Source of the DNA: Nephromyces sp. MM_2019
Taxonomy: Eukaryota; Apicomplexa; Aconoidasida; Nephromycida
NCBI GenBank assembly: GCA_015657535.1
Contig: JADHZB010001227.1
Location: 1-64,000, forward strand
Reading direction: 5' to 3'
DNA length: 64,000 nucleotides
The position numbers and the translations under genes are program-made. Below, in pieces: positions 1 to 64,000 of the stretch; within the stretch, counting starts at the first letter, position 1; every line of letters begins with the position of its first letter. Below the pieces are notes generated by a model. The model was not told where the DNA came from, searched no databases, and saw only the letters and a list, made by a program, of their open reading frames with translations.

Positions 1-109
1 ATATATATATATATTTAAAAAGGAGAATAGAGTGCACTTATGTAGAATATGTATTGGGGTATTCTAGTAAAAAATATATGTAATCTTAAGAATCATGTTA
101 AAAAATGAC

Positions 110-1099
110 CTTTTGAAAGCCCATCCACCTTTAGTGATATTACTTGAAATTGTAGGATTTCTCATTAATCGAGCTTTCCAGAAAACGTCTTGTTTTAAGG
201 CATTGTTTGTGAATTTATTTACAAAGCTTGCCCTAGAATAAGTGGAAAACAAATTAAATTAGCAGATCATAACAAGCTTTGATAACAAGGAGGGATGAAA
301 TAGGTCCAAAAAAACTTCTTAAGAGTAATAGATGTCGTCCTTAAACATTAAAATGTAGTTGTATAAGCTTAATTCAGCGTAAAACATAAAAGCGGCTTGA
401 AATGTTTTATGTGAATGGGTTTTAACCTATGTTATGAGTTGAATATAAATATAATACAAATTATGTTGATAAATCACATATCTTACTTCTGGTAAGAGTA
501 GATGTCAAGAAACAATGAGAGCTTGATTAGTAAATCCAAAGGTAAATGGGTTATATAGTGGTAATCCTGAAGAGAATCCCTATATAAAAAAAAAATAAAA
601 TTCGATGCTTTTTGGTAAATTTGAAATGCAAATAAGAGTTAGAAATTATGGTAGAGGGAGTAAGCTAATGGATCATTAAAGGGTAGTGTTTGGTAAAGAT
701 ATTATAGTTAATTTTTTTAATTGAGTAATTACATACTCTAGGCCATCTTGATTCTCTGGCTCGTTTCCATCCTCAGAGTTATTATTAAGCAATAGCACCA
801 CTTTATCCTTTGTATCATCTTCATCATTTGAATCATTTTTCAAGAGCTCTAAAATATTTTGAAAGATTCAAAAGATACTGTGAATAATTAAGATAAAAAT
901 ACTGAACAAATCATTATTAAATAAACGGCGTTTTATTTTACTTGATAATATGAAAATTGCTAAATAGTAAATCATAATAATATGATATAAAAATATAAAT
1001 GGTAAATTGATTTTATGTAATCTTTGTTCTACCAGGTGAGCTCAGAGTGTCGGTTGAATCATCGAGTTTATAGTCTGGTTGATTGCTTTCCATATTCAT
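110..1099 (-). CDS. Acidic hypothetical protein, cut by the left edge
   Basis: Three exons on the minus strand can be chained with matching phases: 1033-1099, 737-848 and 110-232. The second is strongly acidic (about 37 residues rich in Asp, Glu and Asn) with a good GTATGT donor. The third ends at a possible donor (AG|GTCATT), so the gene should continue past base 1. The start chosen is the first ATG of the frame at 1099. No domain is recognised. Caution: around 1064-1166 another minus-strand frame is also open and could instead be the end of a different gene (it contains FHFGAIWYTFDSL and then stops), so the 5' part is uncertain. The model rests on phase consistency alone. Confidence 0.4.
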
Positions 1100-4000
1100 C
1101 AAAAAGTATAAGTGAGTCAAATGTATACCATATGGCTCCAAAATGAAATCGTGCGAATAAATTCCCGACCTAAAGTTGAAAATTGCTTCACAAATAAACC
1201 TTTCAATTGCGCTTGTTTACTCTTGTTTCATCGATAATTGGCACTATAGATTTCTTTCTTTTTAAGTAGCTAAAATTACTATAATTAAATATTCTTATGG
1301 GTTAAATACTTTTTCAGTGTTTTTAAATTTCTTTTTAAATTTAGCTATTTATTAATTTCAAAGTAGAGTGGTTAGTGATAGTTCATGAAATGTGTATTTA
1401 GATGATCAAGGGAATCATTCTAATGAAAATGGTTGCTTATATTTATGTTTTGAGAATAGCTAGGATTATGGAGTGTCTAGGAATAGTTATATTTTCGAAT
1501 GTTCTGCAGGATAATCAAGCTTCAAGATAATAGAAATGGTAGGAAAAATTTGTTTGTAAATTCGATCAGCACCAAAAGATATTTCGAAAAAATTCTCGAT
1601 GCGCAGCAAAAGAGTTATTGGAAAATTAATGTCATTGGTAAAGATTTAAAGAGTGGGAAATGTATTGGTTAGGGTGCTCTACTGAAATCATTCTGAGTCA
1701 GGTACATGGTTACGAGCCAAAATATTGTGTGAATTGTGTGGTGAATCAAGAGGTTTGTGTGAATTTATTTATGTAAATAATAAGGGTCCATTATCAGATT
1801 AAATTTTCATAAAATCTTGCAAATTTGATTGGTAAGGCTTGTGGAACTAAAGTTTACTATTGTGTTAGTTCATGGAGCATGTTCAATGCATGTATTAACC
1901 AAGGCTTTTAAATTCGAGGGATCATATGTTACTCAGGAAATATTTAGTTATGAGATCGTAGATAATGTTTGCTGAGGTTTGTGGAGGTATTTCGAAGCGT
2001 GTAAATTTGTGTTCAGCTGTTATAGATCTTTTCATGGGGTATTTAATTAATTTGGAGGTGGCTACCGAACAAGTGTGCAAGTTATATATTTAGGGGTTCT
2101 GAAGGTTTTGTATTAAAGGGTTTGTGTTTTACTAGGGTGTATATACACTACTGAAATATTAAATAAATTGTTGATGTAAAAATGTTCAGTCAATTGTGCA
2201 GTCAAATGTGGTAAATTAGATGTATTTGTGGATAAGCTTAACAGCTTGTGTGAGTAGTTGTGTTCATTAGTATGTTGATTATATTCAACTGTTGATGTGT
2301 GATAATTTGTTATAAAGGTGTAAGTATATGAGTGGTGTTATTACGTTATATATGGCTATATACTATCAATCAGAGTGTGAAGCTCTGCCTGTTGAGTAAT
2401 TTAAATATTTAAACAATCACTTATATGATAATATTAGGAGGATTTAAATAAGAAGGCACATTACCAGCAAAGTTTTGTGTGGATATGTGCAACAGGCTAC
2501 ATCAAAGTGGTATACAATGATGACCTATAGGTGTGCAATGTGCCTAATCAGTCAATTATTAAACTAGTTTTTATGTTAAAAACTCAAGTGACACAAAGGG
2601 TTTGGTTAGGCATAAAACTAAGTTTACAAAACATGATAGTTTTGCAACACTTTGTCTTGTATAATTAAACTTAGACCACTATTTAATCACCCATGTTGGT
2701 TAGGGTGCTTTTAATTTACTCACTGTGTGTGTGTTAAGGGTATTGAGAAAAAAATGCTACTTAAGGCAATTGAATCTAATTAGCTCAAAACAAATTGGTT
2801 GATAATTGAATTTTTCTTCTAAAATTGAAAACTAATTAAATTGATTGGTATTTAAAAAATATTCTTTTTGCTCATAAAGACATAAATAAACAAATAGATA
2901 TAGTTCCCGAATCAAAACATTGTGTGCTTAATAAGGTGTTGGTGTGTAATACTTATAATCAAGTTTAGCTTTAGGTGTTGAGTATGTTATTGTATACCAA
3001 AGTACTAATGTGTAGCATATGCATATAATCACAAGAATCTAAAACATACGAGGTATGTTTTTATTTTAGATACTTTATGAATTAATAACTAACTTGTAAA
3101 TATAATGTAGTTATTCCTACATATTAATTACTTTATATCATTTTTAGTGATCTTCAAATTATATTGCAAACATGAGCTCTTATGTTATAATTTTATTAAA
3201 GAGTATTTTTTTAAATTATTAAAAAATAAAAATTTGTCGCACTTTAATTATTGGAGCTAACTTATCAAAACAACACTTCATAATTTTCTTTTTCAAGCAT
3301 TCATGTTAAAAAAAAAGGTGACAAAAAGCACATTATAATCATAAAATAAATAGATTTTGTGTGGGGTATTTTTCTGTGCAAAATATAAAATCTCTAATTC
3401 GGTATAAACTGAAAAGAACCCAGCCTTGAAGCGAAGGTTCTCACAAAAAAAAAAACTTATCATAGATAGTTTTTTTTAGTTAAATTGTTCATTCATATTT
3501 TAACAAATAATTTAAGTTTCTTTCGCAATCATTATTCTTATTGGATTTTATTAATCAATAATTAAATCTTTACTGATTTTCTGAGCTCTTTTTGTTTTGT
3601 TGCTTAATTCAAGACAATTTTTTAAAGCCTTAGCACTGTGCACAAAATAAGTCTCTTGGTGATCATCTCTATAAAAATTATAAAATAAATGGGAGTTAAT
3701 TTGACTAAATCATTATTAAGCTAGACTAATTTTCATAACTCTCCTGCATTGAGTATCAACTAGGATTTAATTTAAATCAGAATCTCCCATACAATTAAAG
3801 CCCTCTTGTTATTTATAAGCGAGCCGAAGGCAATCATATAAACTTTAAATAATATTCCTATGTCGTCTTAATAAAATTTAAACATGTCGACTGCAATATC
3901 CTAAAATTAAATCCTGAACAATTCAATTAACCAATCTGCCATCAGTAACCATTCTTAATAATAATCAAGCCAAGTATTTATATATTCACCTTGATATTGG

Positions 4001-4473
4001 GTAATAATTGAGTTATTTTGATGATTAACTAATTAGATAATCCTCCATTGCACCTGCATTACAACTTAGCAAATTCAATTAATTTATAAAAACTACACTT
4101 CTAAATAAAACATTTTCATATATATAAAACTAGAGAAATCGATCTTTGAAAAATTATACAAATATTAAGGCTTTAAGAAAAAATTTAAGGCTATATTAAA
4201 TACCTAACATAGCTCATTTAAGTAGTTTTCATATTTTCGTAATGTAAAGATTTAATTTTAGTAAAAATAAGCTACTTCATAATGTAAAACCCAAGAATTA
4301 GTTCAAAATCTTGGAGCAAGTTGCTGAGGTTAATATTCATTCGCAATTTTAAAACAATTAAAATTCAAAATTAAGATAATCAATTAAGCTTTATCAATTG
4401 CTCAATAGTGTAATGCAAGAGTACAAATTAATTTTGATATGCTATACAATGTGCTATGAATGATAGTAAAAAT
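1100..4473. other. Intergenic, no supported gene
   Basis: About 3.4 kb without a convincing exon chain. Roughly 1380-2960 is rich in G and T on the plus strand (many TGTGTG runs), while 3450-4470 has more C than G on the same strand. Frames are broken by stops throughout. A short minus-strand segment near 1210-1250 could be an exon, but nothing links it safely to a gene. Confidence 0.5.
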
Positions 4474-6265
4474 CTACAAGTTAGCCAATGTTTCTTGAAT
4501 CAATAGCTGTATAGGATACCCTGATACTATTTTCACATCTTTTGAAACTCTCTGAGAAGTCTCAGTTGCTTGTAATTCTCTATAATTCCCATCCTCATGC
4601 ATAGAGGTTCCTAAGCCACTTGAGTTAATATACTTGTAGAACTTCAGCATAGTGTCTGTTGATAACGGAAATGGTTCAGCAGCAACATACCAAACAACGT
4701 TTTCAGCGCAGGGGGGTACTGTGTCAGACCCAGAGTATGTATAAAACTTCAAACTTCCCAATTGTAACATCAGAAATAACGAAGGGAGATTCATAGGGTG
4801 GGAAAGGCTGATTTGTCCTTGAAAGTCTGAATATAAATATGTTTATACATATATGTTTCGAATTGTTTATGGACAAAATTCTAAAATTACAATGATGTTC
4901 TAATCATTTAAGGATCTAATAGATTTTAAATGTCTGCCTATAATAGCAAAGCTAGAAAAATAATAAAAGAAATGGAAATTTATAGGGCATTTAAATTATA
5001 TTTTAATAAAATTTAATTATAAAGCTATACAATGTGGAACAGAATTAGCTACTATTTATCTTTAAACTAACAACAAGCATAATAATCGAATAAAACTCTA
5101 TTAAATTTTGCTTTAGTATAATTAAATTAAAAAATTGTAGAGTAACTCAAAACTTACAATGATCATCAGCTGTGACTGTGTCATGTGTATTTAAAATTGA
5201 AGATATGAATTTTTCGGATGGTAAATCTTCGACATCCTTTTTCGTAGAGTTTGAGAGCTCACCACTCATAAAAGTTAAGCTAATAACTCTCCAGCTACCA
5301 TCTGATGAACTTTCTTGAAAGGATTCGCTACCTTCACTATATTCATTTTCTAGTACATCTTGTATATAATTGCTCAGGAATTGTTCCGGGCTTTTATCTT
5401 CCTTTGAAATTGGGATTTGCTGCTTTGAATAATGCCAAATCTGCATTTCAAGTTCTCTTCGATTTCCAGAGCCTTGAAAAGTGTGTTCGCTAGGTGTATG
5501 AAATGTAACTTTGCTGGCATAATATATATGATGTGTGTCAGTAGGTATCAATAACCCAAAAGGTAAGTTTTCAACAGGCTCCATCTCCATTGACTTGTAG
5601 TCTTTATATAAATTTATGGCCCCATGAAAATCGGAGAAATGATAGAAAAAATCATTAGTTTTCCAAGTCTTGATATTTTTATACCTCCTAGAGTTTTCTT
5701 TTGGGTTTTTCATAGCATCAACATAAGTCTGCACTAAATCAGAATGCTTTGCAATTTCTAGTCCCTCTACATTTAAATCTATAGGCGACTGTTGGAGACC
5801 AGTTGAGCATTCCCCAAAATTCCAATCGGCACCTTTGTTTTTGTAGTTCCAATCCATGTTATTAATAACCTCATAACTGGCTTCCATACTTGGATTTATT
5901 GGTTGGCTTTTATTGGGTTGCATAGGCTCAAATACATCTGAGTTTATCTCTTCGCCCATTTCTTGATCATTTGAATCTTGGGATTCTGATTCTGGCTCGT
6001 TTTGGTTTTCAAGTGAACTGCTTGAGCCATCTAACTCCAGATGGCTTATTCCATCAGTTAACAGTGATCTAGTTTGACCTACTATTTCACTCCCAACAAT
6101 CTCAAAATTATTCAATGTATAAGGTCTCAGGGTGGAATTTTTTTCTGATTTTTGTCTTACACATTTCGTGCCAATTATAAAAGCACAAAAAAATACTACA
6201 TATGTTAGAAATAGACTGCTTCGATCGAAATTTCTAAATGTGGATGCCTTAATTTTCTCTAACAT
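4474..6265 (-). CDS. Carbonic-anhydrase-related protein (alpha/eta type), probably catalytically dead
   Basis: Two exons: 5158-6265 and 4474-4826, joined in phase 1, giving 486 aa. The ATG at 6265 is followed by a basic stretch and a hydrophobic segment (LFLTYVVFFCAFIIG, about residues 18-32) that would act as signal peptide or anchor. An acidic Ser/Asn/Glu-rich spacer follows to about residue 135, then a carbonic anhydrase fold from WNYKNK (about 139) to about 450. Family landmarks seen are QSPIDL, FHTPSEHT, and GSDTVPPC in exon 2, which keeps Thr199. The zinc site is degraded: where the family has FHxH the protein reads VTFH, so His94 is Thr (about 254) and only His96 remains (about 256). 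Where His119 is expected I read Gln (about 275, in LEMQIWHY). Plasmodium eta-class enzymes use two His and one Gln, so the Gln fits, but one His is still missing. The Toxoplasma rhoptry protein CA_RP is a known related protein. I see no C-terminal GPI-type tail. Confidence 0.85.
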
Positions 6266-7488
6266 TATGTAGTGTTTGATAACAAATTGGTTAGCACTTT
6301 TCAATTATATTTTCAAACAAATTTTTATACTTATGTCATAAGCTTTATGGGCCAGTCTATGAAGGCAGAATGAGCTTTAAATCGTAAATTTGCTTTTTAG
6401 ACACACAATTACTCGGATTGATATTGTTAATAGTTGAATTATCTTCGATCCAAATTTTAAAATAAAGAAAGATGATCATCTGACCACTATTGAGAAAATT
6501 ATCTATTTTCTCAGTAAATTTCTATAAATAAACCTATTCAAAATTCAAATACATCACTGTCTGAATTTTTTGAATTTGGATTATTTTAATTGAAATATAA
6601 TGATAGCCGATAGCTGAATTTTAAATAAATGGAATTCTCAATTCAAACAGTGAAAATATTTTGAATGACATGAGCTAAGCATTTATTTGAATTTAATAGT
6701 GAATTGATAAAATTTCCTGGCAAAATTATCCTTAAATTTTACTAGATGAAAATTTTTAAATTAGAGTTTTCATTTTTGTAAGAAATAAATTAACTATCGG
6801 AAATAGAATTATGCAAGAAATATATGAAAGCTGTATAGTATGTATCAATCTTGGACTAATTTCTTGAAAAAGATAAAAGAAAGTTTGCAAAAGCATCATA
6901 GGTTTAGTTCTAGCTAGACGTTTCAAAGCTGTTCTAAAATGAATTAGGCCATTTGCATAATAAAATTAGCAGAAATTTGATATAAAACTATAACCCAGTC
7001 AAATTATAACCCAATCAGCTCTGTGAAATTTGGTTATCGACGTATTGTAAGTCTTAAAATCTCCATTGAAAATTGTATTTTTTTTAGGTAATAATTTGCT
7101 TCAATTTAAGCCAATTTGAATTTTTTTCCTTGTGCTATATAAATTGAGTTTAAAGATAAGCATTCTACCAAAATAAGTTTTCAGTATATGTATAGGATTC
7201 ATCAGGTTAGAAAAAACAGTCTAACACTTAATACCCTTATTAAATTATATAAAATCCATTCAATTTTAACAGCTAGAACATAAATAGCATAATAATAAAA
7301 ATTATAACTAAATGTTATCTCTGAATTAGAAAAAAACATTGATAATAATGATTATGTTAAAAGCAAGTTACTTGAATGAAGCTTATTGAACTCGAACTTG
7401 AGAGCTTATGAGAAATTTATCCACCCTCTGTTGAAGAGCTGCATTGAGTTCGAAGAATAACGACTTTCATAAATTGAAATGTACCTCA
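6266..7488. other. Divergent intergenic region
   Basis: About 1.2 kb between the minus-strand carbonic-anhydrase-related gene and the plus-strand PPR gene. It must hold both promoters. AT-rich, no coding frame or recognisable element seen. Confidence 0.5.
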
Positions 7489-8990
7489 ATGCAACGACTA
7501 GAGTTGATTTCAGGTAGCTATCTCAAGAGAATAATCTGTGAGAACTACAGAGCCCCTTGCTATTTGGACTCGACCTACTTTAAATTTCAACTTTTTCATA
7601 CAAACAACAACCAGAGGAGAACTAGGCCCTCCGACATCCGGGTCCGTACGAAATACAACTTGAAGCCAAGCAATTCGACTCCATTTGGGAAGTATATTCA
7701 GCGGCTTACTAAGCTCTATCAGAATGACCCTTCCCCGAAGAACTCAACTATCCAATCTGCTACAGAAAAGAAATATTCGGAGAACCCAGGGACTTCAAAC
7801 TTAAAGCTAGAATCTATTAAAAATAGTACCAGAAATTTTTCCCAACCTTTTCAGATTGAAGAGTCAAGATATCAAATCCAGGTGATCGGGGCTAATAAAG
7901 GCCAAATTATAGATTACGATGAAAAATTAAAAAATTCACCTGCAAACTCTTCAATAATTACCCTACAAAACGATTCTATTGATCTCATATCCTTAGAAAA
8001 GTTGTTGGAACAAACTAAAGCCAAAAACTTGATCCATAAGAAATTGTGGTTATGCTTGAAAAGAAGGCAGTGGGACCAATGGGATAACACCATTGAACAA
8101 TTGAGGTAATTCTCGATGGATAAACAATTTGTTGAAAACAATATAACTTCTTTTATCAACCCTAATTAGCTGAGTCTAACCCTTACCCAACGTATATCGA
8201 GTTTTTTTATAGCTAGTTTGTATATATTGTAGATTGGAATGATTGCCAATTTGTATTTTCTAAATTGTTTGTTCTCTAATGAAATCTTTTACAGGGCCTC
8301 TCAATTAATTTATGACGAAGTTAGCTATACCCTTCTTTTGCATGGTTATATAATCTCTCCCAAGCACAACACAGAAGAGGTACAAAACACCTAAGAAACA
8401 TAAATTCATTTTGCTTTTATCAATATCAGGAAATTTATTCAATTAATACTCGATATGATAGGCTCTAGAGATCCTTAATGAGATGAGGCAGGCAAAAATT
8501 CACCCATCTTTGATACATTTGAATGAGGCAAGCAATTACAAACAATAATAATACATGAACTTTCAAAACTATAAGTTTCTTTCAATTATTTTTATCCCAT
8601 AATACAGTGAAGTGTAGTTTTCATTCCACAAAAAAATAATTCTTTCCTCTCAATTTGTATATTTCATTCCTATCTTTATATGTAGCTAAATCCTTAACTC
8701 ATATCTACATTTTAAATTTTACCCCCTTCCAAAGACCCTTATAAACTTCTATACATCTCTCAATGATTTTAATGTCATTCCAAATGACAAAAAATGGCGC
8801 TCTATTCTCCGCTCTAGCTGGCTTATTGCAGCCCTAGTCAAAAGACGTCGTGAAAAAGCTATCTCGTATCAAATAGCAATATTACGCCAAAAGGTTTGAT
8901 TTGAAATTGGAAATGTATTTTGCGACTCAACTTATATATTCTTTTTTCGTTCAGATTGCTGAGAGCCCAAGTGTCATTGAAGCATCATGA
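7489..8990 (+). CDS. Small PPR-repeat protein, probably mitochondrial
   Basis: Five exons in consistent phase: 7489-8105, 8295-8379, 8462-8527, 8735-8893 and 8955-8990, giving 320 aa. Exons 2-3 encode a clear pentatricopeptide repeat: DEVSYTLLLHGY, then an EEALEILNEMRQAKIHPS helix pair. Exon 4 starts a second, looser repeat (TLINFYTSLNDFNVIPNDKKW) and ends in an Arg/Lys-rich tail (VKRRREKAI). PPR proteins bind organellar RNA, and alveolate ones of this size are often mitoribosome-associated or organelle RNA factors. The basic, serine-containing N-terminus could be an import signal, but this is inference. The start is the first ATG in an open frame; an earlier in-frame ATG at 7408 is followed by a stop. 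The third intron begins with GC, not GT (GAG|GCAAGC), which fits the stricter GC-AG donor consensus. Confidence 0.75.
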
Positions 8991-9736
8991 ATAAAATATA
9001 ATGAAACTGTCTTTGATAAGTAGCTCCAATTGACCAAGTTTTAAAGTTGTAAAACTCTAGTTTTGGGTGGGACAAGGATTTTAAATGTTACTTTTGTCAA
9101 AATTATAAGCTAATATTTTCATTTCAAGCTCTTAGACATAGCCTTATGAAGTCTTTTGTATAAACTATAACATTTATTATTAAATTTCATCCATTCTAGG
9201 CCTATAATGAGTTAAACACTCACTGATCGAATTTTATCCTAGTTATCTTAAGCTCATTATCCTATTTTTAATTTATTTTAAAATATTCCAGCAGTTAGAT
9301 ATCTGGAAATTAAATCCCATATACTTAATCTTTTGAATGTATATAAAATTTTATTGGGAAGCTTGAAAAATATACTCCAGTTAACCTTGAAATGTAAATC
9401 AATTTGCTTGATAAGATCATATAAAAGTACTCGGTAAAGGATACTTTTTCCTCTTTTTACTTAAATATCTTAGACTAAAAATTAATCGATTAGATTATCC
9501 TTAATAACTTTAGAAATCTCGTCAAAAGTTCAAACATTTATCAAATAATGTAAAATAGTGCCAGTGTTGAGTTTTGATTAGATTTTTTTAGTTCTTGACA
9601 CCTAAATGAAAACTTTCGAATAAGCTAAAGTCATTAGGAAAAATGATAATAAACAAAACTCATTATTAGAAACAATTTTCTCCCATTGCCTGCATAAGTA
9701 TCTAACTTGATTTGCTTGCTTTTTCATCGCCCAATT
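8991..9736 (+). other. Intergenic spacer
   Basis: About 750 bases between two co-directional genes. AT-rich with several T runs, no coding frame or structured element seen. Confidence 0.5.
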
Positions 9737-11301
9737 ATGTATGACTTTAGTAGAGCTACCATAGATTTGAAAATCCTTAACCCAGAAGATCAAAAGGATA
9801 AAAGATGTTTAATAGAGAAACTGATTGATGAAGATCAAGTACGTTATATAATGAATTAGATGGCTTTCAAAGTTTTTGAATTAAAATCTAGTCTATAACT
9901 AAGATTTTCTAGGCAAATTTTCTATATAATTATAAATCCTAAATATATATAGAAAGAAATTGCACAACCTTTACTGCTTGGGTTTAAATTTGTGAAGCTA
10001 TTAAACGGATTGTGTAGACTTTATAACATGCTTTTGCAATTTAACACATTGGTTTTAGCTAACTATTCTTATTAAGATACAAAGTAACTAGAATTATTCT
10101 TCCTTTGAAGAATGATAAAACGACTTGTACAGCTCACAACCATTGTGATATCATAAATTTCAACTTTAAACGCTAATTACATAACTTAACTTTAGATAGC
10201 TAATTTTGATAACTTCAAATTTTTTCCTATAATTTCTGTACAGTTGGTCTTTTGGGAGGATTATATTGAACAACAATATTCCATAGATTATGAGCACTAT
10301 TACAAAAAAAAGTTTACTCCACCCCGCTCCGATTGGGGTGGTCAAAGATATTACTTTGGGAAAAAACTGCACCCATACAGCCTTAAGAACAATGCATTAG
10401 ATGACCATGATCACCATCATAAAGAGAATTTAAAAGGTAGTTTATTGACCACAAACTCATTATATATCAATTATTACTCAACAAGTCATTAAATTAACCT
10501 TAACATTCATTTCTATTTAAAATACTTATCCAAGATAAATGAATAGCTCCAGAAAGACAATTTAAGGTTTAAGTTCATAGCTGCTTTTATTTTATAGAGA
10601 CTATCATTAATGAAAACGAGTTAAATATAGTAAGTGAAGATAATCTTATAAATAAGACCTCAAGAAAGACTCAGGAATTACCAAATATATTCAAAGCAAA
10701 GAAAGAGCTAAAAAAGTAGGAGATGCTTGATGTTTTTTGATTATTAAATTTAATAAACCTTTGCAATGCTGTCAAAATAATATTTAGAAAAAACCGCCCT
10801 AAAGATTGTATTGTAACACCAGAGCGTATTTACTCGTATGCAAAAATGATTGAAGATCTGACACGTTTTCCAATGATTCATATGGTAATTTTATATTGTG
10901 ACTGCATGATATGAAAATCAAACTAATTATAAAATTGTGGAGTAGGTGTAATTCTCTGAATAAGTTTTGACTGTAATTTTTATAATCGATCAGTAAATAT
11001 GCTTCTTTAACTCAAGTAAAGAACTCAAATGAAGTTCTAATTTATGTTTGTAATACAAAAGGGTATGCAAAATGAGCTAGAGAGTGGTTGGAAACATTTA
11101 CCAAAGACTGAGAAGCAAGAGCTAAGTATACCTAAAAAGAAAGATCCATATTCTATTTCTAAAGAAGATCTTCGAAGAGTTGGAGAAAAGTATGCTAAGA
11201 AAGATGAAACACGACCGAGTGTCAAAGTTGAAAAAGTGAGGGGTCAAGAAAGAAAAAGAGAAGGTCCAAAACGAATTTCTGGTGGTCGATACGAGGTTTA
11301 A
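9737..11301 (+). CDS. Conserved-looking protein of unknown function, five exons
   Basis: Exons 9737-9838, 10244-10436, 10598-10715, 10788-10884 and 11062-11301 join in phases 0, 1, 2 and 0 to give 249 aa. I do not recognise the family. Exon 2 is rich in Tyr, Trp and basic residues (DWGGQRYYFGKKLHPYS) followed by a short Asp/His cluster (DDHDHHH). Exon 4 contains IYSYAKMIEDLTRFPM. The C-terminal 80 residues are highly charged and Lys/Arg/Glu-rich and end in RISGGRYEV. No signal peptide or membrane segment is visible. The short ATG exon has a good GTACGT donor. The gene ends only 133 bases from the end of NUDC, which faces it. Confidence 0.65.
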
Positions 11302-11434
11302 AGCTTTGGTATTCATATCTAGTTATGGGTTTTTTGGGGAATTCTTTAGAATTAACTTTTTGAACATTGGTTAATTTGTAAAATTGTTTAAAATTTGATA
11401 AAAAAAAATATAGTAGCAGAAATTATATTCTAAT

Positions 11435-12825
11435 TTAAAAGTTATTAGATCCCCCCCAATTAATTTTGGCATTGGAAAAATCTAATTCAGGATGTTGTGT
11501 TTTGAATTTTTCCAATATATCTGCTTGACTTTGTTGGTCAGACGTAGGGAGTCCTGCTGCTTTTTGTCTCTGATCATACATCATTTTTTCTACCGTAGAG
11601 CGAGTTTCCCCATCAAGTTCCGAGAGCTTCGAGTTCTGATTTATTATAAAATTATGATTCCAATAGATTTATGAACATTAATTGTTTGTGTCGTGATGCT
11701 ATATAATTTGAAAGCTTGTACATAAACCGAGCAAATGTAAAGTATAATATTTTATAGTGGTGCATTTGTCAAATAAAAATTAAGCAAAATTATACAATTT
11801 AGTTGTCTTTAAATTTTAATTAGGTTGTCACATAATTAGTGTATAATATATGTTTAAAGAGCTTGTGCTCTTACCTCAGGTACAATTTTTTTTGTGTCAA
11901 TTTTTGGGTGTCCTACTATCACAGAGTCCCACCATTTCATTGTGTCAGACTTTTCAATAGTGATTTGAACTACTTTATTATCAACAAGAGTCCAAAAGCT
12001 GTCATTAGACTTAATCTTATCTGTGAAATCCCCATCTGTAAGTTAATATAGTTTTATAGTGAGAAGAATTTTTTAGTAAATAAGTAATCAGGAAAATCTT
12101 ATTATAAGAGAGGATTTAGGATGACTTTTCTTTGAATTCCAAGTGTTGTTATCACTTATAAGTTCTTGGGAAATGTCAGTGAGGTTTCTTATAGTTGGAG
12201 ATAAATGTAATTTCCAAAAAGAAAAAAAGATTTTACCTATTATAGGGGGTTGATTTTTTAATCCAACTTTAAGTTTATACGTGGTGATGCTAATGTCACA
12301 TTGCCTTGAGCTCGTTTTAGCAGGGACGGGTATAGAAATCTCCAATGTGCTAAGTGTTTGTGTCCAAGTATAACCTGGTCCGCTACCACCATTGCCTTGC
12401 ATGGGAACAGATTCATCGTCGGAATTGTTTGCCTTAGAATTCTCTTTAGATTGTGCTTCCTCAAATTTGGTTAGATCATCCGTAACATCTTCAAAATCAG
12501 GGACGACTCCACGTGGTTGACTGAGAAACTTTTCGTGGTTCTGCTGTTTTTCTTTCTCTAGCTTATTCCTTCTCTCCTGTTCGAATTGTTTATTCTTCTT
12601 TTTCTGGTTTTCTAACTTCATTGGAGCTTGATCTTGGTACTTTTTCACAAACTTTTTGATGATCTGATTGCCATTTATAGAGTCGGGGGCGGTGAAGAAA
12701 TCTGTTTTGCGGAATAAGAATCCAAAAAACGCATCAAAAAGAGGCTCTACCCCCTGTCCTTCGAATTGTCGTGCTATTCTGAGAAATAAATCATCAGAAA
12801 TGGATTCACGCTCGCTTCCTTCCAT
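11435..12825 (-). CDS. NUDC: NudC, CS-domain co-chaperone
   Basis: Three exons: 12237-12825, 11875-12035 and 11435-11635, giving 316 aa, close to animal NUDC length (about 330). The N-terminus ([22 protein letters not shown] region, residues 1-65) matches the NUDC N-terminal domain, followed by a Lys/Glu coiled-coil stretch (about 70-100) and an acidic linker. The CS/p23-like domain begins at [17 protein letters not shown] (about residue 152) and continues across exon 2 ([33 protein letters not shown]). The C-terminus [28 protein letters not shown] and [10 protein letters not shown] is characteristic. NudC proteins are HSP90 co-chaperones linked to dynein and LIS1 stability and to mitosis. 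The junctions fall where conserved sequence is continuous, which supports the splice model. Confidence 0.95.
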
Positions 12826-14790
12826 TTTCAAAGAGTTGATAATTCAGTCGCATATGATAAAGTGTTTCAAATAAAACTTTTTCTATAAAGTTTGAGGTAA
12901 AGTGTATTATATAGCTTAGTCTCGGGCTTCGGATAGTTTATAAATAATTCTAAGAAAAAATTAAAACCATAATTTATCGGAATAGTTTGATTGGATGTGT
13001 TATAATCTGGGTAAATTGTGGATTGAGCAAGTTCAATCTAACTAGGCTGTCATCATATTGACTAGTTTATTCATGGTTCGCAATATATAAAGCTGAGACT
13101 AAAGATTAGCACAAAAGTTTCATAAACAAATTTCAAAAGGCTTAACCCGCAAAGTTAAATGTCGAGCGTAATCAATTTATAAATGTTTGGTTAAGCAGGA
13201 CTAATCAATCACCTGGCCGATTGTAAAGCGCTGAAAGTTTAATTAATACCTTTAAATATTTTAAACCTAGATGAAACATTACTTTTTTACGATTTAGAAT
13301 AATCTTTTACAGCTCCTAGTAAAAAAAAACTATAAAATTTAGAAGAAGCATTAGTATGTGTCTGTTTCTGTAATTTTATTTATATTTTAAATATATTTTA
13401 AGGTATGCTAAAAATGGCAATTTCTCAAAAATGCCACTATGTGTTTGTTTTCTTTTATATTAGTTATATTGTGATCCCAAGACATATTAGTTGGGTGCTT
13501 GAAATTAATTGGGTTGCAATACTCACTTGAGTAAATATACTGGACTATTACTATTATTAGATCTAATTTGCTTAAGAGGCTATGTTTAAAAAATTCAATT
13601 AATTATTGTTAAATCTTTGGTCATCGTGATGATGTGTTGATAACTTCAGTAAGTAACCTGCTATTTACACAAAATGTCAATTTCAGTAAGCACTATATTT
13701 ATGGATCATATTCAAACACTCTTAGAGTATATATTCATAAGAGATTTGAATATATATATATTGATAAAAGCTAGAAATCTGGTAACTCTTTCAAAATACT
13801 CCTATAGGCTTTTAACAGCTACAAAATTAAATTATTACAAGTATAATGACTTTCAAAGCTTTGCTTAAAATAAATTGGTTTTTGTAGCACTCCTTAAATG
13901 TATTGGTTAATCATTAGCTGGGCAGGTTTTAATAAAATATTTGCTTCAATTTATCATCTGCTTACCGTTGATAAGATTTATTCACTCTACTTGGTTAGCT
14001 GTTTTGGTTTATAATTTTTTAAAAAATAATTTACTGTTAAGTCATAATTTAATATTTAAATTATGACTTAACAGTCATATTAGTCTCCACGATATAGCTT
14101 AAAAGACTCAGAATTTGTGTTCCATGCCCGGCTTAATTATATGCCTATTGATAGTTATTTTCTTTAAAATTAAAATTTGCACTCGCCCTAATATATTTGT
14201 GAATTTTCTCTCAATTGTGATTATTTTTTACAAACAATTTGACTACTTTATTTTTTAAACACATGTTATAATACTCTGGGCCTAGGCTTTTGAAAACCAT
14301 AAGGAATTTGGTATTATAATTTTGAAAGCTTTATAATGTGGTTGTGAGTTTTTAAACTTTAGTTATTCAGGCAATTCCTAAATTGCTTAAAACAATTAGA
14401 GTTACTGATAATGAGACAAATAGCTATAAGGTGTCTTTTGTTTTAATTGATGTTGTAAATTTCATTTATAAGTATCACTTGAATGGATGCTTATATATTT
14501 GGGCGTTCTGGTCAAGCTTAGGTAAAATTAGAAAAAATTTCATTACAGATGAGACTTTTAAAACAAAAAATCTAAATATAGGATTTTCTAAAGCACTCAC
14601 CCTAAGAACATCATTGAAAAAGATTTTAAAAGTTTTAAATAATTAAGATTAATGAAGGTGTTTCAGTAATCAAGTAGGAATAAAATATGGATTATTAAAA
14701 AAAATTAGTATACTTACCAAGTCAAGTCAACTATAAACTAGTCAGCAAATTCTTATTCTTACGCTTCACTTTGCTCAATTTGTACTTAAA
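12826..14790. other. Divergent intergenic region
   Basis: About 2 kb between NUDC (-) and the seven-exon gene (+). No supported gene. A plus-strand open stretch at roughly 14370-14646 follows a possible acceptor, but it has no partner exon and no recognisable content. A perfect inverted repeat lies at 14033-14075. Confidence 0.5.
14033..14075. repeat. Perfect inverted repeat, 20-bp arms, 3-bp spacer
   Basis: The left arm 14033-14052 (ACTGTTAAGTCATAATTTAA) is the exact reverse complement of 14056-14075, separated only by TAT. The match stops immediately outside. The arms include GTTAAGTCAT, so they are not plain AT alternation. A transcript would fold into a tight hairpin, and the duplex could form a cruciform. 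No nearby reading frame explains it. Confidence 0.9.
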
Positions 14791-16721
14791 ATGGACACTT
14801 TGGAGCCTAATTTACTGAATGATGAAACCAAGCAAGGGGGAGATGTTAAGAAATTACACAAGAAGTTGAGTGGTGCACTGCTTGAGCTAGGGCAAAGTTT
14901 TGATCCCGTTGAAAATAAAGTCCAAAGAGGCGACACTAATAATGCTAGTAATCAACCTGACGACAATTTAATTGCATCAGATCAGAATTCTGATTCGGGC
15001 GGGCATAAACTCAAGAAATTTGATACGGATAAGAGTATAAAATGGCGAGACCGAATCAGGAGAAGAAAAGATTATGCTGAATTTGACACCCATCAAGTGT
15101 ATGTGTTTCAAGCTGAGACTTATTTTAAATTACTTTAACAAATAAAAAAGTTGAAAGTGTTTCTATGCTGATTTTGTACACTTATTTTGACCTACAAAAC
15201 TATTAAACTATATGTATATGAACACCAAAAAATAAACAGCGAAGATGTAAAAGATGAAACCAAAACTATGGCTAATAAATTTGGCTTTCTCTCTGAGGAT
15301 GAAGTAAGGTAACTAATAGTAAAAAATTCCCAAGACCTAACAATCAAATTTATGTAGTTAAAGCATTTTTATTACCCTTTTTTCTGACTCAGGAGCCTAA
15401 GATATGATCTGTGGCTACCACATGGTGATGGAGCACTTCGTCCTTGGGAAATAGAAATGTCATATCAAACGGCCTGGGACACAGGGAGAATCGGTAAAGT
15501 GCATAATACATTGAGCATTTATTGATAATCCTGTAGGTAGAAAACTCCCAATAAATTCTAAAATTGATATTGTCTAGTAATAACTTGTGAGCTAAATCTG
15601 TTGACCATAATTAGGTTGCGTTGGTTTCAAAAGTAAAGTCAAATGGAATTTAAAAATAGGAAGTCGGAAAATTCGGTTTTTTGTTATGGATGGAACAAAT
15701 CCAGGTTTTGTAACACTTTGAAATATAGGAAAATATATAGCTTAAATTATAGCAAACGAGAAAATTTATAATTAAAATGATTAGAAAACTATCTAAAATA
15801 TGTAAAATTATATCCCTTTCATTTTTTATATTTCAAACAGTTTCGTTTTTAAATTATTACTCACACTCGGACATAGATGTATTGAAAGGAATGAAAAGTG
15901 AAAAATGTGGAGTTATAAGGTGTGTTCATAACTTTTAGAAATCACCTATTGACTGATTATTTAATGCTTCAGTTTACGTATCGGTTAAACTTATGAAGCT
16001 TCGCGCTTTCAAATTGATAATTTAAATGTCCAAATGTCAAATATTATAGTGCTAATCAGCTCTCTGGAGCTTTTTGGGAGTATAGTAAAAGAAAGATCAC
16101 ATACGTTGATGATTCAAAAAAAACTTCCATTGAATTCCAAAGTGAAGCATTTTATAATGCAATCTTGATTTGTCTATGGTAAGACAAGCTAAGTAATTTA
16201 GACTCACTTAACTAATAGTAAAAAAAATTACAATTAGGAATATGCATTTCTACCTGGCCTATGAAACTCTAGAACTTGCAAATATAGTAAGGGATTCCAA
16301 AGTGCCCAGTATGTCAAAATCAGACAATGATATACCAGACTATATAATAAACCGATCAAGAGATTCAAAACTAATTAGGTTTAGGGTTAGAGATGATCAA
16401 TCACTTCATCCAAGCAATAGAGTAGAAAAACAATTGATAAGTAAATACAAAACAAAGGACGTAAATGAGTTCAATACTAAACACTTTAATAATCTCCAAA
16501 AGAGTTCAACGAATACCAAGTATAAAGCAGATTTGCTCGAAGATTCATCTCATGAGGATACTTTTGCACAAAACTCCAACAGCAAAAGCAATTCAAGTAT
16601 TAAAGATGATAATAACCTTAATGAAAAGCATTCCCCACTATGCATAAATTCTCTCATTCTCGAGTCACAAGCACATTTTAGCTCTCATAAGAAGCTCAGC
16701 AACAGAGCTCTAAGCAAATGA
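14791..16721 (+). CDS. Unknown 419-aa protein, seven exons
   Basis: Exons 14791-15098, 15240-15308, 15393-15493, 15615-15704, 15841-15919, 16050-16178 and 16238-16721 join with every phase matching. The first donor is GT|GTATGT. The N-terminal 110 residues are polar, with a basic RDRIRRRKDY patch. The central exons form a compact globular-looking part with many aromatics (RYDLWLPHGDGALRPWEIEM, IRFFVMDGTNP, FLNYYSHSDIDVLKG, ANQLSGAFWEYSKRK). The last 130 residues are low-complexity Ser/Asn/Lys. No signal peptide or membrane segment is visible. I do not recognise the family. The conserved-looking core and perfect phase pattern say it is a real gene. Confidence 0.75.
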
Positions 16722-17149
16722 TCCCATTAACTTATAACCTTAAACAGCTATAAAAACTAATTTTATATAGAATAATTCGTCTAGTGTTATCACATTACAC
16801 TGACATCTCAACATTGAGGGAGTGAGGCAAGTAATTATAGAGATAAAACTATCTTATTTGCTTTTGTATTAAGCTTAAGAGATGGGCAACAAAATTTGTA
16901 TTAAAACTGGCAGAAGAATATTTTGATATCCCTACTTATCATTTCTTCAACAAGTTTATTAAAAATAAATTAATGTATATGTTATAAAAATGCGTTTCCT
17001 AATTGTAAAATTTACAACTATCTACCTAAATATCTTATTGCTAGCTTAGCTGCAAACGTTGTTGTAATATAAAGGACCTGTTATTATAGTGTAAGTAATC
17101 ATAAACTTGATAAAAAAAGTGTACCTCAGGCATTTGTTCAGGCAAAATT
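16722..17149. other. Convergent 3' spacer
   Basis: 428 bases between two genes that end toward each other. AT-rich, no coding content. It should hold both polyadenylation regions. Confidence 0.5.
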
Positions 17150-18989
17150 TCAGAATTTGATCTCAGGTTTAGCCTCGAGTTTCTCTTGTGAGTTTCTCTT
17201 AATGTTATAAAGATTGTTGGAAATTCTTATAATCATAGACTCCATATCTATAAGTTCATCATCACGAATTCTAGCAATAGAGACGGACTCTGCTCAAGGT
17301 ATATAATATAAGCAATCGAAAATCAATGAAACTGAGAATTAAGCCCACCTTGAACAGTTTCAACATTTTTCTTGCAAGGCAACAAAACTGGATCACTGGA
17401 GTCTTAGTAAAAAAAAGACAAATTTAAATAATTCCACTGGCTTAGTTTAGGTGATTGATTTATTTAATTACTTTCAATAGTGTACTCTTTTCCACATTGC
17501 TGCCAATTTTTTGGTAGCTCCTAATATGTTTAAGTTCACATTGTCAAAGATTGTTATTGTAATTTTTCCCAATTACCTGTTTTGATGACTTTTCTAAAAA
17601 ATGTAGCCTACCTTGCACCAATGAGAGATTGTCGCTTAACTGAATAGTTGTTTTAAGTTTGATTCACTGAATGAATTCTTAAATTATTTAAATATTATAA
17701 TATTGTTTTAATTATGCAGCAGTCTTATCAACAGCTCATATATATGAGCACCCCTAAAAAAGTGTGAAGGCAACACAAGCAATTTATGCACCCTTGTTGG
17801 GCTTACTTTACGAATACAATTACTGATTAGGTAAGCCGTTTTGCGGAACTCATTCTCTAGCTTAGCAATTCCCTAAAAAATTTCCCATTAGTCAAATAAA
17901 GAAGGCTATTACTATGGAAAATGGATTCTCACATCTTGTTTACATAAGTTTTTCCTTTTCTTTATTTCCCTTTTTGATGAATTCAACATTGCCGAACCTA
18001 GTTCAAGAGTCACAAAAAGTGTTGATATGAGACTACTTATATGAGGTAATTTTAAAGCTATTTGAATTAAAATGATAAGGTAATGCCTGAAAAGTTTTGC
18101 TTGGCTTAAACACGCTTTAATTCACTAATTAGGAGTACTTATTACTATCATTATTTAAATTATTGTCCTCATTTTTTAAACTTTGAGCTTCTTTGATTTC
18201 CTTAGGCTCATCGAATACGTTTTCCTAGAAAATTTGCTACACTGAATCACATAGCTTTGATGATTTATTTTCAAAACTAACACTTTCAAACTTATTCTCT
18301 AATTTCTTATAATTTGATCTGCAATTCCTATTGATAAATTTAAATGATAGTTGAGAGACCATGTCATGATTGTCAACATGTATAATCAGTACCTCTGAGG
18401 TAAGCCATCTGACTTCATTTTAGATTTTATTTGAGCTAATTTAGCTTTATCATGGTGAAATGTTTTTATATAATTGACTATATCATTACATATCAATATT
18501 TTTCTTTCCACGAATGAATCACTTGATAAGAATTGGTTAAGACTCAATGATGGTTTATAGCTGAACTCTTGAAGCTGATAGTCACATGTAAAAACTAATA
18601 TGAAACTCTCTCCCCAAAAAATTGAAAGAAATTCCTGATTTTATAAAGAGACCACAATTAAATCACATCTATTCGATACTTACCATAACTCTATAGACAC
18701 CTTCTATAAAAACCAGATCGGATTGCTCTTTTAAATCATAATCTTTGCTTAACAGAAAGTCTATAAAGTAGTCTGAGTAGCGATAAAAAGCAAAATGTAA
18801 AACTCGCAAGTAAATTATTGGGGATCCTTCTAGAATATGAGTTATATTTTTTGTATCAAGCTCCAATCCAATTGATCTTAAACTCATCAGTAATTTCAAA
18901 GAATTCCCTTTAAGATCTCCAATAGTTCCCATGTTTTTTGATAATTTAGTTTGAAAGGAGCTTCCAAACATATCTATATTCACTTCCAT
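17150..18989 (-). CDS. CEP44: CEP44-like centriolar protein
   Basis: Minus-strand, about nine exons. Exon 1 (18684-18989) and exon 2 (18393-18574) carry the CEP44 N-terminal domain: GDLKGNSLKLLMSLRSIGLE, then a GSPIIYLRVLHFAFYRYSDY segment, DLVFIEGVYRVM, and in exon 2 LQEFSYKPSLSLNQFLS followed by ERKILICNDIVNYIK. This parallels human CEP44 in order and spacing (GDL start, SYSFTSYSPYV-like segment, RFIDAVYKLLRD, FNYKP, KKQF). Later exons (18282-18327, about 18147-18224, and short exons near 17.81-17.87, 17.58-17.64, 17.47-17.52 and 17.35-17.40 kb, with the last ending at 17150) encode polar and coiled-coil pieces such as AKLENEFRKTAYLISN and ELIDMESMIIRISNNLY. CEP44 binds the centriole lumen and supports centriole-to-centrosome conversion in animals. 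Here it implies a basal body or centriole at some life stage. Exact boundaries of the small 3' exons are uncertain. Confidence 0.8.
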
Positions 18990-20477
18990 AATCACTCCAT
19001 AATAATTCTGAATCTTATCACATAGGTAGCTATGATTTATGAGATCTTTTAAGAAATGTAAAAGATCAAAGAGATTTACTTGGTGGAGATTCTACTTTAT
19101 GAGATCAAATTGGTACTTCAAGATTCGAAAGTTTTAAATTGAAGAAATTTCCAAGCTCCCTTGAACTGCAGTTATCAAAACATGGTTTAGTAGAATAGAG
19201 AATATATGAGTTTGTATGTGAGTTTAACTTGTTTCAATCTTAAAAGGATTTATACTTCAAGGAGTTTGATTTTCTTGGTTTTTCGAGTTAAGTTGACCTA
19301 ATACTAGCTATAAAAGAAGATGTTTAGAGTTTTTAAGAATCTTTTTAGAATGGGTAAGTAATATCGTAATACAGGGTTCCTCCGTCGTTATTAGAGTATT
19401 TCCTTTATCTTAGATCGATCGATCTTTATGTACTTTGTTTTGATACCCACGCTTTTTCTGGTACCGATTTTAGCATATTTTTAGATACTTGGATTCGATA
19501 ATTATTTGGGCATCTTATCTGAACTAAAACAAAATTTCTTTATAACAGTTGTGCTAGGCGCATGAGGACTATACATGACATTGATAATAGCATTAATGAA
19601 ATTATTACTATCTTAATCACTGATAATGAATTGTAAAATACAAAATAACAACAACAGCCATTAGCACTGATAACAATACTAACAAAACTAGCAAGATACA
19701 ACTACTAGAAACGAGGCCAAAGCAATAAAGATAACAGCAATGATAACAAAAATGGCAATGGCAGATACCACAGATTAGATGAACCATGCTATGCATTTAC
19801 AATTGAGCTTAAAATTACCATGTAGCTTGTGAATTAGCATATAAAGTAGCTACATGGCGCTCACACACAACGAGTATGCAAATTGATAATATATATATGT
19901 TCTCTTTTTTTTCCTAATTATGTGAAATCCTACTTCCAGCCTAAAATTTATAAATTGCCAATATAAATCTGGAGAGGTATAAATCATAGCTTCAAATGAA
20001 CTATCACAAGTTGTTTTTCAAAATCTCGTACATAAACATAGAGAAATAGCAGACTATGTTTCAAATCTTGGATCCACTTGTTGATCGTAGATTCAAATCA
20101 CCTAAGTAAACACCAATAGCCTTTGAAAGATTTATTTTGCAAAGCAATAAGTGATAAATCATCATTATAATCATCAAGACAGAAACTTGATTATCTTAAA
20201 TAATTTATTAATTTCCCTTAATCTTTTTCTTTTGAGCTTGTTGATAAATATTACGGATTAGTCAAAACTTGGAAAATAAATCTACCCCCAATGCTCCAAG
20301 ACATCAAAATATTTAATTTTTGTCACTATTTTAGATTGAATACTTGTAAATATATACCCTAGATCGAGATGTAAAACTAGTGGTAAGTGAAATAAGGACT
20401 ATTAGATATCACCAACAGGAATAATCTTTTTTCTGGATATTCCACCTCCCAGCAAGACGGCACAAGCAACTTCTACT
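18990..20477. other. Divergent intergenic region
   Basis: About 1.5 kb between CEP44 (-) and APC2 (+). A purine/AAC-rich simple stretch lies near 19.62-19.78 kb. No gene seen. Confidence 0.5.
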
Positions 20478-23400
20478 ATGCAGGATCAGATTGACTCTTT
20501 GTTTGGAACACTGAAACGTGTTGCAGACTCTTACGAGTCTGCTCTGATGAGCTCTGGACCTACAGGAATTGAATCTAATTATAAGCCCCAAATAGTCTCT
20601 CCACCAATTCCGCAACTTAGCCCACGTTTAAGCGGAGCAAAGCGAAACCAAGGACTAAATAGCTCTGAGCACATCACACTCACTAATAAGCCTTACAACC
20701 TCAGAAACCACAGCCCTGCGAAATACCCTGATAGATCTCAAAATAGGACATATCAAGACAAGTTAAAAGTCTTACCCTTAGCATTAGAATCATGGCTAAA
20801 AACAAATCTACAGACTCTTGAACACTTTTCAGTTATTGAACACCTTCGATTTATAGAAAATATAATAGAGTTATCTAGGTCCTACTTGTATAAAATAGAA
20901 ATCCCATTATTTTGGAGGCCATTTCTTGAGCATAAACGATACACGGCCTATCATATGATGGATTTCAAAACAATGTCCAACTTTTCATCACTTTTTTTGA
21001 TTTCTATAAGCCGATTTTACCTTATTTTTACATACATTATCGAGATTATTATGCAACTATTTTCTTTGGACGATTTTTGCATCAACAAATCCTATAACAA
21101 TGATAACAGAGATGACTTTTTGAATTTTTGGAACAGTTTAATGATATCTAAGGTAAAGGACCTTTTTCAGGATGTTGTTCTTAGACTTGAACATCAGAGG
21201 CCATCTGAGAATGATTCTTTTTATCAAGACTATTTCAAATTCTATTTCACATGCTATTTAGAAACATTTAAGCCATTATTAATTAATTCTTCAATGGAAT
21301 ATAATGGAAATGGTATTAATAATCCATATGGGCCGAGCTCCAACATTCTTTTTTCGTTTGGAATTAATGAATACTTTTCAAAATACATGGTTAGTTCTTG
21401 GATACAACTTATAACTCATAGAACCAATTTAAAGAGGAATCTAAATGCTAAGAACATTTTCCGGGAACAAAACTTAACTACAAGCAGTGAAAACCAAAAT
21501 AGTGTCACCTATCCTTCACTCCTCAATTACAAAATGGCAAACGATTCCGTCAACTACCCGCATTATCCTTCCTTCGATCCAAGGCAAGCTTGTTTTGATC
21601 CTCTACCTAATGGTCACAGACACTCAGATCAATCTGGTTTGGATCCTGAAACTTTAGATATTTTTTCCTCTTTACTTAACGATGAGGGAGCTATTATTTT
21701 TCATGATGGTTCAGGAAAGGAAAACTTGGGAGACAACCCGGACATTAACTCTTTATACTCAAAAGGATGCTACAGTACTAAATCTGAATTTTCACCTTCT
21801 ACCAAGTTTGGAGCAAATCCTAAAGAACATAAAGGAGTTTTATCACATTCCAAAGACAATGATAACTTTTTTAGAAAATCAAAAAACACAAATTCTAGCC
21901 TAGATCCAATAAACTCTACGATTTTCTCCTACCCTCAAAAAATTGACATTCTCAGGCTGGATCCTCTCTTATCAATGCTATATGATATAACTTACTCAAA
22001 AAGTGCAATAATGGAAGAGTCTGTAAATGTACCTGTTGATTTTCAGCATCTACCTTTAATCGCAGATATTTTAAGCATTTTTGGCCAACAAACAATATGG
22101 AAAGAAAATCTTGAACTTTATTTCCAGCAAAAATTAAGCACAGTCCTGAAGGGTTTAAATTCCATGCACTTTTCAAAACAACAGGTTCTCCCTCTATTTA
22201 ACAATATTTCACTTTTTGTGATACCTTTTATGAGAATGTGCTGGGGCTTGGGGAAGTTATTTTATCTACACAACTGTAACATATCCAGCCAACTACCTAA
22301 TTGTCTATATGCAAATAGTCCATCAATCCACAAACCTAGATGTTATGGCATCCTCAAATTTTGCAATTATTTTGGTCTTTTAAATGAATCAGTTTTAGAT
22401 GGAGAATTTGACATAATGATTGGTTCATTGACTTGTTCCACTCTTAAGAGTTTTGTGTCATTAAGACTTAAACAAATGAACCAAGTGTTATATAGTTATC
22501 CCAAATCTATCCCTGCTATCAGAGATTTATTATTTTGTGAGCATATCATTCGAATAAGTGAACAAAATGGAATTGTGACATACTATGACAATTCCGGTAG
22601 CCTTGACCTTTCTGTGTATCTACAACCCTATGAATATTTGTTCAGGGAAGACATGGAGCTGGATAATGACACGGCTATTCACTTATCTCTTAACATCCTA
22701 CAATTTTTTTCGAGCTTCGGTGGAGACGTTATAGTAATAGACAAGCTTCTGGAGCCTTTTAAAAAGCTAGTTTCTAAGCGTAATGACTTTGAAATCACTC
22801 TTTTTGAAAATTTTGAAAATTTAAGATTAGTAGAAAAATCTCTGATAAACAAGGAGGTAATGATACAATATCTGGAACCAAATCAACAGCAAGCTTCCAA
22901 AACTTATCACGAAATACTTGAAGAAGATGATTTCATGCAACCATTACTTCATGAAACCTCCAAAGAGTTCAGGAAAGGATCGAAAATTGAACCTGGATCA
23001 TTGTTAAACTATTATTCAAGTATCATTGGTGATACACAGAAATTTTCAAGCTCTTATGAAGCTTACCTAGCGAAGAAATATCTCAACTTTCGATGGTCTA
23101 ATAACTCAATTCTTTACAAGCTATACAGCTACTCTAATCCGGCATATCTAAAGTCTATATCTAATATTTTAAAAAGCCTAGATAAAGATAAAAAGCACAT
23201 AAAATATATTCATAAATTATTGAACCAAGAGTCAATACAACGCCTCCTTATTATGATAGATGACATTGAGAAAAGTATATCAATCAAATTTTCACCAAAA
23301 ATCACTAATTTAGAAAACGAAACCCTTTCATGCTCTACATTATGTATTTGTAGTAGTGGCTATTGGCCTGAAGAGCTGATACCTTTAGAATACAACATTG

Positions 23401-24386
23401 AAAAAACAAGTGAAATGCTACCACAGGCCGAAATATCTTGCATTTTAAAAGATATGCAAACCATGTACAATAACCAAGAAGTTGATAGAACCATTGAATT
23501 TCGATATGAATTAAGCTTTGTTGACCTTGAAATTGATCATGTTGTATTTTCTTTACCATTTTCGGAGGCAATGGTACTGATAGAAATTAATAATCGAGGT
23601 TCTATAAGGTTGGAATTGCTTAAGAGTTCCCTAAAACTTTTAGACTTAACCTTAAACACTTCTTTACAATCATTGATAGATAAAGGACTTGTTATAGAAT
23701 CTGACTTTGGCTTTTGCATTTCCAAAAACTTTAAAAACTCAAAATTTCTACATTCATGCCCTGAAACAAACCATAGTGAAAAAAGGTTCTCAAATTCCAA
23801 TGTTGAAAAACAGGAGTTTTACGATTGCAAAGACCCTGAATTCTTTTCTAACAACATCGACACTCTAAACTTGAACCCTAGCACTGAAAATTTGAAGGCA
23901 CACCTTGAGTATAATTCTAGTGAACTTATCAAATATGAAGATTCTGGTAACGAAGAAGACACCCAAGAATTTCATGACAAATTGAGTGCCATGGTTTTTG
24001 GAAATGATTGTTGGGATAATACAGCCGATGAGCTTGAATCTGTGAACTTATCTCTTATAGATTCTTCGGACATAGGATCAGTCTCAGATGATCTTAACAT
24101 ATCTAATCAATTTGATGCTAACATTGGACTTTCTGAAAACCTTTATACATATAAAAATATTGTTTTAGAGATTATTAAGGATCGTGAGAAAAGCATGTCA
24201 AGTGATTCAACAAAAACTCAACTGAAATCAACCCCAACGGCATTGATTCTGAAAATTATAAACACAAATTATGGGAACCATAGAGAAGAAACCTTAAAAC
24301 ATGAAGAACTATGGAAGATTCTATGCTGGATGGAATCGAAATCTCTTATTAAAAGAAGATGTGGAAATTGGGAAATTGTTATTTAA
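20478..24386 (+). CDS. APC2: Anaphase-promoting complex subunit 2 (cullin-like), single exon
   Basis: One uninterrupted frame of 1302 codons from ATG. The C-terminal part identifies it: ELSFVDLEIDHVVFSLPFSEAMVL (about residues 1010-1035), followed by a winged-helix-like segment (LELLKSSLKLLDLTLNTSL, IDKGLVIESDFGF), matches the cullin/APC2 region. The last 60 residues (ALILKIINTNYG, LWKILCWMESKSLIKRRCGNWEIV) match the APC2 C-terminal winged helix. APC2 is the cullin scaffold that holds the RING subunit APC11 in the APC/C ubiquitin ligase. The protein is much longer than animal APC2 (about 820 aa), with Asn/Ser-rich low-complexity insertions around residues 290-480 and 1090-1210. It has no introns, although its neighbours are finely split. 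Confidence 0.85.
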   Translation: MQDQIDSLFGTLKRVADSYESALMSSGPTGIESNYKPQIVSPPIPQLSPRLSGAKRNQGLNSSEHITLTNKPYNLRNHSPAKYPDRSQNRTYQDKLKVLPLALESWLKTNLQTLEHFSVIEHLRFIENIIELSRSYLYKIEIPLFWRPFLEHKRYTAYHMMDFKTMSNFSSLFLISISRFYLIFTYIIEIIMQLFSLDDFCINKSYNNDNRDDFLNFWNSLMISKVKDLFQDVVLRLEHQRPSENDSFYQDYFKFYFTCYLETFKPLLINSSMEYNGNGINNPYGPSSNILFSFGINEYFSKYMVSSWIQLITHRTNLKRNLNAKNIFREQNLTTSSENQNSVTYPSLLNYKMANDSVNYPHYPSFDPRQACFDPLPNGHRHSDQSGLDPETLDIFSSLLNDEGAIIFHDGSGKENLGDNPDINSLYSKGCYSTKSEFSPSTKFGANPKEHKGVLSHSKDNDNFFRKSKNTNSSLDPINSTIFSYPQKIDILRLDPLLSMLYDITYSKSAIMEESVNVPVDFQHLPLIADILSIFGQQTIWKENLELYFQQKLSTVLKGLNSMHFSKQQVLPLFNNISLFVIPFMRMCWGLGKLFYLHNCNISSQLPNCLYANSPSIHKPRCYGILKFCNYFGLLNESVLDGEFDIMIGSLTCSTLKSFVSLRLKQMNQVLYSYPKSIPAIRDLLFCEHIIRISEQNGIVTYYDNSGSLDLSVYLQPYEYLFREDMELDNDTAIHLSLNILQFFSSFGGDVIVIDKLLEPFKKLVSKRNDFEITLFENFENLRLVEKSLINKEVMIQYLEPNQQQASKTYHEILEEDDFMQPLLHETSKEFRKGSKIEPGSLLNYYSSIIGDTQKFSSSYEAYLAKKYLNFRWSNNSILYKLYSYSNPAYLKSISNILKSLDKDKKHIKYIHKLLNQESIQRLLIMIDDIEKSISIKFSPKITNLENETLSCSTLCICSSGYWPEELIPLEYNIEKTSEMLPQAEISCILKDMQTMYNNQEVDRTIEFRYELSFVDLEIDHVVFSLPFSEAMVLIEINNRGSIRLELLKSSLKLLDLTLNTSLQSLIDKGLVIESDFGFCISKNFKNSKFLHSCPETNHSEKRFSNSNVEKQEFYDCKDPEFFSNNIDTLNLNPSTENLKAHLEYNSSELIKYEDSGNEEDTQEFHDKLSAMVFGNDCWDNTADELESVNLSLIDSSDIGSVSDDLNISNQFDANIGLSENLYTYKNIVLEIIKDREKSMSSDSTKTQLKSTPTALILKIINTNYGNHREETLKHEELWKILCWMESKSLIKRRCGNWEIVI

Positions 24387-26534
24387 ATAGGTTACTTAAT
24401 CGATAATTTCCTTCTTATTGTGCCATCTTATAACAGCTATAAAATAATTAGACTTTAACTCCGCTTTTAAATAGTAATGAGCTCCCGAATTATGAGGTCT
24501 TAAACCCAAAACAAGTCACAGAGCAGAAAGACAATTTTGAATAGATTAAAATTAGACTGTCCTATACATTTTTATGCTGATGAAAAGATAATTTCGGGAA
24601 TATGATTTTTTTTTACTTCAAAATACAATTTTTGTTGATATAAAGCCCAAAATATATATTATAAAATCTATCCCAAAGATAATGACCTAAGTAATCCCAT
24701 TTATAACTCCTAGGTTATACTCCAGATAGTTTATAGTGCTTAGGTGTGAATTTTAAACTTGTTTAGCTACAAAAATTTATGCTACCTACAACACCCCGAG
24801 CTAACGTAACTAAAAATTTTTGGTCCAAATTGCTTTATCTACTATAAATTTCATTCTAAAGTAATTATTTAGGCTTGGAAAATTGAAACTTTGACAGAAC
24901 AATTTTATTTGATGAAGATCCTAAATTCTGTTAATGGTAAGCATCTTGTTAGTTTTCTGAAAAATTTTGATACTAAAAAGGAGATGTTATATGTCCTATG
25001 AACACTAAGGACTCTCACACACTTTTCCAAATGTCAATATGACTAAGCACGTACTCAGACCAATATCTTCTAAAATATAAATCATAGGAAATTCTTAAAA
25101 GATTACAAATAGTATCTAGATAGCCATATACACTAAAATCTAAAGAGATAAAAAGTTTTAACTAATTAAGAATTTGTGGAATTAGCAAGGTACCTATGCA
25201 TAATTTATTACACTAGTGTTAAAGATATTTAGTATAAGTAATCTATTTTACACCTGAGATTGATTAGATTAAGAAAGATGTTTACCAAATTATTGACTTC
25301 TTTATTTTATTATGAACCACTAGCTAGCTACAGATATATTTTATTAATAAGCTTTATGAACTTACTCATTTTTCATCAATAGTCATTACTTATTAAATTT
25401 TAACTAAACATTTTTAATTTCAGTTTTGTTTTATAGAATTTTTATGAAATTAAAGATTGTATTAACAGGGCCAAATTTGTATTTTTATCAAACTTGGATA
25501 AAAAATTCATCAAATTAATAAAATAAGTGTAGCATTAAGAAAATGAAAATATACTTTGCTAAAAAAATTCAAATTCCAAAAAGAAATGAAACAAGATAAT
25601 ATTCCAATATAATTTAACGCTTTCAAATTCTAGACGAACAAAGTGTTATGCAATCCTATACTAAACAGAGTGAAGATACGAGAATATTCTATAGATAGAA
25701 TTCTAAAAGATCTTTGCCCTTTTTGATGTGTGTGTGTGTGTCTTTGTTGAGATACTCCTTGGGTTTTCTATATAGCGGTGAATTTATAATCCAAACGTCA
25801 ATATGTAGTTAATGCACACAGCTTATTACTATCCAATTTTCTAGATATGTTTTTAATTTCATTGGAAATGCAAGTGGCCTAACTTATAATTAAACTTTTA
25901 CGCATTTAGCAATAAGCTTATGCACTCCCTTCTATCAAACATTGACCGATTTCATTAGCTTATGATATACTGTTTGGTATATTAAGCTTTTGAACTCCTT
26001 AATTTTTCATTTAGCTCAGTAAATATTTTTGAATCAGGAATATTTTTTTCTTTTAATTAACTATTTATGTATTTATAATTATACCTTCATTCTGTACTAT
26101 TATTAGACAAATAAGTTATTTATTAATTGTATACATAATTATTTCTTACTTTTTCTTGAACACAAAGCACTACTACTTTAAGTTTATCACTTTTGAGTAT
26201 ATTTAATACTCTTGAGAATAGACTTGAGCACCCAAACCAATTTCTTTTAAGTTTTCTGGAAAACTTAGGGAGTTAGCTTGCCAGGTACTTATGAATAAAT
26301 AACACATTAGAAGCTCAATGAGATACAATATAAAAAAGGTAACATTTGCAGACATTAACACTAACAAATCCTCCTAAGGGTGTAACTTGGTGTGACTCAA
26401 TTATATGGGAGCTTTTCTTTATTGCTTGCATTTTTTTAAAGCTAGATTTATAACAGTAAATTTTTTAAATCTCAGGAATATTCAAAAGCCAAGACATGAA
26501 ACACCTACATCTCTCCTGATCTAACTTAGCAAAA
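24387..26534 (+). other. Intergenic spacer
   Basis: About 2.1 kb of very AT-rich DNA between APC2 and the GAF-bZIP gene. It contains a short (TG) run near 25728-25740. No coding exon recognised on either strand. Confidence 0.5.
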
Positions 26535-27882
26535 ATGGAAATAAATAATCAAAGTGCACCCAATCCAGAAGCGTTTTATTCCGCTGCAATGTCCATATTT
26601 AATGCTTGCTTAGAAGATGGCTCTTTCGTTGCATTTGATTGTTGGAGCTGGGATAGTAACACCGGGCACATAAAATATGTCTCTACGTAATCAATCATTT
26701 TATTAATGCTTAAATGTATATTCAATAAAATTAGGCTTTTGTTTTCATAATGACTATATTAAATAAATATATCCTACTTAAAGAGCTTGTAAAAAATTCT
26801 ACCAAAATTTTAATAATAGGTTTCATTATGAATTAGACTCTTCATTATACGTATGGATGCTTGAAAGTGCGGCAAGGTATTTTAAAATCGGAGAAGTAAG
26901 TTACCTAGACATTTTGACATAAAAATAGGGTATAACAATAAAGTTAATATTTATGGAAAAGTTGACTTTAAAATTACGATAAACTCCAATCCATAAATTA
27001 ATACATATATTATCCTAAACTTAAATTACTACTTAGGACCTCCCAGGAAGAGTTTTTCAGAACGGTACATATGAAGAATGTACAGACATATCTGCCCTTG
27101 CACCTGTTAGTAAAAAATAATAGATAGAACCATTTAGTTTCTTTTATACTACGCCTCTACACAATACTTAAAAAATGTTTCAACTTTGATCATTAGGAAA
27201 AAGATGTTTTTAGTCGTAAACAAAAGGCAATTCAGAACAATCTTTGCACCTACCTAGGGGTACCGATTTTTAAAAATATGGGAAATTGTGCTACAGTCAG
27301 TTATGTACTGGCATTTTATGGCAAAGAAAAACCCAAAGACTACTTTGAATGGTCAAACAAGGTAACCAAAGTCCTCGATCGAATGTACTCTAATATTCAC
27401 ATGTGTGAGTGGATGGATTTTAGACTTTGTAAGTCTTCATTTAAATGTTTGAAAAATTGAATCCGCAAAAAATTCTGTAAATTATTAGCCCTTGAACAAG
27501 ATGGTAAAGCCAAAAGGACGAGAAAAAGGCGTCCTCAAATCAAACAAAAGTGTACAAGGAATGATGAAAATTGCCCATGCAGACTATGTATTGTGTAAGC
27601 TGATACTTGAAATTTCGCAGCTATCTAAATTGGAGTGATTTTTATACCTGTTTGCTAAATATTAGAAAACGAAACAATAGAGAGTATGCTCGTCGATCTC
27701 AGCGTCGTCGGGCTCAAGCTGTGGCTGAACTTCCTGTTCTACATGAAAAGATCCAGAAACAAAACCAAGAAATAAGAGAACTTAGTAGAAACAATGAGGA
27801 ACTTAGAAAAATGCTAATGCAAGCAGTTCAAACAATTAGGAATCTCAATTCGAGAGATTGTGAAATCTTTCCTAGTTGCTGA
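26535..27882 (+). CDS. GAF-like domain plus bZIP protein, putative transcription factor
   Basis: Six exons: 26535-26686, 26820-26895, 27037-27105, 27197-27428, 27489-27594 and 27666-27882 (or from 27621), about 283 aa. Exons 1-4 resemble a GAF domain: AMSIFNACLEDG, WMLESAARYFKIGEDLPGRV, FQNGTYEECTDISALAP, YLGVPIFKNMGNCATVSYVL and AFYGKE, in the order typical of GAF (LPGRV turn, then the xLGVPI strand). Exon 5 is basic and Cys-rich (KRTRKRRPQ, CTRNDENCPCRLC). Exon 6 carries the bZIP: NREYARRSQRRR, then heptad positions L, I, I, N, L (ELP, EKI, QEI, NNE, KML). The spacing basic motif-x9-L is canonical, but the normally invariant Arg eight residues after the Asn is Gln. The acceptor of the last intron is ambiguous; both choices stay in frame. 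Likely nuclear and DNA binding, perhaps controlled by a ligand of the GAF fold; that is inference. Confidence 0.7.
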
Positions 27883-29093
27883 ATTAACATCAAATTGTAA
27901 TTAAATTACTATCATGAGCACATATTTTAAAGTTATTATGTCCCAACTACCCAGTTTGAATTTATTTTTACAAAATTTAAGCTATATCTAGGATTAGGTG
28001 CATCATTAATTGAATTCTTTCATATTTATTACTATTTCTTTTGCTTCCAAAATGGCAATTTAAACACGCACTGAGAATAACTTGAGCTCTAAGGTCGGTT
28101 GAATCATTAAATCACTCGGCCTATTGTCCAAGCCTATGAGAAGCACTAGACGGCTTAGGTATACAACTATTCTTTAATTTAGGTTAACTGACAACATTAT
28201 TTGTATTCTATCATACCATATAACTATTTATTTCTACAGTCGAAAATTTTTAAAATAATTTTTACTATGATTATGTCTTAAATTTTTTCTATTTATGTGA
28301 ATTGGAAAATTCCAAGCAGCCACATTACCGAATTTGTATAAATTGAGCTTAATATTTGAAAATAGGTTCTCACATTTAAATATAAATCTCCTTACCACCG
28401 AGATATTTATTTTGATACACTCATAACACAAGTATGACCTTTTCAAGCTTGTTCAATGCTAACTATCACTTTCTGTTTACTAAATGAGTCACTAAATGAA
28501 CTCGAAGCAGAAAATATTATCATTTTATGTAACACTACCATTTTACTGGTGTAAATCCCCCTTTATTTCTGAAGTTTTTTTACCCGGACACACATCACTT
28601 AATCCACTCTAATTTTTACATTTTATAAATTTTGTATTTCTTTTATGTAAGAACTCTAAAACAACTAAAAATTGACAACTAAATAAAATATGACATTTAT
28701 GTTAAATGATTAAATTTATTGGATTTAGTATGAAATAGATAATAGTTTAGCTCAATTTCCTATGACCTTGATATTTTTCTTGCATAGCTAAACAAAGTCA
28801 ATCAGAATTATATCAAGGATCCTGGAGGTTATAAAAGGTTTTAAACTACATATTTGAAAGCACAAGGAAAACAAAGTTTGAGCCAAGCAATTTGTAAATA
28901 AAAGCACTGATTTTCTAATTGAAAGTTCAGGGCAAGTATACAAGCTTTAAACAAAAGTGTGGCTACGAAATTTAAATTTCTCACCATTTTACTTTTAATA
29001 AGAATTGGAAATGTGAATTATAGGCTCAAGTTCATTTGGGTCCTTGAAACAAACACAAATATGTTATATATTTGACTAAATATTTCTCATCAC
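27883..29093. other. Intergenic, no supported gene
   Basis: About 1.2 kb, AT-rich. Open stretches on the minus strand near 28.23-28.45 kb have no recognisable content and no linked exons. Confidence 0.4.
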
Positions 29094-29970
29094 CTTGTCT
29101 AAATGGATGTTTATTCCACCATCTTCAGGATTTTCAACAACTTTATCTAGTATCTTATCAGAGATTTAATAATAAAAAAAGAAAGCAAAGTAGGATATAC
29201 CAATTCCTGCTCTTCTTCAATAGTGGGTTCACCAGCAACTTCATTCCTCATAGATCCTTGATGCAAACATAAAATCTTTTCTGTTATTGCCTTCCACTAA
29301 ATTTACATTTTATATTTTATCTATAAAAAATCTGTCCTAATATTCACCCAAGCATCTCGACAAAGCATATTATCACAACTTTCAATAATCTTTTTCAGTT
29401 ATTAAAAGTACTTGCATTTTAGATTTACCAAAACAACTCTGGATCATTGTTTCCTTCGATAAACAGTAAGATCTAAAATCCTTTACTATTCTTGCTATTT
29501 AATTTTACCATGTCTTAAAGATATACACTTTTTTGAATCTGGTACTATTTCTATAGGAGTCTTTATGGAGTTTAATAGTATCTTCTCAGCAACTTGATCA
29601 TTCTTTGTAAACTCTAGTCTGTCTGAAAATTGTATTTATATTAGCTTGAGATTCTATATCTAGGTTAACCATGTTTTATTTTTGCATCAAAATGGCACTT
29701 ATCATTGAAATCCTGTGGAATCAAAACAACCTTATATCTTTTTAAAAAATATTCCTGAGAATTACTACTTTAGGATTTTTGATTTTTATCAGGCTCCCTG
29801 AATATTGCTATCAAAGGCTTCAAGGTGTTAACAGTTACGAATAAAGGTAAAATTACTTTGCTGCATGCATCTAATCGAGTTGAAAGAGAGTCTTTTAGAT
29901 TCAATTTTCTAAAACCATTGGAATAGTTATAACAGTATAATAAAATTGTAATTAGTTTAGAGAATGACAT
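29094..29970 (-). CDS. Possible secreted or organelle-targeted protein, unresolved exons
   Basis: The first exons join cleanly: 29857-29970 encodes a hydrophobic leader (MSFSKLITILLYCYNYS) and 37 more codons' worth of exon up to AAA|GTAATT, then 29670-29730 (VVLIPQDFNDKCHFDAKI) and an exon whose upper end is 29622 (RLEFTKNDQVAEKILLNSI). Further minus-strand segments with coding character follow (IIESCDNMLCRDAW, AGEPTIEEEQEL, ILDKVVENPEDGG) down to a donor-like site at 29094, but I could not join them in phase. The leader suggests entry to the secretory pathway, or the apicoplast if one is present. Family unknown. Treat the lower half as approximate. Confidence 0.35.
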
Positions 29971-30208
29971 CGTGATGGAAAAATTTTAAACTATAAATTT
30001 CAATTAAATATTTTACAATGTAAAAGCTTAAGTTTCTTAATGTATTTACAGTGGAATTGTTTTCATTTTCTAAAAAGAAATATCTTATTTTCAAGGCATT
30101 TGTAATGAATTCAAAAGTAATACAGTTTGCATTCCTGCAATTTATATGGGAGTTGTTTTCCAAACCATTTTATTTTTATTTTAATCTATAGTTCATAATG
30201 GGAGAGTT

Positions 30209-31247
30209 TTAGTTCCAATAATGGATTAATAGGAGAATAAAGATTGCTGAAGAAAGTATAATAATAATGCCAATAGAAACGTTTCTGTAATTAAAAGTGT
30301 GTAATTTCATTATTTAATATATAAATGTATGCTAAAATGTTTTACCTCGCAGAAAAAATATTTCTCAAAAAGCCTGAGAATGTAGTTGGGTTCTCAGGAG
30401 GTTCTTGGGGGTCTGTATTCCTAAGTAAATGTCTGGGGAGAAGTAGAGAAGAGGTAGAATAGTTTTTATGTAGGTTGCAATTCTTTATATCTACCTAGCA
30501 TTTAAAGAAGCTCTAAAAATAATGTCAAATGGCCTAACAGTAACTGAAGGGATAAGTTGTTCAGTATAACCTGTACGCATTGGTTCCCTGAGAAAATATT
30601 GTTTTAGGTAAAAAAAAAATTTGGGTGAGTTTCCTTTTTAGGGAATTTCTGAGATATTTCATTATTCAAATGCCTTAACCTTTCAATTTCTTCGGTATAA
30701 TGTTGTTCTTGCAATGGTACGTAATAGTTGGTATCATGTTGCGTCATTAATTGGTTGTGATGTTGTTCTTCGTTATTCCTTGTCATTTCTTGCATCCGCT
30801 CATCATACTGCTCTTTCTCTAAATCAAACGGATATAGTTCTTCATATGGCCTGTCTACTCCTTGGGACGCCCACACTATTCGTTCTTCGTGAGACCTTGG
30901 CATTGCTTGCACCATCCAGCGTTTTTCTTTTTCTTCTTCAATTTTCTGGTTATAAATATAAGTTTAGATTATTTAAAGAGTTAATACAAAAGATGGATTT
31001 CGAGTGAAATTAGAAGTAAAGATTCTCAAAGAGTTAGATAAAAGTCATTTTGATTTTGTATATAAATAACCTGTGGTTCTTCTAAGTCTTCTAAATATTG
31101 TTTGTTCTGCTCATCGAGTCTTTTTTGGTAACGTTCTCGGTGTTTTTTCCTGTATTCCTGTAATGTGAGTGCCATAATCTCAGCGCCTGATTTTTTGGTA
31201 TCATGATCCTCGTTGCTTGGCAGGTTTTGCCAATTTTGATCAGACAT
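30209..31247 (-). CDS. Charged protein with C-terminal membrane anchor
   Basis: Exon 1 (31071-31247, ATG SDQNWQNLPSNED) and exon 2 (upper end 30945) encode about 150 highly charged residues rich in Glu, Gln, Arg and Lys, with a conserved-looking core (WMVQAMPRSHEERIVW, YEELYPFDLEKEQYDERMQE). Further down, an exon near 30348-30420 (TDPQEPPENPTTFSGFLRNI) joins in phase 2 to the exon ending at 30209, which encodes a hydrophobic helix (VSIGIIIILSSAIFILLLI) and stops six bases-worth of residues later (HYWN). That is the layout of a tail-anchored protein. The junction between exon 2 and the anchor exons is not solved: a possible tiny exon near 30552-30568 would fit. If the anchor exons belong elsewhere, the gene would end at a stop at 30604. 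No family recognised. Confidence 0.5.
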
Positions 31248-32319
31248 CTTTTTTAAGGTGCGAGTTGATAATAGTAAAAATACTATATACAAACTTTGTA
31301 CCTGCTATGATTATTATAAATCGTCTGAAACTTGATGACCTTGTAGTTTGATTATAATAGATTGTATTCAATTAAGTTTAGTCACAAGCATTAAATTACT
31401 ACTTGCCAAAAAGTTGATTTATGTAATCCTCCTATAAGTGAAAGGTTGGTTTCGGTAAGTATAAGGAATATTGAAATTTAAACGGCAATAAAATTTAGGC
31501 CCTCGTTTTCTCAGTTGTAATCTTAAGGTTACAGAAATAAGTACAAAATAAATCTTATCCCATGTGTTAATTAGCAATAGTCAGTTTATTAAATCAATTC
31601 CTTTAAGAGACTATAAATACCGACAGGGCAGTCTACAACTTTATGATAGATTAGCTATACGTGAGGGATAGTATGCAGGTATTTCAAAAGCTCAAAATTT
31701 CGAGGTTTTATGAATGAATAGATAATTACCTAAAATATATCTGAAGAGCTTTTTCCAAATGAATAAAAGCTTATAGACATATGAGAAAGAGTGTTTTGTT
31801 TTTTTTTACAAATTTGTATCTAACCTGCTATAGGTAAAATATGAAATATATGTACTTTCAAGCATATACGTTTCCACCTCCTTTTGAATATAAAAGTGAA
31901 CTAACTATATTCTAGCTGTAAGATAAAGAAAGGCTAATTGCTGGGATTAATATGGAAATTTTGACTACCCTTAGTTTAACTTGTTTCTCAACATATTGAA
32001 GCCTTACTTACTATTTTTAGCTTTACTGATCCACATTTTTTGATAAGAGCTTTTAAAACAAGTGCTCTCATTTTTACAACTGCAACAATACTCAATACGA
32101 TGTTAATATCTCTATCACTAATGTTTTATAACAAATGTGTATAAATAAGACTCTATTGATCAAAATTCCTTAATTGATTAGACTTTTTAAATCAATGTTA
32201 ACCCAAATTACTTGAGTGATTGCTTACTAATAATTTACTTTTCAAAATTATGAATCACTTGAAGATGATATAAATCAATTCAAATTTTTATGATTTAATA
32301 GTTCCACCAAAGTTCAATA
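31248..32319. other. Divergent intergenic region
   Basis: About 1.1 kb between the tail-anchored candidate (-) and HUS1 (+). AT-rich, nothing else seen. Confidence 0.5.
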
Positions 32320-34662
32320 ATGAGGTTTAGGGCACAATTTCGAAAGGATGCATTACCCTCTTTATTAGGTTATTATAAATGATTCATTTATTACACATTT
32401 GGAAAGTCTACCTGCTCATTTATGAAACAACAACCCTTAAATATATTTCTCAGGTGTTATATCATCACTCGCTAAGCTTAGCAAATTGCAAAAAGCTGAT
32501 GATTTTATCAGCTTTATGAGGCTTAGTCATAATAAAATAAATATTAGTGTCCGCAACGTCGATCACATTGAAGTATACAGCGAATTTTCTACGGTATATA
32601 TGCTTTATGTAAATAACCATTATATTTATTATATACTCTAACACTAATCTTATCACTATTTATCACTAAGTAAAATGGCAACTTAGATATGGGATTAAAG
32701 TTTGCATTTGGTATATAAGATGACAATAATCATACTATAACATAAATAGTAGCTTTTGCCTATACGATTTTTAATAAGCGATGTTTCAGATTTTCAACTT
32801 TGCTTTATAACATTTATATGATCATCAGCTACCAGAGACACAGACATTTCTAAATTTAAATAATCTATCAAATTGCACTTCTATAGGGCTCCAGTGTGTA
32901 AAAGCACAAATTGATAGTTCTATATTTTAGAAATTAGTATCCATGTAACAATTATTTAGCCACATCTCATAAACCTTCGTGATTTCTACAGAGTGAAATA
33001 TTTCTCCCTGAATATTTCTTAGAGAGTAAAAGGCAAAACCAAATTGCATTATCTTTACAATTACAAAACCTTTATGAAGCTTTGAAATCTGGATCAATAT
33101 GTGATGAAATAAATGTCAAATTATCTCAGTAAGTTATACATTACATGAGTAATCAAGGCGTTCGAATCATGTCATTTTATTTTTTACAAAAATCTCAATT
33201 ATCTATTATAGGCGTGATGGCCAAGCGGTGCTTTCATTCGAATTTCGTGACCCTTCATTGGAGAGCATTTTGATTACACAAGTAAAAATTCAAAGAATAG
33301 CTTATACTTCTCCACAACTATGACACATATTTCGATCTTCCAAATCTTGAAAAACTTAACCAATCTGAAGATTGGTATTTTATCAATATATATTTACTGA
33401 TTTAGCTGATTTTCCTTCAGAATTAGCCACGCTTAGATACCAATTTTATGTGAATTAATGTTTAAATAATTTCTTCACACTAAGTGATGAATAAATAATG
33501 TATCTTTGTACTTATATTCTCAACATCATAATATTACGAATGTTTTAGGATTGCCCTGTACAACCTCTTACTGGTGATGAATTCGAATTAACAGCCATTC
33601 CTGAGATTCCACCTTGTGAGGTATCAGAAAAATAATTAAAATTACATATAAGCTATTGTGAATTTACATAATGCACATTTCCAGTGGAACATTGAATTAC
33701 CCAAAACAAAAAATGTACTCAACATTTTAGCACATTCTCAAAAGATAGGTAATTTGCTCCAGACGCACATACTTGAAGTGTAACCCTTTAGAATTTTTTG
33801 TTTATATTTTTATTAAATAGGAAGCGACATCATACAGTTAAAAGTTAGTAACGTAAATCAAGAGAAAAACGATTGTGAAATTGCCATATCAAGTGGTTTG
33901 TGAAATCTCTAATTTAAACATGGACAATAAATGAAATATAAATTAGAAACTACATAATCTATAAAGTACTTTTACACTTTCCAAATTTTATGATCAGATT
34001 CCACATTGGTGACAATCAATACTAGGATTACACATTGTAAAGTATATCCTAAATCAAGTTAGCCGAAAAATATTCAAGTCTATAATGACTAAATACCATT
34101 TAAAGAATTTTTATATTCTAATTCAATTGATGACTTGTTAATTTCTTATTCTTTCAACCTCTAAGATTACCTATATATTTATAGGTTTATTCTTGTGTAT
34201 ACATTTTCTTTCTATTTCTCTAGTGGAACAAAACCTTGTTAAGATTCAAAGAAATTTTAAGACAAGAAGAATTCAAAATGCATTAAAGGTAACTTCAATA
34301 TTTCAAATTAATTTCCACAAAATAATTTTGTATTTATATGTATAAATCGCTCTATAGGTAGCATATGATTCTTCATTAGTTTCTGGACAACCAAAATTTA
34401 TTATGTTGGGTAATTTCAAAAATTATATGGTGTCTATTCCATCTGAATATCATTCTAGTATATAATTTATCATAGCAATCCCGAATGATGAGGAAACTGA
34501 CCCATGGATGTGCATCTTAGCCTCAATCAGTTCGGTAGATAAATAATTTATATAACACTTTATGTTTTCTGGTAAATGTATTTCTATTCATTTCTTACTT
34601 TTATTCAGCTTGAAACAGGATTATTAACTTGTGTACTTCCCTCACAAATAGATTATAATTGA
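32320..34662 (+). CDS. HUS1: HUS1, subunit of the 9-1-1 checkpoint clamp
   Basis: Eleven small exons: 32320-32368, 32454-32593, 32992-33128, 33212-33281, 33549-33620, 33685-33748, 33821-33895 (or 33892), 34224-34288, 34358-34409, 34476-34534 and 34609-34662. All phases match and the product is about 278 aa, against 280 in human HUS1. The start MRFRAQF matches the family start MKFRAKI. LAKLSKLQKADDFISF, NKINISVRN, FLPEYFLES, LSLQLQNLYEALKSG and VLSFEFRDPS follow the first PCNA-like half. WNIELPKTKNVLNILAH with IIQLKVSN, and WMCILASISS near the end, follow the second half. With RAD9 and RAD1, HUS1 forms a ring loaded at damaged DNA to activate ATR signalling. Each exon is too short to stand out alone, so this gene is easily missed. 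The donor of exon 7 is ambiguous by three bases. Confidence 0.85.
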
Positions 34663-34819
34663 ATTGCATAAAATTTTATTATTATGAACTCAATAATGAG
34701 TATCTTTACTGTATTAAAATTTTGAAATAAATATTTTTCTTCCTATTTACTAATATTATTATAACAAGAGTTTATGTATGACCACAAAATTTAGTCATTA
34801 TATAGAATGATTATTCTTG

Positions 34820-39448
<4,629 letters not shown>

Positions 39449-40498
39449 TTTTGAATTGGTGGTATAAATAATGTTCTAGAAGCCTCTTCTATGAATATTT
39501 TAAAATTAATAAATATGGCTAAAAATGATTATTCTCCAATCTTTATACATCGTGCTGAGTTTGTTTCCAAAGATCTGATGATTTCATATGCTATTCCTTA
39601 TGTTGTCATAATCTACATTGATTCGATATTATGTAGCCTGGAATTATTCCCTGTGAGAATTATATAATTTTGGGTATAAGCAAGTGAATCATTGTGTTAT
39701 ATGTAGTTTATAAAGTCTATATAAAAATGTAATTAATGTTTTATTAAATAAGCTTTTGCTGTTTGCTTCTAGCTTATGTATTTGTTTATAATATAAAGGG
39801 TTACGTATCTTAACAATTTTAAACACTTGTTTAAGCATTATACATATAATTAAGATATACTTGCTTGTGAGTAATGAAGGATGGTCATGATTATCGACTT
39901 GCTAAAGTAATAATTGATTAGGTTTATTGTTATTTGCTTGTGTTTCGTTCTGAATATTCAGAAATTATTAAAATTCGAAATAATTATAACTCGCTTTTCA
40001 AAATATTATTTACTTAATTAAATTTTCAACTGTTTAATGTGTTTATTTATCAATCAATAAAAATGTTAGCGCTTGGCAAACTATTGCATATATATATACA
40101 AGTGTTAGGAAGTTGTAGTACATATAATGACTATATAATAGCCTGAAACACATTAAAATAATTTAATCTACCTTGCATATAAGAATACGTTAAATTAGAT
40201 GCTTTGTATTTTGTTTGAAGAATTATGAAGTTATAAATGTAAGCTTTTTGATTTGCATATAAGCATGCTTAACTCATATTATGTTATTTTAATTTGGATT
40301 ACCTAACATGTTATGGTTTAAAGCTAACATTTAAAACATTTAGATTGAATAAAGCAGACATTATATTTAATCTTAAATTAACCAGAGGTGAATAAAACAG
40401 TTATCTACAAAAGTGCTATTTTAGTGTACACAGATTTGACAACACTACACCATCATAATCATCAACTGGTTATTAAAAATATCGCACATATACAAATA
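39449..40498. other. Divergent intergenic region
   Basis: About 1 kb between DHX35 (-) and the SDR-like gene (+). AT-rich, no gene or structured element seen. Confidence 0.5.
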
Positions 40499-42086
40499 AT
40501 GTTAGGTCAACCCTACAAACCCTTAAACACTATATTATTCTTGGCAATTTACCTTACTTACACATCTTTCGACAATGGCTTTAAATTCAAAGTTAATCCG
40601 AAACTTGGATTGTCCTCGTATTCATCAAGAGGTAATTCTTACTTAGCCATCAGGCATCCTTTAAATAAGTCCTTAGATAATAAAGATATGAGTAACACAA
40701 CAAAAGACCCTGCAAGCTTTGAACTGTTAATTTAAAACACTTATGTTGAACTATTCAAACCTTGTGGGACCAATCTAGTAAAAGATGATTTTACTAACTT
40801 TCTATATATTCTCTTTTATTAAAGCAAGATTCAGGAAAACCTAGTATAAACATGTTGTGCTTATAACTCCTATGCTATGATTCAATCTTAATATATGTAT
40901 TTTGATAGTATACTCTACAAATTATATTGTATCTTAGGGAATTTTATGCAAGCCGAGCCCATAATGCATAAATCTGAAAAGCCTTTGGTAACAAATACTA
41001 GCATGCATATTTAGGAAAGTAAAAAACATCTTTATTTTTTAATTTCAGATAGATAACCTAGTAGATAAAACACCTATCCTAATCCTTAGGAGTAATGGAC
41101 CACTCGGAAATGCATTTTTAAATCTAATCGAGAGTAAATCGATATCTGTCCATGTCATTGAAGAAGGTTCACAAAAATCTCATGAATCGCATAACCACCC
41201 AACTATTAACTACTATACGGCAGAAATTGGACAATGGCCTGAGTTGATCAAGAAAATATCCCCGAAAACCATAATTGACTTTGCGGAATACAATACCATA
41301 GAAAATGAAATTAAAACATCAGATGCTGCTTCAACTCTTTTTGATACTGACTACTCCAATGAGTGGAATGGAATTAATCAAATAATTTCGTCCTGCAGCT
41401 CAATTGACACTTTGCCTCGTATTATTTACATGAGTACTCTAGGAAGTGCAGAAACAATAGATTGGATACCATCAGTTTCAAAAGATAGCTTGAAGGGATG
41501 GTTTGATGCCAAGACAAAAGCTGAAGGATTTTTAAAAAATGCAGGAATACCATACACTATTTTAAGGCCATGCTCAATGCACTTTAGCAATAATAAAACA
41601 TCAGCAATCCTTACTTCTGGTGAAGCACTATACTCAAAGCTGTATCATAAACCATAACCTACACAACAATGCTAAAATAATTCACATTTGCTTTGAATCT
41701 AAATATGATCCACCTATCACCACGATCCTTGATTACTTAATTTGCTTCTGGATATTATTTCACTCGATCAATATATCATGCTTTATTTTGTGAGAACCCT
41801 TTTCTCGGTGTAGTTCTTTGATATGACTTTAATATTTATAGTAAATTATGCTAATTCTGACCCTCTAAAAAATCATCTTTCATTCTACTTTATGTCAGGA
41901 CCCAGAGCATTTGGCTCTGTTTCATATGAAGCCGTAGCTCAAAAAATCTTTGACTGCATAAATTCAACTAGGACAGTTTATCAATCATTAGTTGTGATTG
42001 ATCCCACTACTGTAGCTCACACAAGTCCAACTGTTAGACCCTATGAATTCTATGAACCTCTCCCATTCCATGAATTTCAGCTTTGA
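40499..42086 (+). CDS. Atypical SDR (NAD(P)-binding) protein with N-terminal leader
   Basis: Three exons. Exon 1 starts at ATG 40499 and encodes a hydrophobic leader (LNTILFLAIYLTYTS). Exon 2 runs from about 41049 to 41619, and exon 3 is 41899-42086. Exon 2 opens with a strand-turn like a Rossmann fold (ILILRSNGPLGNAFL; the glycine motif is degenerate), then IIDFAEY, RIIYMSTLGSA and the hallmark KTKAEGFLKNAGIPYTILRP. The exon 2-3 junction (TSG|PRAFGSVSYEAVAQKI) restores the usual GSVSYxxVA segment. The catalytic Tyr of classical YxxxK is not seen (WFDAK), as in many atypical SDRs. The first intron is uncertain: either 40592-41048 (phase 0) or 40692-41052 (phase 1). The latter keeps a Ser/Asn/Lys-rich stretch after the leader, which would look like a bipartite plastid-targeting peptide. 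Substrate unknown. Confidence 0.65.
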
Positions 42087-43319
42087 AGCAATGCTTAACT
42101 AATATTTTACCCATTGTGGTCTATCATCAAATATCTTCTAAAAATCAGTCAAGTTTTGAAACTCAAACATCTAATCCATTTATTTCCTGAAAATTGTTTA
42201 TAATCACAACAAAAGCAATAATAAAATGGGATTAGTTTATCGTTTTTTATCGTCCCAAATTTGTAAATTCTTTTTATTCTTTTAGAAATTGACACTAACA
42301 ACTCTATAGAATCTGAATGCTGACTAGTTCATTTTCTTGAATTTATAAAGAAAATTAGGAAAATAGATTTTTTTTTAAAGCCTTATTTATTCAGCTTAGC
42401 TTTAGATTTAGCTTTTACTAGTTGTATATCCTAGTTACTAAACTCTTTCAATTATTTACTAATCTTCTTTTGCGCGAAATGAAAGTCTTACTTCATTCGA
42501 ACAGAGAATTATTCTTCATTTTTAATATTATCACTACTTCCAATTTTTGGTAAATAAGTTTATCCCACGGTTGTTCTAAAAAGATTGATTCCAATGATTT
42601 CACAAACTTCAAACAAGGAAACCAAGATAGAATTAACTAAAGAGCTATACATTTCATCTATTGTTGTATATACACATTAAGTTAGACTAGTAAAATTAGA
42701 ATTATACTTATGATTTCTAGAAGTAGAAAATTGAGTTCCGTAACTCGAAATTAAATAACAGGTAATTGAAATAAACTTTAGATAAATAAATATTGTAAAG
42801 TTCTAAACCGGGAATTTTACTTCCCTTGTTCATGACATTGTGAATCTTTGGAAAGCTGTGTTATTACCCACTCGATAACATGCTATGATTTTAAAGCCTA
42901 TGATATTAAAATCTCCGCAATGCTCATTCATTTTTAAGGTATTTTGATGTCTTAGATCAATCCTACTTTAAAAGACTAATCTTATATGTAACTTTACTAT
43001 CACCAATGTTTTAAATGGAGTAGGATAATCAAGTACTATACAAAATTATCCATTTATAGCTTTTTAATTGATTATCAAATCTTTAATACCGATTCCGTGT
43101 GTAACATAAGACATTTTCAATCCTTGAAACCGACAATTTCTGAACCCTAAAATGGATAATAATAGGTACTAACAAATGTATATATACCTTTACATATACC
43201 ATTATCTAAGTTATGTAATCAAATATTCTGCTTCAAGATTTTCGGATAGCAGGATCTAATAAATTTCATACAGGTATACACACAGAACATTCTTAATATC
43301 TCCACCCTAAGAATTAAGT
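42087..43319 (+). other. Intergenic spacer
   Basis: About 1.2 kb between co-directional genes, AT-rich, no coding content recognised. Confidence 0.5.
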
Positions 43320-46300
43320 ATGAATCGGAAGATACCCAAGTCGCTAAAGCATATTCAAAACCCCACTAACTGGGATTTTGATATGCAAGGAGAAGTCCTA
43401 ACTACACACAAGGTTTGACTCTCAAAGAGAATACATCTAAAACCCATAAGTATCAAATGATAATAGCTTCAGCCAATAAATATCCACCTAACATAAAAAA
43501 TAGTAAAATTAAAATCTTTTTTGTATCAAGACATATTGTAATTTAATTCTTAAAACTTAATCCACAACACTCTGTATAATTATTACTCGTCATCAGCACC
43601 TATTTACACTAACTTTAATGTACACACTTGGAGTTATTTATATTAGCTTTCAAAACCCTTTAAATTGATTTGGAACTTGCTTAAGTTAGCACTTCAATAT
43701 ATATTCCATAATTTTATTTATAGTTATTTAAGTCACTACCCACTTCATTCCAGAGTAGCATATATAGGAAAACAGGGAAATCAAAAAAATATCATAACAA
43801 CTTCATAGATGGATTCTTCCTACTTTGTTATTTCTACTCCTTGGTAACATCCCTTTGGAAGGAATTCCATGGTTCCCGAACCAACAGAACTAACCAATTA
43901 GAGACACAAGGTATTTACAAAGAATTTATTAAATCGATTGAAAATCCCGAGGAACCCAATATCAAGGAGGCAATAAAAGCAGGAACAAAATGTTTCCTGG
44001 AAATATTTACCTCATTTCGTCACACAAGTCAGCTAAAGGGTTTCGAAAATTCTCCAGAGTTGTTACAGCCTTTAGATCCATTCCGTATCAAAGCATTCGA
44101 TGCCATCAAAGATCTACACCAGTTTATTTTGACCCAACCCACTTTTAATAAATCATTAAACAATACTTCAAAGTCAAATGACAACACAGCATATTATAAG
44201 AAAGACATACTTTGGACATTTACTGATTGGTGCCGTACAAACTCGAATGATCGAAACACACTTGTTATGAAGGAATTTGCAGCTACAATTTCTCAGTCAA
44301 GTAATAACCTCAACCAAATATGCCACAATCTACCTAAAATGATTCGATTAATCATGACAACGATTCCTCGATTGTTAAATCACCAAATCATGATAGATAT
44401 TATTGCTTCAAAGTTTACAAACACTCACACTTCTAGCTTAGAAGAAAACAGACTCGATGAAAATTCATATCAAACCTTGTCAGTTTGTTGCAATGTAGCA
44501 AGGATAGAGATTATAGATTTAATCCAAGGACAAATCAATTATTTTAATAAAAGCAATTTTGTTTATTCTCTCAGTATCTTCAATCTATTGAACTCCTTAA
44601 GAGGATACTCCAGTTGGAACCAACTGCTTACTCAGATTGAAACAATGCAATTTAAGTCACCACAATTGAATATTTCACTTAATCAAAACAGCCATGATTT
44701 AAATAATATATTTGATTCTGAAATTTACAATGACACTCAACTGAATAATGAAATCAGTGCTTTGAAAATAACTTTAAATGACCTCAAATTCTATGAAATG
44801 CAAATAGGCCTCCTTACCTCAAAGATGATTTACTCTTTTTTGTCGAATAACTCGGTTGACAAGTACTTGAGATTTTATATCCATGAATTCATTTACCACT
44901 TTTTTAATAGAATTAAGGAAATGAAAATGTTAAATTCCTCGCCTAGCTTATCAGACCCACATTTGAAATCTCCAGGTTAGTTTTGAGGCCTAATTTAAGC
45001 TATTAAAACCATCAACAATCGTATTTTCTTCCTCAGCTGATAATCCACAGGTTATCTCATGTCAGGATTCTATCTCTCCAGTAATTTCTTTGTTGTTTCA
45101 AGACCAATTTTATCCTAGCCCACACATACAAGGATTATCAGAAGATGAAAAATTATCAAAGTATATTTTTGATCTGAAAAATGGCTACTTTTCAGTCAGC
45201 AAAGTAGCTATAGAAGAATATGAAACGTACCTAAAATTTTATATGCAAGCAGGATTCACCAAAGAAGCTCGCCGACATGCATGGTAAAAACATTTTTAAT
45301 GACAATTGAGCAATTCCCTTAGTTTTTGATTGTAATGTGTCCCGCATTATTTGTACACTAGACTCGCATAACAGATTTATATTTATTATTATGTTATAGA
45401 ACTACTAAAAATCTTGTAAAATAAGTTCATTTTCTTCTATAGGCTCAAATACAACTTTCAAAACTCTTTAATCGCACAAGGAGAATATGCACTAAACCTA
45501 TCCCAGGTTTATTTCAGAACGGAGGCTATTGATCGATCATTTAATCAACTAAATATTAGCTTCAATCGACTTTTATTAGCTTTAAAATATGAAGAAATGT
45601 ACCCTTATACTATTAATCTGATAGGTGAAGCTTCACTCTTAGCATATGATATACTAAGACATAACCCATCATCAATTAATGATCTTATTTTCGACCCTTT
45701 TCAATTGGAGAGCAAGCTGATCGCACTGAAAAGCTCTCTTAGGTCTAAGTTCAAACTCAGAAAAAAGAAAGACAATTTAACTCCAAATTCAGCGGTAAAG
45801 GCTGCACAGAACCCAAACTTAATTTTAAAGTCTGAAAATGCCAAACCTAAGAAGTTTGGAGATGTGAGCGACGATCCAATTTCATTTTGCTCATATATCT
45901 CCCAATCATTCTCTCCTGATCTTAACCCATCACAATCACTATTCAACAATAAAGAGAAATCAGAACCTAATCAATTAAGCTCTACTAATCCTTTTCCATA
46001 CGATACTATCTGGAATAAATTTAATAATATTTCAATTTTATGTGGATCAATCATAAGTTATCTCAGCTTACTAGAAGAGCCCACTAGTGCAGTTAGAAAT
46101 GAAGGAAATTCTAAAAATTTTGAATACTATTTGGGCCTAGGGCTCATGGGTCGAGCTCATGCCTTATATATTTTATCAAATCTTGAAAGTGAACCTAGCT
46201 TTGATTCCACCAAAATGATTAAGAGATTCAAAAAAATTTGTAGATTGAAAGCAATTTGTTTAGATTCAAAAAGTTTGGAGCTTTTCTCAAATATTTTCAT

Positions 46301-47900
46301 GAAACTTTTATACACCTTAGATATAAAAACTACCCTAGCAATTGAACATAAACAACAAGACCTCAATATACCATGGTCAATAAAGTTTTGGTCTTTTTAT
46401 GGGACCTTAAGCACCTTATCACCTTACGATAAAAAGGCACAAACAAACCTCAGTAATAATACGCCTGGTGATTTACTTCAAGATATACCAGAATCACCAA
46501 CTAGCCAAGAACAAGGACATAATAACGAAATTTTATACTTCCCTGCCTTCAATAGTGATTTGAAATTACTACACCCTAAAGCTCATAATTTTTATTCTCG
46601 ATCCGCTTTAATTATACCTCTGAATGCAATCTCCCTCAATAATAGCCCAGATATCTATAGCTGTTCACTTTTACAAGATATCACCACCACTTTAAAGCCT
46701 CTCCCAGATTATACAACTTTTATGAATCATTCCTATGAGGCGTCAAAAACTAGATACCCAAGTAATTATATGGGCTTCAGGAGTATATGCAAATATTTAA
46801 TACAAAAAATTAATTATAAAATGGAATTCAAAATGACTATAAACAACCATTCCGATCAGTCCATAAAACCTACAATCTTAGAATTAATTCATATCTCACA
46901 CATTTTCAACTTTTCTTACACATCTCTAATTTCAACTATTTTGCTTGCATTATACGAAACAAGAAACAAGAACTATTCACAGGTTTTGATTCTCTTACCA
47001 AGCATTTGGAAAACACTTTCCTCTAGAAAGGTTCCTCTTTCACTTATTGCAGAAGTACATTTCATTCATGGAAAGGTTTTAGTAGCAATATGCAGTCAGA
47101 AATCAAAATCCTCCGAACAACTCTTACAAGTTTACCATATGCAAGGCACTCATACAAACGCTTCTCCCTATAATACACTATATCGAAGATCCACAGAATA
47201 CCAAGATAGCTTAAGATATCCACTTTCTGGTTCAAAACAAATTCCTCTATCTAAAGATAATAAAGCTGAAAAAGGCTCATCTTTCCCAACTCTTTTATAT
47301 GGACTCAATCCCAAGGACAATGACCCATATGACAAGCCTGAAGATGTAGAGCCTCCCAAGGAGCTACGACGCACGTCTTCACCTTTGATGAAAAGTAATA
47401 TTTCGGACGAAGCAAGGATTTCTACTCCACCATCTGCATCCCGCCAGAGAAAAAAGTCGCGCTCAAGGCAGTATTCTGAAAGCCCGGAACGGCCATCAAG
47501 AAATTCGGTTGTTAAACCAGCTCATGTAGAACAGAACCAAACATATGAAAGTCTCGATAGGCAGCTAATTGAATCTCTCTATGAAGCACGTTGTCATATT
47601 GAAACTTCAATTAATATTTGGGAGAGGTATGGCCTCTATTTGGGCATCTCAGGAGGCATCCAACAGATGCAACGGTTAAGAGAATCACTATATATACTAA
47701 TGACTCTTAGTGATGACAAATTCACCAAATTAGCATCTAACAATAATGCCTCAAGTTTGAAAGATATACCCTCCAAAAAGTTTTATTTTCATAAGTTAAT
47801 CCGATACTCTCAACCTCAATCACAATTTTATTTCAACCCAGTTAACAGTCAAAGGAAATTCAAAGTATTGAGAAAATCGTCTTATAGCATTAAATCATAG
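43320..47900 (+). CDS. Large (1339 aa) protein of unknown function
   Basis: Four exons: 43320-43412, 43754-44975, 45037-45283 and 45443-47900. The long second exon has no usable ATG at its start. A small upstream exon with ATG (MNRKIPKSLKHIQNP) ends in phase 0 and meets an acceptor with a good pyrimidine tract (TTCATTCCAG) in the right frame, so I place the start at 43320. The protein is helical and Asn/Ser/Leu-rich. A recognisably ordered part spans exons 3-4 (YLKFYMQAGFTKEARRHAW, QGEYALNLSQVYFRTEAI, FNRLLLALKYEEMYPYT), with the look of TPR-like helical repeats. A basic Ser/Arg stretch (RQRKKSRSRQYSESPERPSR) occurs near residue 1190, then a helical end (SLYEARCHIETSINIWERYG). No signal peptide or catalytic motif is seen. 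I do not recognise the family. Confidence 0.65.
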
Positions 47901-50015
47901 CTTTGAAACTAACTATATAATCTTTTTGTTTTATAACATATCGGAACATATTACTACTGATTTATAATACCAAGAGCCTTTTGAATAAGACTGATTGATA
48001 CCAAATATCAAATAACACTTGCTAAAGCTAATAATTATTTAAAAGCTGGAGGTTTTAAATTAAAGTTTTTAAATCTTATTAATAATTGAAAATAGATACC
48101 AAATTAGCTGTGATAAGATGAGAATATTCGACTAAATTTACATAACATATTACTTTAAATTGTTTCCTCTGTATTCACAGATTTCTTTAGTCAAATTAAT
48201 CAACTTAAAATAATATGTTTTTATTTCTATTTAGAGCAACCTATATACTTAAGTAAACCAGTTCAATTTACATTTAATGGAACTAGATTTCACACTGGAA
48301 GCTCATTGGGTAATTAGCTTTCAATTCTCCTCGATTTTAAAATCGAACGAGTGTGGGTTAATTATAGTAACTCAACCAAAATACAGTTAAACTCATAGAT
48401 GAGTTGTATATGTCTCATAAATTCATTATATTATAAATAAAACATATTGTATATTCAATTTTTTGAAAACAAACGTAACAGACTAATTGTGATAATTAGA
48501 ATAATAATAATAATAACACTCTTGTTTCTCAAAATAATAAACATAAAATTACCAAATGATTTTGCTAAACCCTGTGTTTATGTTTCGTTTTAAAAAATAT
48601 AAAAATTAGGATCTAATAATAAATAATAAAATTTTCTATATTTCTTATTTATTTTGGAAAATATATGTTTATAGAGAAATATCATTATTGAAGGAATTTA
48701 CTGCTAACAATATCCTCACAAGCTTTTTGTTATATCATGGCTTTATAATTTATATTTATCATTAAGCTAGATTTATTTATTTCATATAATAACCATGTAA
48801 CATTTTACTAACAATCATGATACTTATTAAAATTCCAAAACATTAATTTCCAAAAAAATTTGCTAAATACAAATATAAACATATTTATCTACTTCTAACT
48901 ATATCATAATTTCGATTATTTCATCAATATCTGTTATATTCATAATTCTTATTTATCTAGTACTGGTTTTGTTAATTTACTATCTCTGTTGATTCATTTT
49001 ATTAGTAGTTTCAATTATTTTATCTTTAAGTTCAAAAGTCTCAAATGTATCAAGCATGCAATGAAATCTAAATGCATTTGAAAAAAAAATTATATTAAAT
49101 TTAAGCATCATTAATATCTAGCACTGAAAGCAGGATAGATAACATTTTAAATTTTTTTTCTTTAAATGTAATTATTATATGGCTTAGAAACTGTTGTAAT
49201 AAATTTTTCACAAAATATAATAATTATTTTCTTGACATCTTGGAAAAAAACTCTCACATCAATCAGTCAAATTATACCTTGGCCCTTTAACAACAAAACA
49301 AACTTTTTCTAAAAACCATTTTCTTTGTTTTAAATATAATCTGTATAACTTTCAAAGTTTTGCCAATTTCTCCAAGTCCCTCTCTTTATAAAATTTGATA
49401 ACTTAATTAAGTTTTTCAAGTTGATGGTAAGAAACTAAAAATATTTTTATATTTCTAACCATTCACAAAAATCAGCTAAAAATTCCACCTATTCTTTACA
49501 GTTATTTCAAAAGTTTGGTTTCAATAATACAGTTAAAAATTTTAATCAACTCTTTAAATTGTGAGTTTCCATTGATGCAAAGAACTTAAGTTTAATAGTT
49601 CTGTATATCATTATAAAATCAAATATATTTCAAGCCACTAACAAAATTTTTATAGTTTTGAATTGACTTATAAGTTTAAAGCTTATTTTATAAGAAATGT
49701 TGATTAGAATAGCTTAATACATTAATCATGAATTTATAAATTTACAGGGTGGTTTTTGAAAACTGTTTTCACATCCATTCTAAACACAAGTAATTCTAAT
49801 AGCATATGTTTATATCAAAGCTATATAGTTGGAGAAAAAAATCTACCTAACAATTAATTAGACATAAATAACGCCGTAGCCTGAAATTTGCTAAGATTTG
49901 CAAATTTATTAACTTTTATTTGTCTTACAATTGCAGAGTGCTTTGGGAACTTAACTAGAAAATTATTGTTTGATTTCTTATTTTCGGAAGAAGTTTGGGA
50001 TTATTTTAGAAAAAG
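47901..50015 (+). other. Intergenic spacer
   Basis: About 2.1 kb of extremely AT-rich sequence, with T-rich and A-rich blocks and an (ATA)n-like patch near 48.50 kb. No exon recognised. The last part should contain the promoter and 5' UTR of the ApiAP2 gene. Confidence 0.5.
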
Positions 50016-50079
50016 GTAAGTAATTCATTGCTATTAGTGTCAGATATATCCAAACTTTAATTTTTCCTCAATTTTTCAG
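50016..50079 (+). other. Probable 5' UTR intron of the ApiAP2 gene
   Basis: A strong donor (AAAAG|GTAAGT) at 50016 pairs with a pyrimidine-rich acceptor (ATTTTTCAG) ending at 50079, 22 bases before the ATG at 50102. This fits a 64-base intron in the leader. The splicing is inferred only from site quality. Confidence 0.5.
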
Positions 50080-50101
50080 GCTCAAATTTTTATTTAAAAA
50101 A

Positions 50102-53100
50102 ATGGCAGCGGAAACAAAGCTTCAGATGAAATTTAATAGCGAACTACCTACAATCTTAGATACAAAGTTCCAGATTCAGCCAATGAAATATTCAACAAAT
50201 GGTGTTGAAGCAAATTATATGTTGAACGGTAAGCTTTGTGAACATGAAGCCATCGAGGATTTCAAATCAACTAAAGATGCTGAAAAATTAGGTAGTGAGA
50301 ATTTTAAGTTTCCCCAATGCCATGAATCTAAGCCTTTTGAGTATATAAAAAGTAATAAAAATACATTCGAATCAAATCCTGATGACCAGTAAGTAAAGCT
50401 CGGGAAATACATAGCTAAGCTTTGAAGTTAATTTGTTATATTTTGCAATCTTTTAGTAGCCGAATTGGAGAGCTTTCAAACACAAAAGATTGCGCTAAGT
50501 TTGAAGACTCAGGAGATTATGAAGGCTGCAAGATCAATGAAGAAATCGATTGCTATACCTGTGAAGACAAAAGTGGCCCATATGATTCTAATAGGTTTTC
50601 AAAACGAGAAATTCAGTAAGTTCAGTTTCTTAATCCCAAACTGTTGTAAAATTAGCTATTCTGATTCAACTTTATTTAATAGTATTTGATAATATTATGA
50701 AATACAGTTAATCAAATTACCCTCTATAAAAATATTCTAATTTAGACAAGGCAGTAATGATGTAGGGTCAGGGGGCTTTCAAAATTGTGAAACAAAGGTA
50801 ATAATTAGGCATTGATTCCTGGCTATAAATTCAAGGAAAATATTTCAATGCTGAGAATGTTGATAGTTTATTATATAAATATCTATGTAATATAATTTAT
50901 AAAAGAAATGTAAATTCCCAAATAAAATTTTGTTTTGGATATTCAGAATCAGTCATCGACTGACGAGAAGCTAACCGGAAATAATGAGGGATCGAGGAAA
51001 ATTACAAATGAGGCTGAAGAAATATCAGATTTCATACCTAATTTACAGCAGCACTTATATGCTTGGCAGTCGCAAATTAGAAATATACAAGACAAGGAGT
51101 TCGAGTTTGGATATTCTAAAAGATTACAATCATATGAGTTGGAGAAAAGTGTGGAGGTTATGAAAAATCTTAGAAGTCTTGTAAGGGATCTTAAAGATTC
51201 ACAAAAAGTGATATTATACATCCAACAAAACATAATTGAAACCCAAAATCAATTTAAAAAAATGTTGAATGGAAACCAAATAAACATACAAAGTGGGATT
51301 TTTGAGAATCCTATGTTAGATGAACATAGTCCGAAATTTTCACCATATATAGTTCAAAATAATACTAGTAACCATTATTCAAGTCATATAGATATAGCTG
51401 ATCTTATAAATGCTTTAAGTCCTAAGAATACAGCTGTTAAGCCACCAAGTCAAGAGATTTCAATTAAAACTCCTTCAGTAATATTCCCTGACCCTTTGAC
51501 ACAAGGCACAACGACTAGGGGGAAAAGATACAATGTTAAAGTTGAGGAAAATAATGAGTATAAAAACAATTCATTTAGTGATAAAAAAAGATCAAGAGGT
51601 GGGAAACCAGCCGTGAGAGATGAAACTCCAATTCCAGGTGTCAGATATGCTAAGGATCGCAACTCATGGGTAGCATTCTGGTGTGAAGGTGGTAGGCAAA
51701 ACTATAAATCATTTAGCAACAAGAAGTTCGGTCACGAAAAGGCAAAGCAATTGGCAATTCGTGCTCGAATTGCATTCGAGCAGAATCATTTGGAAGAACA
51801 AGCTAATAATGTGCCTTCTCAAGATTATGATTATAGTGAACCAATGCTAAATGAAGGCTTTGATCATGATCCAAATTTTATGGAGCCAAATGGAGAGGAT
51901 TTAGGTAGGTGCGATGGCTCTAAGAATATCAATCGTGGACAGTTCAATGGTATTCGCTGTAACCTTGCAAATACACCGAGAAATGAGCTTCAGCAGCTAG
52001 CAGGATCGCTAGAAAATCCTAAAGGGGTGTGCTATGCTCCTAGTAATAATACCTGGATGGCTTATGGGGGAAATAGTTCAGGTATGAGGATGTGTAAGTC
52101 ATTTCCAGTTCATAAATATGGATTTTTCAAGGCTAGGGAGCAGGCCATATTAGCTTTAGGGGGAAATCTTAAACATGATGCTCAGCAATTCAAAGGAAAG
52201 GAGGAAATTTTAGAGAATCTTTACATCCGTATGCAAATGTACGATTGCCCCATAGACATGCCAATGATTAATTCTGAAAGAATCAAAAACATCATAGAAT
52301 CATATAATGTAAAAAACCCTGAATATGCAACATTGTTAGTTAGCTCAGATGCTATGGAAAAAGATGTCAATAGTTTTAATGCGGATGTGGTTTGTGAAGG
52401 TAGTAACAATGTTCCACTTATGTATGGGATAGACTCCAAAAACTCAAGAAATTTGGTCACAGATGTAAGTACACAAGGTATATCAGTAAATACAGATATA
52501 AATCCAGATAAGAGTGTAAATGGGGTGCTCCTAAACTCGAATAAGACTTCACAAGAAAAACTTAATCAAAGTAATGAGCATGTTAAAGGTGTGAATTTCA
52601 ATCGTCAATGCAATACATGGGCAGCTATATGGTATGTAAATGGAGTTCAGCAGGTAAAGTACTTCTCAGTAAAGCAATATGGCTATGATGAAGCTAAGCG
52701 TTTAGCAGTTGAACATCGAAAGAAAATTGATGCTCATAGATTAAAAACTTCAAAGGATAAAGGGAGTAGTCGAATCAGGTGTGGTTTCCGAGATAAATCT
52801 AGTAGTGTTACTTCTAATCATTCAATGGTGAGACGTCAAAGGAGTTCCCAAATAAATCATATAAACGAATCTATGCAGGATGGCTCAATTTCTAGTTTAC
52901 ATGAAATCACAGCTGCGATAACAAATTGCTTAGGGACACAAAATATAGAAGCTCCACAGGTCGATGTGGAAAGTACAATAACCAGCAGTCCAAATTTTGT
53001 AAATGGAACTCCTAGTTCTCAATCTTATGACCCGTTAAATAATAATTCTGAAATTACAAAAAAGTTTAGAAATTATAATTACACGGATGAATCATATAAT

Positions 53101-53178
53101 AAGGATTTAGCTCATAGAGAGGCTAATATTTCAGAGCAGGAGTTAAGTGTTGATGGTAACCAGGAGGTGGGAGTATAG
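50102..53178 (+). CDS. ApiAP2-type transcription factor with three AP2 domains
   Basis: Exons 50102-50388, 50457-50615, 50746-50797 and 50947-53178 join in phases 2, 2 and 0 for 909 aa. Three AP2-like domains of about 50-55 residues are visible. The first begins near residue 397 (GVRYAKDRNSWVAFWCEGG, then KSFSNKKFGHEKAKQLAI). The second begins near 526 (GVCYAPSNNTWMAYGG, then KSFPVHKYGFFKAREQAI). The third begins near 714 (GVNFNRQCNTWAAIWYVNG, then KYFSVKQYGYDEAKRLAV). Each keeps the strand pattern G-V-x-Y/F ... W-x-A ... K-x-F-x-V/N-x-K-x-G ... A and the helix after it. A leucine/lysine-rich coiled-coil-like segment precedes them (about 215-265). ApiAP2 proteins are the main sequence-specific regulators of apicomplexans. 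The N- and C-terminal parts are low-complexity Asn/Ser/Glu. Domain 2 is the most divergent (GGNSSGMRM between strands). Confidence 0.9.
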
Positions 53179-54125
53179 CAATCGAGGAAACATAAAGCTA
53201 TCTTAATTATTTTTATTTGACATTTTAAATAATGGCTAACCATAGGATTGTTCTTACAATTTTAAAATTTGTGTGAAAAACCCTTAAGTTAATCTCAACA
53301 AACGTAAAATTTTAAAAAAACCAGTAGTTCAAGGGGTAAATCATTTTTTAAAAAAATCTACTTATTAAAACCAAATTAGTTTTACAGTAGATTTATGTCC
53401 TGATTATCTTTTAATGAACTATGAGGGAAACCTCAACGAGCTAAAATATATGTTGGTATTTTAGTTGCTTTTAAAATGTTAAAAGTGTTCAAGATGTATT
53501 AAAAGGAATCATATTTATGTATCCTGTAGCTATTTTAGTAAGATGGGGTATAAGAAAATCGTTTTGAGTAAATATACGAGTTTCATCTGCACATTTCATG
53601 AGATGTAGTGGCATAAAGGACCACTAATTATTGTAGGCTTCAGAGTTCTAAGATATATATTCAGCTTTATGGGAAATTTTCTAATATATTTAAAAATATT
53701 TATGTTAGTTTCATAAACACAGCAAAAACTTACTTGATTGTAGATGTGATAGGATAAGTTAAGTGTTATTGTGTATATTATACTCATAAGATTTGAATCA
53801 AACTCCCATAAAGTTAATTTTAATCAAAATTTTGATGGCTTATAGGTTGTGGTAAGAATTAATTAAATTAAGTAATGTAAATTAGCTATATAAGGCTAAA
53901 GTCTATATCGCATCAATAATAAGAGAGAGTTTATTACCTAGATGTTAGGAGCACTCGTAGCTATATAGGTAATACAGCTATATAATTTGCATTCTGTTTT
54001 ATATAAAATACATTTTTACCTCTATAAAATATATCTTGTTCTAAATAAACATAGTAAGTGAATTAGGGTAGAGTTTATATAATATTGAAAAGGCTATCTG
54101 ATATTTAGAAAGAAATCATATTAAA
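53179..54125. other. Convergent 3' spacer
   Basis: About 950 bases between the ends of the ApiAP2 gene (+) and the aldo/keto reductase (-). AT-rich, nothing recognised. Confidence 0.5.
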
Positions 54126-56130
54126 TTACATACAATCAAAAGAGTAGTCATTTTTTAACAACTCTATTGCATCTTCTACATATTCTTCAGCCCGTGCTCC
54201 TAATAAGACACAGTCAACTCCTGGGGTATTTATTAGGAATTTTAAGGCAAAATGCTAAAAAGAATAAGGATCATTTAAATAAAGAAAACTTGTTGGTCTT
54301 AAATTAAAAGGGATTTACTTGTAGAGATTGATTTTCAGGTACATTATATTCCAATTTTTTATTGAGGTAATCCCTTGTGTGTAAACCACTCTTATGTTTT
54401 GCTACACCATGGAGACGGTCAATCCATCCCTGTCATACATATAATCAATAAAGATTTCTGTTAAGATGCGGTGCTGAGGAGATCTTCATATAAATAGACA
54501 CATTATGAAATTGTATATAGTTAACAATCATCAAGACTAACTTGTAATTTTTCAAATGCTTTATTTGAAGCATCAAGGTGGTACTCCATAGCTGTCTTAC
54601 GAATCATTGGGTATAAGTAGCCTTCTAGGTAAGAAACCCATTCAAATAAGGACATATTAAAGTCGCCAATGACGACCTTTTCAGCCATATTCAATGAATC
54701 GACTACCCTGGTAAATTTTGACTCCGAATACTCTTGTTTTAATTCTTGTGAGTAATCAAGAAATTCTTGGGTATTATTTGGGTAGTCAGCAAGTCTCCAA
54801 GATCCCTTGTTTTCAGATAAAAGAAAAATTACACATTCATTTTGGGTATAGAAAATCAAAATAGTAGGAAGGAGCTACCTTTTCAGGGAAGGCATTAATA
54901 GGACGATTTACTAGCACATTTATGTTGTGTTTTTTTGCCCAGGGAATTGCACCAAATAGGGACTCAGTCTCAAATAAGTTTGCTGGGAGCTGTAATATTG
55001 AAAAATGATGCTCAGTTGATGAGCCAAAAACTTTGATTGCAGCTTGTTGTGCGAGGCAGATCGTTTCTAAGGTATATAGAGTAGGAAGAGTATCTTAAGT
55101 AAATTGTGTTTGGATAATAAGTTATTATATTCATTTTATTAATTTTTTGCTTTAAAAGGTAGTCTGAAAATATCTAATTTGTACATTTAAAGAGCCATAT
55201 ATAATAAATAAGGAAATACTTATATAAACCAAAATAAATATAAACTCACCCTGGTAAGGAAGAAAGTGTGTATCAGAAGATTGTAAACTAAATGAGTTGG
55301 ATGAAATACCGTAGGCCCTAATGGTCCCTTCTTCTTTGATGGTGTTTTCGAGGAATTCGAAGGCAAGAGCAATTCTTCTAAAAATTTCCTTTTTGAAGGT
55401 CTCAATATCTTCTTTATTGTACGTGTGAAACTTTGATAAATTTTTAATTAAATAATTTTCAGGGTTGTGGAGGAGATAGAAATCAATGTAAGAAGTCTTT
55501 AAGCGTTGTAAGCTTTGATTTATCTGATCTTTGATAAAGTCGGGGTGTATACAGTGCATGTAATTCGGGTTGAACTCTACAATATCTGGAAAGCGTGTGT
55601 GAACATTTTCGAATCTTTTGAGATCGTTCCCACATAAATATCCACATTTGGAAATTATTTGGATGTCTTCCCTCTTTAGTGCATCCTTTGTAAGTAAGTC
55701 CGCGAGCACTTCTCCAATAGACTCCTCACTCTCACCATCAGTGTAATTGGTTGCTGTGTCAATCAATTTTATACCTTAATGATTGTGTATGTATTTAGAA
55801 ATATAATCAAGACAGTGCTAAATTCTACATGAATCTATTTTATGTCAAAAATGAAAAACTTCTTGAATGAATAAGATGTAATTCAAAAGCATATTAAACA
55901 TAAATACAACAATGAAATCAAATCATACAGACACTCACAAATATTTACAAAAATGGCTCAATAAAACAAATGCACACACATACATTCTCACCATTACAAA
56001 GGGCATGGGATAGTGCATTCTTGTGTACATTAGCTCGAGTTAAGCGATAAGTACCAAATCCTATCTTGGATAATAGTGTGGTTTTTTTTAACGAGTTTGA
56101 AGACATATTCATCGCATCATTCTGGTCCAT
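54126..56130 (-). CDS. Aldo/keto reductase family protein
   Basis: Six exons, 55992-56130, 55250-55774, 54879-55066, 54542-54805, 54319-54429 and 54126-54254, all in phase, 451 aa. The start gives a family-like first strand (SKIGFGTYRL). The catalytic tetrad of the family can be read: Asp and Tyr in LIDTATNYTDGESEESIG, Lys in IISKCGYL and His in FYLLHNPENY. Later landmarks are AYGISSNSF, LFGAIPWAKKHNINVLVNRP and, at the end, TPGVDCVLLGARAEEYV, as in the cofactor-binding C-terminus of bacterial and plastid-type AKRs. It is longer than the usual 300-350 aa, with an insertion between the His strand and the next helix and a long helical segment in exon 4. The enzymes reduce carbonyls with NAD(P)H; the substrate cannot be told. 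No targeting peptide seen. Confidence 0.9.
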
Positions 56131-58392
56131 CTTAGTGAATTTTTCTGTCTATTTTTTACAAAACCTTTCTACAAAAATTGTATAAATTACGGGTATATAT
56201 GTAACCATAAGAAGTGTCTAATTTAAACAAGTTAACAATTGTATATATTTAATTACGCATCATAGGATTGTCCAATAGGGATAAGTTCACAATTATTTGT
56301 GTTTATATATACATCTCAATCTCTATTTCTTATTTTGAGTATGTAAAATTAAATGAAGGGGATATTGCTTATATTAAATTTTTTATAGTTGTAGGGTATG
56401 TATGTATGTATATGTGGGTAGAATTATATAGTTGGGGCTAAAATACACAAATGGGTGCAAAAATGCAAAAATGGTTTTTTTTTGTTTGGGGAGTGTATAT
56501 GTAAATATATATTTATATGTGTGTGTGTAATGAAAGTGGAAAAAATGATTATATTGAAAGTATATAAAAAGAGTTTCAGTCATTTAACGCTTTTATTATA
56601 AATTTTAAGCATTTTATGGAAACTCGTGCTAAAAAAAAAGAAAGATAGTTTTCTATTTAAACTCTAGCGCTCATTTAATCATTATTTGTTGTTTGTGTGA
56701 AGTCTTTGTTTCATACTATTTGTAAGTTTTATGTGTGTTAACTTGGTGTTTGCTTGGTCTTGATGTGTGTGTTAGTTTAATATGTGTATTATTTTATGTA
56801 CACATAAGCTTGATATGTGCACTACAAACATCCTTGTACAAGTTTGATGAGTGGGAAAAATTTTGAGTGTGTGATATTGGTGTGTGGGAAAAATTTGCAT
56901 GTGCATGTGCGTGACAGTGACATATATGGGCAGTTGGTTTTTGCGATGTAGATTTGTGCTGGGTTTAAAAAATTGATATTTACCCAAATTGGATCTTTTC
57001 GGGGGGTTTACATGTAATTTATATATACCTTGATGTGTGGAAAGAAATATAAAATCTTTTTAAATTTATTTTGTGTGCTTTTTTTTAAACTTAAAGTGTA
57101 TATTTTAATTACAATTTTAATTTTTAGCCTGAGAATAAATGTTTGAGTAAATTTTTCATCACATGTTTTGTATATAATGAGAAATAATAAGGTATGTTTT
57201 GTGAGTATATGTGGTTTTTAATGCAGAAAACAAATATTAGGCACTCAATGATTTCTGTGGTGTTTGTGTTCAACATCAGTTTGCTTAATTGCCTTGTTAA
57301 ATAAATTTTGCACATATAACGTGCTGAATTTAAACTATACAATTCAAGTAAACAATTTTTTCAAACATTTTTTAGTGTTTGTTATATAATTAAATGTGAG
57401 AATCAGTTTGGTTTTTTTGTTGTATAAACTTCAGAGATAATTTCGATTTTTAAACATTGATATTTGTTTTATAAGTTTTAATTCATTAATGACATAATCT
57501 GAGTTTTAGCTATTTTACAACTATTTAGGATTGAATCATCCAAATACACAGTTTTGATTTAAGCAGTATGCTTCAAGACGATATAATATGAAAAGTCAAT
57601 TTGCTAAGCACACAGAAGTGAATGTTTATGAGTTAGAATAGCTCTTTTAAACAAAATTTTAAAGACTAAACCAGTTTTAATTATTCAATTATGCACAAGG
57701 GAAATGTATACTAGGAAGTTGTATGTCATATATATAATTACATATAATATGAAATGTTAATGGAAGCATTGAGAGTAGCCTGGTGTATTCATAGTAATTA
57801 ATAAGTGGAATTTGTTATACGCTTTAACAAAATTGAATGTTTCCTATATACCCTTGCTTCCATAAGCAAGATTTATATGTAATGTGTTGGATCTAAATAT
57901 TAATCAATCAATCATACTCATAGATGACTGACTCTATTTTGTACATAACTTTTAACATTTATGTTTATGCTTTACTTAGCCTTGCATGTTTTCTACAGTA
58001 GTGATGCAGTAGCATAAGCACATTTTTACAGAACCTAAATATGTAAAGATATTTATATAAGCCAAACACATACATTAATGTATGTAATTAACAATCTTGA
58101 CTTAACCCACACGCACTAACATATGTATCCACTCATTCACTTGTCCACAAATGAGCATATACAAGTACACAGAGATGCGCAAACGCGCTTACAAAGTACA
58201 AAAACATAAACCAGCACGCACACCCTCACGCACATACCCACACACAAGGTACTACTGGCACATGCTTTCACATCTTTAGTCGCATCTCTACACGCTCCTG
58301 CATCATCCCTTAACCAATCTTACTAGACTAACACACATGCACAAACAGAGTGAGCAATACAAACGCAAGCATATTCACAAAAACACACACAC

Positions 58393-58456
<64 letters not shown>

Positions 58457-58518
58457 NNNNNNNNNNNNNNNNNNNNNNNNNNNNNNNNNNNNNNNNNNNN
58501 NNNNNNAAACACACACAC

Positions 58519-58582
<64 letters not shown>

Positions 58583-58977
58583 CACACACTAACACACAGA
58601 GTTACACACACACACACAGAGCCACACACACACACAGAGCCACACACACACACATATACACACGCACAAATAAATATATACAACAGCCACACGCACATAT
58701 ACACAGCATCGACTCACATTATTCATGTATACTTAAATAATCACATAATTACATAGCACACCCCCCCTCCCTCCTCCCCAAACTCAGATGTACCCAAAAT
58801 GACATAATTTTGAGCCATTACAACTAATCTTCTTTCAAATTAAATTATTTATAAATTTGGTCATCTTCCTCTCCCTCTCCCTCATCTTCATTTTATTAAT
58901 ATTTTTCTCCATTTCTTACCTAATTTGTTTTTTCTTAATTACCTCATATTTTGTTTTCTTGATATATTTTCTTCAAA
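56131..58977. other. Long divergent intergenic region with strong base skew
   Basis: About 2.8 kb between the aldo/keto reductase (-) and eL29 (+). From about 56.38 to 57.3 kb the plus strand is G/T-rich. From about 58.05 to 58.80 kb it is A/C-rich. Read along the coding strand of the adjacent gene, both halves are therefore A/C-rich. No exon recognised: open frames over the CA tract are only repeats. Confidence 0.6.
58383..58580. repeat. (CA)n microsatellite interrupted by a 50-N gap
   Basis: Near-perfect CA repeats run from about 58383 to 58456 and from about 58510 to 58580, with 50 N between (58457-58506). Both sides contain the same AAACACACACACAACACACA edge. The gap is an assembly placeholder, and the true repeat length is unknown. 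Imperfect CACA-rich sequence with GAGCCACACA units continues to about 58660. Confidence 0.95.
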
Positions 58978-59810
58978 ATGGCCAAATCAAAGAATCACAC
59001 TAACCATAATCAAGTAGGTTTACCTTATGACCTGTGTGTATACGCTTTACAATTAAATATATCAACATGAGGACTAATCACACACTCTGTTTACAAATTA
59101 TTATCAAATTGAATAGCTTGATGTGTGTAGGAAGTGTATGCTGATATCAGGATGTTTGCTCTACTTAGTTGTGTATAACTTACCCATAACTCATTCAATT
59201 ATTTAATATTTCCTTAGATTTATAACCTAAACTTTTTAAAATAAGTTTAAACTGAAAGGTTATGATTTAAGTGAACTTCTTAAGCATATGTCATTCTTTT
59301 GCTCAGGATCGTATATATATACCTTTTTTTCTATACATTCTATACTGATTTATATTTATTTTCTCACAGAACCACAAAGCCCACAGAAATGGCATAAAGA
59401 GGATAAAACCTACTAAAAAAATGCCATCTAAGGGGGTAAGTTATATAAACATGAAACATAACAGGCGATATACATTACATTCTTTGATACAATATACACA
59501 TTAATTAATGCTATACACGTTTACTATTTCAAAGTCTGACATCTTGCAGTAACTACCTTTTCACTTGTTTGCGACTATGTGTACAATCTTATATAATTTT
59601 ATTGATATAGAATAACAACTACTTAATAACAAATGCTTTTATACATTGAAAATATTTTGCTTATGATACAACACCCATTATTCTTCAACTTCACCACCCT
59701 ACTCATTGACAAATATACACATTTTCGATACACAGATGTGCCCAAAATTTGTAAAAAATCAGAGGTATTGCATCAAGGGCATAGTTAAAGCTTTCAGGTC
59801 TAAAGAATAA
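58978..59810 (+). CDS. RPL29: 60S ribosomal protein eL29
   Basis: Three tiny exons, 58978-59013, 59370-59435 and 59736-59810, all phase 0, encode 58 aa. The first reads MAKSKNHTNHNQ, nearly identical to the start of eukaryotic eL29. The second gives NHKAHRNGIKRIKPTKK, and the third CPKFVKNQRYCIKG followed by a basic end. Length and motif order fit the short form of the family. The protein sits on the large ribosomal subunit. The exons are too short to be found by length alone. The gene lies just after the CA-rich tract, in an A/C-rich leader. Confidence 0.9.
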
Positions 59811-61153
59811 ATTTTTCAAATAATTTTTGATTATATTTACATCTTTTGATTTGCAACTTTGTCTAAAATGCGTACAGAGTTTAATATAATCAATATTAAA
59901 ATTTACACTTTTTTGTTTTATACAAAAAGCTGCTTAGATTGATTTAATTTGACTAAAACGACGAATTTATAAACTCAAATTCCAATAAATTTATTTAAAT
60001 TTTCTTTATTAAAAAAGCGTATATGCACAATGATTGAGTGAGCTAAGATGAGTTGATAGTTAAACTATAATATTTAATCTATTAAAACTAAGTCAAGATA
60101 CGTCTGTATATGTCTGTATCAAATTCTACAATTGAGAAAAACGTGTAAACATGGGTATGTAAAACTACTAAATATGTTTAGAAATGTATACGAAAATTAT
60201 GCAAAACATCTTTAGGACTTAGTAGGAATATATACAACTAAATGCAAAGATGCTGTGTATGAAAGTAAAATTGAAATTGCAAATATAAGAAATAACTACA
60301 GTTATCGAAAATGATCAAACTGTTGAACTAGGAAAGCTAATAGTTTATTTCAATTGGATATATGTTTGTATAAATAAAGATACTTCACAGTGCTAAACAT
60401 ATAACGGTATACAGCTGCAATTAACTTTGAAAACTAACACCCATGTTTAGCTACATGCTTTGCTTATGCTTAATGTTAAGCTACCAACTTTGCTTATATT
60501 TTGCCTTGTTAACTCAAACTTATATCTGTATTCTTTGTGCTCTCAAATTAATCCAATTCTATAAACTACGTGCTCCATCATATATATATATATATCTATA
60601 TAGCACACATCTTTGCATATGCACACACATATATAGGTACATACACACCTAGGCACAAACACATACATAACTATATACACACCATTTATACTAGCTTACC
60701 AAGAGATGAAATACACTTGTTATATCTATATAATGCATACAAATATTTAGGAATAAAAAGTATAAGATCATCAGATCAAATTGACTTTAACTCTTAGTAA
60801 CAATTTTCTCTCTCTCTACAGCTATATATATACATATAAATTCATATGTGATATTCTCTCTCATTCTCTCTACAGTTATATATATTCCTCTGCGTCTCTC
60901 TCTATCATATACTTATTCTCACCTACTCCCTCCCATCGATATACTTAACTTCTTCACACTTACTCTCCTACTCACCAAACATCTTATTTCTTGTGTAATC
61001 ACATAAATGCAACTACCCCTACAACGGTGTCTAGCATTCATATTACAAATTATATATATATAATTACGATTTCTTTCTATATCGCGCATTACCCTTCATC
61101 ATCAACAAATATATATCCAACTTTAATCAACGCACAACCTATAAGCACACAAC
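59811..61153 (+). other. Intergenic spacer and UTP10 leader
   Basis: About 1.3 kb. The first 800 bases are plain AT-rich. From about 60.79 kb it becomes pyrimidine-rich (CTCTCTC runs), and from 60.9 kb to the UTP10 start it is rich in C, A and T with few G, like other leaders here. Two CTCTCTACAG copies are listed separately. Confidence 0.5.
60805..60884 (+). repeat. Duplicated pyrimidine-CTACAG element upstream of UTP10
   Basis: Two copies of TCTCTCTACAG followed by C/T-TATATATA end at 60821 and 60875, 54 bases apart, with CTCTCT between them. Each looks like a 3' splice site, so they may be alternative acceptors of an intron in the UTP10 leader. No matching donor was pinned down. Confidence 0.45.
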
Positions 61154-63425
61154 ATGGCTACCGAATTACAGTCACAACTCGAACGTTTACAACGTATACA
61201 CCACACACACATTGACCCTTATACAACTTCACGTAAAATTAAACTTCGATTCCTCCTTGACCCCGATTCGTGGCCCAATGGCTCGTTCAACTTGTTTTCA
61301 CTGTCCGATGCGGCGATATACTCCTTGAAGCGCCTCTGTGATTTGGATGAGGACTTCAATAGAGCGTGGGATGTATTCCATCCCCCCTCTACTCAGATCG
61401 GACACCTGAATTACACGAATTATAGAGATTTTCAAACATTTGCAGAAAACGCTCATTTGGATGAAGTGATTGAATTGTTTTTGGACACTCTTTCACCTCA
61501 CGTATTATCACAGGAGGCAATATACTGTTTAGAATGGCTTATGAGGACCTACTCGATACACATACACAATACACAAGCCCTTATTACATCTGTGCTACCC
61601 TACCATGAGACTAGTCTCTTCAATAAAGTCCTCAAGGTCCTTGAAATACCTAATGTTAGCCCATGGGGATTCTTGGTAAACCTTAGAAATTCAGAAATAC
61701 CTCTCAAGCGAAAATTATTGGCACAGGCTTGCTTGGCTTCACCAACAATAATTGAAATTATCTCTACATTCATTCACCGATTCCACCAGATACACAAGAA
61801 AGAAGATAAATGCATCGACTCCTGGTACATAGTTACATTGTTAGAGGTCATCAATCTTATTGAAGAGAAGAAGATGCGGTTCCCAGATCAGATGCTTCAG
61901 AATTTGATGATTTCATTGCTTTCAGGTGTACAAACACCCGAACATAGGGAGATGCATTATGGGTGCCTGACTGTATTTCTCAAGCTATCTACATTGAAAC
62001 AAATTCCTCCAGAATTAATCAAACAAGTTTTACTGATTTTATTCAATGACTTGAATAATGAAAGCTTAAACAGCAAACAGTATATAGATGCGCTTGCATT
62101 TACAGCCATTGTATGCCAATATCAGACGGCAACCTTTCAATTCCCACTGAAACTATTAAAAATTTTCATTAGGCAACCTGATTTTGATATTTCTATTCAC
62201 AAGGTATATAAATATATAAAACACACTAAAAAATCTTGAGATTTTTGTATATATACTCTTATATTTTTCATAATGTATATATTTTTCATTTGCTTAAGAT
62301 TGTGACATATAAATCTTACTATTTTGAGTTTGTAATTTGTGTCCATTTTCACCCTCAAGATTCTAATTTGTATAAATCTTACTATTTCTTATCTATAATA
62401 AATTTGCATTCTATAAATTTTCAAAATTTCACAGTTTAATCATTCCCTAGACTGTATGAGCTATAATTTTTTATATATTTGCAATCACCTCTCTGTAAGT
62501 AACATTTTGCATTTATCACTTTTATATATTACTAGATAACATCAGAGAGAAAGATAGAAGCGTCCAATTTTTTTGCTGTATTTTTTCGATCATGCTTTGC
62601 ATACCTATTAAAGAGCAGTAAGAAGGACCACCAAAAGGCTGACACTCAAGTACACCCTATAAACTTTCAATCTGAGATGTTGATGATGATTAGTTCATTA
62701 CTGAGGCCACAAGAGAAGATTTATAACTACAATGACATACAGATTGCTCTCCCAGAAACGTGCGTATATGTGATGTTACTCGAGTTATTTGATGCATTCC
62801 ATACTTTCTACACAAATTATCAAACAAATTTATTGAGCAAGACACTACAGGAGCGTTTTTTTGAGGGGTGTAAGACACTGTTGAAACTATGTGAGGAATT
62901 TTATCCAAATGTTTTGGGTAATGCTATTGGTTTTACAATTGAGTTGTTGAAGACCAATAATTCCCCCACTACTCCATTCTATAAATTCATCTCTTGTGAA
63001 ATTACAAATTTTGATGAAATTGAATCTAAGTCTGACTTATCTCAAACTTCATTAGGCACACTTGTATTGGTGTATAATGCTTTTAAGGGTAAGAATGAAT
63101 TTAATGGGAACTCGCATATCAATCTTTATCTCGACTACTTCAATAAGATGGACCCATCTGAGCTCCTTACCATTTCAGCTACCCCAATATTTTCTACTAT
63201 AACCGAATTAATTCTCGAAACCCTTAACCAACATAATATCGAACAAATAATTAAGGTAAACCTTATATTGATGACTAAAAATAAATTTGTATAGATTTAC
63301 ATACACACTTCTGTAACTTTCACACCTACATTATTTCACATTATCAAGGTAGAATAATATATATATGTGTATGTACACACAATTTGAATACCCAATACTA
63401 AATTATCTCATATATTCAAGACTTA

Positions 63426-63460
<35 letters not shown>

Positions 63461-64000
63461 TCACACATCTTACACATTAGATCTTGGACACTGAGAAGTT
63501 TTGGATGACCCTACAGCCAGCTGTTGCTATAGAAAAACTTGGCAAAACGTTTAATCGCTATTTTGATTATTCAATGAATGGGTTAACAAATCTAGAAGAT
63601 ATCACTATCCCGAATGAATATCTCGGAAACATAATCTTATCCACTATTTATCGAAATTCGGCACTCAAGACATTATTGCCCAAAATTTTAGGTGCCTACA
63701 AGATTGTAATAAATGCAACCCAAGATATGGTTAGGGAGTGTACATACATTAAAATAACTCTCAAATATTATCTCGTTCTTGTTTCATTTTCCTATATCTC
63801 AGGAAATTATAAGAGTTATACATTGGATAATTTCTCCCCTGATGTTTTGTATAATGTGTGAGTCTACACCTGAATTAACAAACAGTGCAGTGAATACAAA
63901 AATCGATGAACTCTTTGAGGTTTTCTCAACAAAGTTATCTCATCCCATACACACCTCACACATGTAAGTTATAATAGATTTTTGCTTATAGCCGTAAGCC
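61154..64000 (+). CDS. UTP10: UTP10/HEATR1, U3 snoRNP (SSU processome) protein, N-terminal part
   Basis: Exons 61154-62203, 62536-63255, 63481-63729 and 63803-63963, then a GTAAGT donor, so the gene continues off the window. About 726 aa are present; the human protein is about 2140. The start MATELQSQLERLQ matches the family. The signature UTP10 N-terminal segment is clear: LSQEAIYCLEWLMRTYSIHI, HNTQALITSVLPYHET, LFNKVLKVLEI. The rest is repeated alpha-helical (HEAT-like) sequence, as expected (KRKLLAQACLASPTIIEIIS, YIDALAFTAIVCQYQ, GTLVLVYNAFKG, NEYLGNIILSTIYRNSALKT). UTP10 is a scaffold of the t-UTP subcomplex in the nucleolus and links rDNA transcription to 18S pre-rRNA processing. Its first exon has much higher GC than the surroundings. 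Confidence 0.9.
63429..63456. repeat. (AT)14 microsatellite in a UTP10 intron
   Basis: Fourteen AT units lie inside the intron between 63255 and 63481, shortly before its acceptor (TTACACATTAG). Confidence 0.9.

Follow-up and report, generated by a model that had tools for sequence, protein, structure and literature searches.

What kind of protein is encoded at positions 26535-27882 (+) of the window, that is, of the whole 64,000-nucleotide stretch of DNA analysed here, where an earlier note had read a GAF-like sensor domain linked to a bZIP? We put at roughly 0.6 the probability that this gene would encode a DNA-binding regulator that is nuclear and dimeric and is under the control of its GAF domain. 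The predicted protein has 283 aa and results from six exons spliced in phase (849 coding bases plus the stop codon), and it contains, in this order, a GAF domain, a basic Cys-rich linker, and a basic region with coil-like heptads. The features are as follows.

26535..26686, + strand: exon 1, covering residues 1-50 and a part of 51, with the start codon ATG at 26535; supplies the N-terminal portion of the GAF domain
26820..26895, + strand: exon 2, up to residue 76; the match to the GAF profile starts at residue 58
27037..27105, + strand: exon 3, residues 77-99; carries the segment LPGRV, conserved in the GAF domain
27197..27428, + strand: exon 4, residues 100-176; supplies the C-terminal portion of the GAF domain
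27489..27594, + strand: exon 5, up to residue 211; KRTRKRR basic stretch and Cys cluster
27666..27882, + strand: exon 6, with the basic region and the zipper-like coil; stop codon at 27880-27882
26550..27403, + strand: GAF domain, residues 6-168, spread over exons 1-4, located by profile and BLASTP
27667..27726, + strand: basic region, residues 213-232 (KRNNREYARRSQRRRAQAVA), with Asn216, and with Gln224 where Arg/Lys is usual
27730..27840, + strand: zipper-like coil, residues 234-270, with heptad positions L234, I241, I248, N255, L262 and I269, and with Pro235

All five introns (133, 141, 91, 60 and 71 bases) have GT..AG boundaries, with acceptors ending in TTAG (four) or ATAG (one), and in-frame read-through leads to a stop in every one of them. 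When codon log-odds were derived from ten long ORFs chosen from the window, the frame of the model was the best of six in five of the six exons, and all 15 forward intron frames scored negative, stops being penalised. In exon 5, however, a rival open frame had the higher codon score (4.9 versus 2.6), and the frame of the model is taken there only because the exon 4 donor and the frame and phases of exon 6 force the choice. This second frame might indicate a mis-joined model, in which exons 1-4 would constitute a GAF gene and exon 6 would belong to a separate transcript; but the sites of the introns of 60 and 71 bases are canonical and their phases fit, no Met precedes the basic region in the exon 6 frame (the first being residue 261), and the frame given to exon 6 by splicing is also its best by codons. 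Because intron sites, phases and the exon 6 codon frame oppose it, we judged such a join of two genes to be very unlikely. Coordinates, phases, GT-AG introns and codon usage agree with the six-exon, 283-aa model at 26535-27882 proposed earlier. An acceptor-like TTAG was seen at 26526-26529, directly 5' of the ATG, and therefore an additional upstream exon or an intron in the 5' UTR is possible.

By sequence comparison, the N-terminal half is a real GAF domain, with high significance. Pfam yielded no GAF match for the whole protein or for its pieces, including the N-terminal 176 residues. As bait we used a hand-written consensus of a bacterial GAF family, chosen for a likeness noticed by eye, and 167 proteins were returned; a family profile was then built from the 120 that were listed of these 167, with the bait excluded. 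This profile gave 41.2 bits for the whole spliced protein (E 5e-15, one comparison) and 39.8 bits for residues 1-176, versus maxima of 5.4 and 10.0 bits for the first and second 2000 shuffles of the same residues; the reversed protein scored -0.7 bits. Exons 3 and 4 reached 10.4 and 18.4 bits on their own, each higher than all of 1000 shuffles, and aligned to successive segments of the profile (114-132, then 136-198). Among 1245 ORF pieces of the window (at least 25 aa), exon 4 ranked first and exon 3 second, the third piece scoring 5.5 bits. Exons 1 and 2, each alone, showed no match to the bacterial-type profile, and exons 5-6 gave 4.0 bits, a score equalled or exceeded by 8 of 1000 shuffles.

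Single relatives gave the same picture. The best of 122 (the 120 listed proteins plus two plant chains) was P0086, a Leptolyngbya protein by its name, which BLASTP aligned to residues 6-168 with E 2e-10 and 27% identity (44 of 164 positions), and in single-query scoring the real domain exceeded all 2000 shuffles for 99 of the 122. An hhalign comparison with the GAF family gave 93% probability over 74 columns. Exon 4, modelled with the relatives as alignment, was predicted to fold as helix-strand-strand-helix (pLDDT 76.9, pTM 0.54), in line with the end of a GAF domain; a Foldseek search of the PDB with this model returned no GAF domain among nine hits, the best with E 4.9. The GAF-like domain of the earlier note is thus borne out by profile, BLASTP and the ranking of exons 3 and 4. 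As for the profile search without a GAF fold that the earlier note had named as evidence against itself, Pfam alone indeed finds none, but the family-specific profile finds one.

The listed relatives, 120 proteins of 135-249 aa, carry the Pfam labels GAF_2 (PF13185), GAF (PF01590) and often bHLH-MYC_N (PF14215). Against solved structures, the family profile matched EGL1/EGL3 best (E 1.1e-9), followed by bacterial GAF domains (E at least 0.004), and the AlphaFold model of one relative, P0028, had a GAF fold (pLDDT 90.4) that matched EGL3, MYC3 and bacterial GAF structures. PF14215 had no Pfam match on the whole protein or its pieces, and a profile made from the two plant chains gave 9.0 bits for the parasite domain, exceeded by one of 2000 shuffles (maximum 10.2). 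Because the family matches both plant and bacterial GAF domains and the plant-chain profile fails, we hold, on these similarities, that the domain is to be placed with the GAF family of bacterial type, which has a likeness to plant MYC_N as well. In a 24-row alignment, the LPGRV segment does not vary between the bacterial-type proteins and the parasite protein, nor do individual R, A, P and W positions, whereas of their WxYGEAW the latter has retained the last W alone. The Pfam labels listed for these stand-alone GAF proteins include no DNA-binding domain, in contrast to the basic region and coil of the parasite protein. Of the 120 listed relatives, 11 come with an organism name, and every one of these names reads as cyanobacterial; this cyanobacterial share is biased because the bait was of that type. 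The GAF domain may perhaps be of plastid derivation.

The same comparisons bear on what the domain may do. The NKFDE motif, the mark of cyclic-nucleotide-binding GAF domains, is absent from the predicted protein, and the nearest solved structures are plant EGL3 and MYC3, many of them in complexes; both points would suit a regulator of the same kind in which the GAF domain docks a protein or dimerises and has no small-molecule ligand, like the plant MYC_N that binds MYB/JAZ. However, the bacterial-type relatives are nearer than the plant chains, and the plant-chain score falls within the range of its shuffles. We regard a ligand-free docking module as a tentative option, and the weight given to it overlaps that of the GAF-steered regulator, since docking is a variant within that reading. 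Taken by itself, the docking of a partner is about as likely as the sensing of a ligand, because many EGL3/MYC3 structures are protein or peptide complexes.

For the C-terminal half, the earlier note had claimed a bZIP, and the evidence is divided. A bZIP basic region follows the rule Asn-x7-Arg/Lys, and the first zipper hydrophobic residue lies 18 residues past the Asn. In the predicted protein, Leu234, the first zipper Leu, lies exactly 18 residues past Asn216, but the residue at +8 is Gln224 and not Arg/Lys, with an Arg at +9 and a Tyr at +3; at the heptad positions of the zipper stand L, I, I, N, L and I, with an irregular Pro235 directly after the first zipper Leu. The Pfam search of the whole 283-aa protein gave no bZIP_1 match. 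With a 64-residue C-terminal piece, bZIP_1 aligned in register over profile positions 11-60 (E 0.0043, 17.6 bits versus a cut-off of 27.6), and its scores across pieces ranged from 15.7 to 17.6 bits, all below that cut-off. The in-register match required the basic region and the coil together; bZIP_1 did not match the zipper by itself or the piece in reverse, and the 25-residue basic part alone had no match in Pfam.

On the same 64-residue piece, Med21 (19.6 bits) and SIKE (18.0 bits) exceeded bZIP_1, with Med9 and Geminin slightly lower, and single-sequence searches of the PDB returned mainly Geminin coils, none significant. These other coiled-coil families, equal to or better than a bZIP_1 that stays below its cut-off, together with the atypical Gln224 and Pro235, may also be explained by a GAF domain followed by a non-bZIP coiled coil, that is, by a dimerising scaffold or signalling protein whose basic stretch would bind RNA, acidic proteins or membranes. 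Yet the in-register match depends on the basic region as well as the coil, and NREYARRSQRRR, which is preceded by the basic linker, resembles basic regions and is the sole motif of its kind in the window (0.05 expected), although this loose motif was defined from the gene's own sequence and about 38 would be expected genome-wide in six frames. A scaffold of this type appears to us rather unlikely, and we consider the C-terminal half to be probably a divergent bZIP. The bZIP of the earlier note is accordingly kept as probable and not as established, with the register and the Leu234 spacing in its favour and the sub-threshold score, Gln224 and Pro235 against it.

Between the two halves, the Cys/basic linker described earlier was found as such: residues 177-212 include 11 Lys/Arg with the KRTRKRR stretch, and four Cys form the cluster C198-x6-C205-x-C207-x2-C210 (27551-27589, exon 5). 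No zinc family in Pfam matched the linker. The linker may act as a nuclear signal and may also provide a site for metal binding or redox chemistry. In the GAF-steered regulator, the coil would form parallel dimers and the basic region would grip DNA as a divergent bZIP does, the basic linker would bring about nuclear import of the protein, and the GAF domain would set activity through the binding of a small molecule or the docking of a partner protein. A change in the GAF domain would then be relayed by the short linker and reach the basic region, altering the geometry of the dimer or the access to the basic region. A more specific proposal is that of a one-component transcription factor gated by a ligand or by redox state, in which a bacterial-type GAF domain, perhaps plastid-derived, would have been captured ahead of a divergent bZIP with a DNA specificity of its own conferred by the Gln, the Cys cluster (C198/C205/C207/C210) would serve as a zinc or redox switch beside the basic region, and a metabolite would directly set transcription; we think this version rather unlikely.

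The protein itself was searched twice against a set of 5.8 billion proteins, the eukaryote share of which is unstated, giving 533 and 13 candidates, none with E of 10 or less. No orthologue was found in this protein set, and no paralogue or second copy in the gene's own genome. Profile searches of the latter (48.3 Mb, 1127 contigs) covered all six frames one exon at a time and have little power where a domain is split. Specifically, PF14215 had no match there or in the control genomes; GAF_2 and bZIP_Maf had none in the own genome, GAF_2 missing even the gene studied here; bZIP_2 gave one weak match at another locus (17.2 bits, below the cut-off); and bZIP_1 returned one other gene, the GAF-bZIP gene not being listed.

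A second bZIP of the own genome was observed at L001 370-1989 (-), with the match at G000:C922:14876-15064. It scored 30.5 bits as a 67-residue piece and 24.4 bits, below the cut-off, as the whole frame, and has an Arg at +8 from the Asn, unlike Gln224 in the gene studied here. About 110 residues further on there is a strong hydrophobic helix, at about residues 278-301, whose best mean hydropathy over 19 residues is 2.38. This bZIP is clearer than that of the studied gene, with what appears to be an ATF6-like, membrane-anchored layout. Two papers (PMC5249076, PMC5583660) state that apicomplexans, or the parasites they examined, lack ATF6.

The earlier note held bZIP factors to be rare or missing in apicomplexans. 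Rarity is consistent with two reports, in which Plasmodium is described as devoid of bHLH or bZIP factors (PMC5249076) and as giving no hits for bHLH/bZIP (PMC2821373), but absence does not hold, given the second bZIP of the own genome and the bZIP-type entries, counted by text search, for Cryptosporidium parvum in a table of PMC3734150. The further claim, that no GAF-bZIP is known in the group, stands to the extent that none was evident in the part of the open-access literature that was surveyed.

Known systems resemble the predicted protein in different respects. In plant EGL3/MYC3 factors, too, a related domain of GAF type precedes a basic helix that dimerises and binds DNA. Their DNA-binding part is a bHLH, and Pfam found no HLH match in the 283-aa protein; the parasite gene would be a separate case of an MYC_N-like GAF domain ahead of such a helix. 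Aureochromes of photosynthetic stramenopiles (PMC12558739, PMC4827209) combine a bZIP and a LOV sensor in one protein. The LOV sensor lies behind the bZIP, whereas here the GAF domain lies in front of the bZIP-like part, and Pfam found no LOV or PAS match in the 283-aa protein. A GAF or GAF-like domain in an apicomplexan is reported for Toxoplasma PDE2 (PMC10865986), but it is attached to a phosphodiesterase and not, as here, to a basic region and coil. The GAF-bZIP candidate also differs from the ApiAP2 factors, the presumed DNA-binding regulators of the same genome, in having no AP2 domain by Pfam. Gene control in apicomplexans has mostly been described in terms of AP2 factors, and a factor with its own sensor domain would link a metabolite or a partner protein directly to a gene.

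In the own genome, AP2 was matched 64 times (44 above the cut-off; three in the AP2 protein of the window itself), alveolin 20 times, and AMA-1 once above the cut-off. Of the 14 control genomes, one gave a match to AP2 and one to alveolin. Such a content suits an apicomplexan or a very close relative. The AMA-1-like ORF is located at L009 1477-2382 (-), G000:C941, and scored 25.7 bits (cut-off 21); downstream of it is an ORF with a Thr/Arg/Ala repeat. In the window itself, a 750-aa open frame with three AP2 domains lies at 50926-53178 (+). Upstream of the gene, a 1326-aa open frame at 20406-24386 (+) had a sub-threshold match to ANAPC2 (20.2 bits, cut-off 27), and a long CA-type simple repeat at 58280-58756 is broken by an N run, probably an assembly gap.
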